In this document: piece by piece, positions 1-64,000 of the stretch
How positions within the stretch are numbered: position 1 is the stretch's first letter
Layout of the letters: every line of letters starts with the position of its first letter
Origin: Gemmatimonadota bacterium
Lineage (GTDB): Bacteria; Latescibacterota; UBA2968
Direction: 5' to 3'
Assembly (NCBI GenBank): GCA_002727195.1
Contig: PBWH01000005.1
Span: forward strand, 260,665 to 324,664
Length of the DNA stretch: 64,000 nt
Made by a program: the position numbers and the translations under genes
The notes under the pieces: model-generated
Database searches by the model: none
Seen by the model: the letters and a program-made list of their open reading frames with translations, nothing else
What the model was told of the DNA's origin: nothing

Positions 1-368
1 GCGTCCGACGCGAAGATCGGTGCCGCGACGCGCAATGCCAGTGCAATCGCATCGCTTGGCCTGGAATCCACCTCGAACTCGCTGCTCCCCTGTTTGAAGA
101 TGATCTGAGCGTAGAAGGTATCGTCCTTGAGGTCGCTTATGACGATTCGCTCAACTTTTGCATTTACCTGTCCCAAGACAGTCCGGACGAGATCGTAGCA
201 GATGGGCCTTGGTGGCGGTTCGTCATAAAGTTCCATATATATGGCCGTCGCCTCGAAGTTGCCAATGGAGATCGGCAAAAAGACCGTTTGCTCCTCATCC
301 CTCAGCCAAACGAGAGGCTTGTTGCTGTTCGGCTCGGGAGCGACGCCAACGACCTCCATTTGTATCAT
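1..368 (-). CDS. Bifunctional nuclease family (BFN/DUF151) protein, C-terminus off the left edge
   Basis: Reverse-strand translation from ATG at 368: MIQMEVVGVAPEPNSNKPLVWLRDEEQTVFLPISIGNFEATAIYMEL...RPICYDLVRTVLGQVNAKVERIVISDLKDDTFYAQIIFKQGSSEFEVDSRPSDAIALALRVAAPIFASDA, typical BFN domain; absent from the ORF track because it has no stop in the window. Confidence 0.85.
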   Translation of the reverse strand, partial: MIQMEVVGVAPEPNSNKPLVWLRDEEQTVFLPISIGNFEATAIYMELYDEPPPRPICYDLVRTVLGQVNAKVERIVISDLKDDTFYAQIIFKQGSSEFEVDSRPSDAIALALRVAAPIFASD

Positions 369-533
369 TCCTGCATCCTCGCTAAATCCCATGATATTAC
401 TGATTTTCCAAAGGTTGTATGGGTCCGCAAATATAATTCCGTCCATTCTTTCGACGCAAGTCCAAAGACGAGTATTGCGGACTCTAGTGCCGCCGCTTAG
501 ATTTCCAATCCATCCTTTATAATGAGAGGCAAT

Positions 534-1496
534 ATGTTTAAGGACCGGCCCTTACTCAGCCTTACCTCGCTTCTGCGAGGTGCTTGGCTGCTCCTTCTGT
601 CCCTCACACCGGTCTCAACTGATGCTCAGCCCTTGCTGCTGAACTATCGGGGATTTCTGGAGGGCCTAGACAGCCAGGCATCCATTCGGTTCTCCATCCA
701 CGCGGACTCGGTTTCGACGAAGTCCCTCTGGACGGAACAGCACGACGTTTTGCTGCAAAACGGCCGATTCGGTGTCTTGCTAGGGTCGACCTCGGAACTA
801 GGTTCTGAACTCTTTCGGTCGACTGACGAGATCTACCTATCGCTGCAGATCAACGGGATGGAACTGACCCCCAGACAGAGGCTGGTGAGCGCCCCCTACG
901 CCATCACTTCCGGGCACTCAAGGGATGTTCGAGACGAAGATATACATCCTCGCAGCATCGAACTGGCAGAAGGACTTGCCCAGTGGGACTCGACCGGCAG
1001 CCTCGCCGCCCCAGTCGTGGTCACGGACAGCCTGTCCATTGGCACGACTCCCGTGATCGACAGTAAGGGTAACTGGGTAGGGCCGGCGTCCGGAGGCGGC
1101 ATGAGTCTGATCTCAGTGACCACGACAGACGTCAACGAAGACGCCATTTTCTTCTTCAACTCGAAGTGGGTCAAGCTTGCCCAGTTGGATACGTTTGTGG
1201 ATACGCCCGGTGGTGGGAAGATCGAAATATCGCTTGTGGCTCAACTTGCGAGTGGTAGCGCCTTCGAAACCAGGCTAACAATGAAGCAGGTATCTCCTTC
1301 TGACGTCCAGTTCGGGCAAGTAGGGAATATCGCGGGGGCGTCAGGGTCATCGGCGGATCAGGGTCACACATTGCACAACCACGCGATCGTGAATGTCGAA
1401 GACGGCAGATACCGTGTCTTTGTCGAGCACAAAGCCGATGCCGTCGTTGAAGCGACCTTCCTAAGCGCTTACCTCATCATCAAGCACTACCGTTAG
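534..1496 (+). CDS. Secreted hypothetical protein with N-terminal signal peptide
   Basis: ORF 522..1496; hydrophobic N-terminus (MFKDRPLLSLTSLLRGAWLLLLSLTPVSTDAQ), then LLNYRGFLEG...IRFSIHAD...LWTEQHDVLLQNGRFGVLLG, a pattern seen in secreted/tail-fibre-like proteins. Confidence 0.6.
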   Translation: MFKDRPLLSLTSLLRGAWLLLLSLTPVSTDAQPLLLNYRGFLEGLDSQASIRFSIHADSVSTKSLWTEQHDVLLQNGRFGVLLGSTSELGSELFRSTDEIYLSLQINGMELTPRQRLVSAPYAITSGHSRDVRDEDIHPRSIELAEGLAQWDSTGSLAAPVVVTDSLSIGTTPVIDSKGNWVGPASGGGMSLISVTTTDVNEDAIFFFNSKWVKLAQLDTFVDTPGGGKIEISLVAQLASGSAFETRLTMKQVSPSDVQFGQVGNIAGASGSSADQGHTLHNHAIVNVEDGRYRVFVEHKADAVVEATFLSAYLIIKHYR

Positions 1497-1500
1497 GCCT

Positions 1501-2457
1501 ATGCCACGAGCATGCTGCGCAGCTACCCGGGGTCCTTCTCAGAAACGATCTGTCCGTCCAGGGAAAGGGAAACGCAAGAAGGGCAGGAAGACGAGAACCT
1601 CTAACAGCGATTCTATCGTGATCGAGGGCGGATCATTCATGATGGGAACGGATGATGAGGTCGGGTTCCCGGAAGATGGTGAGGGTCCGATCCGGGAAGT
1701 AACGGTATCTCCCTTCCAAATGGACGCCACGGCCGTCACCAACTCCCAATTCTCGAGGTTCGTCAAGGACACTGGTTACAAGACCGAGGCGGAACAATTT
1801 GGCTGGTCCTTCGTGTTCCACAGTTTCGTGCCGGAGGAGACGGCGACACGGGTCGAGCAAACGGTCCAGATCACGCCGTGGTGGTGGCCCGTGGATGGTG
1901 CCTGCTGGTCCAAGCCAGAGGGACCGGAAAGCTCCCTGGCGGGGCGGTGGGACCACCCAGCCGTACACATCTCGTGGAACGATGCCGTGGCCTTCACCGA
2001 GTGGGCGGAGAAACGACTCCCTACCGAAGCCGAGTGGGAACTCGCCGCAAGAGGGGGAGTCGAGGGAGCCCGATACCCGTGGGGTGATGAGTTGACCCCG
2101 GACGGTGAGCACCGGTGCAATATCTGGCAGGGCACTTTCCCGGAAGGGAACACCGAAGAGGACGGTTTCGCCTCCACTGCCCCCGTGAATGCCTTTCCCC
2201 CGAATGGATACGGCCTCTATAATGTATCGGGCAACGTCTGGGAATGGTGCGCGGACTGGTTCTCACCCGACCACCACCTGGATGGACCGCGAACAGACCC
2301 GAAGGGTCCTGACCGCGGAGATGCCAGATCGATGCGTGGGGGCTCCTATCTGTGCCACGAGTCTTACTGTAACCGTTATCGCATCGCGGCAAGGAGCGCG
2401 AACACACCGGACAGTTCGACCGGAAACCTCGGCTTCAGGTGTGCTCAGGACCTCTAG
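1501..2457 (+). CDS. Formylglycine-generating enzyme (SUMF1/FGE sulfatase-modifying factor)
   Basis: GGSFMMGTDDE, RLPTEAEWELAARGG, YPWGDE, NVSGNVWEWCADWF, and C-terminal GGSYLCHESYCNRYRIAARSANTPDSSTGNLGFRCA containing the paired FGE cysteines. True start uncertain (possibly GTG near 1618). Confidence 0.88.
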   Translation: MPRACCAATRGPSQKRSVRPGKGKRKKGRKTRTSNSDSIVIEGGSFMMGTDDEVGFPEDGEGPIREVTVSPFQMDATAVTNSQFSRFVKDTGYKTEAEQFGWSFVFHSFVPEETATRVEQTVQITPWWWPVDGACWSKPEGPESSLAGRWDHPAVHISWNDAVAFTEWAEKRLPTEAEWELAARGGVEGARYPWGDELTPDGEHRCNIWQGTFPEGNTEEDGFASTAPVNAFPPNGYGLYNVSGNVWEWCADWFSPDHHLDGPRTDPKGPDRGDARSMRGGSYLCHESYCNRYRIAARSANTPDSSTGNLGFRCAQDL

Positions 2458-2466
2458 AGGTGAAGC

Positions 2467-2735
2467 GTGAGGAACAGCACTGTGATCAAGTGCTTCGCAG
2501 TACTTCTGGGGTCCACACTGCTGGCGGGTCTTGCTCTCAGGTCTGAGCTCCAAAGTCAGGGGAAGGAGAAGTTGGACCGTTAGGAGTACTATACGGTTAT
2601 GGGGCACAGCCCCCATCTGCGTGAAGGCGGGAAGCGATCTCAAACGGTTGCAGAGCCTCGGCAAGGAAGGGTGGGACGTCGCCTCTTCCTACCCCTCACG
2701 AGGTGAGATTGTGGTCTCCATCCTGAATCGCGCTA
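2467..2735 (+). pseudogene. Decayed small secreted DUF4177-like protein
   Basis: GTG start with signal-like VRNSTVIKCFAVLLGSTLLAGLALRS..., in-frame TAG at 2581-2583, EYYTV motif after the stop, then continuation in another frame as SDLKRLQSLGKEGWDVASSYPSRGEIVVSILNR. Confidence 0.5.
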
Positions 2736-4421
2736 ACCGACCTTCAGGCGCCTCGCGCGATTCAGGGCGCCCAGGATATCGAGCCTTCTTGCTCGGGCCG
2801 CATTTCCGGTCAGACGCCCACCCAGCCCATCCAATCCTTCACGCGCCATCAACCCTTCGATTTCTTCTGCGATGGAATCGATCGATCGCTGGCCATCGAT
2901 CAACGACGCGCACCAGAAAAGTGCAGCCCCGACGCATTCGGCGGCACCGGGAGCGCACAGCTGTTCTAGCCCGCTAACATCGACGTGCTCGTCACCGATT
3001 GACACCTCCGGCCCTCGGACCCTTACCCTGGGTCCACGTCTGCCGCGCCCAAAATCCCACCTGCTAGGTACCCGTTCCTGCTTCTCAACCGTAACACCCT
3101 CGCACGCGTTTGCCTCCGGATCGGATAGTTGCCGGGCCACTTCTGTCACGTCCTCAACCCGATAGTCCGCCACCCTCAGAACGAGATCGGACCAGGCGAA
3201 GAATGTGCTTGAGCTACCGATCGCCATAAGCGTCGACACGCCCTGTTCGACCAGACCGCGAACGAAGGACGCATACGGCCGAATGGGCTCCTCACTGTCT
3301 GGAACAAGCGATCTCACACCCTCGTCTCGGTTCAGGAAGTTACTGGCGGATGAGTCTTCATCCATCAGCAAGGCCGTAGCGCCTCCCGCTACATACTCCA
3401 CAACGCTGGCCGCTTGGGAGGTACTTCCGCTCGCGTCCTGAGTGGAGAAACGGACGGCGTCCACGCCCCCTGGCAGGTTGTCTATAAAGGGTCGAAGGTC
3501 GACGCACTGAACACTCCGACCCTCTTCCGCGCGGAGCTTGACCGCCGAATCGACGGTAACCACACCCTCTCGTCCATCTCCCGGGATATGATTGTAGACC
3601 CCCCGTTCGACCGCCTTGAGGAGCGTCGACTTTCCGTGATAGCCGCCACCAACAATCATGGTCACCCCGACCGGAATCCCGAGACCACGGACTCGCCCTC
3701 GGTGAGGCAGCTCAACTTCGACAGCGGTAGAGGGTGGTGATACGAGCGGAACCGCCCTGTCAGAGTCCATCGGCCGATCATCCGCACCAGACTCACGTAC
3801 GAGTATCGATCCATCCGCCACGAAGGCGACGAGCCCCATATCGGCAAGGCGCGAACGGAGGTCGTCCTGATCTTCGCAAACGTTCAGGTGCCTTTTCACC
3901 GCATCAGGGTTATCGCGAAGGTTTGACAGGGCCGCAGCTAGCACGCCAGGGAGCGCCTCCAACAGGAGCACCTCAGCACCCCGACCATCGATACGTCGCC
4001 CACGCGCGGGCAGCCCCGCATAGACTCTGGCTTCCAGTTCGGCACCCTTGATCTGAACGGACGTCCTCTCCACTACTTCCTGCCCTGGCCTCGCGATGTG
4101 GATTCGCCCACTGTTGCCTGATCCATTGACTTCGACGCCCAGCTCGTCAATCTCGACAGCGAGGCGTCTGGTCAAGTAGTCCGCCAGGGCGACACTGCGG
4201 ATTCGGCTTTCAAGGCTCGACACATCGACGCCCGTCTCGCTGACCGATGCAAAGACACGCATCATTGTCGGCGACGCGAACGGATCCCGCTGTGTGCGAT
4301 CGATCTGAAGCCGCAGCCCATCGAGGGCATAGGTCCCGCAGATCGAGGCATACCTGCCATAGCCTTGGCCATCGATCCGGTCCAATTTCTCAGCCAGCAC
4401 TGATGCTTCTGAGGTGTTCAC
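2733..4421 (-). CDS. Predicted ATPase of the ABC class (PF09818-like)
   Basis: RYASICGTYALDGLRLQIDRTQRDPFA..., IPVGVTMIVGGGYHGKSTLLKAVERGVYNHIPGDGREGVVT (P-loop), TALLMDEDSSASNFLNRD (Walker B). Confidence 0.85.
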   Translation of the reverse strand: MNTSEASVLAEKLDRIDGQGYGRYASICGTYALDGLRLQIDRTQRDPFASPTMMRVFASVSETGVDVSSLESRIRSVALADYLTRRLAVEIDELGVEVNGSGNSGRIHIARPGQEVVERTSVQIKGAELEARVYAGLPARGRRIDGRGAEVLLLEALPGVLAAALSNLRDNPDAVKRHLNVCEDQDDLRSRLADMGLVAFVADGSILVRESGADDRPMDSDRAVPLVSPPSTAVEVELPHRGRVRGLGIPVGVTMIVGGGYHGKSTLLKAVERGVYNHIPGDGREGVVTVDSAVKLRAEEGRSVQCVDLRPFIDNLPGGVDAVRFSTQDASGSTSQAASVVEYVAGGATALLMDEDSSASNFLNRDEGVRSLVPDSEEPIRPYASFVRGLVEQGVSTLMAIGSSSTFFAWSDLVLRVADYRVEDVTEVARQLSDPEANACEGVTVEKQERVPSRWDFGRGRRGPRVRVRGPEVSIGDEHVDVSGLEQLCAPGAAECVGAALFWCASLIDGQRSIDSIAEEIEGLMAREGLDGLGGRLTGNAARARRLDILGALNRARRLKVG

Positions 4422-4441
4422 TCAATGCCTCATAAAAGAAA

Positions 4442-4470
4442 ACGGGGGCCCGGATATCCCGAGCCCCCGT
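4442..4470 (-). terminator. Rho-independent terminator of the rpsF-rpsR-rplI operon
   Basis: acgggggcccggatatcccgagcccccgt hairpin followed on the minus strand by TTTTCTTTT. Confidence 0.75.
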
Positions 4471-4492
4471 CCACAATCTCTCGACCGGTCGC

Positions 4493-4936
4493 CTACTCTT
4501 TGACCACCCATACCTTGACGGTGGCCTCGACTTCGGCGTGCAGCCGAATGGGCACGTCATAGACGCCGAGGGCCCGGATCGGTTCATCCAGTTGAATCGT
4601 CCGACGATCGATCTCAAAGCTCTGTTCCTTGAGCTGATCAGCAATCTGCTGGTTCGTCACGGATCCGAAGATGCGATCCTCTTCACCAACGGCAACGGCA
4701 ATCGTAACGGAAGCGTTACCAAGGGCAGCGGCCTGATCTTCGGCCTCCTTCTTCTCTCGCGCCAGTTGGGCACCACGCTGGCTCTTGACCTCCTCATACA
4801 CCGCCATGTTGCCGGCGTTTGCAATCAGGGCCAGCTTGCGCGGGAGCAGATAATTACGTGCAAACCCGGGCTTGACCTCGACGATCTCTCCCGCACCGCC
4901 GACGTGCTCCAGGGTCTCTGTCAGAATAACCTTCAT
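4493..4936 (-). CDS. rplI: 50S ribosomal protein L9
   Basis: MKVILTETLEHVGGAGEIVEVKPGFARNYLLPRKLA. Confidence 0.97.
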   Translation of the reverse strand: MKVILTETLEHVGGAGEIVEVKPGFARNYLLPRKLALIANAGNMAVYEEVKSQRGAQLAREKKEAEDQAAALGNASVTIAVAVGEEDRIFGSVTNQQIADQLKEQSFEIDRRTIQLDEPIRALGVYDVPIRLHAEVEATVKVWVVKE

Positions 4937-4947
4937 ATCAGCCCCCT

Positions 4948-5175
4948 CTACTTAACCGTCTCGGCGGAGTACGGAAGAACGGCGATGTTCCGCGCCCGCT
5001 TGATAGCCGTGGTCAGCTCCCGCTGATGTCGGGCACAGGTACCGGTCATACGCCTGGGGATAACCTTACCGCGCTCCGTGATGAATCGGCGCAGTAGGCG
5101 GTCATCCTTGTAATCGATCTTGATGGCCTTGTCTTCACAGAATCGGCAAACCTTCACGCGTCCACGAACGTTCAT
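4948..5175 (-). CDS. rpsR: 30S ribosomal protein S18
   Basis: [60 protein letters not shown]. Confidence 0.97.
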
Positions 5176-5552
5176 TCTTCAGCCTCCTCGTTTTCGCCTG
5201 AAGTTACCGTCTCTTCTGCTTCGGCCTCCTCTGCCTCCGACTCGTCCTGAGGCACGACGGGTGCGTCCTCCGTCTTGATAAACAGATGACGCAGCACGGA
5301 TTCGTCCAACCTGAGCTGACGATCCATTTCCTGCACCATCGCCGCTTCACCCGTGAACTGGAAGTAGGTGTAATCCGCTTGATTCTGCTTCTTGATCTCG
5401 TAGGCGAGCTTCTGCACGCCGCGTCTATCAGCGACTACCGGGTCGGCCCCGTTATCCTTCAGGAACGACTCGTACTTGCCCACTATGCTGTTGACCGCTT
5501 CGTCGCCATCCTGCGACCCCACGACCAACGTGAGTTCATAGTGTTTCGACAT
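5172..5552 (-). CDS. rpsF: 30S ribosomal protein S6 with acidic C-terminal tail
   Basis: [11 protein letters not shown]...[43 protein letters not shown]...[14 protein letters not shown]. Confidence 0.95.
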
Positions 5553-5637
5553 ACAACCTCCCCTGGACTCTAGGCTCAGCTTTGCGTCTGAGCGGGGGTT
5601 GGATCCACGACGGGTCGATCCCGTCGGGGCGGATGCT

Positions 5638-7647
5638 TTATCCCCTCAGAAGAGGGGCAAGCACCAGTGATACGACAGACATGAGTTTGATGAGGATGTT
5701 CAAAGCAGGGCCGGAGGTGTCCTTGAGCGGATCGCCAACGGTGTCACCCACAACAGACGCCTTATGCGCCTCGGACCCTTTACCACCGAGGTTGCCCTCC
5801 TCGATCCACTTCTTCCCGTTGTCCAGAGCACCACCTGTGTTCGCCATCATCAACGCTACCAGAACACCACTCAGCGTTGCGCCACCGAGCATCCCGCCCA
5901 GGGCTTCCGAACCGAGGAACAAACCGACAATAACCGGGCTCACAACCGCTACCAGCCCGGGCAGAACCATCTCGCGAAGGGCCGCGACGGTGCTGATGTC
6001 CACGCACCGGCGGGTATCGGGCTTGCTCGTCCCTTCCATCAGGCCCGGAATCTCACGGAACTGACGTCGAACCTCTTCGACCATCTTGAAGGCAGCCTTA
6101 CCGACCGACTTCATCGTCATCGCGGCCACCAGGAAAGGAACAGCGCCACCGACCAGCAACCCGATCACCACGATCGGTTTTGTCAGGTCGATCACGTCCA
6201 GACCGACGGCAACCGTGTATGCAGAGAACAGTGCCAGGGCTGTAAGGGCTGCCGAACCAATGGCGAAACCTTTACCTATCGCGGCAGTGGTGTTTCCGAT
6301 CGCATCGAGTCCGTCCGTAATCTTGCGCGTCTCCGGACCCAGTTCGCTCATCTCCGATATACCGCCCGCGTTGTCAGCGATCGGGCCGTAAGCGTCTACC
6401 GCCATCGTCACACCGACGGTCGATAGCATTCCAACCGCTGCGATCCCGATTCCGTAGAGACCTGCGAAGTGGTAACCAAGACCGATGGCGCAGCAGATAC
6501 AGAGAATGGGGAGCATCGTACTCTCCATGCCGACCGCTATCCCTTCGATCATGTTGGTCGCGGGCCCGGTTTCGGACGCGGCGGCGATCCGACGAACGGG
6601 GGCACCCCCTGTGTAGTATTCCGTTAGGAGACCGATCACGATCCCCGTTATCCCGCCAAAGAACACAGCATAGAAGATGTCGGGCGAGAGGCCTGCCTGC
6701 TCGATGAAGAAGTAGCTTCCCGCGAACATAAGCACGGCGGCGACGAGCGGGGCATTCCGCAAAGCGGAGGCAGGATCCATATTCCGCAGAAGTCGCATGG
6801 AGAATACACCGATGAGCGAGGCCACAAGGCCGATCATAGCGATAGCGATCGGGAGTTGCATCGCCACTACCTGGACGGTGGCTGTATCCGTCGCACGACC
6901 ACTCAGTTTCTCCAGCAATGCCGTGCTGGCCGACGCCGCGATAGCGATCGTCGCGATAATCGACCCCACATAGGACTCGAAGATATCGGCGCCCATCCCG
7001 GCTACGTCACCGACATTGTCACCCACGTTATCTGCGATCCCGGCAGGATTGCGAGGATCGTCTTCGGGAATCCCGGCCTCGACCTTTCCGACCAAATCGG
7101 CCCCGACGTCGGCAGCTTTCGTGTAGATCCCTCCGCCCACGCGGGCGAAGAGTGCGATCGAACTGGCGCCCATCGCGAACCCGCCGATGATCTGCGCCTG
7201 ATCGGGCGATCCATACACACCGAAGAGCAGTCCAACACCCAAGAGACCCAGACTCGCGACGGCCAACCCCATCACGGTGCCACCCGAGAATGCAACGGAA
7301 AGCGCCTGAGGTTGCCCTTCCTGATTCGCTGCGAAGGTGGTCCTGACGTTCGCGCGGGTTGCCGCCTTCATACCCAGGAATCCTGACAGTACTGAGCAGA
7401 GGGATCCCAGGACAAAGGCCATCGCTGTATCCTTTCCGATGCCGAAAAAGAGCGCTACAGTTAGCACCACAACGAAAATAGCGAGAACAATATATTCTCG
7501 CTTTAGGAAGGCCATCGCACCTTCGTGAATGGCGTCGGATATCTCTCTCATTCGCTCCGTGCCGACCGGCTTCTTCAGGATGCGCAGGTATACGATCAAC
7601 GCGCAGCCCAATCCCCCTAGGCCTAACAACGGTGCCCACTCGATCAT
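5638..7647 (-). CDS. hppA: Membrane-bound proton/sodium-translocating pyrophosphatase
   Basis: [103 protein letters not shown]. Confidence 0.97.
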
Positions 7648-7695
7648 CTCATTCTCCAGGTAACGAGCACGGTGCCACAGACGGACAAGGTGCCC

Positions 7696-8241
7696 TTACC
7701 TCCCATTGAACGAATTCATAGCCGACTCCACGCCCGCGTAACACCAAGTCCTGACAGCATCCGCAGCTCGCAAAACCATTAGCTCGACCAAAACGACTTC
7801 GTTCGTATCGAATTCGCCGAGAACATACTCAATCTGTGTTTGGTCTCCTGGGACCTCACCGACGCCCATTCGAACCCGAGGAAATGCATCGCTCTCCAAG
7901 GCGGCAACTATCGATCTCAGTCCGTTATGACCCCCTTTGGACCCTCCCCGTCGCACACGTATTCGTCCGACATCCAGATGTATGTCATCGACGAGGACCA
8001 GAACGTCATCCGGCTTGCTCCCAAACCGATCCATGGCATCCGAAACGGCGAGACCGGAATCGTTCATGAACGTGGTGGGCCGAACCAGCCTAACGGTGTG
8101 AGAACGGATAGTCGTGGACGCGTGATCGTAGAGCTCTCGCGTCGCCCAGGGACGTGCACCAGCCAAGTGATCCACGACCCTGAACCCGACGTTGTGGCGT
8201 GTCTTCGCGTATTTAGGGCCCGGATTGCCGAGCCCGACCAC
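7696..8241 (-). CDS. pth: Peptidyl-tRNA hydrolase
   Basis: VVGLGNPGPKYAKTRHNVGFRVVDHLA...TFMNDSGLAV...LVLVDDIHLDVGRIRVRRGGSKGGHNGLRSI; ORF extends to 8331 but overlaps rplY, so GTG at 8241 is the likelier start. Confidence 0.93.
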   Translation of the reverse strand: MVGLGNPGPKYAKTRHNVGFRVVDHLAGARPWATRELYDHASTTIRSHTVRLVRPTTFMNDSGLAVSDAMDRFGSKPDDVLVLVDDIHLDVGRIRVRRGGSKGGHNGLRSIVAALESDAFPRVRMGVGEVPGDQTQIEYVLGEFDTNEVVLVELMVLRAADAVRTWCYAGVESAMNSFNGR

Positions 8242-8257
8242 AACCCTGGCGCCCAGG

Positions 8258-8941
8258 TTACTCCTCGTCCCCTTCGTCGTCGTCCTTCTTGCCGCGCTCG
8301 ATGACCTCCGGCTCAGTGGCTCCCTCCTCAACCTCTGCGCCCTCGCCCTCTTCGGTCTCTTCGTCCTCGTCCTGGCGGACCGTCGGCGGTGCGACAGCGA
8401 ACACAGACCGGTCGGACTCTGTCACGAAGGTCGTTCCCTCCGGCGCCACCAGATCTGACACATGGACAGTATCGCCGATGTTCAACTCGGTGACATCGTA
8501 GGTCAGTTCGCTCGGAATGTTGGTCGGCAGGCACTCGATCTCAATCTCGTGGAGCATGTGCTCCAGAATCCCACCGTCGTTGCGTACGCCGATCGGAGTC
8601 CCTTCGCTGTGGACGGCAACCTCGACCACGATCTTCTGGGTCATCGAGATCCTGTGGAAATCGATGTGCAGAATATCGTGCGACACCGGATGGTGCTGGA
8701 TTTCCTTGACGATCGTCGAATAGTCCTCAGACCCACCCTCTACCTTCAGGGTAACGATCGCGTTCCGCCCGAAATCGTGAATCATCGTGCGGAAAGCCTT
8801 GCTGTCTACTGTGCACTTGACCGAATCGATCTCCGAACCGTAAACGACGGCCGGAACGGCACCGTTTCTTCTCAGTCGACGGGAGACGCCCTTACCGACC
8901 AACTCACGGGCCTGTGCTTCCAGAACTGCTGAATCTGCCAT
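8258..8941 (-). CDS. rplY: 50S ribosomal protein L25/general stress protein Ctc with acidic tail
   Basis: ADSAVLEAQARELVGKGVSRRLRRNGAVPAVVYG...YSTIVKEIQHHPVSHDILHIDFHRI. Confidence 0.95.
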   Translation of the reverse strand: MADSAVLEAQARELVGKGVSRRLRRNGAVPAVVYGSEIDSVKCTVDSKAFRTMIHDFGRNAIVTLKVEGGSEDYSTIVKEIQHHPVSHDILHIDFHRISMTQKIVVEVAVHSEGTPIGVRNDGGILEHMLHEIEIECLPTNIPSELTYDVTELNIGDTVHVSDLVAPEGTTFVTESDRSVFAVAPPTVRQDEDEETEEGEGAEVEEGATEPEVIERGKKDDDEGDEE

Positions 8942-8975
8942 CCTTACCTCCAGAATTCGCCCCGGTCGTGCGTTT

Positions 8976-9049
8976 TGGCTGCCGGGCAGGGATTCGAACC
9001 CCGATAGGCGGCTCCAAAGGCCGCTGTCTTACCCTTAGACGACCCGGCA
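8976..9049 (-). tRNA. tRNA-Gln (anticodon TTG), CCA encoded
   Basis: Reverse complement TGCCGGGTCGTCTAAGGGTAAGACAGCGGCCTTTGGAGCCGCCTATCGGGGTTCGAATCCCTGCCCGGCAGCCA folds as a cloverleaf; anticodon loop CTTTGGA. Confidence 0.95.
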
Positions 9050-9056
9050 GCCCTGT

Positions 9057-9953
9057 TTAGGGGTCGGGCTGCCCCCCTGGTCGACGCACGGGCGTGCAGA
9101 GGTGAGTCACGTAACCCAGCCTCTCCAGAATCAATGAGGCTTGTTCGGCGATTTGGGGGTCCGAAAAGCCGCCGTATAATGTCGCTCCTGTTCCGCTCAT
9201 CGAGGCACCAAGGGCGCCGGAATCCTCGAGCGTGGACAGAATGCGTTGAACACTCGGATATCGTGCACAAATCAGGGGCAGAAAATCATTCTCGACCGTC
9301 TCCAGAAAATCAAGAAGCGCAACTTCGCCTGAGGCGCGCACAGAATTCAAAAACCTAATATATGGGCCTTCCGATGTCAATTTTATATTCACAGACCCGA
9401 AGGCCCACGCCGTCTCGACCGAGAATCCCGGATCCACCAACAGGTAGATCGGGCTATCCCCCACGATTTTAAGTGGTTGGACTTCTTCACCACGTCCGGT
9501 CACCAAAGCGGTTCCCCCACCGACCGAAAAGGGAACATCGGACCCGATTTCACCACCGATTGCAGCCAGTTCGGCTTCCGGGAGTCGGAGATTCCAGGCG
9601 TGGTTCAGCGCACACAGAACGGCTCCTGCGTTCGAGCTTCCACCGCCGAGGCCACCCCCGCTCGGAATCCGCTTCGTGATCCGGACCAGAGCCCCCAGAT
9701 CGGGGCGCTTTGCGCGAAGTCGAAGCGCATCTGCGGCACGGTAGACCAGATTTCCCGGCCCATCAGGCACATCGTCGCGATCCGCGATCACACTCAGGTC
9801 GCCGCCCGGATCAACGTCGATGTGGAGATCATCCTGAAGGTCCACCTCCTGAAAAATGGACAGAAGGTCGTGGAAGCCGTCCGCGCGTTTTCCAAGGACT
9901 TTCAAACCGAGGTTGAGCTTGGCGTAGGAATGTATCGTCAATGAGTCTGCCAA
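9057..9953 (-). CDS. ispE: 4-diphosphocytidyl-2-C-methyl-D-erythritol kinase
   Basis: SYAKLNLGLKVLGKRADGFHDLLSIFQEVDL...RIPSGGGLGGGSSNAGAVL; GALGASMSGTGATLYG. Confidence 0.95.
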   Translation of the reverse strand: MADSLTIHSYAKLNLGLKVLGKRADGFHDLLSIFQEVDLQDDLHIDVDPGGDLSVIADRDDVPDGPGNLVYRAADALRLRAKRPDLGALVRITKRIPSGGGLGGGSSNAGAVLCALNHAWNLRLPEAELAAIGGEIGSDVPFSVGGGTALVTGRGEEVQPLKIVGDSPIYLLVDPGFSVETAWAFGSVNIKLTSEGPYIRFLNSVRASGEVALLDFLETVENDFLPLICARYPSVQRILSTLEDSGALGASMSGTGATLYGGFSDPQIAEQASLILERLGYVTHLCTPVRRPGGQPDP

Positions 9954-10077
9954 AGTTGCAGATAAGAACCGATTAGCCCTGTCGTGAACGCAGAAACCAG
10001 GGATCGTTGACCGATCCGTAAATATAGATTAACTTTTTGGCGGTGAGCAAATGTCACCCATTCTCTCAGGAGGATAA

Positions 10078-13000
10078 TTGATTCCATCCAGGCTCACGCC
10101 GACGCCCACCAGAACGGCCATTTTGGCTGTTCTCCTAACAATCGCACCCGTGTCCACAGTCATCGGGCAGTCCCTCCAGGACGAGCGCGAAGCCTTCGAC
10201 TACGCACGCGTCCTTTTCTCCGACGGACTGTACGACACGGCTGCAGAAGAGTATCGGCGGTTCATCCTCAACTATCCAACGAGTGAACGGCTTGCTCAAG
10301 CCCGCCTGAAGCTAGCAGATGCCTACTTCCACGGTGGCAAACTCTCGGAAGCCGTCACGGCCTACCAGATATTCGTCGACAGACACCCCGACAATATCGA
10401 GGTGGCGGCGGCACTCCGGAACCGGGCGACCGCACTCGAGCAACAGAACGAACACGAGAGGGCCGCATCGGCTTTCACAGAGCTTTACGAGCGATTCCGA
10501 ACCGGGGAATACGCGGTCCAAGATCTGTTGTCGGCGGGAACCAATTCCCGCCAGGCCAAAGACTACCTCGGTGCCGAGCAATCCTTCCGGACCATCCTGA
10601 CGAACCACCCTTCCTCACCCCTGATCCGGGAGGCCACTTACAACTTGGGTCTCGTCCTGACCGACCAGAGCCGCGACTCCGAGGCGCTGGCCCTGTTCGA
10701 GTCCGTAAAGGAATCAGAGCGAGAACCCGACGCACTCCTGGAGATCGGGCGGATCTCGCTCGCACAGGATCACCTGCCCAAAACGGAACAAACTTTCAGC
10801 TCACTCCGGAAGCAATTCCCAGGGACCCGATCCGCCCAGGAGTCCTACCTGGTACTTGGCCAGTGGTACGAGCGTCAGGCCGAATGGAAGAAGGCAATCC
10901 AAACGTATGACCGTGCAAAGGGTGCTCGGCTCGACACACGCTACCAGCAACTCGCGATTCTAGGGCTCGCTCGTGCCTACCGAAAGACAGGCAAAGACGC
11001 CCTGCAGCTGTATACACAATTCCTTAAGGTCTATCCGAAGAGCGACTTCCTTCCCGACGCCCGGCTCGGCCTGGGTCGTTCCTTCGTGGATCAGGAAAAA
11101 TATCGACAGGCCATTGATGCCTTCAAACGGTTGCAGGAGGAATTCCCGAAACATCCCTTCAGCGTCACCGCCCATCGAGATATCGGTGATGTTTACGCCG
11201 CACTTGGATCCCCGAGACTCGCGTTGGCCGCATACCAGCGTCATCTGGATCAGGATCCACCAACAGACGAAGCGTCAGTGACCAGACTCAGCATGGGGCG
11301 CGTCTACCGAACCCAACTGGCCTGGACCGACAAGGCACTGGACATACTTAGAGACCTCACCAACAGCCCTGATCCTGAGATCGCTGGCTCCGCTCAGTTT
11401 CAGCTCGGCCAGACCTACGAACTACTCGGTCAGACCCATCTGGCGGTTCGTGAATATCGGAACTACCTCGAACGACACGCAGGAGATCCCGACGCCCACA
11501 AAGCCGAGCGCCGGATCCGATACCTGCTCGATTTCGCGCCATCGGCGCCGCTCGATCACGACCTGATCGAACTGATCGGCATCACCTCGGGTGATGTTGC
11601 CACAGGCTATAGACTGGGTCGACTGCTATTCGACCGTCGTCATTACGATGAAGCACTCCCTCATCTGGAGATCGCAGCGGGCGACTCTGCGTTCGCCGAC
11701 AGAGATGAGGCGGCCTACCTCCAGGCAGAGGCTTTGCTTGCTTTGGATCGGCAAAGCAACGCGTTGGCGGGATCTTCACCAGCGAACCAGTCCCGCGCAT
11801 TATCCATCTACCAGAGTCTGGTAGACAAGGGATCGAGTAATCGGTCCGACGACGCCGCCCTTCGAGCGATCGAATTGAAACACGCAGGCACGGATACCGC
11901 GTCGGCGAGCGCACGCGTATCAGCCTACGACCAGTTTGTCAAGACCTATCCCACGTCTGACCGGCTGGTAGACTCCCAGCTGCACAAGGGAGACGCGCTC
12001 CTGGTTCTTGGACGAACCTCGTCGCAGCACATCGACCGGGCACTCAAAAGCTACCGGGCTGCAGCCAAGTCGTCGAACACCGCGCTCGTAGAGAAGGCAC
12101 AATACGGTGTTGGGCGATGCCTGGCTATCAAGAAGCAGTATGCCCAGGCCGAGAACGCGCTTCGAGACTTTCTGTTCCAGTATCCGAACAGCAAGCTCGG
12201 CGAAGAAGCGAGATTCCAACTGGGGCTGATCCTCCTCGAACGCGGATACCTCCAGAGTGCGGCCATCGAGTTCGCTGATCTACTGAGATCCCCTACCTCT
12301 GTCGATCTAGAGAAGTCGAGCCGGGCCTTACTGGCCGAGTGTTACTTCCGGCTTAAGGACTATGCCTCCGCCGCGAGGACGGACGAGTCATTACTGAATA
12401 GGGGCGCTGATCCAGCTGTTCTTCGCCGGTTGGGTGAATCGTATGCGCAACTCGGAGAAGACGAGAAGGCGATCTCTGTCCTTGGCCTGTTCACCCGAAA
12501 ATTCCCGTCCGCCGCAGGAGCCGATACGCTGTCCTTCCGACGCGCGGAACTGCTGGCCCAACTCGGGCGTACGGGCCAGGCTATTGACGTCTTTGATCGT
12601 GTCGCGGCGAACTACCCAAAGAGTCCGCTGAAGCCCCAGGCACTTAGCTCCGTGGGACGGCTGCACTTTGAGCAGGGCAACTACACCGCCGCCCTGACCG
12701 CCGTGTCCGGTCCGGCGTCGCAGAAGAGCGAGGGGATCGACGAACTCCGTATCCTGGCGCTACTCCGCCTCGACCGGGCAAAGCAAGCTCGCAAGGAGAT
12801 CAACTCATTCCGAAAGGCCTATCCTGCGGCGCTAGAGGCCGTGGCCAGGTTCGAAGTGGAAGAGGCGCGTGTGCAGCTTCGCTACAGGAACCCGAAAGGG
12901 GCAAGGAAGAAGCTGGAAGGCGTCGTCAAGAATCACTCTGGAACCGCGGCTGCCGTAGACGCGGAGTTCTTCCTGATCGAAGCGCTTGAACGAGTCGGCA

Positions 13001-13674
13001 AAACCGACGAGCACTTCGCTGCGCTAAACGCCTTCGTGAAAAACCGGAAGGAAAATGCGAACTGGGCTCGCGCGAACCTCGACCTAGCGGAGATCAAGGT
13101 CAAGGATGACGACTACGTTGGCGCTTCAAAGGCTTATCTGAACGCCTTGAGCGGAAATCTGGAAGAGACCGAGCGTCCTGTCGTGATGAAGATGCTCTAC
13201 GAGGCCCACCGGAACCTTCGCCTCTACGATTCGGCGATCACCTATGCGCGCAACCTGATCGAAGCGTATCCGCATCACCCGCTTGCCCAGGGCGCCAGGA
13301 TCAATATCGGCGAGATCTACAGTGAGAAGGGCGACCACCGGAAGGCGATCGAGGAGATCAGGCCCCACCTGACCAAACTCCAGAACGATGAGTGGTCGAG
13401 TGCCCAGTTCGTGATCGCAAAGTCGCATCACGACTTGGGTGAGTATGAGAATGCGCTCCGGGAATACCTGAAGATGATCTACAATCCTCAGGGCAGCGTG
13501 AACTGGCTGGCGAACGCGTTCATGGGCCGGGCACAATGTTTCCGTGCTCTGGGCAGGGCCAGGGAGGCCTACGCCGAACTCGACAAGATTTCCGCCCGTT
13601 TTTCAGGCACTGCATTCGTGCTCCAGGCTGAGCAGATGCGGGCGGAAATGGACAAAGAACTCAGACGACAATGA
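10078..13674 (+). CDS. Large secreted tetratricopeptide-repeat protein
   Basis: 1198 aa ORF (TTG start), signal peptide, repeated YPxSxxxxxAxxxLGxxxxxxGxYxxAxxxF motifs (BamD/YbgF-like TPRs). Confidence 0.85.
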   Translation: MIPSRLTPTPTRTAILAVLLTIAPVSTVIGQSLQDEREAFDYARVLFSDGLYDTAAEEYRRFILNYPTSERLAQARLKLADAYFHGGKLSEAVTAYQIFVDRHPDNIEVAAALRNRATALEQQNEHERAASAFTELYERFRTGEYAVQDLLSAGTNSRQAKDYLGAEQSFRTILTNHPSSPLIREATYNLGLVLTDQSRDSEALALFESVKESEREPDALLEIGRISLAQDHLPKTEQTFSSLRKQFPGTRSAQESYLVLGQWYERQAEWKKAIQTYDRAKGARLDTRYQQLAILGLARAYRKTGKDALQLYTQFLKVYPKSDFLPDARLGLGRSFVDQEKYRQAIDAFKRLQEEFPKHPFSVTAHRDIGDVYAALGSPRLALAAYQRHLDQDPPTDEASVTRLSMGRVYRTQLAWTDKALDILRDLTNSPDPEIAGSAQFQLGQTYELLGQTHLAVREYRNYLERHAGDPDAHKAERRIRYLLDFAPSAPLDHDLIELIGITSGDVATGYRLGRLLFDRRHYDEALPHLEIAAGDSAFADRDEAAYLQAEALLALDRQSNALAGSSPANQSRALSIYQSLVDKGSSNRSDDAALRAIELKHAGTDTASASARVSAYDQFVKTYPTSDRLVDSQLHKGDALLVLGRTSSQHIDRALKSYRAAAKSSNTALVEKAQYGVGRCLAIKKQYAQAENALRDFLFQYPNSKLGEEARFQLGLILLERGYLQSAAIEFADLLRSPTSVDLEKSSRALLAECYFRLKDYASAARTDESLLNRGADPAVLRRLGESYAQLGEDEKAISVLGLFTRKFPSAAGADTLSFRRAELLAQLGRTGQAIDVFDRVAANYPKSPLKPQALSSVGRLHFEQGNYTAALTAVSGPASQKSEGIDELRILALLRLDRAKQARKEINSFRKAYPAALEAVARFEVEEARVQLRYRNPKGARKKLEGVVKNHSGTAAAVDAEFFLIEALERVGKTDEHFAALNAFVKNRKENANWARANLDLAEIKVKDDDYVGASKAYLNALSGNLEETERPVVMKMLYEAHRNLRLYDSAITYARNLIEAYPHHPLAQGARINIGEIYSEKGDHRKAIEEIRPHLTKLQNDEWSSAQFVIAKSHHDLGEYENALREYLKMIYNPQGSVNWLANAFMGRAQCFRALGRAREAYAELDKISARFSGTAFVLQAEQMRAEMDKELRRQ

Positions 13675-13728
13675 CCGCCCGGGCCGTGATGGCCTCAGGC
13701 ACTCACCCACTCTGGGAGGGGCCGGGAA

Positions 13729-14409
13729 ATGCACAGCGAACTCCTTAAAGGCGTCCCCTTGTTCGAAGGGCTGTCGGATGACGAACTGCACGCACTGTCC
13801 GACGTCGCCCTGCTGCGCGTATTCCCGAAGGATCGCGTGGTCATTATGGCCGAAGAGGAGGGTGACAGCCTGTTCGTGATTCATCAGGGGCAGGTGAAGG
13901 TCAGCATCGTCAGCGAGGACGGCCGCGAGGTCATTCTGTCGATTCTGGGCGAGGGTAACTTCTTCGGTGAAATGTCACTCCTCGACGGTCATCCGAGATC
14001 CGCGAACGTCACCACGACCCAGGAGACCGAACTCCTGATGGTGCGTCGTACGGACTTCCTCCACTTCATTCAACGATCTCCGCAGACGGCGATCAAGCTG
14101 CTCTCCGTCCTGGCGAGTCGATTGCGGAAGACCGACCGGAAGATCGAAGGGCTCGCGCTCTCCGACGTGACGGGACGCATCACGCAGACCCTATTGCAGC
14201 TTGCTGAAGAGCAGGGCTCGCCCACGCCCGATGGCGTGCTGATCAAGGATCGTCCGACGCACCAGGACCTGGCGAACATGTCCGGCACCACTCGCGAAAC
14301 AGTATCCCGTATTCTCAAGCGTCTCGAAAACCAGGCTTACATCGTTCCCAGAGGAAAAGACCTCCTGATAGTGGGTAGCGAAACGCAGCAGGGCGACAAA
14401 ATCGAATAG
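13729..14409 (+). CDS. Crp/Fnr-family transcriptional regulator
   Basis: LFEGLSDDELHALSDVA...GDSLFVIHQGQVKVSIVSEDGREVILSILGEGNFFGEMSLLDGHPRSANVTT; HTH THQDLANMSGTTRETVSRILKRLE. Confidence 0.93.
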   Translation: MHSELLKGVPLFEGLSDDELHALSDVALLRVFPKDRVVIMAEEEGDSLFVIHQGQVKVSIVSEDGREVILSILGEGNFFGEMSLLDGHPRSANVTTTQETELLMVRRTDFLHFIQRSPQTAIKLLSVLASRLRKTDRKIEGLALSDVTGRITQTLLQLAEEQGSPTPDGVLIKDRPTHQDLANMSGTTRETVSRILKRLENQAYIVPRGKDLLIVGSETQQGDKIE

Positions 14410-15942
14410 ATGGGAGAGACCATCGACAGGCCAGCGGAGGCGCTGGCCATCCTGTCCGACACGGACCTTTCCCGTGACATTCGGTCGAGACTAGAAGACG
14501 CCGGATGGCGCACGATCGTCACCAACACGATCGGGCCGGCTCGAAAGCTCCTGGAGAAGGATCGATTCGGGGCCGTGCTCCTCGACGCGCCGTTGATCGA
14601 GGAGGCCGACGATCCGATCGGAGAAGCCATCGCCCGATCGACCGAACCCCCTGGTGTCATCCTTCTGGGATCGACCGCCCATCCTCCGGCCCTACGGAAT
14701 CTGACGCCGGATACCCTCCTCGACTTGCCCCCCAAGAAGGGCGAACTCGAGGCGGCACTCCAGAAGCTGATCCAAGCACCGGGACGGTCGGACACGGAAA
14801 TCCTAGGCAGCTCCCCGGCAATCGAGCAGGTGCGCCAGACCGTTCAGCAGATCGCACCGACACCGGTCAACGTCCTGATCACCGGAGAGAGCGGCACGGG
14901 AAAGAGCCTGTTCGCGCGCGTCATCCACGACCGGAGCTCACGATCACGCCTGCCGTTTCTTACCCTGAACTGTGGATCCCTTCCAGAAACGCTCCTGGAG
15001 AGCGAGCTGTTCGGACACGAGAAGGGCGCCTTTACTGACGCCCGGGCTCAACGACAGGGGCTCTTCGAAACGGCCAAAGGCGGGACAGTATTCCTGGACG
15101 AAATCGGAGAGATGTCCCTCTCTGCGCAGGTAAGGCTGCTCCACGTCCTCGAGCAGCGAGAGATTACGAGGTTAGGTAGCAGCACCCCCATCCCTGTCGA
15201 CGTGCGTGTGATCGCTGCGACCAACCGGGACCTGCAACAGGCCGTGGCGCAGGGCACCTTCCGACGGGATCTCTACTACCGACTGCGAGTTGTCGAAATC
15301 GAGGCGCCGGCTCTCCGATCGATCCAGCAGGACATTCCCGTCTTTGCCGAGCGATTCATCACGCGCCTCAGCGAGGAACACAGCGTGCCCCCCATCTCGT
15401 TCGACAACGGCGCACTGTCCGTGCTGCAGTCATACGCCTGGCCCGGCAACATTCGCGAACTCCGCAACCTCGTCGAGCGGCTGATGGTGCTGACTGTCGA
15501 CCGAAACATCTCGGCGCACGTCCTGTCCTCATACCTGCAGGACGACAGCAGCGCAGACGAGGGGACCGAAAATCTTCCGGTCCACCTGGGCAAGACGCCA
15601 GAGGAGTCGTCTCGCGACCTTCTCTACTGGGCAATCCTCGAGGTCGCCCGTGACATCAAGGAGCTCAAATCCTACCTGATGGACAGTGGGAGCAGACAGG
15701 TCCCTTCACCGAGTCTACCGGTTTATCAACCCCACGAAACACCGATCGAAGCCGGAGCCGAAGCAGAGTTTTCTGAAACCGGCGCGGTCACCCAGCATAA
15801 AATAAAGACAATGGATGAAGTCGAGAAGGAAGCCATCGTCAATGCCCTTCAGGCCTCCGACGGTCATCGGAAGAGAGCTGCAGAACTGCTCGATATGGCG
15901 GAACGGACACTATACAGGAAGATCCGCCAATACGGCCTGTAG
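14410..15942 (+). CDS. Sigma-54-dependent activator with divergent N-terminal receiver-like region
   Basis: ITGESGTGKSLFARVIH, ESELFGHEKGAFTDARAQRQGLFETAKGGTVFLDEIGEM, RVIAATNRDL, YAWPGNIRELRNLVER, C-terminal Fis-type HTH HRKRAAELLDMAERTLYRKIRQYGL. Confidence 0.93.
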   Translation: MGETIDRPAEALAILSDTDLSRDIRSRLEDAGWRTIVTNTIGPARKLLEKDRFGAVLLDAPLIEEADDPIGEAIARSTEPPGVILLGSTAHPPALRNLTPDTLLDLPPKKGELEAALQKLIQAPGRSDTEILGSSPAIEQVRQTVQQIAPTPVNVLITGESGTGKSLFARVIHDRSSRSRLPFLTLNCGSLPETLLESELFGHEKGAFTDARAQRQGLFETAKGGTVFLDEIGEMSLSAQVRLLHVLEQREITRLGSSTPIPVDVRVIAATNRDLQQAVAQGTFRRDLYYRLRVVEIEAPALRSIQQDIPVFAERFITRLSEEHSVPPISFDNGALSVLQSYAWPGNIRELRNLVERLMVLTVDRNISAHVLSSYLQDDSSADEGTENLPVHLGKTPEESSRDLLYWAILEVARDIKELKSYLMDSGSRQVPSPSLPVYQPHETPIEAGAEAEFSETGAVTQHKIKTMDEVEKEAIVNALQASDGHRKRAAELLDMAERTLYRKIRQYGL

Positions 15943-16072
15943 CTGCCAACCAGTTTGTCACCTGCCTGTTTTTGGGAACCTTTTCACGTATAATCGGTCA
16001 TAGTCGGCGAGACGGGACATCGATCCCGCACTTCACACGATCCCCATCTGTTCCGGAGCAGGAGTTCGATCC

Positions 16073-17506
16073 ATGAAACGTTTAGCACTGACATTTGTCT
16101 TCGTCCTGGGCAGCGGCATTTCGGCCCACGCCCTGTCCGATAAAGAAGCGATCAACCAGCTCAAAGCGATCAACCAGGCCTTTACCTCGATCGCCGCACA
16201 GGCGACGGAAAGCGTCGTCACGATCACGACCAAACGTGTCGAAGAACCCAGGAGCCGACGTGGCCGGCGAATGCCGGACTTTTTCCATCAGTTCCAGTTC
16301 CCCGATCAGGAAGAGCGGGAGAGCTCGGGCATCGGATCCGGCATCATCATGACGTCGGATGGGTATGTGCTCACGAACAACCACGTCATCGAGGATGCGG
16401 ACGAAATCACGGTGATCATGAGCGACAACAGGGAGTACTCGGCCGAACTGGTCGGACGCGATGCGCTGACCGATGTCGCCGTGGTGAAGATCGAAGGTGA
16501 GAATCTGAAGGAGATTCAAATCGGCGATTCGGACAACGTACAGATCGGCGAGTGGGTTCTTGCGGTCGGCGCGCCGCTCGACTTAAGGTCGACAGTTACC
16601 TCCGGAATCGTCAGCGCGATCGGACGGAGCCTGGACATCATCGGTCAGGAGCTTTCTGTAGAGGACTTCATCCAGGTCGACGCGGCGATCAATCCGGGCA
16701 ACTCCGGCGGGGCGCTCGTTAACCTCGATAGTGAGCTCATCGGCGTCAACACGGCAATCGCCACGCGGAACCGCGGGTTCGTCGGCTACGGCTTTGCCAT
16801 CCCGATCAACCTCGCCAAGAAAGTCATGGACGATATCGTGGCCCACGGCGAAGTGCGTCGCGCATACCTGGGAGTCGGTCTTCGCACTGTATCCGCCGCT
16901 GAGGCAGACGCATTCGGCTTGGGCCGCCCGAGAGGCGTCCTGATCGAAACCGTTTTCTCGGATACCCCTGCCGAGAAGGCCGACTTCCGGCGTGGGGACA
17001 TCGTACTCGAAATCGACGGGCAATTAGTCAACAGGCCGAACCATCTCCAGAGCATCATCGCTAGAAAGCATCCAGGCGATGTAGCGAACTTCGAAGTCCG
17101 GCGAAACGATCGCACGATCACCCTGAAGGCGACGCTGGGAACGATCCCCAAGGACGGTCCTGTTGCCGCAGCGAGCGATGCAGAGGCACAAGAGTCATCC
17201 GCGCTCGGGATCACAGTCAGCGATCTCACGTCTGAGACCATCGAGGCTTTCAACCTTTCGGCTGACACGAAGGGCGTCGTGGTGACGAGGGTCGATCGCG
17301 GACCGGGTCGCGACGCCGGATTCCGTATGGGGGATGTGGTCATCTCCGTTCGCCAGAAAGAAATGGACAAGACTATCGGGAGCTCGACAGACTTCGACTC
17401 AGCGCTCGAGGAACTAAAGCCCGGGCGCGCTGCCTTTTCGGTCATCCGGAAGATGCGAAACGGCGAGGACCGGTATCTGTTCCTGACGCCGCGGATCCCT
17501 GAGTAG
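16073..17506 (+). CDS. HtrA/DegP-family periplasmic serine protease
   Basis: SSGIGSGIIMTSDGYVLTNNHVIEDADEITV; DALTDVAVVKI; INPGNSGGALVNLDSELIGVNTAI; two PDZ-like domains. Confidence 0.95.
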   Translation: MKRLALTFVFVLGSGISAHALSDKEAINQLKAINQAFTSIAAQATESVVTITTKRVEEPRSRRGRRMPDFFHQFQFPDQEERESSGIGSGIIMTSDGYVLTNNHVIEDADEITVIMSDNREYSAELVGRDALTDVAVVKIEGENLKEIQIGDSDNVQIGEWVLAVGAPLDLRSTVTSGIVSAIGRSLDIIGQELSVEDFIQVDAAINPGNSGGALVNLDSELIGVNTAIATRNRGFVGYGFAIPINLAKKVMDDIVAHGEVRRAYLGVGLRTVSAAEADAFGLGRPRGVLIETVFSDTPAEKADFRRGDIVLEIDGQLVNRPNHLQSIIARKHPGDVANFEVRRNDRTITLKATLGTIPKDGPVAAASDAEAQESSALGITVSDLTSETIEAFNLSADTKGVVVTRVDRGPGRDAGFRMGDVVISVRQKEMDKTIGSSTDFDSALEELKPGRAAFSVIRKMRNGEDRYLFLTPRIPE

Positions 17507-17528
17507 GCAGAACAGGCACTACATCAGA

Positions 17529-17563
17529 AAGGCCCCCGACTCCGTGATGGAGTCGGGGGCCTT
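17529..17563. terminator. Strong bidirectional intrinsic terminator between htrA and xerD
   Basis: aaggcccccgactcc-gtgat-ggagtcgggggcctt, 15-bp perfect stem, between convergent genes. Confidence 0.85.
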
Positions 17564-17608
17564 CTGTTTCCGATTTCGTAACCAAGCTCAAGACTGGGAA
17601 CGAAAAGG

Positions 17609-18628
17609 CTACGCTCGGGGATGGAAGGTCCGGTGGACTTCCTTCAGATATTCCCGGTCGATGTGGGTGTAAATCTGGGTCGTCGAAATGTCGGCGTGTC
17701 CGAGCATCTCCTGCACGGCTCTCAGATCGGCCCCGCCTTCCAGCAGGTGGGTGGCGAATGAATGCCGCAGCGTATGTGGACTCACATCCTTCCCGATTCC
17801 CGCGCCGACCACGTGCTTCTGGAGGACCTTGTAGATCCCCATGCGCGACAGTCGGCCGCCCCTGAAATTGAGAAACACGTTCGACGGTGAGTTCGGTTTC
17901 GTTAGGCTGGGTCGTGCGCTGTCCAGATACCGGCGAACCCAGCGTTGCGCCTGATCGCCAACCGGGACGATGCGTTCCTTGCTCCCCTTTCCGAAGACCC
18001 TCACCACGCCCGCATCGAACACGAGCTGTGATTTTTGGAAGTCGACAGCCTCCGATACGCGCAGCCCCACGCCATACATCATCTCCAGCAGAGCCCGGTC
18101 ACGAACGCCAAGATCGGTGTCGAGGTCTGGTTGCCCTAGCAGGGCTCCCATCTCTTCTATGGTCAACACCTCCGGCAGTTTCCGTCCGACCTTCGGAGGC
18201 CGCTGGTTCTCTGTCGGATTCTCCTCGACCAGGCCATCGGTGACGAGAAACGTGTGGAACACGCGAACGACCGTCAGGTTACGGGCGACACTCGATGCTG
18301 CCAGACCAATGTCATCCAGCAGCCGCGCGTAGTCCGACACATCCTTCGGGGTGACGCGCCCCACGGTGTCGATCCCTGATGTGACGAGCGACGACAGATA
18401 GCGGACAAGATCACGCTCGTATGCTTCCACCGAGTGATCGGCCAGGCCTCGCTCGAGCCGCACGTGATCGAGGAACCGGTAGAGCGGCTCTGCGAGCTCG
18501 TCGGGAATCCTCGCGCGTGCGTCTGTCAGCCCACTGTTCGACAATACACGCTCCTGTTCAGAAGGACAGCGCGACCTGAGGCGCTTCCAGATCCAACAGG
18601 GCTCGCTTCCAGGAAAGACCTCCGCCAA
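17609..18628 (-). CDS. xerD: Tyrosine recombinase XerC/XerD family
   Basis: MYGVGLRVSEAVDFQKSQL; GKGSKERIVPVG; VSPHTLRHSFATHLLEGGADLRAVQEMLGHADISTTQIYTHIDREYLKEVHRTFHPRA; true start probably downstream of the ORF start. Confidence 0.9.
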   Translation of the reverse strand: MAEVFPGSEPCWIWKRLRSRCPSEQERVLSNSGLTDARARIPDELAEPLYRFLDHVRLERGLADHSVEAYERDLVRYLSSLVTSGIDTVGRVTPKDVSDYARLLDDIGLAASSVARNLTVVRVFHTFLVTDGLVEENPTENQRPPKVGRKLPEVLTIEEMGALLGQPDLDTDLGVRDRALLEMMYGVGLRVSEAVDFQKSQLVFDAGVVRVFGKGSKERIVPVGDQAQRWVRRYLDSARPSLTKPNSPSNVFLNFRGGRLSRMGIYKVLQKHVVGAGIGKDVSPHTLRHSFATHLLEGGADLRAVQEMLGHADISTTQIYTHIDREYLKEVHRTFHPRA

Positions 18629-19070
18629 ACCCGGTCAGATCACCGTTGGTACCGATCACACGGTGACAGGGCACGAGCAGAGGCAGTGGATTCTGATTCA
18701 CGGCCACGCCGACCGCTCTCGACCCTTCCGCGCCCACGCCTACAGCCTTGGCGATCGAACCATAGCTCGCGGTCTTCCCATACCGAACGGCGAGAGTGGC
18801 TTCCCAGACCTGCATTTGGAACGGCGTTCCCGATGGGACCGTATCCCAGCCGACGAGAGCATATCGGTCACCATCAAAGTAGGCGATCAATCGGCCGAGC
18901 CAGTGACACGCGTAGTCTGGGATGCCGTCGGGCCCGGCAAGCGTGCCTTCGGTATACGCGCCAAACCGTATCCCTGTCAGCATTTGGTCAGACCAATCCG
19001 TATGCAGATCCCCGAACGGCGTCCTGACAGTGATCTCATTCAACGGGCGCTCCCTCCAGTGCGCGGACAA
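18558..19070 (-). CDS. ogt: Methylated-DNA--[protein]-cysteine S-methyltransferase
   Basis: GTPFQMQVWEATLAVRYGKTASYGSIAKAVG...RAVGVAVNQNPLPLLVPCHRVIGTNGDLTGFGGGLSWKRALLDLE (PCHRV active site). Confidence 0.93.
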   Translation of the reverse strand: MSAHWRERPLNEITVRTPFGDLHTDWSDQMLTGIRFGAYTEGTLAGPDGIPDYACHWLGRLIAYFDGDRYALVGWDTVPSGTPFQMQVWEATLAVRYGKTASYGSIAKAVGVGAEGSRAVGVAVNQNPLPLLVPCHRVIGTNGDLTGFGGGLSWKRALLDLEAPQVALSF

Positions 19071-20916
19071 TCTGTGCCGCCAACTTGGGACCTACGCCCA
19101 CAACGGCCTGGAGATCTTCCAGCGAAGCCTCTCGAAGCCGCTTCATCGAACCGAAGTGCCGGAGCAGAAGCTTCCGGCGGGCGAGGCCCACACCCTCGAT
19201 GTCCTCCAATGCGGAGTGCAATGTTCGCTTCTTTCGCACCTGACGATGGAAGGACACCGCGAAGCGATGCGACTCGTCCCTGAGTGCCTGCAGCAGCTTC
19301 AGCGAGCTCGACACCTTCGGAATGTTCTGTGGCTCGGACACACCGGGCACGAACACTTCCTCGAGCCGTTTCGCCAGACCAATCACTGGTTGGTCTTCGA
19401 TCCCGAGTGACCGAAGCGCGCTCACCGCGCTGGATAGCTGGCCCTTCCCGCCGTCGATCAGGAGCAAGTCAGGAAACGGCTGCCCCTCTTCCTTCAGGCG
19501 CCGAAAGCGACGCGTCACAACCTGGTGCATCATCGCAAAATCGTTCGGCCCCTCGATCCCCGTAATCTTGTAATGTCGGTAGTTCTTCTTCGACGGCCGT
19601 CCATCCACAAAACAGACGACCGACGCCACCGGATCACGACCCTGGATGTTCGAGATATCCATCGCCTCGACCCGTCGCGGAGCGCTCTCCAGCCTCAAGT
19701 CTCGTTGGAGCGAAGACACCGAGGCCGGCACCTGCTGCTTACGATTCTCGCGCTTCAGACGTCGTTCCGTAAGCAAAAGTCCCGCGTTACTCTGGGCCAT
19801 CTTCATCAGCTGGGCCTTGTCACCACGCTGGGGGACCTTGATCGTAACCGTTCCGCCGGCCCGTTCGTCCAGCCACTCCTGGATGGTCTCCTGATCGTCT
19901 ACCGAACCGGACACATACACTTCCCTCGGAACGAAGGAGGCAGTCAGGTAGAAAAGTCGGACGAAAGACGACCGGACTTCCGATTCAGGGGCGTCCAGAA
20001 CGCCACCGACGAAGTAGTGCTGTCTGCCGATCAGCCTCCCCTCACGGATCTCCATGACGACGCCACACGCCTCGTCATCCTCTCTCGCGATGGCGATCAG
20101 GTCCCAGTCCGACTGATCCTGCGACATCATCTTCTGCCGGTTCGTCACGCGTTCGAGCGCATCCAGACGATCCCGAAAGATGGCTGCCTCCTCGAAACGC
20201 AGTTCCTCTGACGCCCGCTCCATTTCTTCGCGCATGATTCGCGCAACCCGGGTGCGGCGACCCGTCAGAAACATCACGGCCTCCCCGATCAGCTTCTTGT
20301 AGTTCGCACTGCTGATCAGATCCTCACACGGTCCGTCGCATCGACCGATCTCGTAGTCGATGCACAACCGAACATTCTTGTTCGGAAGGGCATAGTCGCA
20401 GCTCCGCACGCGGAACAACTTGTGCATCAGGTTCAGCACGTTCCGCATCGCCTTGACGTTCGTGTATGGCCCCAGATACTGACCGCCGTCCTTTTCCAAA
20501 TCGCGCGTAATGATGATCCTGGGGAAAGGTTCGGCTGTTACCTTGATGTAGGGGTACTTCTTGTCATCCTTGAGCGTGATGTTGTAGCGAGGCTTGTGCT
20601 CTTTGACCAGGTTGGACTCGAGGATCAGGGCTTCACGGTCGGAATCAGTGACGATATACTCGACTTCGCGCACGTTCGAGACTAGCGCCATAAACTGGCC
20701 GCGGCCGTCAAATGCTCTGGGGGTGAAGTAAGATCTTACGCGGTTGCGGAGGGACTTCGCCTTGCCGATGTAGATGATCTTGCCGCCGGAATCCCGCATG
20801 AGGTAGACGCCAGGCGCTCTGGGCAGATGATCGAGTGCCTCTCTCAGCTCCGTCTGGGCGCGGCGTCGGTCGACCTTGAAGAAGGACGATATGTGACCTG
20901 GCGATAAACTGTCCAA
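19036..20916 (-). CDS. uvrC: UvrABC system protein C
   Basis: LPRAPGVYLMRDSGGKIIYIGKAKSLRNRVRSYF; CDYALPNKNVRLCIDYEIGRCDGPC; RRVEAMDISNIQGRDPVASVVCFVDGRPSKKNYRHYKI; start uncertain. Confidence 0.95.
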   Translation of the reverse strand: MDSLSPGHISSFFKVDRRRAQTELREALDHLPRAPGVYLMRDSGGKIIYIGKAKSLRNRVRSYFTPRAFDGRGQFMALVSNVREVEYIVTDSDREALILESNLVKEHKPRYNITLKDDKKYPYIKVTAEPFPRIIITRDLEKDGGQYLGPYTNVKAMRNVLNLMHKLFRVRSCDYALPNKNVRLCIDYEIGRCDGPCEDLISSANYKKLIGEAVMFLTGRRTRVARIMREEMERASEELRFEEAAIFRDRLDALERVTNRQKMMSQDQSDWDLIAIAREDDEACGVVMEIREGRLIGRQHYFVGGVLDAPESEVRSSFVRLFYLTASFVPREVYVSGSVDDQETIQEWLDERAGGTVTIKVPQRGDKAQLMKMAQSNAGLLLTERRLKRENRKQQVPASVSSLQRDLRLESAPRRVEAMDISNIQGRDPVASVVCFVDGRPSKKNYRHYKITGIEGPNDFAMMHQVVTRRFRRLKEEGQPFPDLLLIDGGKGQLSSAVSALRSLGIEDQPVIGLAKRLEEVFVPGVSEPQNIPKVSSSLKLLQALRDESHRFAVSFHRQVRKKRTLHSALEDIEGVGLARRKLLLRHFGSMKRLREASLEDLQAVVGVGPKLAAQIVRALEGAPVE

Positions 20917-21212
20917 GTTCCGTTCTCGCGACGTTTAGGAGACGGCTTGTAGGAGAGCTGAAACTGCCGGCCGTCAGCGGTGGTTACCGTGAAGTAGGCG
21001 CGGCCGAACGAAGGATTAGAGCGGAAGCGCTTCCTGCTATCATACCAAACCGCGGCCGTGTCGACCACGTGATACAAATAACCCCGCCACTCGAACCGTT
21101 GGGGAGCCTTCTGACCGCGCAAGGCCCTGGACTCATACGCGGGAACTTTCGAGGGTTCGTTTGCGAAAGAGGATAGGCGGCCGCTCACAGCAAACTGCGC
21201 GTATACGGCCAA
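20844..21212 (-). CDS. Small hypothetical protein (DUF6504-like) overlapping the uvrC start
   Basis: APQRFEWRGYLYHVVDTAAVWYDSRKRF...AYFTVTTADGRQFQLSY...GTWTVYRQV; compositionally coherent, family call tentative. Confidence 0.5.
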   Translation of the reverse strand: MAVYAQFAVSGRLSSFANEPSKVPAYESRALRGQKAPQRFEWRGYLYHVVDTAAVWYDSRKRFRSNPSFGRAYFTVTTADGRQFQLSYKPSPKRRENGTWTVYRQVTYRPSSRSTDAAPRRS

Positions 21213-21307
21213 GCATCACTACCTGGGAGTCCGACTTCGAAGCGGCCTTCGGATCCGTGCACCTCGCCCCCGGGATCGCAGTCGCAGGAGCGCGTGACGA
21301 AACCGGT

Positions 21308-21799
21308 TCACACGTCAAGGTCGATGATCTCGACGGACATCGATGCGGTATCCAGGAGCGCCACGGTCGATCGACCCGTGGTCCATCCGCCCGTCTCGCC
21401 CGGGTTGATCACCAGGGTCTCGCCCTCCCGTATGTCGATCTCGTGGGTATGCCCATACACAATGACGTCATAGAAGCCGCTCGCAGCGAGCGCAGCGACC
21501 TCATCGGGTTCGTGAAGCATCAGGAACTTGTGGTCGGCGTGTTCGAACCTATACGGGGCCCGATGGATCTCGCCGAGATCTGAAAACCGCGCCACGAGCC
21601 CGAATTTCTCACCGTCGTTATTGCCGAACACACCAATCATGGGCACACCGACGTCAGCCATCCACCCCGCGTTGAAGGGCGCGATATAATCACCTGCGTG
21701 GAGAAGTAGCTCGATCTGCCGATCTCTAAAGACGCGGGTTGCGGCCAGAACGCCCGCTTTGTTGTCGTGACTGTCCGCCATAATGCCAATCAGCGCCAT
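21308..21799 (-). CDS. YfcE/MJ0936-type metallophosphoesterase
   Basis: MALIGIMADSHDNKAGVLAATRVFRDRQIELLLHAGDYIAPF; GVFGNNDGEK; VIVYGHTHEIDIREGETLVINPGETGGW. Confidence 0.92.
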   Translation of the reverse strand: MALIGIMADSHDNKAGVLAATRVFRDRQIELLLHAGDYIAPFNAGWMADVGVPMIGVFGNNDGEKFGLVARFSDLGEIHRAPYRFEHADHKFLMLHEPDEVAALAASGFYDVIVYGHTHEIDIREGETLVINPGETGGWTTGRSTVALLDTASMSVEIIDLDV

Positions 21800-21950
21800 G
21801 GAGCTCTATTCCCAATATTGTTTAAAAAAATGATTTATTCACTTCCCGCCGCATTGGACGATATGGGACAGTTTCGGCCGGGTGTGTAATGGGACACATG
21901 AAAAGTGGCCGCAGATTCGCATATTTCGCAACCTTCGGGATTCGAAAACT

Positions 21951-22075
21951 TAGGCTTGACCCCACGGGTGTGTCAACCAAGCCTATCCGAGGGGTTAATG
22001 TGATTGACAAACAAATTTCATGATAGTACTGTTTCCCGAATTCTGCCTAAGCCTCATAAAAATTGGAGCTTAGGC
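21951..22075 (+). promoter_or_regulatory. Leader of PilZ-like gene: two inverted repeats sharing the CTTAGGC core
   Basis: TAGGCTTG (21951-21958)/CAAGCCTA (21978-21985) and GCCTAAGC (22045-22052)/GCTTAGGC (22068-22075), in the A+T-rich gap upstream of the CDS at 22103. Confidence 0.45.
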
Positions 22076-22102
22076 CCGTCGCGAAGAGGCAAATAGTCGG
22101 AA

Positions 22103-23551
22103 ATGTTCAATCCCTTTAAAAAGGGTGGCGGCAATCGGCGGAAGAACGCCCTCGAGAAGATCCTGTCGAATTTTGCTCAGATGGGGCCGAACTACGTCAA
22201 CTGCAGCCTGCTAAAGCTCAGCAACGGCGAGGAGGCAGACGAGGATCTCGACCGCGCTTTCGTGTTCAAGCACGGGGAAGAGGTGCTTGTACAGAACAAG
22301 GCGTTCTACATCAGTACGCCTGATCGGCTGAAGTCAGAGGACCAGTCCAAGTTCACGGGCAAGGGTGAGATCGTCCACCTATGCTATCTGTTCAAGGGCA
22401 TCCCGCACACTGTCGACTGCAAAGTCATGGGTCGCGTACGGTTTCCCGAGCACCTGATGGACGACATGGCGCCCCGCATCCCAAGCGCCTACATGCTCCG
22501 ACCGGTGGGCAACATCCGGAAGCAGGAGAAACGACAGTTCCTGCGCTACTCTCACAAGGTTGGCGGTAGCGGTCAGCGTCGCGTCTACAGCCAGATCCTG
22601 TTCGACCTCTTCGTCACCAAGACGGACATCACCTTCCCTGACGAAGGCCCACTACCGCCGAAACTGGCCGATCTCCACACGATCGCCTTCTCCGACGAAA
22701 TTGAACTCGATGAACCGACGCCGGCAGACGTCGTAAATTTCATGAAGAACTCGATCCGGCTGAACCCGCGTGAGTCTCGCGTCGTCTTCGTCGGTAAGCC
22801 TTTCATGGAAGACCGAACGAACAAGGTGGCTCTGCTGGACCTCGGGAGTTCTGACGTGCTGGGTCTCGAAACATCCAAGGAAGATTCGCAGTTCTACATA
22901 CGTAAGCCGCCGCTCTTCTCGGCCGACAAGAAGGATCCGACCAGCCTGGCCAACGCGGACGAGGTCGTGCTGAGCTTCCACACCCGCGTGAGTTCAGATA
23001 CCCCGACCGAGTACTACGACCTCATCTCCGAGGTGACCCGAATCGGAATGGAGAACATCACCGTTCGCACGAATGGTGAAATCCGGAAAGAGGCTGGCTA
23101 CAGCGTCGAACTCGCAGACTTCAGCATCGGTGGTATCAAGATGGATTCGAGCCGCGGTTTCCTCGAGTATGTGCTCGGCGAAGACTACGGCCTGATGGAC
23201 CTGGAAGAACAGATCCACGTGCTCCAGAGCACGTGCTACCTGCTCAATTTCTACCCGAAGCTGCGATTCAACCGCGAGACGGAAATCTACCAGCCGAAGG
23301 AAGTGCCGATGCGGATCCAGATCCTGGGCAAGATCGTGCGTGTCGAACTGTCAAAGCCGGCTGAGGGCGAACATCCCGAGATTGAGGCATTCGGGATGAA
23401 GTTCTATTACGATCCTGCAGAATACTCGCGTGACACATACGAGTACGACCGCTGGGAACTGATTCCCGACTTCAAAGAGAACAAGCATTTCCGCGAGATC
23501 CACAACTCGCTAAACGGCCTAATCGCCTCCCTCGAGATCCAAACCCGCTAG
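22103..23551 (+). CDS. Large PilZ-signature protein (paralog of 47076..48494)
   Basis: KQEKRQFLRYSHKVGG (RxxxR, residues 144-148), VELADFSIGGIKM (DxSxxG, residues 339-344), C-terminal HFREIHNSLNGLIASLE shared with the paralog. Confidence 0.75.
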   Translation: MFNPFKKGGGNRRKNALEKILSNFAQMGPNYVNCSLLKLSNGEEADEDLDRAFVFKHGEEVLVQNKAFYISTPDRLKSEDQSKFTGKGEIVHLCYLFKGIPHTVDCKVMGRVRFPEHLMDDMAPRIPSAYMLRPVGNIRKQEKRQFLRYSHKVGGSGQRRVYSQILFDLFVTKTDITFPDEGPLPPKLADLHTIAFSDEIELDEPTPADVVNFMKNSIRLNPRESRVVFVGKPFMEDRTNKVALLDLGSSDVLGLETSKEDSQFYIRKPPLFSADKKDPTSLANADEVVLSFHTRVSSDTPTEYYDLISEVTRIGMENITVRTNGEIRKEAGYSVELADFSIGGIKMDSSRGFLEYVLGEDYGLMDLEEQIHVLQSTCYLLNFYPKLRFNRETEIYQPKEVPMRIQILGKIVRVELSKPAEGEHPEIEAFGMKFYYDPAEYSRDTYEYDRWELIPDFKENKHFREIHNSLNGLIASLEIQTR

Positions 23552-23676
23552 GCGACTCCTAGCCCTCGGCGCCTCCTCCTGACGCCCATAAATTCACCGC
23601 GCAGGAAACAAAACGTGTATCTTGTCAGTCTCTGACTTTCGTGTCGTTTAAGCGTGATTGACTGAAGGAGCACACA

Positions 23677-24555
23677 GTGCCAAGCCTGAAAGTTGGCCTG
23701 CCATCCGGCAGCCTCCAGGACTCCACGATCGGTCTCTTTGCACGAGCCGGGTATCGGATCCGTGTCAACCCCAGATCATACGTCCCCTCGATCGATGATC
23801 CTGAACTCGAAGGTTTGCTGCTCCGCGCGCAGGAGATGGCTCGGTATGTCGCCCGCGGCGTACTGGACATCGGCCTGACCGGACTGGATTGGGTCATGGA
23901 CAACGAGGCTGACGTCGTGGAAATCGCTGAACTCGCGTACAGTAAGACGACGGCAAGACCCGCACGGTGGGTGGTCGCTGTCCCTGAAGAATCTCCGATC
24001 CAGTCGATCGCAGACCTAGAAGGAAAGCGCGTCGCGACGGAGCTGGTCAACGTCACCCGGAAGTGGCTCTTCGACCAGAACGTCGAGGCCGAAGTGGAGT
24101 ACTCTTTCGGATCGACCGAGGCCAAGGTCAAACAATCCGGAATGGTCGACGCGATCGTCGAGATCACCGAGACGGGATCATCGCTCCGGGCCAACAGGCT
24201 TCGGGTGATCGATACGATGCTGGAGACCACAGCACGCTTGATCATGAACAAAGAGGCCTACGAGGATACGTGGAAGCGTGAGAAGACGAGCCGCATCGCC
24301 ACCCTGCTCGTCGGCGCTTTCCAAGCCGAAGATAAGGTCGGACTCAAGATGAACCTCCGACGAGACAACCTCGGCAAGGTCGTCAACCAGCTCCCGGCGC
24401 TCAACAACCCGACCATATCCAACCTGCTCGACGACGAGTGGGTCGCGATCGAGGTGATCGTTGACGAGAGCACCGTGCGCGACATCATTCCCAATCTCAT
24501 GGATGCCGGCGCTGAGGGCATCATCGAATATCCGCTGAACAAAGTCATCTACTAG
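23677..24555 (+). CDS. hisG: ATP phosphoribosyltransferase, long form with C-terminal regulatory domain
   Basis: LKVGLPSGSLQDSTIGLFARAGYRI; DIGLTGLDWV; ATELVNVTRKW; GTEAKV-like FGSTEAKVKQSGMVDAIVEITETGSSLRANRL. Confidence 0.95.
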   Translation: MPSLKVGLPSGSLQDSTIGLFARAGYRIRVNPRSYVPSIDDPELEGLLLRAQEMARYVARGVLDIGLTGLDWVMDNEADVVEIAELAYSKTTARPARWVVAVPEESPIQSIADLEGKRVATELVNVTRKWLFDQNVEAEVEYSFGSTEAKVKQSGMVDAIVEITETGSSLRANRLRVIDTMLETTARLIMNKEAYEDTWKREKTSRIATLLVGAFQAEDKVGLKMNLRRDNLGKVVNQLPALNNPTISNLLDDEWVAIEVIVDESTVRDIIPNLMDAGAEGIIEYPLNKVIY

Positions 24556-24561
24556 ACTGCC

Positions 24562-25872
24562 GTGCTCTCCCCCATCCGCTACGCGCCCGACGCGCAGGAT
24601 CCCAAGCTCACAGATATTCTGGCCCGCCAGATCGAGTTCACACCCGAACTCGAGTCCTCTGTCGAACGCATCATATCGGAAGTCGTGTCGAACGGAGATG
24701 AGGCCGTCCTCACGTTCACGCGAGAGTTTGATGGCGTAGACCTGACGCCCGAACAGCTGGTCGTCACCCCTGACGAACTGGACCGCGCGGCGCGCTCCGC
24801 TGATCCCGCCTTGATCGAGGTAATCCAGGCGGCCGCAGACAACATTCGCCGGTTCCACAAGAACCAGAAGCGAGAGGATTGGTCCGTTGACGATGGAGAT
24901 GGCGTTACGCTCGGGAAACGGATTGTCCCGATCGAGCGGGTCGGACTTCTCGTCCCGGGTGCGAGCGCACCGCTATTCTCCACACTACTCATGGCTGCTA
25001 TTCCGGCCAAAATCGCCGGATGCTCACACATCGCTGTCGCCACACCCCCGCAGGCCGATGGAGACATCCATCCGGCCGTCCTGGCCGCTGCAAAAATCGC
25101 TGGGGTCGACAGAGTCTACCGCGCCTTCGGCGCGCAGGCTGTCGCCGCTCTCGCCTTTGGTACTCAGACGTTCACGCCCGTGGACAAGCTCGCAGGCCCC
25201 GGACATCCAGTCGTTCAGATCGCCAAGAAGAAGGTTTTTGGACGGGTCGATATCGACATGGTCGCCGGACCGAGTGAGATCGTCGTCGTCGCGGACCACA
25301 CGGCGAACTCGAGACACGTAGCGGCCGACATGCTCTCCCAAGCGGAGCACGGGAGTGGATATGAGGCCGCCGTGTGCGTCACCCCGGATCCGAACATCGC
25401 AGCAGCCGTGTCGGACGAACTCCGACGTCAGTTGGCCGATCTGTCCCATCGTGAAGATGCAGAGCGTGCCCTGTCTCGCTATGGGGCGATCGTCATCACA
25501 AAGGATCTCGGTGAAGCGGTCGACCTCGTCAACGAGATCGCCCCCGAGCACGTGGAGATGATCGTCGAAGACCCCTGGGAACTGCAGAAGGGCGTTCGAC
25601 ACGCGGGAGCCGTCTTCCTTGGACCCGCCTCGAGCGAACCTGTTGGCGACTATTTCGCAGGAACGAACCACATTTTGCCGACAGCCGGGGCGGCGCGATA
25701 CGCGTCTTCCGTGGGCGTCGACACGTTCCTGAAAGACATCTCGATCGTATCGTACACGAACGAACGACTCAGAAAGTCTGCAGGCGCGATCATCCAGATG
25801 GCTGAAGCAGAAGGTTTGGATGGCCACGCCAACGCGATTCGCGTCAGGCTGCAGACCCCGGAAGACGAGTGA
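24562..25872 (+). CDS. hisD: Histidinol dehydrogenase
   Basis: GVDRVYRAFGAQAVAALAFGTQTFTPVDKLAGPGHPVVQIAKKKVFGRVDIDMVAGPSEIVVVAD; DMLSQAEHGSGYEA; EIAPEHVEM; GDYFAGTNHILPTAGAARYAS. Confidence 0.96.
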   Translation: MLSPIRYAPDAQDPKLTDILARQIEFTPELESSVERIISEVVSNGDEAVLTFTREFDGVDLTPEQLVVTPDELDRAARSADPALIEVIQAAADNIRRFHKNQKREDWSVDDGDGVTLGKRIVPIERVGLLVPGASAPLFSTLLMAAIPAKIAGCSHIAVATPPQADGDIHPAVLAAAKIAGVDRVYRAFGAQAVAALAFGTQTFTPVDKLAGPGHPVVQIAKKKVFGRVDIDMVAGPSEIVVVADHTANSRHVAADMLSQAEHGSGYEAAVCVTPDPNIAAAVSDELRRQLADLSHREDAERALSRYGAIVITKDLGEAVDLVNEIAPEHVEMIVEDPWELQKGVRHAGAVFLGPASSEPVGDYFAGTNHILPTAGAARYASSVGVDTFLKDISIVSYTNERLRKSAGAIIQMAEAEGLDGHANAIRVRLQTPEDE

Positions 25873-26930
25873 GCGATCCGAAAAAGCACATAAGACCAGA
25901 GGTCCGAGCCATCGACGGGTATCACCTGACGGCATACGACTGCCCGGTCAAGCTGAACCAGAACGAGAGCCCTTTCGACGTCCCCGACGAGTTGAAGGAC
26001 GTGATCCTCGAGAAGGTGCGCGCACAGGCCTGGTCTCGCTACCCGGAGCCGATGCCTTCGGACCTGGTCGACGCCGTGGCTTCCTTCGTCGGTGTGCAGC
26101 CGGAACAGGTCCTGGTCGCCAATGGCTCGAACTCGATCGTGCAGCACACCCTGAACGCGATCGTCAGTAAAAGGGTCCGTGTCGCCATCCCGTCACCGAG
26201 CTTCTCGCTATACGGTCAGTTCACCGAGATCCTGGGCGGTGATCCTGTCTACGTCCCGTTGACGAACCAGTATGGCTACGACATCGACGCGCTCACCCAG
26301 GCATCCACATCGGGGGTATCGGCCGTCATCATCTGCTCGCCGAACAACCCGACGGGATGCGACATCTCGAACGAGGCGCTCGAGGACCTGCTGTCGGCGA
26401 CGAACGCGATCGTGATCATCGACGAAGCCTACGCGGAGTTCAGCGACCATACGGCCCTCGACCTGCTCGCCGACCACTCGAACCTGATCGTCCTGAAGAC
26501 GCTCTCGAAGGCTTTTGGCGCCGCGGGGATCCGCATCGGTTGTCTGATCGCGAGCCCGGATCTCGTCGGACAGGTCCACAAGATCAAGCTGCCCTTTGAC
26601 ATCAACCTATTCTCTCGTATCGCAGCGATCGAGCTTCTCCAGCATCGTGGCATCATCAATCAGAACGTGGCCTACATCCTGAAGGAACGGGACCGCGTAT
26701 ACGATGCACTCACAGAGATGGATGGCGTGACACCTTACCCGTCGAAAGCCAACCTGATCCTGTTCGAGGTCGAGGACCCCGGAATGGTCTTTGAGCAACT
26801 GGCGGAGAAAGGCGTCTTGATCCGAAACGTCTCGAAATACCCGCGCCTGGAGAAGGGTCTTCGCGTGTGCATCGGAACCGGGCAGGAAAATGATGCATTC
26901 CTGACCGGAATGCGATCGATTCTCGAATGA
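25869..26930 (+). CDS. hisC: Histidinol-phosphate aminotransferase
   Basis: VKLNQNESPFDVPDELK; NGSNSIVQHTLNAIV; SPNNPTGCDIS; IDEAYAEFSD; LKTLSKAFGAAGIRIGCLIA. Confidence 0.95.
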   Translation: MSDPKKHIRPEVRAIDGYHLTAYDCPVKLNQNESPFDVPDELKDVILEKVRAQAWSRYPEPMPSDLVDAVASFVGVQPEQVLVANGSNSIVQHTLNAIVSKRVRVAIPSPSFSLYGQFTEILGGDPVYVPLTNQYGYDIDALTQASTSGVSAVIICSPNNPTGCDISNEALEDLLSATNAIVIIDEAYAEFSDHTALDLLADHSNLIVLKTLSKAFGAAGIRIGCLIASPDLVGQVHKIKLPFDINLFSRIAAIELLQHRGIINQNVAYILKERDRVYDALTEMDGVTPYPSKANLILFEVEDPGMVFEQLAEKGVLIRNVSKYPRLEKGLRVCIGTGQENDAFLTGMRSILE

Positions 26931-28324
26931 GCAAACTGACCGACATCAAACCAGTAGCGGTTACCCTCTACTGCCTTCCGGTCGAGACGAGAATCCCATA
27001 CCGATTCGGCACCGAGGAACTCAAGAGCGTCGTCTGCGTGCGCGCTCGAGTCGAAGCCGAAAACCGGTCCGGCGAGCGGGCGACTGGATGGGGAGAGGCG
27101 CCGCTGAGCGCAGCCTGGGCGTGGCCGAGCAGCCAGACATTCGCCCACCGTCAGGACGTGATGATCGAGATGTGTAAGCGGCTCGGAAAGGCCTGGGCGG
27201 CATTCGACGTCTGGGGTCACCCGATGGAGGTGGGACACGCCTTCCTGACAGACGCCCTCCTTGGTGAACTCGAGGCCCTGAACGATGAGCGTCAGGAATC
27301 GATGCCCTGGCTGGCTGCGCTCGTGTGCAACTCGGTCTTCGACCTGGCTGTACACGACGCATACGGGAATCTGCTCGACGCATCGATCTACGACACCTAC
27401 AGTGACGAGCACCTGAACCGAGACCTATCCGCATACCTGTCTCCGAGCCGCGACTCCGAGGCCGAATTCACCGGCCGCTTCCCATCGGACTTTCTCGTAA
27501 CTGAACGGCTGGCCACCGTTCCCGCATGGCACGCAGTTGGCGGCAACGACCTTCTGAGCGATGACGAGCGAACCGGTGACGAGCCCGATGACGACTACCC
27601 GATCGTCCTTCACGATTGGATTCGACGGGACGGGCTCAACTGTCTTAAGATTAAGCTGACCGGCCAGGAGGAAGGCTGGGACTACGATCGAATCGTGAAC
27701 ATCGGCAAGATTGCCGAGGAATACGACGTGGATTGGCTGTGCACGGACTTCAACTGTACTGTCGAATCCACGGAGTATGTGAACGACCTCCTCGACCGGC
27801 TCCTCCAGGATCATCCGCGGACCTATCAGCGGATTCTGTATGTGGAACAGCCGTTCCCTTACGACCTGGAGGCGAACCCGATCGACGCTCACAGCGTGTC
27901 CGCTCGCAAACCTTTGTATATGGATGAGAGCGCCCACGACTGGCGTCTCCTCGACATCGGGCGGAACCGGGGATGGACAGGGGTCGCGCTCAAAACCTGC
28001 AAGACACAGACCGTCGCGATCCTGTCGATGTGCTGGGCGCGCGCACACGGGATGGGCCTGATGGTCCAGGACCTGACGAACCCGATGCTCGCCCAGATCA
28101 CGCACACGTTGCTGGCCGGTCACGTCGGAACCGTGATGGGCCTAGAAACAAATAGCATGCAGTTCTACCCGGACGCGTCACTCCTTGAAGCGAGCGTTCA
28201 TCCGGGAATCTATAAACGAGAAAACGGCGTCCTCGACCTGACCACAGTAACAGGGGCAGGCTTCGGATACGAAGTCGATCGGATCGGCAGGACGCTTCCC
28301 GAGCCGGCCGCCACATTCGGATAG
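26927..28324 (+). CDS. Enolase-superfamily protein (mandelate racemase/muconate lactonizing-like)
   Basis: LNCLKIKLTG (KxK), WLCTDFN, LYVEQPF, LYMDESAHD, GVALKTCKT in the order expected for the superfamily; ATGA overlap with hisC stop. Confidence 0.8.
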   Translation: MSKLTDIKPVAVTLYCLPVETRIPYRFGTEELKSVVCVRARVEAENRSGERATGWGEAPLSAAWAWPSSQTFAHRQDVMIEMCKRLGKAWAAFDVWGHPMEVGHAFLTDALLGELEALNDERQESMPWLAALVCNSVFDLAVHDAYGNLLDASIYDTYSDEHLNRDLSAYLSPSRDSEAEFTGRFPSDFLVTERLATVPAWHAVGGNDLLSDDERTGDEPDDDYPIVLHDWIRRDGLNCLKIKLTGQEEGWDYDRIVNIGKIAEEYDVDWLCTDFNCTVESTEYVNDLLDRLLQDHPRTYQRILYVEQPFPYDLEANPIDAHSVSARKPLYMDESAHDWRLLDIGRNRGWTGVALKTCKTQTVAILSMCWARAHGMGLMVQDLTNPMLAQITHTLLAGHVGTVMGLETNSMQFYPDASLLEASVHPGIYKRENGVLDLTTVTGAGFGYEVDRIGRTLPEPAATFG

Positions 28325-28327
28325 ACC

Positions 28328-28915
28328 ATGTCACGCACCTCCAGCATCGATCGCAAAACAACGGAAACAGACATTCGGCTCTCGCTGACAGTCGACGGTC
28401 AGGGCACGTGCAACACGCAAACGGGAATCGGCTTTTTCGATCACATGCTCACCGCCCTCGGTCGTCATGGGCGACTCGATCTCGACGTTGTCTGCAAGGG
28501 TGATCTTGAGGTCGATGCGCACCACACGATCGAGGATGTCGGGATCTGTCTCGGAAAGGCGATTGCAGAAGCGATCGGTGACAAGGCCGGCATGACGCGA
28601 TTTGGATCGGCCTACATCCCCATGGACGAGGCGCTGGCACGTGCGGCCGTCGACTTCTCCGGTCGACCCTACCTCGTGTTCAACGCGAACTTCGAAGAGA
28701 AGATGATTGGCAGCTTCCCTTCGGCGCTGGCTGAAGAGTTCTTCAGAAGCCTTTCCGATCACGCTCGGATCAACCTCCACATCGACCTCATCCGCGGGTC
28801 GAACGCCCACCACAGCGTCGAGGCCATCTTCAAGGCCGTCGCGCGCGCTGTCCGGACCGCAGTCACCATCGACCCGACTGAACAGGGCATCCCGTCCACA
28901 AAGGGTGTCCTCTAA
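28328..28915 (+). CDS. hisB: Imidazoleglycerol-phosphate dehydratase
   Basis: RKTTETDIRLSLTVDGQGTCNTQTGIGFFDHMLTALGRHGRLDLDV; DAHHTIEDVGICLGKA; GSNAHHSVEAIFKAVARAVRTAV. Confidence 0.97.
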   Translation: MSRTSSIDRKTTETDIRLSLTVDGQGTCNTQTGIGFFDHMLTALGRHGRLDLDVVCKGDLEVDAHHTIEDVGICLGKAIAEAIGDKAGMTRFGSAYIPMDEALARAAVDFSGRPYLVFNANFEEKMIGSFPSALAEEFFRSLSDHARINLHIDLIRGSNAHHSVEAIFKAVARAVRTAVTIDPTEQGIPSTKGVL

Positions 28916-29402
28916 ACTGCAGGCAGACGGTTCAAAGCTCGTTCAGCTTCCAGTCCTTCTGTGCGAACGAGCAGGTCACGCTGCCGCGGGACGATCCGTG
29001 GTCCTGACCAACGGCTGCTTCGATCTTCTCCATCCCGGGCATATCCATCTACTGGTCGAATCTGCAAAGCTCGGGGACATCCTCGTAGTTGCACTCAACA
29101 GTGACGACTCCGTTCGAAGGCTCAAAGGACAGGATCGGCCGGTTGACAACCTCGAAGTCCGGCTCGCCAAACTGGGGGATGTCTCGTGTGTCGACAGGAT
29201 CATCGTATTCGAGGAAGGCACCCCGACGATCTTGATCCGTTCACTCGAACCCGATATACTCGTCAAGGGTGGAGATTACACGATCGATCAAGTCGTGGGA
29301 CGTGAGATCGTGGAAGCCTCCGGTGGCCTCGTCGTGACCATTCCGCTACTCGAAGGACACTCGACGACCGACAGTTTGAACCCAAATCCGGGTGACGTGT
29401 AG
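28905..29402 (+). CDS. rfaE2: D-glycero-beta-D-manno-heptose 1-phosphate adenylyltransferase-like nucleotidyltransferase
   Basis: VVLTNGCFDLLHPGHIHLLVESAKLGDILVVALNSDDSVRRLKGQDRPV; LVKGGDYTIDQVVGREIVEASGG; GTG start at 28905 overlaps the hisB stop. Confidence 0.88.
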   Translation: MSSKLQADGSKLVQLPVLLCERAGHAAAGRSVVLTNGCFDLLHPGHIHLLVESAKLGDILVVALNSDDSVRRLKGQDRPVDNLEVRLAKLGDVSCVDRIIVFEEGTPTILIRSLEPDILVKGGDYTIDQVVGREIVEASGGLVVTIPLLEGHSTTDSLNPNPGDV

Positions 29403-29405
29403 ATC

Positions 29406-30518
29406 GTGAGCAAGATGAGAATACTTCACACGATATACGACGACGTTGATAACCCGTGGCTTGGCGGTGGCGGCGCTTTTCGGACGCTCGAAATTTGCAA
29501 ACAGCTCGCCGATCGTCACGAGATCACGATCCTCAGCGGTCGATATCCGGGTGCACCCGTGAAGGAACACAGAGATGGCGTGCGGATTGTGAGGGTCGGA
29601 AGTGAACGATCCTACGCAATCAGCCGGATCGCCTATTCGGCAGCGGCCAGCCAGTTCGTATCCGGAGCGGATCCTGACCTTTGGGTCTACTCCTTCTCGG
29701 CCTTCGCCCCGCTCATCGCATCCGAGCACAAGAGATCGGGCAGTCTCCTCGAATGCTTCCACGTCATGCAGGAGCACGCCTCTGAGAAACAGGGGCTGAT
29801 CGGCCACGCCGCGGCCCTCATCGAGACGGAAACCTTGCGGACCTACGACGACATCATCTCCATATCACCCAGCGTGATGGAGCGGATCGCATCCGTACGT
29901 GGGCGACCAGATGGCCTTCGACTCGTATACACGGGCGTGGACAGAAGCTGTTTCATCGATGACCCTGTCGACGGGGACTACATTCTTTACTTCGGCAGGC
30001 TCGATACCTATACAAAGGGATTGGACCTGCTCTTCGAAGCATTCGGCCGATTGAAGGCGCCTGAGGTTCGGCTCGTCATCGGTGGACGAGGGACAGCCGA
30101 GCGAATGGCCGAACTCGAGGCGCTGGTGGAGAAAGTAGGCATCTCAGATCGGGTCGAATTCACGGGTCCCGTCGACACGAACAGACGTACCGAATTGTAT
30201 CGCAACAGCCTGTTCAACGTAGCACCGTCTCGCTACGAGGGGTGGTGCATTGCCGCGATCGAGGCATCGGCTGCCGGCAAAGCAATCGTCGGCACCCGCA
30301 TCCCCGGCCTGATGGACGCTGTGCGGGATGGGGAGACCGGACTGCTGGCCGAGTCCGAAAACATCGATCAGATCACTGATGCAATGCGAACGCTGATCGA
30401 GGACGATGCGATGAGGTCCCGGCTTGGGCGACAGGGCCGAGAATGGGCGAATCAGTTCACGTGGGATCAGATAGCGTTCGCCCAGGAGGCCGTGTACAAC
30501 CAGGTCGTTGAGGCATAA
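29406..30518 (+). CDS. Family 4-type glycosyltransferase
   Basis: GGGGAFRTLEICKQLADRHEITILSGRYPG; ILYFGRLDTYTKGLDLLFEAFGRLK; NVAPSRYEGWCIAAIEASAAGKAIVGTRIPG. Confidence 0.9.
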   Translation: MSKMRILHTIYDDVDNPWLGGGGAFRTLEICKQLADRHEITILSGRYPGAPVKEHRDGVRIVRVGSERSYAISRIAYSAAASQFVSGADPDLWVYSFSAFAPLIASEHKRSGSLLECFHVMQEHASEKQGLIGHAAALIETETLRTYDDIISISPSVMERIASVRGRPDGLRLVYTGVDRSCFIDDPVDGDYILYFGRLDTYTKGLDLLFEAFGRLKAPEVRLVIGGRGTAERMAELEALVEKVGISDRVEFTGPVDTNRRTELYRNSLFNVAPSRYEGWCIAAIEASAAGKAIVGTRIPGLMDAVRDGETGLLAESENIDQITDAMRTLIEDDAMRSRLGRQGREWANQFTWDQIAFAQEAVYNQVVEA

Positions 30519-30525
30519 GGGGTCT

Positions 30526-32988
30526 ATGAGCAAGCAGCCCGCATCGAAGGACACGCCTGAGAACATCGTCTTTGAACGATGGTTGACCCCGACGTGGGCG
30601 CCCCCTCTCCTGTTCGCCGTCTTTACGATCGTCTACTTTGCGGGGTTCCTGTTCTCAAGCGACGTTATGCAGGGCCTAGACACGAGGATGGAATTCTACC
30701 TCGGAAAGCAGCCCGCCGCCGAAAAGATCGCCGATCTCGCTCCCGAGAACTGGGACCGTTACTTGGGCGGAACACCGGTCTCAGGCTTCCGCCAGCCCAA
30801 GTACTTTCCACTCTACCCGATTTACGTCTTCACGACCTACCATCGATACCTCGGTTGGCGATACGTCTTCGCCACGCTGTTCGCCGGTTACTTCACTTAC
30901 CTCTGCATTCAAGGCTTCGGCCTGCGCCGGACGACATCGGCTTTCTCCGGTCTCGCCTATGCTTCTTCACCCACGCTGCTGACCTTCATCTATCCGGGAC
31001 AGGAAGGCAAGATGCTCGTCATGGGGCTCCTGCCCCTGATGGTCTGGGCACTCTATCGGCTGATGGACACGCGAAAACCGGTCTGGGTCTTCGTGCTGGC
31101 CGCTGGCGTCGCAGGTGGCATTTACACCCCTCATCTGCAGATGCTCTATTACGCGCTCATCGGTCTGGGCATTCTGTTCGCGATCCGACTGATCCAAGAC
31201 TACCTCAACGAGCGAGATATACGCCTTGCGACCGTTCGCTCGGCCTTGGCTGCATCGGGAATCATCTTGGGGCTTGCGGTAGGCGCTGTCGGAACATTCC
31301 CGGCCTACAAATACACGAAGACCGAATCCCGACGCGCTGGCGACAAGGGACAGGGCGTCTCGATCGAGTACGCGCGGTCGTGGGCTCTGCATCCGGAGGA
31401 AATGGCCTCGCTCCTGATTCCGGAGTATGTGCACTTCTACAAGCCACACGAAAAAGAGAACCTTTACTGGGGGCGCAACCAGCTTAAACTGAACGCCGAG
31501 TACTTTGGGATCGCCGTCTTCTTCCTCGCAGTCGTGGCGATCGCTCGGGTCCGAACAGACCCGCGCGTACTCCCGCTCCTTGCCCTCGCCGTCATCACGG
31601 CGGCTTATGCGCTCGGCCCGTATACCCCGGTCTTCGCGTTCTTCTATCATTTCGTCCCGGGGATGAATGTCCTCAGAACGCCGGGAATGATCGCCTTCCT
31701 ATTCGCCTTCCCGGCTGTCATCCTTGCCGCGTTCAGTCTGGAGAAGTTGCTGGACGGCGACGATTCGATCCCGGAGAAAGCCCTGCTCTATGGAGGAGGA
31801 GGCGCCGCTGCGCTCTTCGGTATCCTGGCCATCTCGCCTGAAGCAACGCTTTCGACGTGGACAAGCGTTTTCTGGTCGGACATCCCGAAAGAGAAGCTAG
31901 CTGTCGCGACGGCGAACCTCCCGAGCCTATCTACTGGTGCCGGCCTCGCATTCCTCTGGGTTGCCTTGCTTACCGGTCTGATCTACCTCAGAGTGCAGAA
32001 ACGGATTCCTGCGCAGACGTTCCTCCTCGCTCTACTGCCGATCCTGTTCATCGATACCTGGCGAATCGACAAGCAGTATCTCAAGTATGTGGATCCAGAC
32101 CGGTTCCCTGACCCGAACGTCTACATCCCTCAGACGCTCAACATCCTCGAGTCGGACACCGACTACCATCGGACCTGGATACCTGCCAGCGACGTTCAAC
32201 TGCCTGAGAGCATCGACCTGCTCACGGTCGATTACCACGAGCCGTTCATACTCAGACGATATGACCGAGTCACCGACTACTTGCTGCGAGGCCTTATCGA
32301 TGGACGGGGTGAGGAAACCTACCGACTGCTGAACGCACTCAACGTCAAGTATGTCGCGATCGGTGCACAGAAGTTGAGAGCCGTGCTGCCTGCGCTCGCC
32401 CTGCCGGGTGAAACTGAAGGCAGTGTCCAGCTTCGTCCTGGCGTAGAGGCGGTGGCGAACGAACGCAACGTCTACACGTTCCGAAACGGAAATGCCCGGC
32501 CGTTCTTCTACCTCGTCGGGGAGACCGTGACGGTCCCCGATGAGGATGCGGCAATGGCCATGCTAACCTCGTCCGAGTTCGACGCTGCAAGCCAGGTCAT
32601 CCTGGAAGCTGCGTCCGGAACCACATCAGGCAGACCTGTTTCTGCAAAGGAAACGGTAGCCGTCAGCGCATTCGATGCGCGTACGGGTGTGATCAAACTC
32701 CAGGTTCATGCGGCTCAGCCGCGGACACTGGTGGTGTGCCAGAACTACCATCCCTACTGGTCGGCGACGCTCAACGGTTCACCAGTATCAGTCCAACGGG
32801 CAAACTATGTCTGGCAGGCAATCGACATTCCTGCCGGCAAGCATACGGTTACGCTGACCTATCACGACAGCCTCGCACAGACCTGCAGATGGATCTCTCT
32901 CCTCTCGGCGGTCAGCCTGATAGGGGGGCTAATCTACTTTGGCCGACCGGCGCCGAAGCCAGCTCTGACGGAGGCTCGAAACAGGTAA
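30526..32988 (+). CDS. Polytopic membrane protein, YfhO/GT-C-like
   Basis: 826 aa ORF (30508..32988) with many hydrophobic segments and a C-terminal soluble domain ending PAGKHTVTLTYHDS...; architecture typical of YfhO-like proteins. Confidence 0.75.
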   Translation: MSKQPASKDTPENIVFERWLTPTWAPPLLFAVFTIVYFAGFLFSSDVMQGLDTRMEFYLGKQPAAEKIADLAPENWDRYLGGTPVSGFRQPKYFPLYPIYVFTTYHRYLGWRYVFATLFAGYFTYLCIQGFGLRRTTSAFSGLAYASSPTLLTFIYPGQEGKMLVMGLLPLMVWALYRLMDTRKPVWVFVLAAGVAGGIYTPHLQMLYYALIGLGILFAIRLIQDYLNERDIRLATVRSALAASGIILGLAVGAVGTFPAYKYTKTESRRAGDKGQGVSIEYARSWALHPEEMASLLIPEYVHFYKPHEKENLYWGRNQLKLNAEYFGIAVFFLAVVAIARVRTDPRVLPLLALAVITAAYALGPYTPVFAFFYHFVPGMNVLRTPGMIAFLFAFPAVILAAFSLEKLLDGDDSIPEKALLYGGGGAAALFGILAISPEATLSTWTSVFWSDIPKEKLAVATANLPSLSTGAGLAFLWVALLTGLIYLRVQKRIPAQTFLLALLPILFIDTWRIDKQYLKYVDPDRFPDPNVYIPQTLNILESDTDYHRTWIPASDVQLPESIDLLTVDYHEPFILRRYDRVTDYLLRGLIDGRGEETYRLLNALNVKYVAIGAQKLRAVLPALALPGETEGSVQLRPGVEAVANERNVYTFRNGNARPFFYLVGETVTVPDEDAAMAMLTSSEFDAASQVILEAASGTTSGRPVSAKETVAVSAFDARTGVIKLQVHAAQPRTLVVCQNYHPYWSATLNGSPVSVQRANYVWQAIDIPAGKHTVTLTYHDSLAQTCRWISLLSAVSLIGGLIYFGRPAPKPALTEARNR

Positions 32989-33067
32989 CCGCTTGAGTCA
33001 CATTCGGTTATTTGATACCTTCATCCCCTGAATAGGGCTGTCTCACACCCAAAATGATCGGGCGAGC

Positions 33068-34006
33068 ATGTCAGCTAGTCTGGACCTTTCCATAGTCATT
33101 CCACTCCTCAATGAAGAGGAGAGTCTCCGACCCCTGTTTCAGAAGATCCAGGATGCGGTCGGGGACCTCGGTCTGAGCTACGAGGCGATCTTCATCGACG
33201 ATGGCAGCACAGACCAGTCTATGGCCGTGCTTCGTGAACTCCGCGAGAAGAGCGATGCCGTCAAGATCATCCGATTCAGGCGAAACTTCGGCAAAGCCGC
33301 AGCCTACTCCGCTGCGTTCAGCCGGGTCAGGGGCAAGTATGTCATCACAATGGACGCAGATCTGCAGGACGATCCGGCCGAAATCGCGAACCTGATCGCA
33401 AAGCTGGAAGAGGGATACGATCTCGTCTCAGGCTGGAAAAAGAAGCGGCACGATCCACTTGGAAAGACCGTGCCTTCGAAGTTCTTCAACTGGGTAACAG
33501 GACGCGTTTCGGGGATCGACATCCACGACTTCAACTGTGGTCTCAAGGGATATCGCCGGGAGGTCACGCAGGATGTCAAAATCTATGGCGAGCTGCACCG
33601 CTACATCCCCGTCCTCGCAGGCCTAGAAGGCTACACCGTTTCCGAAATTCCCGTCCAGCATCACGCGCGGCAATTCGGGGTCACCAAATACGGGTGGAGT
33701 CGGCTCTTCAAAGGCTTTCTCGACCTGCTCACCGTCATGTATCTAGGCCGCTACATGGGCCGCCCGCTCCATCTCTTCGGCGTCCTTGGTGTCGGCCTGA
33801 CAGGTGCCGGGATGGCCATCAATGCCTATATCGCATCCCTCTGGCTCCGGACGGGATCGATTCAGCATCGATATCCGCTGCTCTCGCTAGGAACCCTCCT
33901 GACCGTCCTTGGATTCCAGGTCATCTGCACGGGTCTGATCGGTGACATGGTCGCGCGTGCCAGCAACCCAGAAGAGAAATACAACATCCAGGAGATCCTC
34001 GAGTAA
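33068..34006 (+). CDS. GT2 family glycosyltransferase (DPM1/GtrB/ArnC-like)
   Basis: LSIVIPLLNEEESLRPLFQKI; IFIDDGSTDQSMAVLREL; IRFRRNFGKAAAYSAAFSRVRGKYVITMDADLQDDPAEI; C-terminal TM pair. Confidence 0.93.
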   Translation: MSASLDLSIVIPLLNEEESLRPLFQKIQDAVGDLGLSYEAIFIDDGSTDQSMAVLRELREKSDAVKIIRFRRNFGKAAAYSAAFSRVRGKYVITMDADLQDDPAEIANLIAKLEEGYDLVSGWKKKRHDPLGKTVPSKFFNWVTGRVSGIDIHDFNCGLKGYRREVTQDVKIYGELHRYIPVLAGLEGYTVSEIPVQHHARQFGVTKYGWSRLFKGFLDLLTVMYLGRYMGRPLHLFGVLGVGLTGAGMAINAYIASLWLRTGSIQHRYPLLSLGTLLTVLGFQVICTGLIGDMVARASNPEEKYNIQEILE

Positions 34007-34009
34007 CGC

Positions 34010-35122
34010 ATGGCCACTGCAGCTCCCACCCTCCCCTTCATAGACCTCGTCGCACAGTACGAGTCGATCAAACCCGAAATCGACGACGCCATCCAGAGTG
34101 TGATCAATCGCGCCGCTTTCGCCGGCGGGGCTTTTGTCACCGAATTCGAGAAATCCTTCGCCGCCTACCAAGGCGTCGCGCACGGGGTCGGCGTCAGCTC
34201 CGGCACGTCTGCGCTTCACGTGTTGCTGGAAGCGCTCGACATCGGCCGGGGTGACGAAGTCATCACCGTGACCAACACCTTCATCGCGACTGCTGAAGCG
34301 ATCGTTCAGACTGGCGCGACCCCCGTGTTACTTGATGTCGACGACATGACGTTGAGCCTGAACCCAGGCTTACTGGAAAACGCGATAACCCCGAATACAA
34401 AAGCGATCGTGCCCGTTCATCTGTACGGTCTGATCGCGGATATGGACCCCATACTCGAGATTGCCCAGAAGCACGGTCTGTATGTCCTGGAAGATGCCGC
34501 TCAAGCACACGGCGCGGAGCACAGGGGCAAACGAGCGGGACAGTTCGGTCTCGCTGCGACATTCAGTTTTTATCCGGGAAAGATTCTGGGCGCGTTTGGG
34601 GATGCGGGTGGGATCATCACAGCGGACGAGGACCTTGCCAACCGACTGCGCAGCCTGGCGGATCACGGTCGGACAGACCACTACCAGCACGCGAGGTCAG
34701 GCTTCAACTACCGAATGGATGGCATACAGGCGGCGGTGCTGGACGTAAAGCTCAAGCACTTGGAGGAGTGGATCGAGATCAGGAGGAGAAAGGCGAGGCT
34801 CTATTCAAGCCTGCTGTCGGACACGGTCGCATCGACACCCGTCGAAGCTGACGGATTTCGTCACGTCCATACCTACTACGTGATTCGGACACCGATTCGA
34901 AAAGCCATAACGGACAGGCTAAGCGCGGAGGGGATTCCGACGATCGTGCACTATCCGACGCCCCTGCATCTTCAGCCGGCGTTCGCCGACTTCGGGCACA
35001 AGGCTGGTGAGTTCCCTATCGCCGAGAAGACATCCGAGCAAATCCTCTCGCTGCCTCTCTATCCCGAGCTTGCGGATGGGGACATCGAGCGAATCTGCGA
35101 CTTGATTAACGGTCTTGCTTAG
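34010..35122 (+). CDS. DegT/DnrJ/EryC1/StrS aminotransferase
   Basis: GVSSGTSALHVLLEALDIGRGDEVITVTNTFIATAEAI; VPVHLYGLIADMD; LEDAAQAHGAEHRGKRAGQFGLAATFSFYPGKILGAFGDAGGIIT. Confidence 0.94.
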   Translation: MATAAPTLPFIDLVAQYESIKPEIDDAIQSVINRAAFAGGAFVTEFEKSFAAYQGVAHGVGVSSGTSALHVLLEALDIGRGDEVITVTNTFIATAEAIVQTGATPVLLDVDDMTLSLNPGLLENAITPNTKAIVPVHLYGLIADMDPILEIAQKHGLYVLEDAAQAHGAEHRGKRAGQFGLAATFSFYPGKILGAFGDAGGIITADEDLANRLRSLADHGRTDHYQHARSGFNYRMDGIQAAVLDVKLKHLEEWIEIRRRKARLYSSLLSDTVASTPVEADGFRHVHTYYVIRTPIRKAITDRLSAEGIPTIVHYPTPLHLQPAFADFGHKAGEFPIAEKTSEQILSLPLYPELADGDIERICDLINGLA

Positions 35123-35133
35123 GTCTGCTGAGA

Positions 35134-35301
35134 CTACGCTTCGACGGCAACCAGTTCCGGTGTAGCGTCAACGCGCTTGCCCTCGAGACGGCGAACCACG
35201 CGGCGGATCATCTCCGAACGCTCGTCATTCCCAATAATCGCATAATAAAGGGCCAGATAGGCAAGTTCGTCTTTTCTCTTCATATCGACGTTGGCAACCA
35301 T
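35134..35301 (-). CDS. Small hypothetical protein (55 aa), below the ORF-track length cutoff
   Basis: MVANVDMKRKDELAYLALYYAIIGNDERSEMIRRVVRRLEGKRVDATPELVAVEA with upstream AGAGAGGAT ribosome-binding-like site. Confidence 0.5.
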   Translation of the reverse strand: MVANVDMKRKDELAYLALYYAIIGNDERSEMIRRVVRRLEGKRVDATPELVAVEA

Positions 35302-35615
35302 TGTCTTATCCTCTCTTGACGGTGGTCTTGAATGGTCACGTCTTTTGTCCGCAATCTCTGTGCCATACTCGGTTCAACCAGCGATTTTCCCGACTTTGCC
35401 TTATGAATCAACGGGTTATGCCCTTAGCCGCCCTCCCCGACCGAACGCCCGAACACTTCGATATTGGAATAATTCGTCGAAAATCGCCAACACGGCCGAA
35501 AAATCCGGCACAATATGCCGATCTGTCGGTCCTCTGGGTCTCTTCGACTGATCAGCAGCTGCAGAAATCTCCCCACTGAAATCTGCTCGATCGGCCGCTG
35601 AAGTCGTGGGAACGA

Positions 35616-36242
35616 ATGAACTTTCGCACCGCCACACTTGTGGTTCTGGGAATGTTTGGCTCATTCGCCGTGGTGATTACGGCGATGATCCTGCTGTTCT
35701 GGTCGCCAAAAGCCAATAAGGCAGCGCTTCAGACGCAGAAAAGCACGATTGCCGCAGCGCCTGAGATCCCCCTCCCTGAGGTGGCGGAGCCCCCACCCGA
35801 CAGAGCCCCTGAGCCGCCGGTTGTTGTTCCGGAACCAGAACCACCGCAATCGGCGCTGGAACAGGTAGCTCCTGCCCCCGTTCCCGAACCATCGCCAAAG
35901 GCGAAAAACATCGACGTGGGGAAGCAGGCCCCCGCGAAACCGACACGGGCACCAGGAAGGGCTACACAGAAGAACCTGCGGGTCGAACAGGACGAGATGA
36001 AGCTGCTCAAGGCGGAAATGCAGCGGCGACTCAACCGGCGTATCCAGATGCGGGAGCGGAAGCTCGATCAACTGGCGCGGCAGTGCGGAAACTTGACCGC
36101 TGGCGAAGCGGTCCAGATACTCGTTGAGTTGGACGACACAGACCTTAAACACGTACTCGAACGGATGGATCGTGAGCAGGCCGTCCAGATAGCCGCACTG
36201 CTCACGCGGCTGGGTCGAAGCGACGCGATATCCATCAAGTGA
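35616..36242 (+). CDS. MotE-like / MgtE-N-domain protein with N-terminal TM and Pro-rich linker
   Basis: N-terminal TM helix, EPPxxxPEPEPP linker, coiled coil, C-terminal LTAGEAVQILVELDDTDLKHVLERMDREQAVQIAALLTRL. Confidence 0.65.
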   Translation: MNFRTATLVVLGMFGSFAVVITAMILLFWSPKANKAALQTQKSTIAAAPEIPLPEVAEPPPDRAPEPPVVVPEPEPPQSALEQVAPAPVPEPSPKAKNIDVGKQAPAKPTRAPGRATQKNLRVEQDEMKLLKAEMQRRLNRRIQMRERKLDQLARQCGNLTAGEAVQILVELDDTDLKHVLERMDREQAVQIAALLTRLGRSDAISIK

Positions 36243-36264
36243 CCAGGACATTCAGGAGTCAACA

Positions 36265-37554
36265 ATGCTAGACATCAACCTCATCCGGCAGGATCCCGAT
36301 GGCGTGAAGAACGCGCTGCTCAAGCGGATGGACGTACTGAGTTTCGACGAACTGCTCTCGTGGGATCAGCAGAGACGCGAAGCGATCCCCGAAATCGACG
36401 CGCTGCGGGAGAAACGCAACAAGGTCTCCGCCGAAATACCCGCGTTGAAGAAAGAGGGCAAGGACACGACCGAGATCCAGCAGGAGATGCGTGAAGTCTC
36501 GACTCGGATCAAGGATCTGGAGTCCACGTTTACGGATGTAGAAGCCTCGATCAAAACCTTCCTAGAGGGTCTTCCGAACATTCCCGCTGATGATGTACCT
36601 GCCGGCGACAAGGAATCCAATGAAGTCATTCGGACCTTTGGCGAGAAACCTGACCTCAGCTCATTCGAGACGAAAGATCACGTCGACCTCGCCACGAGTC
36701 TTGGCCTGATCGATTACGAACGCGGCGTCAAGATGGGTGGCAACGGGTTTGTCTTGTATCGCGGCGACGGAGCCAGACTCGAGTGGGCGCTCCTCAACTA
36801 CTTCATAGACGAGCATCTCAAGGACGGCTATGAGATGGTCCTCCCGCCCCATCTGTTGATCGAAGAGTGCGGGTTCGCCGCTGGTCAGTTCCCCAAGTTC
36901 AGGGACGACGTCTTCCACATCCAGGGAGACGATGGGGAAGATTCCAAGCACTTCCTCTTACCGACGTCCGAAACCGCTCTGATCAATTTCCATCGCGGTG
37001 AAGTGCTGACCGAAGCTGAGCTACCGAAGAAGTACTTCGCCTACACGCCGTGCTACCGGAAGGAAGCCGGGAGCTACCGCGCGAACGAGCGTGGGATGAT
37101 TCGGTCTCATCAGTTCAACAAGGTCGAAATCTTCCAGTTCACACGTCCCGAAGATTCGGATGCGGCGCTTGAAGAATTAATCGAGAAAGCGGAGCGACTG
37201 GTAAAGGGGCTGGGTCTTCACTACCAGGTCTCGAAGCTGGCGGCTCGTGATTGCAGCGCCTCGATGGCAAAGACCTACGACATCGAAGTCTGGATCCCGA
37301 GTATGGCGGAGTACAAAGAGGTCAGTTCGGCTTCGAACGCGCACAGCTATCAGGCGCGTCGTGGGAACATCCGATTCAAGCGTGAGGACACGCGCAAGAA
37401 CGAGTTCATCCATTCGCTCAACGCGTCCGGCTTGGCGACGAGCCGGTTGTTGCCTGCGATCGTGGAGCAATTCCAGCGAGAAGATGGCAGCGTGGATGTG
37501 CCTGAAGTCTTGCAGAGCCGGATGGGCAAACATCGGCTCGAGCCGGCCGAGTAA
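36265..37554 (+). CDS. serS: Seryl-tRNA synthetase
   Basis: MLDINLIRQDPDGVKNALLKR; LPTSETALINFHRGEVL; TPCYRKEAGSYRANERGMIRSHQFNKVEIFQF; GLATSRLLPAIVEQFQREDGSVDVPEVL. Confidence 0.97.
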   Translation: MLDINLIRQDPDGVKNALLKRMDVLSFDELLSWDQQRREAIPEIDALREKRNKVSAEIPALKKEGKDTTEIQQEMREVSTRIKDLESTFTDVEASIKTFLEGLPNIPADDVPAGDKESNEVIRTFGEKPDLSSFETKDHVDLATSLGLIDYERGVKMGGNGFVLYRGDGARLEWALLNYFIDEHLKDGYEMVLPPHLLIEECGFAAGQFPKFRDDVFHIQGDDGEDSKHFLLPTSETALINFHRGEVLTEAELPKKYFAYTPCYRKEAGSYRANERGMIRSHQFNKVEIFQFTRPEDSDAALEELIEKAERLVKGLGLHYQVSKLAARDCSASMAKTYDIEVWIPSMAEYKEVSSASNAHSYQARRGNIRFKREDTRKNEFIHSLNASGLATSRLLPAIVEQFQREDGSVDVPEVLQSRMGKHRLEPAE

Positions 37555-37562
37555 CGGACGAC

Positions 37563-37892
37563 GTGTCGGACGTGGATCAAGCGGCGAAAAAGGAACCTGA
37601 GGACAGTCCTCGAAAAACGGCTGCCGCACTCAAGTATCGCCCACCGGAAGACAGCGCCCCCCATCTCGTGGCCAAAGGTAATGGCGAGCTGGCGGAGCGG
37701 ATCATCGAGTTGGCTCGGGAGAACAACATCCCGATCCAGGAAAATCCGGACCTGATCGCCGTCCTCTCCCAGCTAGATCTGAACAAGGAAATCCCGTCCG
37801 AGCTCTACAAGCCGATCGCCGAGATCCTTTCCTTCGTCTACCGCGTCAACGATCAGGCCAAGGAGAGTGGCGACTCGCACCGATCACCCTGA
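37563..37892 (+). CDS. FlhB C-terminal-domain-like protein (FhlB/YlqH family)
   Basis: AAALKYRPPEDSAPHLVAKGNGELAERIIELARENNIPIQENPDLIAVLSQLDLNKEIPSELYKPIAEILSFVYRVND. Confidence 0.85.
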   Translation: MSDVDQAAKKEPEDSPRKTAAALKYRPPEDSAPHLVAKGNGELAERIIELARENNIPIQENPDLIAVLSQLDLNKEIPSELYKPIAEILSFVYRVNDQAKESGDSHRSP

Positions 37893-37990
37893 GTGACCCA
37901 ACACGGGAGAAGCTAACAGGTGTTGCATCTACGTAGCATTGTGCGAGTCGTATCGAAGCTTGCCCCACGCCGCGACGAGGGGGACGATCG

Positions 37991-38415
37991 GTGTCCTATT
38001 CCGCCAGCATCCTAACCGATCGCTGCATCCCGTCCCCCCCGACAGAGGCCGACAGACCGCACCTCTCCGGTCTCCGCACGGACCCGGTTGGCCGACGGTT
38101 CCTCAGGGGACCCATATCCGAGGACAAAATCGACAGTATTGTCGACAAGATCCTGAAACCTTCCGGACCCAACCGATACTGGTCGGTCCACCGCCAATCA
38201 GATCAAGCCTTCCTTGGCCAAATCTCGATCACCCCACACCACGACAGCTCTGACTCGGAAATTTCCTACCAGTTTCTCCCCAAGTCCTGGGGCTCTGGCT
38301 TCGCGACCGAGAGTGTCGCCTCTGTCGTCCGCCACACATTCGGCGACCAACAGGCTGTGTATTCGATAACAAGATCGGGCTGACTTACACCCTCTTCCGA
38401 TCCCGCTGTGCATAG
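37991..38415 (+). pseudogene. GNAT acetyltransferase remnant (frameshift and C-terminal deletion)
   Basis: LTDRCIPSPPTEADRPHLSGL...SYQFLPKSWGSGFATESVASVVRHTFGDQQAVYSI, then in another frame KIGLTYTLFRSRCA-stop, with the intervening GNAT segment missing. Confidence 0.5.
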
Positions 38416-38419
38416 AAAA

Positions 38420-38442
38420 AGCCCCGGCTTCACGGCCGAGGC
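38420..38442 (-). terminator. Probable intrinsic terminator downstream of the AsnC-like gene
   Basis: agccccggct-tcac-ggccgaggct hairpin followed on the minus strand by T-rich tract. Confidence 0.5.
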
Positions 38443-38479
38443 TTGCCCTGTTCTTTTCGTGTTTTGGTGCCTTAGTGGT

Positions 38480-39610
38480 TCACGCTTCCATCGTCTCCAC
38501 ATCCACACCAATCGACGCACACCACTCCTGGTAAACTGTCGGCGAAATCTCTGACGGCTTGATCTCGCTGCGCCCGCCCCAGAACACATTCGTGTAACCC
38601 AACGGGATGCCACACGCCGCGAGATGATCGTCGATCGCTTGCTTGTGCTCGAACACCCGTTTCCGCTCCATCCCGTGGACCACGCCCATGATGTTGACGT
38701 TCCCGAACTCGGGACCGCCTTCGCGCCAGTAGCAGTGCGTCATGATGTGATGACGTCCCACCTCGCGCCCGGCCTCGATCTCACGACCCTCGGGGACAGC
38801 CCAGTGGAACAGCGCATTATAGCGTGTCACGCGCTCGCCCGTCGTGAGCTCCTTCGAATGCTCGAGGAATGTGGAGAAGCGGCCGACAACTTTTCGAGCC
38901 TGGAGATCTTCAGCAACTTCGAAAAATTGCTCGATCGGCAGCCCCGCCTCTTCGGCGCGGTTTGCCCAAGGATCATCCTGGAGCTCGGCCGGTGCGAACT
39001 CGCGCTTAAGCGCCATCACCACCTGCCAATCCAGGTCCGACAACTCGACCACTTCCACCTGACGCGGCTCGGCCGGCTGTTCCGCCCTATCGCCCGGCTC
39101 CATCGACCGACGTCGAACGTGCCCGACACCCAACGCGAAGATGCTCTTCGCAGGCATCAGCCTGAACGCTTCGGCTCCCGTCTTCTCGCACAGCAACTCG
39201 CAATGCTTCTCGAGCGAATACGGCTTGGGTACTTTGATCGTCGTCCACAGCCGGTAACGGGCGCCAGTCTTCCCTTCATCCGTCGTCCGAATCACAACGT
39301 GACCCGAGAACGGATCCTGCTGGAACATACAGTCGAAAATCTCGTTCAGCCGTGCCTCTGGCACCTTCCAGGCGACCAGCGCGCCCGGGGCCAGATTCGT
39401 GGCCATTAATGTCTGTCGAACGCGCCGAATCGTACCACCTTCCAGCATCGCCCGAATGCGCGTCACCACATCGTCCGCCGACACGCCGGCCTGCTTCGCG
39501 ATACTACGAATCGGATTCCGATAAAACCCTTGCATCTTGTCCTCAGAAACGGACAGGATCCGGGCATTCAGTGGATCATCGGTAGCTATGGGAATCGTAT
39601 CAACAGACAC
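38480..39610 (-). CDS. AsnC/Lrp-like protein resembling fused siroheme decarboxylase (AhbA/AhbB-like) subunits
   Basis: Two tandem winged-helix-like segments (IRSIAKQAGVSADDVVTRIRAMLEGGTIRRVRQ; PWANRAEEAGLPIEQFFEVAEDLQARKVVGRFSTFLEH) each followed by an AsnC-type segment (VAWKVPEARL..., NIMGVVHG...). Confidence 0.7.
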   Translation of the reverse strand: MSVDTIPIATDDPLNARILSVSEDKMQGFYRNPIRSIAKQAGVSADDVVTRIRAMLEGGTIRRVRQTLMATNLAPGALVAWKVPEARLNEIFDCMFQQDPFSGHVVIRTTDEGKTGARYRLWTTIKVPKPYSLEKHCELLCEKTGAEAFRLMPAKSIFALGVGHVRRRSMEPGDRAEQPAEPRQVEVVELSDLDWQVVMALKREFAPAELQDDPWANRAEEAGLPIEQFFEVAEDLQARKVVGRFSTFLEHSKELTTGERVTRYNALFHWAVPEGREIEAGREVGRHHIMTHCYWREGGPEFGNVNIMGVVHGMERKRVFEHKQAIDDHLAACGIPLGYTNVFWGGRSEIKPSEISPTVYQEWCASIGVDVETMEA

Positions 39611-39630
39611 GGGTTGCTTCTGACTTTCGA

Positions 39631-40335
39631 CTAATCTTCGAGATCGGCGTGCGAGTTCACGATCCGAGTCACGAGACCGTATTCGACCGCCTCTTCCGCC
39701 GACATCCAGTAGTCGCGGTCCGTATCCTGCGAGACCTTCTCGATCGGCTGACCCGTTTCGCGCGCATACAGCTCGTTGATGAGACGCCGCGTTTTCAGCA
39801 CCTGCTCGGCGGTGCGCTTGACGTCTTCGGCCACGCCATACGAGCGGATCGACGGCTGATGGATCATGATGCGCGCATTCGGGAACGCGAGTCGATCCTC
39901 TTTCTCTGCCGCCAGCATAATGACCGTCGCCGCGCTCGCAGACAGCCCTGTGCTGATGATCTTCACCCGCGGGCGAACGAAACGGATCGTGTCGTAGATG
40001 GCATATCCATCGAACACGCTGCCACCGGGCGAGTTGATGAAAATCTTGATCGGCTCTTCCGGATCCTCGTGGTCGAGATACAGCAACTGGGCCGTGATGC
40101 GTGCGGTCAACTTGTGATCGACCGGATCGGAGATCAGGACCGTCCGGGCCTTGATCAGGCTGCGGCCGAGAAACTCGCCGTCGCGAGAGCCCTTTTCGTC
40201 GTCCTCCTCCTCTTCCTCGTCATCCATACGAATGGCGTCGGGAGCCGAACTCTTCAGGTCTTCCTCGGGCCAATTCCGATCGTCGAACATTGGGACTTCC
40301 TTCCTCATAGCGAGCCTTAAAATGACTGATGTCAC
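39631..40335 (-). CDS. clpP: ATP-dependent Clp protease proteolytic subunit with acidic N-terminal extension
   Basis: EPIKIFINSPGGSVFDGYAIYDTIRFVRPRVKIISTGLSASAATVIMLAAEKEDRLAFPNARIMIHQPS; DTDRDYWMSAEEAVEYGLV. Confidence 0.92.
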   Translation of the reverse strand: MTSVILRLAMRKEVPMFDDRNWPEEDLKSSAPDAIRMDDEEEEEDDEKGSRDGEFLGRSLIKARTVLISDPVDHKLTARITAQLLYLDHEDPEEPIKIFINSPGGSVFDGYAIYDTIRFVRPRVKIISTGLSASAATVIMLAAEKEDRLAFPNARIMIHQPSIRSYGVAEDVKRTAEQVLKTRRLINELYARETGQPIEKVSQDTDRDYWMSAEEAVEYGLVTRIVNSHADLED

Positions 40336-40466
40336 AGCACCGCTGTGGCACTCTGAAAAGCGGATTCAATGTATCCGATCGATCTGTCTAAGTCAAGCGG
40401 CGTAAGGCTTTACGGGGACTTACACACCTTGACGGTGGTGCTCCGGAACAGGTAACTTTCGACCCG

Positions 40467-41744
40467 ATGGCTGGTCATGCACCCAAACTGAGACCTCGTG
40501 AAGAAGCGGTCCGTATCCTCGGCCTCGTAGACGAGGGCGCCCACGCCGATGCCCTCCTGGCGAGTCACACAACCCAGGATCCGGATGCCCGTTTGCTGCG
40601 CGAGATCGTACTCGGCACTTTGACCTGGCGGGGACGGCTGGACCATCACCTGGATACCTACCTCAAGCGACCGATCGATCGGCAGAAACGACCGGTGAGG
40701 GACCTCCTCAGGTCCGGCGCTTACCAAATTTTGTTTCTCGACCGGGTTCCCGCCTACGCCATCGTTTCCGAGTGCGTCAGCCTCGCGCGTAGGCACGGGA
40801 AAGGCGTGTCCGGGATGGTCAACGCAGTACTGAGAGGATTGGCCGAGGGTCGACGAGAGGTCGTCATACCATCCATTGATTCGGACCCTGTGAAGCATCT
40901 AGCCATCGAACACGCCCACCCTGCCTGGCTCGTGAAACGATGGGTCGAGCGATTCGGAATCGAGCCGACACAAGACCTCTGCCGCGCGGCCAACGTGAAA
41001 CCGCCCCCGACCATCCGCGTAAACGAGCGCAGGACCGATCAGGATAGTCTCCGAACCGAGTTGGCAGACGGTGGGCACGAAGCGGTTCCCGTGGAGGGGC
41101 TTCCGGGCTACCTCACAGTCGGGGCCCCAAGGGGTCTCTTCGACACAGACAGCTTCCACAGGGGCGACTTTACGGTCCAGGGACCTGGAGCAGGACGGGT
41201 TTCCCGACTCCTGAAGACAGCGGAGGGCGACACCGTTCTGGATGTCTGCGCGGCCCCTGGTGGCAAATCGACCGCCGCGGCAGCCAAACCCGGAGTCCGA
41301 GTCGTTGCAGCGGATGTCAGCCTCGATCGCTTGAGAAGACTCGACCAGAATCGGACTCGTCTCGGTCTCGATATCCCGCTCCTGGCGGCCGATGCGAGGC
41401 TGCTCCCTTTCAGAAATACCTTCGACCACGTCCTCGTCGATGCCCCTTGCACGGGTCTGGGCACGCTCTCCCGCCATCCCGAGATCCGCTGGCACCGTGT
41501 TCAGGAGGACATCGCCCGAATGGCCCGGCTTCAGAGAGACATCCTGGTCTCCGCATCGACGGCGGTCTCCCCGGGCGGATCCCTCGTCTATACGACGTGT
41601 ACCACAGAGCCCGAAGAAAACGAATGGGTTGTCGAAAACTTCCTCGAATCACACCCAGAATTCGCCGCCGAGGAAAGTCTTTACGTCCTCCCCGATACGG
41701 ATGGAACAGACGGCGCATTCGGCGTCCGCCTCCGAAGATCCTGA
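40467..41744 (+). CDS. rsmB: 16S rRNA (cytosine-5)-methyltransferase RsmB/Sun family
   Basis: N-terminal NusB-like region; VLDVCAAPGGKSTAAAAK; HVLVDAPCTGLGTLSRHPEIRW; GGSLVYTTCTTEPEENEWVVENFL. Confidence 0.95.
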   Translation: MAGHAPKLRPREEAVRILGLVDEGAHADALLASHTTQDPDARLLREIVLGTLTWRGRLDHHLDTYLKRPIDRQKRPVRDLLRSGAYQILFLDRVPAYAIVSECVSLARRHGKGVSGMVNAVLRGLAEGRREVVIPSIDSDPVKHLAIEHAHPAWLVKRWVERFGIEPTQDLCRAANVKPPPTIRVNERRTDQDSLRTELADGGHEAVPVEGLPGYLTVGAPRGLFDTDSFHRGDFTVQGPGAGRVSRLLKTAEGDTVLDVCAAPGGKSTAAAAKPGVRVVAADVSLDRLRRLDQNRTRLGLDIPLLAADARLLPFRNTFDHVLVDAPCTGLGTLSRHPEIRWHRVQEDIARMARLQRDILVSASTAVSPGGSLVYTTCTTEPEENEWVVENFLESHPEFAAEESLYVLPDTDGTDGAFGVRLRRS

Positions 41745-42064
41745 GGGTCAGGGCCTTGCCTTGCTAGCGATTCGGCTTACCGCTGCGCCGAACAAAGTTC
41801 GGGGAGGAAGGCAGATATTCTCCTCTTCCACACGCGGGAGAGGAAGTTTGTGTTGCGCACGAACCAGGCCTATTCCCATCGCAGACTTCCCTGAACTCTG
41901 GCTTCATCCTGGCCTTTCCCTGGCTCTTTCCCAGAAAAAGAGGCTACATTTTCGGTGTGAGGACACGTGAACAGCCCCCAAAACCCCTCACGTAAACACC
42001 AAAAGTGCCGATAAGTTTTATGGATATATCCGTCTGACAGACCGAAACACCGATATCGGACCAG

Positions 42065-45000
42065 ATGAAAAGACTCCCCCAAATCCTGCTTATCTGCATG
42101 CTTCTGCTGGTTTCCGCGGCGCATTCAGGCGCCCAGCAGCAGGCATCCGTCGCCATCTTCCCGTTCGGATCGCTCTCCAGTGGGGATCGATGGATCACCA
42201 CTGGTCTGCCCCGTGATCTCGTCGAGAAGCTCATCCGTACGCCTGAACTGCGGCCTGTTCCACTCGATCGCATCGACGAACAACTGGCCGCCGTAGTGCC
42301 AAAAAAATCGAAAGGTCCCGCCTGGCTGGCCCCATCCGTGCAAAGAAAGGTCGGTGAATGGCTGGAAGCGGACCTGATCCTGACCGGCGCGGTGGGTGCC
42401 TCGAACAGTCGTAGATCGGCGCGGGACTTCCTGGGCGGCCTGTCGATCGTGCCCTCCGTCACGCCCGAGGGTTCCGAGGTCTGGATCGCCGCCCAACTGA
42501 TCGATGTCCACCGCGGTGTCGCCATATCCTGGGCATTCGCGGAGGGCAGCCGTGAGGGATTCTTCGAGCTCCAGGCCGCCATCTACCTCCAGATCATCTC
42601 GGACCTGGGCATCGACCCCGGTACGATGCCGCGTGGAACGGTCGGTCGGCCAACCGAGTTTTCGGCCGCATACAAGACCACGCTGGAAGCGGAAGACATC
42701 CTGCTAGAGGAGCGAGAGGCCAAACACCACGAAAAGCAGTGGCGTCGTGCGATCAAGAAGTTGGAAAAGTCGCTGAAAATCGATCCGAGCTACGCGAAAA
42801 CATACACCTTGCTTGGGCGCGCCTATCAGCGTCAGGGACAACTGGACGGCGCGCTCGCTGCATTCGGTCAGTCTTCCGCGCTGGACCCGAACTACGTCGA
42901 GCCCCGGATGGCCATCGCCGATTTCGCGAAAATGGCCGGAGACACGCATGCCGAAATGCGCGCGCTCGACTCGGTGTTGGAGGCCGCATCTTGGGACGAC
43001 ACCGCCCTCGATCGGATGGGGCAGGCCTACGAACGGCTTGGCCAAACGGAACGGGCCGCCCACTACTACGACCGCGCCATCCGACTGTCCGACGGTGAAC
43101 CTGACCGGCTGTATCGAGCGGGTTCGGTGAAAGTCAGCCTGGGCGAGTTCGATAAAGCCATCGAATATCTCGACCGTGCCGTTGCCCGTCTGCCGGGCGA
43201 GTCGCCGTATCACGTCATGCTGACTAGGGCCTACACACGTGCAGGTTATCTGGATCAGGCGCAGGCGACACTCCAGACAGCAGTGGACATCGGCGTCGAG
43301 TCAACGGACCTGTGGCTGGCCGCTGGAGAACTCGCGCTGGAGAAGAAGGACTATGCGGCGGCGGAGTCGGCTTTCGCCCACGTATTAGAACTTCAGCCGG
43401 GGCGGATGGATGCGCGACTGATGGTTGCGCGGTTGCGAGTGCTCCGTGGAGATCATCACGCAGCGATCGAGGCCTACAACGCCGCCATCGCCGACGGCAT
43501 TCCGCTCGAAGACATCGTCGAGCCGTTGGCGAAGGCATTTGCCGGTGCGGGTGAGAAAGACAAGGCAGAAGAGCTGTATCGCAAAGCGCTGTCGAACCAG
43601 CCCGACAACGTGGACTGGCTCCTCGCGCGTTCCCGGATTCTGATCGAGTCGATGCGGCACGCGGAGGCCATTCCACCGCTGCGTCGCCTACGCGAACTGC
43701 ACTTGGATCACCTGGACGCGACCGAATGGCTTGCCGGAGCGTATGCCGTTGTGGGCAACGACGCTGAGGCCATCCGCCTGTATCGAGCCCTGCTCGTGTC
43801 ATCGCCCGAACTCAGCCACGTCTACGTCAGACTCGGTGAGTTGAACTATCGCGTCCGGAATTTCGAGTCCGCTCGCAATGCCTATGAAGACGCGATTAGC
43901 GCCGGACTGGGCACGTCGGATGTCTACGCAGGTCTTGGACTTTCGGAGGAGGAGCTGCGTCGCTATCGCAGCGCGAGAACGGCCTATCAGAACGCCCTGG
44001 ACCGGGATCGAACGAACGCGATTGCCCGTGCCGGTTTGCACCGTATGCGATCGAAGATCCGCACGCCGCGCCGCGAGCCTTCGGCGGCGGAGTGGGCGCA
44101 ACGGGGCCACAACCGGATGGACAGCGGCGATATCGAGGGCGCGATCAATGCCTTCGAACGGTCGATCGCGAAGCGTGGGAACAATGCGCGTGTACTGAAC
44201 GACCTGGGGCTGGCCTACGCGATGATAGGGGACACGGGTCGTGCCCGGATCGCGTTCGAAAAAGCGGAGCAAGCGGACCCATCTACCGAGACCGCTTACA
44301 ATCTCGGTCGGCTGAGCTTCCAGGAAGGGAAGCCGTCTGAGGCGATGTTGAATTATCAGATTGTGCTTCAGCGCGACGCCACCTTCCTGACGGCTGCCCT
44401 GAACCTTTCAGCCCTCCAGGCGAGTGCGGGGGACGCCGGAAGCGCGATACAGACCCTGAGCGACATCCGTGAACACTATCCGGAGAGCGGTGCGGTCACA
44501 ATCAGCCTTGCGAACGCGTACTTCCAGTCGGGCGAGCTCGATCGAGCGGCGAGACTGTATCGGGAAGCGACAGGAATCGCAAATGGTGCGGCCGATGCGC
44601 ACATCGGCCTGGGTAATGTCTCACTGTGTCAGGGAGACACGACAAGCGCTGCAGATCACTATCAGCAGGCGATCGCTTCGGCGCCGGACAACCCGGACGC
44701 ACGCGTCAACCTGGGAACGGTCCTGATTCAGCAGGGCCGGTATGACGAGGCAGTGCTCGAGTTTCAGCGCGCCCTCGAGTTGAACCCGTCAGACCTGGCG
44801 CTATACCTGAATTTGGCTGTGCTCTACTACCACACAGAGCAGTATCCTGAGTCCTTGGAATACTGCCGCGCCGTCATCGAACAGGATGCATCGGTCGTGG
44901 AAGCACAGCGTCTTATCGGGGATATCGCGATGGCCACGGAGGAGTATCAGTTGGCCGTGGATACCTACGGGGCGGTTCTCCTGCAGGACAGTGGCGACCT

Positions 45001-45220
45001 CTCTGCTATCCTCGGTGTCGCCGAGGCCTACGTCGCACTCGAGCAGCCGGAAATGGCACGCGACTATTGGCAGCAGTGGCTGGATCTTATCGGGGAAGAT
45101 CCCGCATACGAATCCCAGACATCCGCTATCTCGCGTCGCCTAAACGGTGAAGAGAATGCGACCGCCACCTGGTTCTACGAGCAGATCAAGGAGCTCCGCT
45201 CACTGACGGAAAGCCTCTGA
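42065..45220 (+). CDS. Giant TPR protein with N-terminal TolB/FlgO-like domain and signal peptide
   Basis: [70 protein letters not shown]...ADLILTGAV, followed by many TPRs. Confidence 0.85.
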
Positions 45221-45900
45221 GCGCCTGACCGTATTTCGCCAGGCCATCGTCTAGGCTTTCGCCGTCTGGAGACGTCTCCCACGCTACGGTTTCCGCACAC
45301 ACCGGAATCCAAAGGCGTGATCCCGGCTGCCGGGCATCGCCGTATACCGCCCCGAACAGCGGGCAATCCCATCCGTGTTGTTCCAGGCACCACCGCGTAA
45401 CACGCCACGGCTCGATGTCCATTCCCACACGTTTCCGACCATCTCCATCGCGCCGTATGGGCTAACTCCCATCGGCAGGCTACCGACCTCGACCGTACCG
45501 TATCTGGATCGGCCTGTCGGATCATAGTTGGCTCAGTCACGATATCAGCAATGCCCCACGGGTAAGGGTAGGACACAAGACCCGTGCACGCTTGACCCCA
45601 CTCGTCTTCTGTTGGCAGCCGCTTTCCGGCCCATTCGCAGTATACCTCCGCATCCCACAAGTCCACTCCAACGACCGGATGCCACTCGTATCCATCCGGC
45701 GGCTTCCCGTCTTCCCACACGTTCCACCGCCTGAGTCCCCTGCCGATAGAAGAGGGGGCACGTCGCTTTGTCTCGTCAACAAAGCTGGCATAGGCCTCCT
45801 TCGTCACCTCGTGGGTATCGATCCAGAAGCCGCCATCGACCAACAGGACCGTCTCATCCACGACTTCATTTACAGCCCGCGTGGGTGGAGTCGGCCGCAC
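45186..45900 (-). pseudogene. Frameshifted FGE-sulfatase-domain protein
   Basis: [30 protein letters not shown]...[33 protein letters not shown], then continuing in another frame as [35 protein letters not shown]...[11 protein letters not shown]. Confidence 0.75.
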
Positions 45901-45939
45901 AGAGATCGCCTCCGGTAAGGAGCCAGATGAATGTCACGA

Positions 45940-46714
45940 TCAGCATCGTGGGATCCAGGTCAGCTTTGCGTCGATCATCTTCCACTCGTTGTCGATGCGG
46001 ACGAAGTGAGCCTCGGCCCCGCGATTCACGATGCGCGAGTGAACGGCGGCCTGTGAGTAATCGCGGTTTAACACGATGCTGAAGACCTGTGGATCGATCG
46101 AAATCTGCCAGTTTCCCCAATGCCGGGCGTATAAGCAAGTCAGCTGATTGAGGAACGTCACTCGGTCCCTGGATTCAGGCGTGGAGACAGGTCGGCCCCG
46201 GTGTACTTCGTCACGATAAACTCCCGAAGCACGTTCTCTGTTCGCTCTGTGAGAAACCCGACCTTTACCCGGGAACGCTCACATCAGGGCGATAATTCAG
46301 AATCTTCAGACTCGACCCCGGCGGTGGCGACTCGCCCACGTAGAAGGGCCGTGCCGGAATGGACTGATAGATGTCGAATCGGATTTCGTTCTGGACAAAC
46401 GCGTAGGCAATATCTCGGTAATAATTCGGACCTGCCTGAAGCGACCTGGGTCGTGGTTTTTCCCGCCCGATCGCACTCAGGTCCTTAGGTCGGTAGTAGA
46501 TTCGGAAGATCTCGTATGCGTGACGCTCCGGTTCCAGCTTTACCCGGAGGCTGTCCATCGGCATCGGATGAGTATGGTTGACCAGATCGTCGAACACCGC
46601 CCTCAGGCTGTCGAGCGACTGGCGTTGATACGCGCGATCAAGCCGATCGTGGTCGGACAGGTGGAGACTGTCCGCGAGGTCGTTCGAAAGCGTCTCGGCA
46701 CGCGTAGAAGTCAT
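45940..46714 (-). pseudogene. Fragmented NTF2-like protein gene (two or more frame changes)
   Basis: Frame 1 MTSTRAETLSNDL...EIFRIYYRPKDLSAIG...NYYRDIAYAFVQNEIRFDIYQSIPARPFYVGE...; then KVGFLTERTENVLREFIVTKYTGADLS; then TPESRDRVTFLNQLTCLYARHWGNWQISIDPQVFSIVLNRDYSQAAVHSRIVNRGAEAHFVRIDNEWKMIDAKLTWIP. Confidence 0.55.
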
Positions 46715-46829
46715 CAGCAGAAAGACACAGTAGATAAGATCCAGAGCACGGTCGAGCCCTCAGGCGTCAGGTGTTACTATAAGGAAATGACACCCCAAAC
46801 CCGCCGCAACCTCCGCAGGACAAAGGAAA

Positions 46830-46856
46830 AAGCCCGACACGTCGTGTGTCGGGCTT
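46830..46856 (-). terminator. Intrinsic terminator downstream of the PilZ-like gene at 47076
   Basis: aagcccgacac-gtcgt-gtgtcgggctt stem followed on the minus strand by TTTTTCC. Confidence 0.75.
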
Positions 46857-46896
46857 CGATGCAACTACGGGATGTATGTGCTGTCTAGGCGTAGAT

Positions 46897-47049
46897 TCAA
46901 GTCCGCTCGGGATCCTCCTGCCTGCATACGAGCCGCTTCGTGTAGGCCGTACCTTTTGCGGCAAGCATATCCCGGATCTCTCGTCTGATCGCGTGCAGAC
47001 GACCACGTTCTCGTCGCACGCTGATAATCCTGTCCGTGTAGGGAGGCAC
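46897..47049 (-). CDS. Possible 50-aa basic small protein
   Basis: GTG start: VPPYTDRIISVRRERGRLHAIRREIRDMLAAKGTAYTKRLVCRQEDPERT; sits between the PilZ-like gene and a terminator. Confidence 0.35.
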   Translation of the reverse strand: MPPYTDRIISVRRERGRLHAIRREIRDMLAAKGTAYTKRLVCRQEDPERT

Positions 47050-47075
47050 GGGGAGTGTTCTTTTCTGACGCCGAG

Positions 47076-48494
47076 TTATCTCTCCAGGTAAGCAAGCAAC
47101 CCGTTGAGGGCCCGATGGATCTCCTTGAAGTGCGGGTTCTCCCTGAGTGCGCGAAGCGGCTCCCACGATTTGACTTCGTAGTTCATCGAATCGTAGTCGG
47201 CCGGGTCGAACCGGAAGGCCACACCCAAGTTGGCGACACGACCCAAATCCTTGCCCGTGTCGATACTTCCATCCACGATCTCCCCGATCACCGGAATCAC
47301 CGGCGGCACGTCAGGCTTGTAGATCGCCAGATCCTGCTGGAAGAACAGTCGCGGGTAGAAGTTTAGCAGCAAACCGGTGCCTTCGAGCAGGGACACCAAA
47401 TGCTCGGGATCTTCAGGTACGGACTCGCCGCCCATCAGGTAGGTCTCGAGAAGAGGGCTGTTCTGCAGGCAGGCGCCGCTCACACTGAAGTCGCGAAGGA
47501 CGACAGGCATACCTGTCTGCTTCTGGATGGATCCCTTGGGGCGGACCGTCAGTACTTTGACGCCGGACTTGTGGACGCGACACACCCATCTATGGTGCAG
47601 ATCAGCGCCCTGGACGAACTCGCGAATCGCAAAGTTCAGGACGACGATATCTCCTTCGCGCAACTCGACATCGTCGCGCTTCGTGTCCAGCCGGTTCGGC
47701 CGCCTCAGATGGATCTGGGTACCCCGGGCTTCACCATCGAGCCCGAGCACAGCGCTGCTTCCGACAGGCACCAAGTCTGTTCGGCCAGACCGCAGGTCGT
47801 GCTCAGCCTTCGAGATATACACCGACCTCAAGTAGTTCGGATTTGACTGGATGTATCTGTGGAAGAGAGCGACCAGCTCTTCTGGCTTCTCGCACGACTT
47901 GACGTCGGCGGGAATGGCATCGTCGCCTGCATAAGGCAGAATTTCCGGGCCGCTGTCCGCGCTCCCGCTCAGCGCCACCCGCTCCGCATACGCGTCGAAC
48001 CGGAAGTGAGGGGCGACCTGTGGACCTTTGATGCCTCGTACATGAGCAAACCTGAGGGATCGACGGTTCTCGTTCTTCTTCACCGGACCAACAGGCTTCA
48101 GCTTGAAACCGATAGCCACGCGGGGCTCCAGATGCTGGAGCAGACGGTCCGTAAACCGAACTCGCTGCACGACCTCGCAGGTCAGGTGGTATGGCGTACG
48201 ATTGTGATGGAAACTCAGGCTGACCTGTTCACCTTTTCCGCGCAGGATGCCGGACGAGAGCTTGTACCCAGCCGGCGGAGCCAGGTAGAAGTGGCCCTCA
48301 CGCGCGTAGAGCTCGTTCGGTCGTGCGTAAAACGTGGCGAGACCGACCTCCTCCTGAACGTCCTCACCAGCGGCATTGGAGACGATCGTGCAGACGGCGG
48401 ATCGTGTATGAAACGCGTTTAGTTTCTTGATCGCAGGATCGCCAGTAGTGGGCCGTTTCTGAGTCGGAGTTTTCTTGAAGATTTTCGCAAGCAT
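47076..48494 (-). CDS. Large PilZ-signature protein (paralog of 22103..23551)
   Basis: KKNENRRSLRFAHVRG (RxxxR, residues 144-148), VVLRDFSVSGACL (DxSxxG, residues 335-340), C-terminal HFKEIHRALNGLLAYLE. Confidence 0.75.
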   Translation of the reverse strand: MLAKIFKKTPTQKRPTTGDPAIKKLNAFHTRSAVCTIVSNAAGEDVQEEVGLATFYARPNELYAREGHFYLAPPAGYKLSSGILRGKGEQVSLSFHHNRTPYHLTCEVVQRVRFTDRLLQHLEPRVAIGFKLKPVGPVKKNENRRSLRFAHVRGIKGPQVAPHFRFDAYAERVALSGSADSGPEILPYAGDDAIPADVKSCEKPEELVALFHRYIQSNPNYLRSVYISKAEHDLRSGRTDLVPVGSSAVLGLDGEARGTQIHLRRPNRLDTKRDDVELREGDIVVLNFAIREFVQGADLHHRWVCRVHKSGVKVLTVRPKGSIQKQTGMPVVLRDFSVSGACLQNSPLLETYLMGGESVPEDPEHLVSLLEGTGLLLNFYPRLFFQQDLAIYKPDVPPVIPVIGEIVDGSIDTGKDLGRVANLGVAFRFDPADYDSMNYEVKSWEPLRALRENPHFKEIHRALNGLLAYLER

Positions 48495-48528
48495 AGGCGC
48501 TCCAGAGACCTAAGGTGGTTATGGTAGG

Positions 48529-48590
48529 CCAGTCTGTGTCTTTAGTGATACTAAAAAACGCTATTTAGTACTATCGTCCAGGCAGACTGG
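48529..48590. repeat. Nested inverted repeats upstream of the PilZ-like gene
   Basis: CCAGTCTG (48529-48536) ... TTTAGT-gat-ACTAAA (48541-48555) ... CAGACTGG (48583-48590). Confidence 0.5.
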
Positions 48591-48757
48591 ATCCTCAGCA
48601 CGAAATGGATCTACTCGTCCGTTGGTCTCCCTTTCGCAAGCCCTATGCCACGAACCACCTATCCGCATATACGTATGTTTTACAGATGTTTATGTAGTTT
48701 TTATCTCGCATGGGGGTTCCTTGTCATCGGAAAAACTTTCCACCCGTACACAGAAAA

Positions 48758-48784
48758 CCCCCCGGATCCTTCGGATCCAGGGGG
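48758..48784 (-). terminator. Intrinsic terminator of sat
   Basis: ccccccggatcc-ttc-ggatccaggggg hairpin followed on the minus strand by TTTTCTG. Confidence 0.7.
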
Positions 48785-48811
48785 CCCAACTGTGCTTGTC
48801 TTCTCTGGGCC

Positions 48812-50083
48812 TTAGCCTGCTGCTAGAGCTCCAGACATAGCTTCCGACAGAATCGCCGAGGTACTCTCCCGCATGATCCTCGGATCGACCTGCTCGCCGT
48901 TCTGCAGCAGTTCGCGGACCTTCTTCCCAGATATGAACACCGGATCCTCGCCGTCGTGGTTCTCCATCAGATCCACGCGCCCAAGCGACTCGTAGAACGC
49001 GGCAAACCCGACGTTCACTGGCTTGATCTTCAGGTCGCCCTTCAGATCATTGAAGATCGCCTGCGCATCGAAATCACCCCAGATCGCCGAACCGTCGTGA
49101 TAGGGTGCATCGGCGTGCTTTCGACCGATCACGATATCGGTGAACCCGTAATTCTGGCGATAGATCCCGTGCATCACCGCTTCCTTCGGTCCGCCATAGA
49201 ACATCTTGATATCCAGGCCGAGCAGCAAAACCCGATCGGGCACCGACTCACCCAGCCCCGACCACAGCGCGCCGTCACTATCCCCCTCGCCCAGTGCGCG
49301 TGCTTCGATCAGCGCTTCGTAGGTGTGCATCCGGATCTCGGCGCTCACGTCATCCGACTTCGTCTCACCGATCAACGGATTCAGCACCGCTCCTGCGTTG
49401 GCGCCGTCCTTGAGCAGCTTCTCCAGACCGTAGACCAGGGCATACTCGTGCGCGCGATGCAGGGGATTTCGGGTCTGAAACGCGACCACCCGATCCCAGC
49501 CCTTGACCGCAAGCAGTTCACGGACTGCAGCAGGTGACTTCACGTAGTCTCCGAACGCGGGATGTGTCGCTTGAGGCAGAACGTTGACCCTTCCACCAAT
49601 CAGATGGGTCGCACCCTTGTCCCCTTCCAGCACCATGTCACCGCCAGGATGATCGGTCCGGTCGGTCAGGTAGACGCTGCGGAGATAGGTCTCCTTGTCC
49701 CAAGGGAACACGTCGCTCAGTTCCAGTGAACCGACAATCTCATCAGCCGAGTTCACCAGCGCGACCTCCTCACCTGCCTTCAAGCCCACTGCCGTTTCCG
49801 AATCCACGGGAAACGATATCGGAATGGTCCAGGAGTAGAGCGACCCGTTGTACTCGATTACCGACTCCTCGAGCACCCGGTTATACGTCGCCGAGTCCAT
49901 TGGACCCTCAAGCGGGCTGAGCGCGCCGTCACCAAATCGGTAGACACTGGATAGGTCCGCATCACTGACGGCGACCTTCGTCAGCTGGGAAACACGTGCA
50001 ACAAACGCCTCCCGATCGCCTTCCGGGACCGCACGGTTGACGGGGACATCAAGACCGCCGTGTGGCTGAATCCGACCGCTCAT
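48812..50083 (-). CDS. sat: Sulfate adenylyltransferase (ATP sulfurylase)
   Basis: [118 protein letters not shown]. Confidence 0.95.
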
Positions 50084-50195
50084 AGGAGAAAACCTCCACC
50101 TGAAATCATAAAGTTGACTTTCCTGATAAACTTCACCTTAAACAGCATCTCAATTTATACGACTCTACCTATAAACACAATACAAAAGCAAAAAT

Positions 50196-50263
50196 CCCTC
50201 TCCCGCGGGAAAGGCTGAATCTGGGTCCGACCGATCCTTCGCGGGCGCAGATTCGTGAGAGGG
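50196..50263 (-). ncRNA. Candidate structured RNA / leader upstream of sat
   Basis: Nested complementary arms CCCTCTC (50196-50202)/GAGAGGG (50257-50263) and GAATCTG (50217-50223)/CAGATTC (50248-50254), followed on the minus strand by ATTTTTGCTTTTG. Confidence 0.4.
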
Positions 50264-50386
50264 AGGGGCTCAGGTGTATGCAACAACCATTCAAGATCGC
50301 ACGAGAATCACACGTCAACAGGTGCGAGGGCTCGACCGTATCGTCTGCACTTCGTCAATTGCTCGAGTATCAGCTAACTGAAAAAA

Positions 50387-50406
50387 GCCGCCTCTCCGGA
50401 GGCGGC
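50387..50406 (-). terminator. Intrinsic terminator following the histidine-kinase remnant
   Basis: gccgcctc-tccg-gaggcggc followed on the minus strand by TTTTTT. Confidence 0.75.
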
Positions 50407-50435
50407 CCAAATCCTTCACGCTGCCGCTGGCTAAT

Positions 50436-50889
50436 CTATCCTTGCCGATGCGAGATCGTAAAAGTGTACTTGCCCCCTTCCCTTCCTCACTCTCCACCCA
50501 GATCGTCCCCCGTTTAGCTCCACAAGGCCCTTGGTCAGCGCCAGTCCCAGGCTGGTTCACTCGTAGCGGCGGGCGTAGGTTTCGTCGACCTGCCTGAATT
50601 CCGAAAAAATCAGGTCCTGGAACTCTTTCTTTATGCCGATTCCGGTATCCTAGACCTCAATCTGGACCATATCCTGCTCTTTCAGCTCCACCCGCGTCGT
50701 AACGCTGCCGACTTCCGATACAAAGTCCGCCAGCTCGTTGGCACTCGAGTCACTGCCATCCGCAACTCGTCGGACCCTCCTGACGATCACGGGGAGTGTC
50801 GGCAGGGTCTTGATGTTCCGGAGCCAAGCAGTATGTCTTCGCGATCCATCCCGATCTGTCTCCAAGAGAGCTGTGTCGTCAATCGGCAA
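50436..50889 (-). pseudogene. Chimeric remnant: HDOD-like N-terminus joined to histidine-kinase ATPase domain with stops and frameshifts
   Basis: LPTLPVIVRRVRRVADGSDSSANELADFVSEV (HDOD-like) then VTTRVELKEQDMVQIEV[TAG]DTGIGIKKEFQDLIFSEFRQVDETYARRYE[TGA]TSLGLALTKGLVELNGG[shift]TIWVESEEGKG[shift]KYTFTIS. Confidence 0.75.
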
Positions 50890-51035
50890 CGGTGTCTGGG
50901 GAAGACCGATCTAAGGACCTGACTGAGCACAAACCCTAGTAAAATCTACCCCTTGACGAACAGGGAAATAACGGGAAAAACCAAAGTCAAGCGACAATTA
51001 TCTTGCAGCAGAATGCCCCTGATTCTGCAAAAAAA

Positions 51036-51060
51036 AACCCTCCCGGCGGTGCCGGAAGGG
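51036..51060 (-). terminator. Intrinsic terminator downstream of tRNA-Lys
   Basis: ccctcccggc-ggt-gccggaaggg flanked on the minus-strand 3' side by a T7 run. Confidence 0.65.
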
Positions 51061-51071
51061 CTCTCATTTTC

Positions 51072-51147
<76 letters not shown>

Positions 51148-51236
51148 TTTTGAAATTTCCGGGAAGCCTCTCCCAGAGCGCGTTGAATTTACCGAACGCC
51201 TATACCCTTGTCAAGAAAACGCCCCAAACGACCGAC

Positions 51237-51551
51237 CTACCACTTGAACCCGTCGTTGTCGGCCACCTTCTTGCGCAACTCGGTCGCCCTCATCTCAAGT
51301 TCCTCGTACTTGGTCTCTAGCTCCGTGATCGCGTCCTGGTGCTTGCCGGCTTCCTTCTCGACGTCATCCATCACCTGCTGGACCTTGTTCATCTCTTCCT
51401 TGTGTCGATCCTTGACCCGGAGGACCTCATGCAACTGCGGTCGAATCGACGAAGCCCGTTTGGTGTAATCCACGAGCGTTTGCAGGACGAACAGAATGCA
51501 GCCGAACGTCAGAACCACGAAGATGGTGCCCAGATCGATGTCCAGGCTCAT
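51237..51551 (-). CDS. Single-TM coiled-coil hypothetical protein
   Basis: N-terminal TM (LGTIFVVLTFGCILFVLQTLV) followed by charged heptad-like region. Confidence 0.65.
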   Translation of the reverse strand: MSLDIDLGTIFVVLTFGCILFVLQTLVDYTKRASSIRPQLHEVLRVKDRHKEEMNKVQQVMDDVEKEAGKHQDAITELETKYEELEMRATELRKKVADNDGFKW

Positions 51552-52030
51552 GCCTCTTCACCAGGACGGATGTAGGTCCCCGACCGACCACCCGTCTTCT
51601 TGATCAACCGAATGTTCCCGATCACCATAGATTTATCGACCGCTTTGCACATATCATAAATCGTAAGCAGGCTAGCGGACACGGCGGCGAGCGCCTCCAT
51701 CTCGACACCCGTTCGCTCGTCGACCTTGACCGAGCACCTGACCTCAACAGCTTCCGAACCGATCTCGAAGTCGATATCCACGGCCGTCACGGCGATCGGA
51801 TGACACATCGGGATCAGTTCGTGTGCGCGCTTGGCAGCCATGATGCCCGCGATCCGGGCCGTCTCGAGGACGTTCCCCTTGGGCAGCCCGCCCGCCGTGA
51901 TCGCCTCGACCGTCGTCCCTGCCATCGAGATCTGGGCTCCTGCAACCGCTTCGCGAGCCGTAATGGACTTCTCGCTCACGTCCACCATGCGCACACTGCC
52001 GTCAGAATCGAGATGCGTCAGGTCAGCCAT
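51548..52030 (-). CDS. moaC: Cyclic pyranopterin monophosphate synthase
   Basis: LTHLDSDGSVRMVDVSEKSITAREAVA; AGIMAAKRAHELIPMCHPIAVTAVDIDFE; TGVEMEALAAVSASLLTIYDMCKAVDKSMVIGNIRLIKKTGGRSG. Confidence 0.96.
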   Translation of the reverse strand: MADLTHLDSDGSVRMVDVSEKSITAREAVAGAQISMAGTTVEAITAGGLPKGNVLETARIAGIMAAKRAHELIPMCHPIAVTAVDIDFEIGSEAVEVRCSVKVDERTGVEMEALAAVSASLLTIYDMCKAVDKSMVIGNIRLIKKTGGRSGTYIRPGEEA

Positions 52031-52033
52031 CGT

Positions 52034-53278
52034 TTACCACTCGGTCAGAAGCACGACATCCACCTGCGCACCCGCCGCCACCTCGGCTTGGTCCGTCCCC
52101 ACCACGAAGAGGCTGTTCGCATCGGCGATCGAGAACAGGTCGGCCGAACCGTGATGACCCACCCAACGCGTCGTCCACGATCCGTCAACAAACTCGGTGA
52201 ACGCGGGAACAAACTGCTCCCTTCCGGGCGTCTGAGAGAATGAGGCTTCGAGTGTGGCCGTCACGCGGGGCCGATGACAGTCGACAACGGCCTGCATTTT
52301 CTTGAGCGCGGGACGAACCAGCATCTCCAGACCCACCAGCGAAGAGACCGGATTGCCGGGTAGCCCGAAGACAAGCTTCTGCCCGCAGACCCCGAACGTA
52401 AGCGGCTTCCCAGGCTTCATCTTGATCCGATCGAACAACACCTCGATGCCAAGGTCACGCATCACCCCCTGCACGAGATCGTAGACACCCGCAGACACAC
52501 CACCCGAAAGCAGCAGCACATCGCACGTATCCAGACCCTCCTGCATCACCCGTTGCAGATCCTCAACCGTATCGCCCGCAATCCCCATGTAGCTCGATTG
52601 TCCCTCCGCACGCAACACCTGCGCCGCCATCGAGTATCCGTTGCTGTTCCGGATCTGACCGGGTGCAGGGACATCGTCCGGTTCGACGATCTCGTCACCC
52701 GTCGCGACAACCCCGACAACAGGCCGTCGATAGACCGGTACTTCCGTCACACCCACGGCGGCCATGATCCCTATCTCGGGCGAACGAATTCTGCGGGGTG
52801 CTGTGAGCACTGTATCCCCCGTGCGAACGTCCTCGCCAAGCGGAACCCAGTTCTGTCCGGTGGCAGTTGGCTCGAGAATGCGAACCTGACCGTTCTCCGT
52901 CTCGGTATCCTCGACCATCACGACCGTGTCCGCCCCTTCGGGCATCGGTGCACCCGTCATAATGCGGGAAGCACTCCCGGACTGAACGGTCTTCGTCGGA
53001 ACGGATCCAGCCCGAATCTCTTCGACCACCTCCAACGCCACGGGATCCGACTTCGTGGCGAAGGCGACGTCCGCCCCCACGACGGCGTAGCCATCCATCG
53101 TGGCCTTCTCGAACGGGGGCATGTTGATGTCACTGACGACAGGATCCGCCAGCGTATGACCCAGCGCGTCCATCAGGGGAACAGTCGTTGTCTCTAAAGC
53201 AGTCACGCTGTCCGTTACGATCCGGACAGCTTCGTTCATGGGAATCATTTGTAAGGGATAGCTCCAAGCTTGAGGCAC
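52034..53278 (-). CDS. moeA: Molybdopterin molybdenumtransferase
   Basis: PPFEKATMDGYAVVGAD; IMTGAPMPEGADTVVMVED; VGVVATGDEIVEP; LLLSGGVSAGVYDLV; MKPGKPLTFG...VFGLPGNPVSSLV. Confidence 0.95.
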   Translation of the reverse strand: MPQAWSYPLQMIPMNEAVRIVTDSVTALETTTVPLMDALGHTLADPVVSDINMPPFEKATMDGYAVVGADVAFATKSDPVALEVVEEIRAGSVPTKTVQSGSASRIMTGAPMPEGADTVVMVEDTETENGQVRILEPTATGQNWVPLGEDVRTGDTVLTAPRRIRSPEIGIMAAVGVTEVPVYRRPVVGVVATGDEIVEPDDVPAPGQIRNSNGYSMAAQVLRAEGQSSYMGIAGDTVEDLQRVMQEGLDTCDVLLLSGGVSAGVYDLVQGVMRDLGIEVLFDRIKMKPGKPLTFGVCGQKLVFGLPGNPVSSLVGLEMLVRPALKKMQAVVDCHRPRVTATLEASFSQTPGREQFVPAFTEFVDGSWTTRWVGHHGSADLFSIADANSLFVVGTDQAEVAAGAQVDVVLLTEW

Positions 53279-53457
53279 AAACGTAACACGCTATTCGATA
53301 AGAATATAAGCTACGTCATCTTCTTTGTCACCAAAGTGGGCGGCGTCTTCGGCCGTGCGTGCTTGACCGTCCCGCTCCGCACCGATACATTCGACTCGCC
53401 GATGATGCACACCCACCGAACCGTCCCGCCTCACTCTAACCACGGAACTGAATCAAG

Positions 53458-54180
53458 ATGCCAAACGACAGAACGGCCCTGATCACCGGCGCCGGAACCG
53501 GGATCGGCCGCGGAATTGCCATTGCTTTCTCCGAAGCCGGCATCCAGGTGGCTTTGCTGGGTCGAACGCCCGCAACTCTCGAGGAAACAGCAGGACTGTG
53601 TAGCGGCCGATCGATCACGCTCGAAGGTAGCGTCACCGATCGGGAGGGGCTGGCGCAGGCAGTCGCCCAAACGGAATCGGAACTAGGGCCGATCGGCATA
53701 CTGGTCAACAACGCCGGGATGAACACCCGTCAGCGTAACCTCGCCGACATACCACCCGACCAGTGGGACCAGGTCATCGACGTCAACCTGACGGGAGCCT
53801 ACAACGGTTTCAAGGCCGTCCTGCCTGGATTCCAGAAGTCAGGCGGTGGCCTGGTGATCAATATTTCATCCATGGCCGGAAAGGGCGCGGGCACCGTGGG
53901 CGGCGTTGCTTACAGCGCCTCCAAGCACGGGATGGGCTCGCTCACCCATTCCATCAATGCCGAGTTCAGAGAAGACGGTATACGGGCCACCTGCATCTAC
54001 CCGGGCGAAGTCGACACGCCCATCCTGGACAAGCGACCGGTGCCCGTATCCGACGACAAGCGAGCGGCCGCCCTTCAGCCCGAGGACATCGCCGCCGCAG
54101 CCCTGATGGTCGCCAACGTGCAGGACAGAGCAATCGTCGAAGAAATCACGATCTTCCCTCGCCGCAGGGTCACCGGCTGA
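53458..54180 (+). CDS. Short-chain dehydrogenase/reductase
   Basis: ALITGAGTGIGRGIAIAFSEAG; ILVNNAGMNTR; INISSMAGKGAGTVGGVAYSASKHGMGSLTHSI. Confidence 0.92.
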   Translation: MPNDRTALITGAGTGIGRGIAIAFSEAGIQVALLGRTPATLEETAGLCSGRSITLEGSVTDREGLAQAVAQTESELGPIGILVNNAGMNTRQRNLADIPPDQWDQVIDVNLTGAYNGFKAVLPGFQKSGGGLVINISSMAGKGAGTVGGVAYSASKHGMGSLTHSINAEFREDGIRATCIYPGEVDTPILDKRPVPVSDDKRAAALQPEDIAAAALMVANVQDRAIVEEITIFPRRRVTG

Positions 54181-54219
54181 GGTTGAGACTGCTGTTGTCT
54201 TTGTCATTTTGACTTTTGT

Positions 54220-54246
54220 ATTTATACGCCCTATTTTCGTATAAAT
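54220..54246. repeat. Perfect 9-bp inverted repeat in the rng leader/promoter region
   Basis: ATTTATACG (54220-54228) / CGTATAAAT (54238-54246). Confidence 0.6.
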
Positions 54247-54309
54247 GACCAATTTTTAGCAATTTACGCCGGCCCAGTACCGGCGGAATCGCAGTAAGGA
54301 AGTATTGCT

Positions 54310-55851
54310 TTGAAGACTGAAATCATCATAAACGTCGCCTCTCAGGAGTCGCGTATCGCGATTCTCGAGGATAGCCGACTGGTCGAGATCCTCGTCGAAC
54401 GCTCGGAAAGCGAGCGTATGGTCGGGGACATCTACAAAGGGACGATCACGGCCGTCCTCCCCGGCATGCAAGCCGCTTTCGTGGACATCGGCCTGGAAAA
54501 GAGCGCGTTTCTCCACGTTTCCGACCTTCCCGGATCACCCGGATCGATGGTCGAACTGGACGAAGAGGCGCTCGAAGAGATCGAGTATCAGACCAACCGT
54601 CGTGGACAGCCGGTCTTCCAGATCGACGAGATGCTCAAGAAGGGTCAAGACGTCATCGTCCAGATCAAGAAGGAGCCGATCGGTACCAAGGGCCCACGGG
54701 TCACGGCCGTCCCCTCGCTCGCAGGTCGATTCATGGTCCTTGTCCCGGACGGCGACAAAGTCGGTGTATCGCGCAAGATCACGAACTGGGGAGAGAAAAA
54801 ACGGCTCAAGGATTTGGCCAGAAACCTGAAGCCGAGCGGGTTCGGCGTCATCGTCCGAACAGAGGCCGAAGGTAAGGGCGACCGGGAATTCAGGCGTGAT
54901 CTGAAGGACTTGGTCAACACCTGGCACCGCCTGCAGAAGACGGGCAGAAAGATGGAGAACGACGGTCTGATCCACAAAGAGATGGCCATGACCTCCAGCT
55001 TGATCCGGGACCTTTTCACGGATGACGTGACGCGGCTCGTGACGGACTCCAAGCAGGAATACAAGAAGATCATCACCTATCTGAAGGGCGTCTCACCGCA
55101 TCTGAGAGAGAAGGTCGAATACCACAGCGGAACAGAGCCCGTCTTCGACGCTTTCGGGATCGAGGAAGAAATTCAGAAGGCGGCGGAGAGACGCGCCTGG
55201 CTCAGAGGCGGTGGATACCTGGTGCTGGACCAGACGGAGGCACTGCTGGCCATCGACGTCAACAGTGGACGCTATGTCGGCCGGGACAACCAAGAGGAAA
55301 CGGTCCTCAAGATCAACCTCGAGGCCGCACGGGAAGTCGCCCGTCAGATCCGCCTGCGTGATATGGGCGGCCTGATTGTCATTGACTTCATCGACATGAT
55401 GCTCCCGCACAACAGACGCAAAGTCGAGGAAGAGTTCCGCCATGCCCTCCGGCGCGACCGCTCGAGACCTCGCACCTCCGAAATCAGCGAATTCGGTCTG
55501 ATGGAAATGACCCGTCAGCGTGTGCGACCCAGCCTGCTGTTCACATACAGCGAGCCCTGCCAAACCTGTGGCGGTACGGGTCGCATCATGAGCAAGGAAA
55601 CAACCCTGTCGTCGATCGAGCGCTGGCTGAAGCGAAGCCGAGCCGCTGCCATCGAGCGCCGTTTGACCGTCATGGTCCACCCGGATATGGGCAATTATCT
55701 ACTCGAAAACCGGAAAGAACGGCTCAAATCGATGAGGAAGTCGACGCGCGTCTGGCTCAACGTGGAGACCGACGATTCGCTCGACCCGAACACTTACAGA
55801 ATCTTCTCCCGCAAGCGGAAACGGGACATCACGAGCCAATTTAAAACTTGA
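54310..55851 (+). CDS. rng: Ribonuclease E/G family protein
   Basis: VGDIYKGTITAVLPGMQAAFVDIGLEKSAFLHVSDL; GGYLVLDQTEALLAIDVNSGRYVG; RDMGGLIVIDFIDM; SEPCQTCGGTGRI. Confidence 0.95.
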   Translation: MKTEIIINVASQESRIAILEDSRLVEILVERSESERMVGDIYKGTITAVLPGMQAAFVDIGLEKSAFLHVSDLPGSPGSMVELDEEALEEIEYQTNRRGQPVFQIDEMLKKGQDVIVQIKKEPIGTKGPRVTAVPSLAGRFMVLVPDGDKVGVSRKITNWGEKKRLKDLARNLKPSGFGVIVRTEAEGKGDREFRRDLKDLVNTWHRLQKTGRKMENDGLIHKEMAMTSSLIRDLFTDDVTRLVTDSKQEYKKIITYLKGVSPHLREKVEYHSGTEPVFDAFGIEEEIQKAAERRAWLRGGGYLVLDQTEALLAIDVNSGRYVGRDNQEETVLKINLEAAREVARQIRLRDMGGLIVIDFIDMMLPHNRRKVEEEFRHALRRDRSRPRTSEISEFGLMEMTRQRVRPSLLFTYSEPCQTCGGTGRIMSKETTLSSIERWLKRSRAAAIERRLTVMVHPDMGNYLLENRKERLKSMRKSTRVWLNVETDDSLDPNTYRIFSRKRKRDITSQFKT

Positions 55852-55920
55852 CACAAACTGGTGTAACGGATACTCTTGCTTCTCTCTTTTCGCATTTCAG
55901 CTGAGTATTCGGAGGCCACA

Positions 55921-56232
55921 ATGTTTGCAGTCGTAGATCTCGGTGGAAGCCAGATCCGGGTCGAGGAAGGGGATCGCGTTCGCGTGAACACGATCGCCGG
56001 TGAACCAGGGGACAAAGTCACCCTGGACAACGTTCTCCTCGTCGGTCAGGATGGCGACACCAAAATCGGCACCCCCAAGGTTGAAGGGGCGGCAGTAGAG
56101 GCCAGCATCTTGGATCACGGCAAAGCCAAGAAAATCCGGGTCTTCAAGATGAAACGACGGAAGGGCTACCGCCGGACCAACGGCCATCGCCAGCCCTACA
56201 CCGAGCTGCAGATCGATAAGATCTCGGCGTAA
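55921..56232 (+). CDS. rplU: 50S ribosomal protein L21
   Basis: MFAVVDLGGSQIRVEEGDRVRVNTIAGEPGDKVTLDNVLLVG...FKMKRRKGYRRTNGHRQPYTELQIDKI. Confidence 0.96.
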   Translation: MFAVVDLGGSQIRVEEGDRVRVNTIAGEPGDKVTLDNVLLVGQDGDTKIGTPKVEGAAVEASILDHGKAKKIRVFKMKRRKGYRRTNGHRQPYTELQIDKISA

Positions 56233-56250
56233 CGAGATTAGAGGCGAACA

Positions 56251-56511
56251 ATGGCACATAAAAAGGGTGTCGGTAGTTCCAGAAACGGGCGTGACAGCCA
56301 GGGGCAGCGCCTCGGCGTCAAGGCATACGGCGGCGAGTTCGTCACTGCGGGCAGCATCATCACGCGCCAGCGCGGTACGAAGATTCACCCGGGCAACAAC
56401 GTCAAGAAGGGCAAGGATGACACTCTCTTCTCCGTCGTAGACGGCATCGTGACGTTCGAGCGACTCGGCAAGAGCCGCAAAAAGGTTTCCGTCTACGCCG
56501 AATCTACGTAG
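56251..56511 (+). CDS. rpmA: 50S ribosomal protein L27
   Basis: [61 protein letters not shown]. Confidence 0.97.
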
Positions 56512-56553
56512 ACGCACGTTGTAACCGCGGCCTTTCAGGTCGCGCGTTTTGAT

Positions 56554-56592
56554 TGGCGCCTTCGGACTCGTTTCCGGAGGCGCCTCGTTTTT
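56554..56592 (+). terminator. Intrinsic terminator of rplU-rpmA
   Basis: ggcgccttcgga...tccggaggcgcc stem followed by tcgttttt. Confidence 0.65.
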
Positions 56593-56608
56593 CCTACCTA
56601 CGAGGTAA

Positions 56609-57535
<927 letters not shown>

Positions 57536-57829
57536 CCGCTCTTTCAATCCTCGATCCTCAATCCAGAGGGACCTTCCGTCGACTTCGGGCGTGTAAGGCT
57601 GTATCAAGCCACGTCTGGATCGATTTACCTTCTGTATTCAACACTTTGGACTCGGCACTCTGAATTCGTTCTGCCCAGAGTAGGCGTCCGACCTGAGCTC
57701 GACCATGGGAGGGTCCTCTGTCACACCGTCAACTCATCGATTATGTCCTGTCCGTAACGGGTCTCGCCACTCTGACCGAGTTTCTGGCTCCCGTGTTCGG
57801 CTACCTGTCTCCCCTGTCCTTCGAGCAGA

Positions 57830-59099
57830 AAGAAAGCCCTCGAGGAGATCAAGGAACGGGGTTTCGACGTCGTCATGCTCGAAATCCTGATGCCAGGGAT
57901 GGATGGGCTTGAAACCCTCGAAAAGATCAAGCGCATTCGGCCCGATCGGGTCGTCATCGTGCTGACCGGACAGGGAAGCCTGGAGAGCGCGGTCGAAGCC
58001 AGTCGCCCGGGGGCATACGACTACCTGGAGAAACCGTCGACCCCGGAGGAGGTTCATCTCAGGATTCAGAAGGCCGTGGAGCACCAAGGGGTCAAGCAGA
58101 AGCTAGAAGACATCGAGTCGATGGTTGGAGACGACTTCAAAGACGTCGTCGGCAAGAGTCCGGCCATCGCGGAAGTCTTCGCTCTCGTTCGAAGGGTAGC
58201 CCCGACCAACAGCACGATTCTGATCACGGGTAAGACCGGCACGGGCAAGGAGTTGATCGCCAGTTCACCGATGCGGTGTCACAGAAGACGGGATACCAAG
58301 TACAAACAAGCAGAGACACGGCTCCATCGGTCACTGTGGAGTAGATAAAGGTGTCTGTTAAAGTATAAAGGAGAAAAGAATGAAAAAATTATTTCAAACT
58401 GTGTGTGAAACACCAATTAGTGCACCCAAAGAAGCATTCAATCTTCACGATTGGGTCTTCACCCTATCGGATAAGGACTACCAAACCACAGCACGCGGAC
58501 ATATTGCTGCTGGATCAAGTATTCATACTGATGGAACACAAACGTCTGTCAATGTAGAGAGCGTTGGAGGAAACTTATTAGTCCAACATTATGTAGCAGA
58601 AGTTAAAGAACCTGATTACGTTAAGATGGTTTCTATGTCTGATCTTTGGTTAATGAAGCTAGTACATGTAGTTGTGAAAGTTACATGGGAAATGCGTCTA
58701 ATTTCTGTTTCTGAAAATGAATGTAAATTCCAAAACACCGTATTGGTAGAACATCCTTATTTCATTATGAAAATTTTGTCTGCTCTAGCATTAGGCGGTT
58801 ATTTTGTGAGAAAACATAATGAAGAAGAAACCCCTTTGTTTGCTCAAAACTTAGTCGACCTGACGCACTTGCCTTCGACCATCCAGGAGGGCGCTGCCCC
58901 CCAGATCAGGTAAGTGTCGGGCTACTCGCATCTGTCGCTCCAGGAAGCCCGCGAATCATTCGAGCAGACCTACATCAAGGAAGTCCTAACCAAAACCAAC
59001 GGAAACATCACCCACGCCTCGAAAATGGCTGGTATCGCCTGGCAGAACTTCCACCAGAAGCTCAAAAAATCCACGATCGACGCGAATCCCGTCAACTAG
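57830..59099 (+). pseudogene. Sigma-54-dependent response regulator, 5'-truncated and interrupted by an A+T-rich insert
   Basis: [38 protein letters not shown]...[39 protein letters not shown] stops near 58261; Fis-type C-terminus YSHLSLQEARESFEQTYIKEVLTKTNGNITHASKMAGIAWQNFHQKLKKSTID resumes near 58853-59099; AAA+ core absent. Confidence 0.85.
58381..58913 (+). CDS. A+T-rich foreign ORF, SRPBCC/START-like, fused at its 3' end to the host gene remnant
   Basis: aaaggagaaaagaATG start; MKKLFQTVCETPISAPKEAFNLHDWVFTLSDKDYQTT...HPYFIMKILSALALGGYFVRKHNEEETPLFAQNL; composition clearly more A+T-rich than neighbours up to about 58852, last ~20 codons host-like. Confidence 0.6.
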
Positions 59100-59142
59100 A
59101 AAAAAGCGCAGTCCTGACACGCATCGACAGCGCAACGCAAAA

Positions 59143-59170
59143 GGCCCTTCCGACTGACATCGGAAGGGCC
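59143..59170. terminator. Intrinsic terminator between the response-regulator remnant and acnA
   Basis: ggcccttccga-ctgaca-tcggaagggcc, 11-bp stem with T-rich tract on the plus side and A-rich on the other. Confidence 0.75.
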
Positions 59171-59194
59171 TCCTTCTTTTTCTGAACCTTCTGG

Positions 59195-61873
59195 CTAACT
59201 CTTCAGAAAGTTCCTGAGCACCGTGTGCAGAATCCCACCGTTGCGGTAGTAGTCCACCTCTACCGGCGTATCGATCCTGACCGTGGCCGTAAACGTCTTC
59301 TCTCCATCGTCACCAACGGCGGTGACTGTCACATCCTGCAGGGGTTTCAGATCACCCGCCACACCCGTGATCGAGATCGTCTCCTGTCCCTTCAGTCCGA
59401 GTGAAGAGACCGAATCGCCGTCCTTGAACTGAAGCGGCAACACACCCATCCCGACCAGGTTACTCCGGTGAATCCGTTCGAAGCTCTCCGCGATCACTGC
59501 CTGGATCCCCTGCAGTGCAGGACCCTTGGCCGCCCAATCGCGTGACGACCCCGTGCCATACTCCTTCCCCGCCAGCACGACCGACGGTGTGCCCTCATCG
59601 ACATACCGCATCGCGCAATCGTAGATGCTCATCTGTTCGCCGCTCGGGACGTGAACGGTCACGCCGCCTTCGGTACCGGGCGCCATCAGGTTCCGGATCC
59701 GGATGTTGGCAAACGTACCGCGCATCATCACCTCGTGATTCCCGCGACGGGAACCATACGAGTTGAAATCCTTCGGCTCGACGCCCTTCGAGATAAGATA
59801 CTGACCGGCAGGGCTGTCCACGGCGATACTACCGGCCGGTGAGATGTGATCGGTAGTCACCGAGTCGCCCAGGACGGCCAGCACGCAAGCGCCCTCGATA
59901 TCCGTGATGTCCGAAACGTCCGGTGTCAGATCCTTGAAGAACGGCGGCTCCTGGACGTAGGTACTGTCCGTGTTCCAGCCATAGATCTCAGCATCCTGCC
60001 CGGAGATCGCGTTCCACATCTCGTTCCCGTCGAACACATTGCCATAGCGCTCCGCGAACATCTCAGGCTTGAGTGACTGCGCAACCGTATCGGCGATCTC
60101 CTGCTGGCTCGGCCAGATCTCCTTGAGGAAGACGTCATTTCCGTCGCTGTCCTGCCCGATCGGCTCCTTCACCAGATCCACATCGACGCGACCGGCCAGT
60201 GCATATGCGACGACAAGAGGCGGTGAAGCGAGATAGTTGGCCTTTACGTGCGGGTTGACCCGCCCCTCGAAGTTCCGGTTACCGGACAGCACCGAGGCTG
60301 CCACCAGATCGCCTTCATTGATCGCTTCGACAACCGGCTCGGGAAGCGGACCGCTGTTCCCGATGCAGGTCGTACACCCATATCCCACAGTGTGAAATCC
60401 AAGCGTGTCGAGATGTTCAGTGAGCCCGGCCTCGTCCAAATAGTCTGTGACCACGCGCGAGCCCGGTGCCAGACTGGTCTTCACACACGAGGCGACCTTC
60501 AGCCCTCGCTGCGCGGCCTTCTTCGCCAGCAGACCGGCGGCCACCATCACCGACGGGTTGCTCGTGTTCGTGCAACTCGTGATCGCCGCAATAACGACCG
60601 CGCCGTGGCCGATAACCGATCCACCGTTGAGCGACACGTTCACCTGCTGCGTCCGCTGAGCGGCGTTCAATCCGAAACCGCTGTTCCCCACCGGTGCCTC
60701 GAGGGCGTCCTCGAAACCGGGACGCATCTCACTCAGCGGAATCCGATCCTGTGGCCGCTTGGGCCCGGCCAGGCTCGGCTCGATCGACGACAGATCCAGC
60801 TCCAGACCATCCGTGAACTCCGGCTCCGGGCTGTCATCCGTCCGATACAGTCCCTGCTCCTTCGCGTAGCGTTCGACGAGGTCGACCTCTTCAGGCGAAC
60901 GACTCGTGCGCTCCAGGTAGCGGAGGGTCTCGTCATCGATCGGGAAGTAGCCCATCGTGGCGCCATACTCCGGCGCCATGTTCGCGATCGTCGCCCGGTC
61001 GGCGAGAGACACACCGGTCAGGCCGGATCCGTAAAACTCGACGAACTTCCCGACCACACCCTTCTCGCGGAGCATCTGCACAACGGTCAGCGCGAGATCC
61101 GTTGCCGTCGCACCCTCGGGTAGTTGTCCATCCAGCTTGAACCCGATCACCTCGGGAGTCAGCATATAAATGGGTTGGCCAAGCATCACCGCCTCAGCCT
61201 CGATACCGCCCACACCCCATCCCAGGACACCCAGCCCGTTGATCATGGTTGTATGCGAGTCGGTCCCCACGAGACTGTCCGGAAACGCGACGCCGTCCCG
61301 ATTCACGACGCCCTTAGCCAGATATTCCAGGTTCACCTGGTGCACGATTCCTGTTGCCGGGGGGACGACCCTGAAACTCTCGAACGCGTTCGATCCCCAA
61401 CGCAGGAACTCGTAGCGCTCGTTGTTCCGCTCGAACTCGATTTCCGAATTCTGCTGGAGCGCCAGTGAGGATGCGAAGCGATCGACCTGAACCGAGTGGT
61501 CGACAACCAAGTCGGCGGGAATCAGCGGTTCGATCCGGGTCGGATCGCCGCCCAGGCGATCCATCGCGCTTCTCAACGCGGCCAGATCAACCAGAGAAGG
61601 AACGCCCGTAAAGTCCTGGAGAACGACACGGGCGGGTTTGAAGGGAAGCTCGACCTGGGCAGGCGACTTGGCGTTCCAGCCGGCAAGGCCGGTTACGTCT
61701 TCCTCGTTGACCTGATACCCGTCCAGATTCCGGAGCGCTGCTTCGAGCAGGACCTTGATGCTCATTGGCAGTCTCGTCGTATCTACGTCCAGACGGTCGA
61801 GACGATAGATGGTGACATCCCCGCCCTTGGTCTGGAGGGTGTCTTTAGAGTTCAGTGGATTATGGTCGCTCAT
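59195..61873 (-). CDS. acnA: Aconitate hydratase A (IRP1-type)
   Basis: [124 protein letters not shown] extends to 61954 but [13 protein letters not shown] at 61873 is the likely start. Confidence 0.97.
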
Positions 61874-62068
61874 GTTTGGGCCTCGCGGGAGATGGATCGG
61901 AGGAGATCTCGATATTCGAAGATGAGACCTGCCGGCAGAACGCGAAAGCAGCATTCGTGTAACAAATGCCGGTCAGAAGTCTGGCTTGGCAACACGCCAA
62001 ATCTAGCTACATTGATAAATTATAAAAGCGAATCATTAGACTACTTTTCATTCTGATAAGGAATATAC

Positions 62069-62956
62069 ATGATCGCTAATCTCGAGACCCTCTCAGCACT
62101 TTCAGAACTTGGCACCATGACCAAGGCGGCCACCCGACTCCGTATCACTCAGTCCGCGGTCAGCAAACGGATCGCGGCGCTGGAAGCCTCGACGAGCCAC
62201 CGATTGATCGAGCGTGTCGGCCGTGGCGTTCGCCTTACACCTGCCGGTGTTTCGCTCCTGGAGAAGACGGACCCCTTTATGACGGCGCTCCGTGACGCCT
62301 TGCGTGACGACCGCCCAGCAGGAAGCGAGCGATTGGAAATTGGTGTCTCGGAATCGATCCTGGCTTCGTGGGGGGCCGAAATCCTTGCGCGCGTTTGGGA
62401 AGCCAACCCTCGACTCGCTCTCGTGGTCAACGCACACCGAAGCCCCGTCGCCCTTGATCACGTACGTTCGGGAGAGTACGTCCTCGCCCTCTGTGCGGGC
62501 CTGGCTGAAGACACGCCAGAGCTCCGCTCTGAGGTGATCTACGAGGAGCCGATGGTCATCGTCCCACGCGGTCTGGGTCGGCTGAAACTGGAGAACGACG
62601 TCCAGGTCATGACGATCGAGCCGCATTCTGCGACGTGGCAGTGCATCGGTCGCCGGATTCGTGCGGCTTCCCGATCGTGGCCATTCAGGATCGAGGTCAC
62701 CCAAACACTCCAGTCCTTCGCCTGTATCGCACAGATGGCAAAGTGTGGACTGGCCCACGGCCTCGTTCCTTTGGGAATCGCTCAAGCCCTGGGCATTCCC
62801 GAGAAGAACGTCCTTCCATTCCCTGAGCCGGGGCTGACGCGTCCTGTCAGCCTGGTCGGGCGCGCATCCGCCTTTGCCCGTCCCGCGGCGGAGGCCTTTC
62901 ATGAGTCTCTGATCGAAGCCGCGGAGGTGACGATCTCCAGCCGAGATCTCGACTGA
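62069..62956 (+). CDS. LysR-family transcriptional regulator
   Basis: LETLSALSELGTMTKAATRLRITQSAVSKRIAALEASTSHRLIERVGRGVRLTPAGVSLLEKT plus effector-binding region. Confidence 0.93.
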   Translation: MIANLETLSALSELGTMTKAATRLRITQSAVSKRIAALEASTSHRLIERVGRGVRLTPAGVSLLEKTDPFMTALRDALRDDRPAGSERLEIGVSESILASWGAEILARVWEANPRLALVVNAHRSPVALDHVRSGEYVLALCAGLAEDTPELRSEVIYEEPMVIVPRGLGRLKLENDVQVMTIEPHSATWQCIGRRIRAASRSWPFRIEVTQTLQSFACIAQMAKCGLAHGLVPLGIAQALGIPEKNVLPFPEPGLTRPVSLVGRASAFARPAAEAFHESLIEAAEVTISSRDLD

Positions 62957-63055
62957 CTGGCATCGAAATCGTGCGATCCGACTCGCCCCAAATCCGACAA
63001 ATGGGTATGTTGAGCCCTTCGTCGCCGGCCAACACGACCCATTGGACACCGAACC

Positions 63056-64000
63056 ATGCCTGATCGATTCACGAGCCTGATCATCCTGGACGGATGGGGG
63101 CTGAACCCGAACAAGGATCACAACGCCGTCTCCATCGCCGACACACCGACGATGGACCGAATCACGCAGGACTATCCCTCCGCGACGCTCCGCACCTCCG
63201 GACGCAACGTGGGCCTCCCGGACCGGTTGATGGGCAACTCCGAGGTCGGTCACATGAACCTCGGGGCTGGTCGCGTGGTGACCCAGGCCATGACGCAAAT
63301 CGAGGACAGCATCAACGACGGCAGCTTCCGCACCAACGATGCGCTCCTCAAAGCAGTCGACCGTCTTGTCGATTTGGACGGCAACCTGCACCTGTTCGGT
63401 CTGGTATCCAATGGAGGGGTCCACTCCTGGCCGACCCACTACCAGGGCATCTTCGAGGTCGCGAAAGCGCGCGGCGTATCACCAGACCGCGTGTTCATAC
63501 ACGCCTTTCTGGACGGCCGAGACACACCCCCACAAAGTGGCATCGATCGACTCAAGGAGCTGACCGCCTTCCTCGATCAGCTGGGGACGGGCAAGATCGC
63601 CTCGATCTGCGGTCGCTACTACGCGATGGACCGAGACCAGCGATGGGAACGCACGCAGCGCGCCTACGACCTGCTGACGGAGGGCAAAGGTGAGCGCTCA
63701 GCATCTGCGCTCGAAGCGATCGAGACTTCGTATGCCGGTGGCACAACAGACGAATTCCTCGAGCCCTGTGCAATCGTAGACAACACGGGCAACCCGGTGG
63801 CCACCGTCGGTGACGGCGACTCTGTGATCTTCTTCAACTTCCGTGGCGACCGTCCACGCCAGCTGACACGAGCCTTCACGGACGACAGGTTCACCGGTTT
63901 CGAGCGAGCCGTTCGCCCTGACGTCCATTACACATCGCTCACCCGTTACGAGGAAGGTCTGCCCGTTGACGGGATCGCCTTCCCGCCTGAGGCCCTGTCG
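63056..64000 (+). CDS. gpmI: 2,3-bisphosphoglycerate-independent phosphoglycerate mutase, 3' end off the right edge
   Basis: MPDRFTSLIILDGWGLNPNKDHNAVSIADTPTMDRITQDYPSATLRTSGRNVGLPDRLMGNSEVGHMNLGAGRVV; AFLDGRDTPPQSG; GRYYAMDRDQRWERTQRAYDLL; no stop within the window so absent from the ORF track. Confidence 0.96.
   Translation, partial: MPDRFTSLIILDGWGLNPNKDHNAVSIADTPTMDRITQDYPSATLRTSGRNVGLPDRLMGNSEVGHMNLGAGRVVTQAMTQIEDSINDGSFRTNDALLKAVDRLVDLDGNLHLFGLVSNGGVHSWPTHYQGIFEVAKARGVSPDRVFIHAFLDGRDTPPQSGIDRLKELTAFLDQLGTGKIASICGRYYAMDRDQRWERTQRAYDLLTEGKGERSASALEAIETSYAGGTTDEFLEPCAIVDNTGNPVATVGDGDSVIFFNFRGDRPRQLTRAFTDDRFTGFERAVRPDVHYTSLTRYEEGLPVDGIAFPPEALS

Follow-up and report, generated by a model that had tools for sequence, protein, structure and literature searches.

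In YcgR, c-di-GMP binds between two domains, an exposed C-terminal helix contacts the stator protein MotA, and the N-terminal domain contacts the rotor protein FliG (PMC12713396). In the spirochaete YcgR^GAZ proteins, a GAF-like domain is inserted after the RxxxR motif and the first strand of the PilZ barrel; one of these proteins, LIC_11920, binds c-di-GMP despite the insert, and an arginine mutant does not (PMC11800159). Helical insertions at the loop between strands 1 and 2 have been noted in the tPilZ protein XCC6012 (3RQA) and in YcgR-like proteins of Myxococcota and Deltaproteobacteria (cited in PMC11800159).

The window (the whole stretch of DNA analysed, 64,000 nucleotides) contains a gene whose 482-amino-acid product is probably a YcgR-type c-di-GMP effector with a second PilZN domain nested between PilZ strands 1 and 2. 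Sequence comparison and modelling resolve a predicted layout of PilZN-a, RxxxR, PilZ strand 1, PilZN-b, the rest of PilZ and a C-terminal helix. The features, and a paralogue within the window, are as follows.

22103 to 23551, + strand: gene for a YcgR-like protein with an interrupted PilZ domain, 482 aa (open reading frame; orthologues; synteny with hisG)
22145 to 22522, + strand: PilZN-a, predicted N-terminal YcgR-N-like domain with a leading helix, residues ~15-140 (full-model fold matches MrkH and VCA0042; weak PilZNR match in 3 of 25 members; model strands at 31-134)
22532 to 22546, + strand: RxxxR motif, RQFLR, residues 144-148, putative first half of the c-di-GMP site (R144 and R148 invariant in the 25-sequence alignment)
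22580 to 22633, + strand: putative PilZ strand 1, residues ~160-177, VYSQILFDLFVTKTDI (model strand 163-177; aligns with the strand after RxxxR in the homologue L020)
22721 to 23089, + strand: PilZN-b, predicted inserted second YcgR-N-like domain, residues ~207-329, ~123 residues (profile match to PilZN-a; gap in L020; fold search leads to VCA0042)
23090 to 23470, + strand: predicted rest of the PilZ barrel, residues 330-456 (model strands 337-341, 344-348, 377-389, 405-416, 427-442 and 447-453; aligned with L020)
23117 to 23134, + strand: DxSxxG motif, DFSIGG, residues 339-344, putative second half of the c-di-GMP site (G344 invariant in the 25-sequence alignment)
23471 to 23548, + strand: predicted C-terminal helix, residues ~457-482, HFREIHNSLNGLIASLE (model helix 461-479 at low confidence; nearly invariant residues)
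47076 to 48494, - strand: paralogue of the same family, 472 aa, with motifs RRSLR and DFSVSG

The open reading frame is a real conserved gene. Orthologues in sister genera are 71% and 65% identical, and at least one also precedes hisG; the 71%-identical orthologue, in another genus, has the corresponding position upstream of hisG, the synteny being seen in more than one genus. Comparison of gene neighbourhoods revealed no flagellar operon around the gene, which adjoins hisG. In family f4 the hisG neighbourhood is replaced by one with a Lon protease and a sigma-54 regulator. Most of the named records with orthologues are metagenome-assembled genomes labelled Candidatus Latescibacterota.

Single-sequence scans of the protein against Pfam, NCBIfam and the PDB gave no match. 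The curated PilZ profile, PF07238, leaves it unmatched and reaches E ~0.03 in two of 25 members; with the Pfam PilZ and PilZNR profiles together, only E ~0.03 is obtained in two or three of the 25, PilZNR matching weakly in three. The PF07238 miss is a matter of profile sensitivity rather than a defining property. When the genome was scanned for the pattern, this protein alone as query returned nothing, and a close alignment as query returned seven loci. The source genome encodes four family members: the gene described here, the window paralogue (47076-48494, - strand), a third on contig 21 and a fourth, of 666 aa, on contig 8. The paralogue within the window is 32% identical to the 22103-23551 product over residues 29-478 and belongs to a distinct clade, in which a few members carry C or G at S341 of DxSxxG and both arginines are retained.

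Several members vary in length or integrity. L084:4189-5970 (genome G021) has an in-frame N-terminal extension before the family domain that resembles a signal or transmembrane segment. Three long members of 666-690 aa (L047:4866-6863, L043:4542-6539 and L041:319-2388) contain an acidic low-complexity stretch within PilZN-a and a larger insert, with the motifs 254 residues apart. On two metagenome-assembled contigs, L087:5962-7402 and L026, family genes lie in two reading frames or contain a stop, indicating assembly indels or decay.

A preliminary description of this DNA had reported RQFLR at residues 144-148 and DFSIGG at 339-344, about 190 residues apart. Both motifs are present as described, with 191 residues between R148 and D339 in the 482-aa product and 183-198 in most members. 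This spacing is due to an insert, and the motifs do not lie in one continuous PilZ domain of ~100 residues. Only 10 columns are invariant in the alignment of 25 sequences (down to ~24-25% identity), and R144, R148 and G344 are amongst them. The description had named homologues conserving neither motif as evidence that would count against it; across 37 aligned sequences, R144 is present in 37/37, R148 in 32/37 and G344 in 36/37, and both motifs are altered in one clade. Both arginines of RxxxR are present in every aligned sequence outside this clade of five, and D or N at 339 with S at 341 is retained in nearly all. In the clade itself, which is supported, RxxxR has become RxxxQ and [DN]xSxxG has become NxRxNG, with Q at R148 and R at S341. 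Its members, all in family f4, are listed here.

L042:2170-3675, L029:383-1945, L045:4635-6215, L046:4722-6218 and L031:1081-2715: RxxxQ/NxRxNG clade

From the sequences, the joint decay of both motifs was probably one event, and the clade is likely to be a non-binding paralogue.

Within the class, the family occurs with the flagellum. Amongst 48 genomes of the class, it is present in 20 of the 22 that encode FliG and in none of the 26 that do not (Fisher P=1.4e-11, uncorrected for relatedness). This split also runs within genera (g13, 3 vs 8; g12, 3 vs 1), indicating that the family and FliG were jointly lost or gained more than once. Where the family is present, there are 2-8 GGDEF matches per genome, more than elsewhere, and mostly canonical PilZ domains too. 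Since the losses of flagella, of c-di-GMP enzymes and of canonical PilZ coincide, the family marks a package of flagellum and c-di-GMP signalling, not the motor alone. It is absent from FliG-positive genomes outside the class, and a search of 392 genomes (~330 outside the phylum; one genome per species, a sample that is thin outside the phylum) detected no members beyond those 20 genomes, all of one class around Latescibacterota. In three genera, a paralogue lies 6-8 kb from fliG, outside any flagellar operon.

Two further observations concern the c-di-GMP genes counted here. A canonical PilZ protein of the source genome, L001 (G000:C25:15599-15904), scored 26.2 bits in a single-genome search and was missing from a 65-genome search; it was counted as present. 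At G000:C31:113724-114590 lies a gene whose product has two GGDEF-like matches, a weak one among them; several genomes of the class, with or without FliG, have such a gene at similar loci.

The 482-aa protein may be considered as a candidate c-di-GMP-dependent flagellar-motor effector of the YcgR type. RxxxR (144-148) and strand 1 (~160-177) would begin the PilZ barrel, PilZN-b (~207-329) would be nested between strands 1 and 2, and the barrel would resume with DxSxxG (339-344) and end in the conserved C-terminal helix. c-di-GMP would be expected where RxxxR and DxSxxG meet in one pocket, and its binding could shift PilZ relative to the PilZN domains. That the two motifs would meet is suggested indirectly by their co-conservation, by their joint loss in one clade and by their spacing of 69 residues in the insert-less homologue L020. 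The C-terminal helix might then, by analogy with YcgR, be exposed for MotA and the PilZN domains might contact FliG, the outcome being a motor that is slowed or biased.

It is not very likely, but deserves weight, that the PilZ/PilZN fold serves here purely as a protein-protein module that leaves c-di-GMP unbound, or that binding serves a role other than motility, such as histidine metabolism or exopolysaccharide. Several paralogues per genome with divergent motifs, one clade having lost them, would agree with this, as would hisG synteny in more than one genus. It is countered by strict conservation of the motifs in the other clades, by the co-occurrence of the family with FliG, and by the loss of the hisG neighbourhood in family f4.

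One homologue without the insert was found, L020:838-2061 (G033), which has an N-terminal hydrophobic segment and is probably membrane anchored. L020 aligns with residues 4-474 of the protein (P=4.5e-22), the alignment being broken by a single large gap at 207-329, and its RxxxR and DxSxxG motifs are 69 residues apart; its PilZN region matches PF07238 at E 0.006. It may be the ancestral form or the result of secondary loss.

In a profile-profile comparison (hhalign), residues 195-334 matched residues 15-150 of the same protein with P=2.1e-7 and a score of 46; 200 column shuffles gave a maximum of 19.3 (mean 11.4, SD 2.1) and a reversed profile gave P=0.07. When the two sides were built from disjoint sequence sets, the match was retained (P=1.5e-4 and 1.6e-5). 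In the models, the insert consists mostly of strands with one or two helices, and it shares with PilZN-a the same order of elements, a helix followed by strands. Modelled alone (pLDDT 64), it has VCA0042 as its top two PDB matches, with probability 0.99 and 0.92 and E values of only 0.03 and 0.2. The gap in L020, the profile match to PilZN-a and the VCA0042 fold matches lead us to conclude, on sequence and model grounds, that residues ~207-329 form a second YcgR-N (PilZN)-like domain. The insert also had a weak profile match with a ribosomal protein of S1 type (E 1.6), which was set aside; the PilZN match is far stronger and no S1 or OB entry stands at the top of the fold search. The preliminary description had proposed either a domain of 170-190 residues inserted between the halves of the ligand site or an undescribed PilZ-derived fold. 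The insertion is supported by the same three lines of evidence, at the smaller size of ~123 residues, and a new fold is not needed, since domain insertion fits.

The full-length AlphaFold2 model, built from nine input sequences, is of moderate confidence (mean pLDDT 66, pTM 0.58): it is good at 331-380 in the PilZ part, whereas 142-165 and 457-482 are poor and the values for RxxxR and the C-terminal helix fall under 50. Compared with 350,542 PDB chains, its top matches are MrkH and VCA0042 (E 2.7e-4 to 2.7e-3, over 250-330 columns). Both are two-domain PilZN-PilZ c-di-GMP receptors, and these matches, as far as the model can be relied on, are evidence independent of the motifs. In a direct profile comparison with canonical PilZ, a weak one that used a small home-made set from the same phylum, the DxSxxG block alone aligned (P=0.004). 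In the C-terminal block, H467, L470, L473 and L477 are nearly invariant in the 25-sequence alignment. This block had been described as conserved and of no recognized family; the conservation stands, and the most plausible reading is the C-terminal helix that usually follows a PilZ barrel. By its position it could be the counterpart of the MotA-contacting C-terminal tail of YcgR.

The same sequence would also result if a PilZN-PilZ unit had been duplicated in tandem and part of it deleted, leaving three barrels in a row: RxxxR would then be part of a separate, degenerate barrel (~140-205), the C-terminal PilZ would lack strand 1 and RxxxR, and there would be no joint site. The RxxxR region is poorly modelled, which leaves room for such an arrangement. 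We consider it unlikely: the ~60 residues from RxxxR to the insert hold one long strand and are too few for a barrel, the DxSxxG strand is entered directly after PilZN-b so that strand 1 is absent unless 163-177 provides it, the two halves are joined directly in L020, and the motifs are kept together and, in one clade, lost together.

A very improbable alternative is that the protein is a distant YcgR^GAZ member whose insert is a diverged GAF-like (GAZ) domain. The overall plan is similar and the insertion position, after RxxxR and strand 1, is identical (PMC11800159). However, DUF1577 (PF07614) has no match in the source genome or its relatives, matching only two genomes, of one other family, amongst the 392. 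Against a GAZ protein, the insert profile aligns only at the DxSxxG end, and the insert strongly matches PilZN-a. In addition, strands dominate the predicted structure of the insert, which has one or two helices, VCA0042 is its best match, and no GAF entry is amongst the best 50 matches listed. A GAF/GAZ identity was rejected on the absence of DUF1577, the GAZ profile mismatch and the VCA0042 fold matches. Chance co-occurrence of the two motifs in an unrelated protein is practically negligible: short motifs can arise at random and the protein has no database family match, but such an origin is at odds with the invariance in 25 sequences that are as little as ~25% identical and with the PilZN-PilZ receptors found independently in the fold searches.

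For the nested PilZN-b, either insertion of a duplicate or tandem duplication with deletion could be the origin. On balance, we favour the view that a duplicate of PilZN from the same protein opened the PilZ barrel, in an event separate from the GAZ insertion of spirochaetes. Together with YcgR^GAZ, this would be the second domain type at the same PilZ-barrel loop, which suggests that the ligand site tolerates insertion there and that evolution has used this to switch motor-brake partners. If so, the loop between PilZ strands 1 and 2 would be a general port for domain insertion, and the protein would act on the motor through two PilZN arms that face the rotor and might for example bridge two FliG subunits. 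Because curated profiles miss the family, the candidate flagellar c-di-GMP effectors of a whole class are unannotated. Members with both motifs, the clade with both damaged and the insert-less homologue could serve as natural controls in binding assays.

In open-licence papers, to which the literature search was restricted, no PilZN domain was found described as nested within PilZ, and a PilZ barrel split by another copy of the protein's N-terminal domain seems to be an undescribed layout. The insertion position is already known, with a close published precedent in spirochaete YcgR^GAZ (PMC11800159). The YcgR^GAZ proteins (Spirochaetes; DUF1577; LIC_11920) likewise have a PilZN domain followed by a PilZ barrel that a whole domain interrupts after RxxxR and strand 1; both motifs are conserved, there are several paralogues per genome, and the distribution is clade-restricted. 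They differ in having a GAF-like insert where a second PilZN-like domain is predicted here, and in that c-di-GMP binding was measured there and is predicted from sequence here; the present family, moreover, lies outside Spirochaetota. In XCC6012 and the YcgR-like proteins with helical loops, the extra sequence is helical and forms no folded barrel, and XCC6012 binds no c-di-GMP. VCA0042 (2rde, 3kyg) and MrkH (5ejl, 5kec) provide the best fold matches to the full model, and VCA0042 also to the insert alone, but both are without the insert and MrkH is a transcription factor. YcgR, FlgZ and MotI share with this family the PilZN and PilZ domains with RxxxR and [DN]xSxxG, the C-terminal helix and the occurrence in flagellated genomes; theirs is the classical form, with one PilZN domain and a continuous PilZ barrel.
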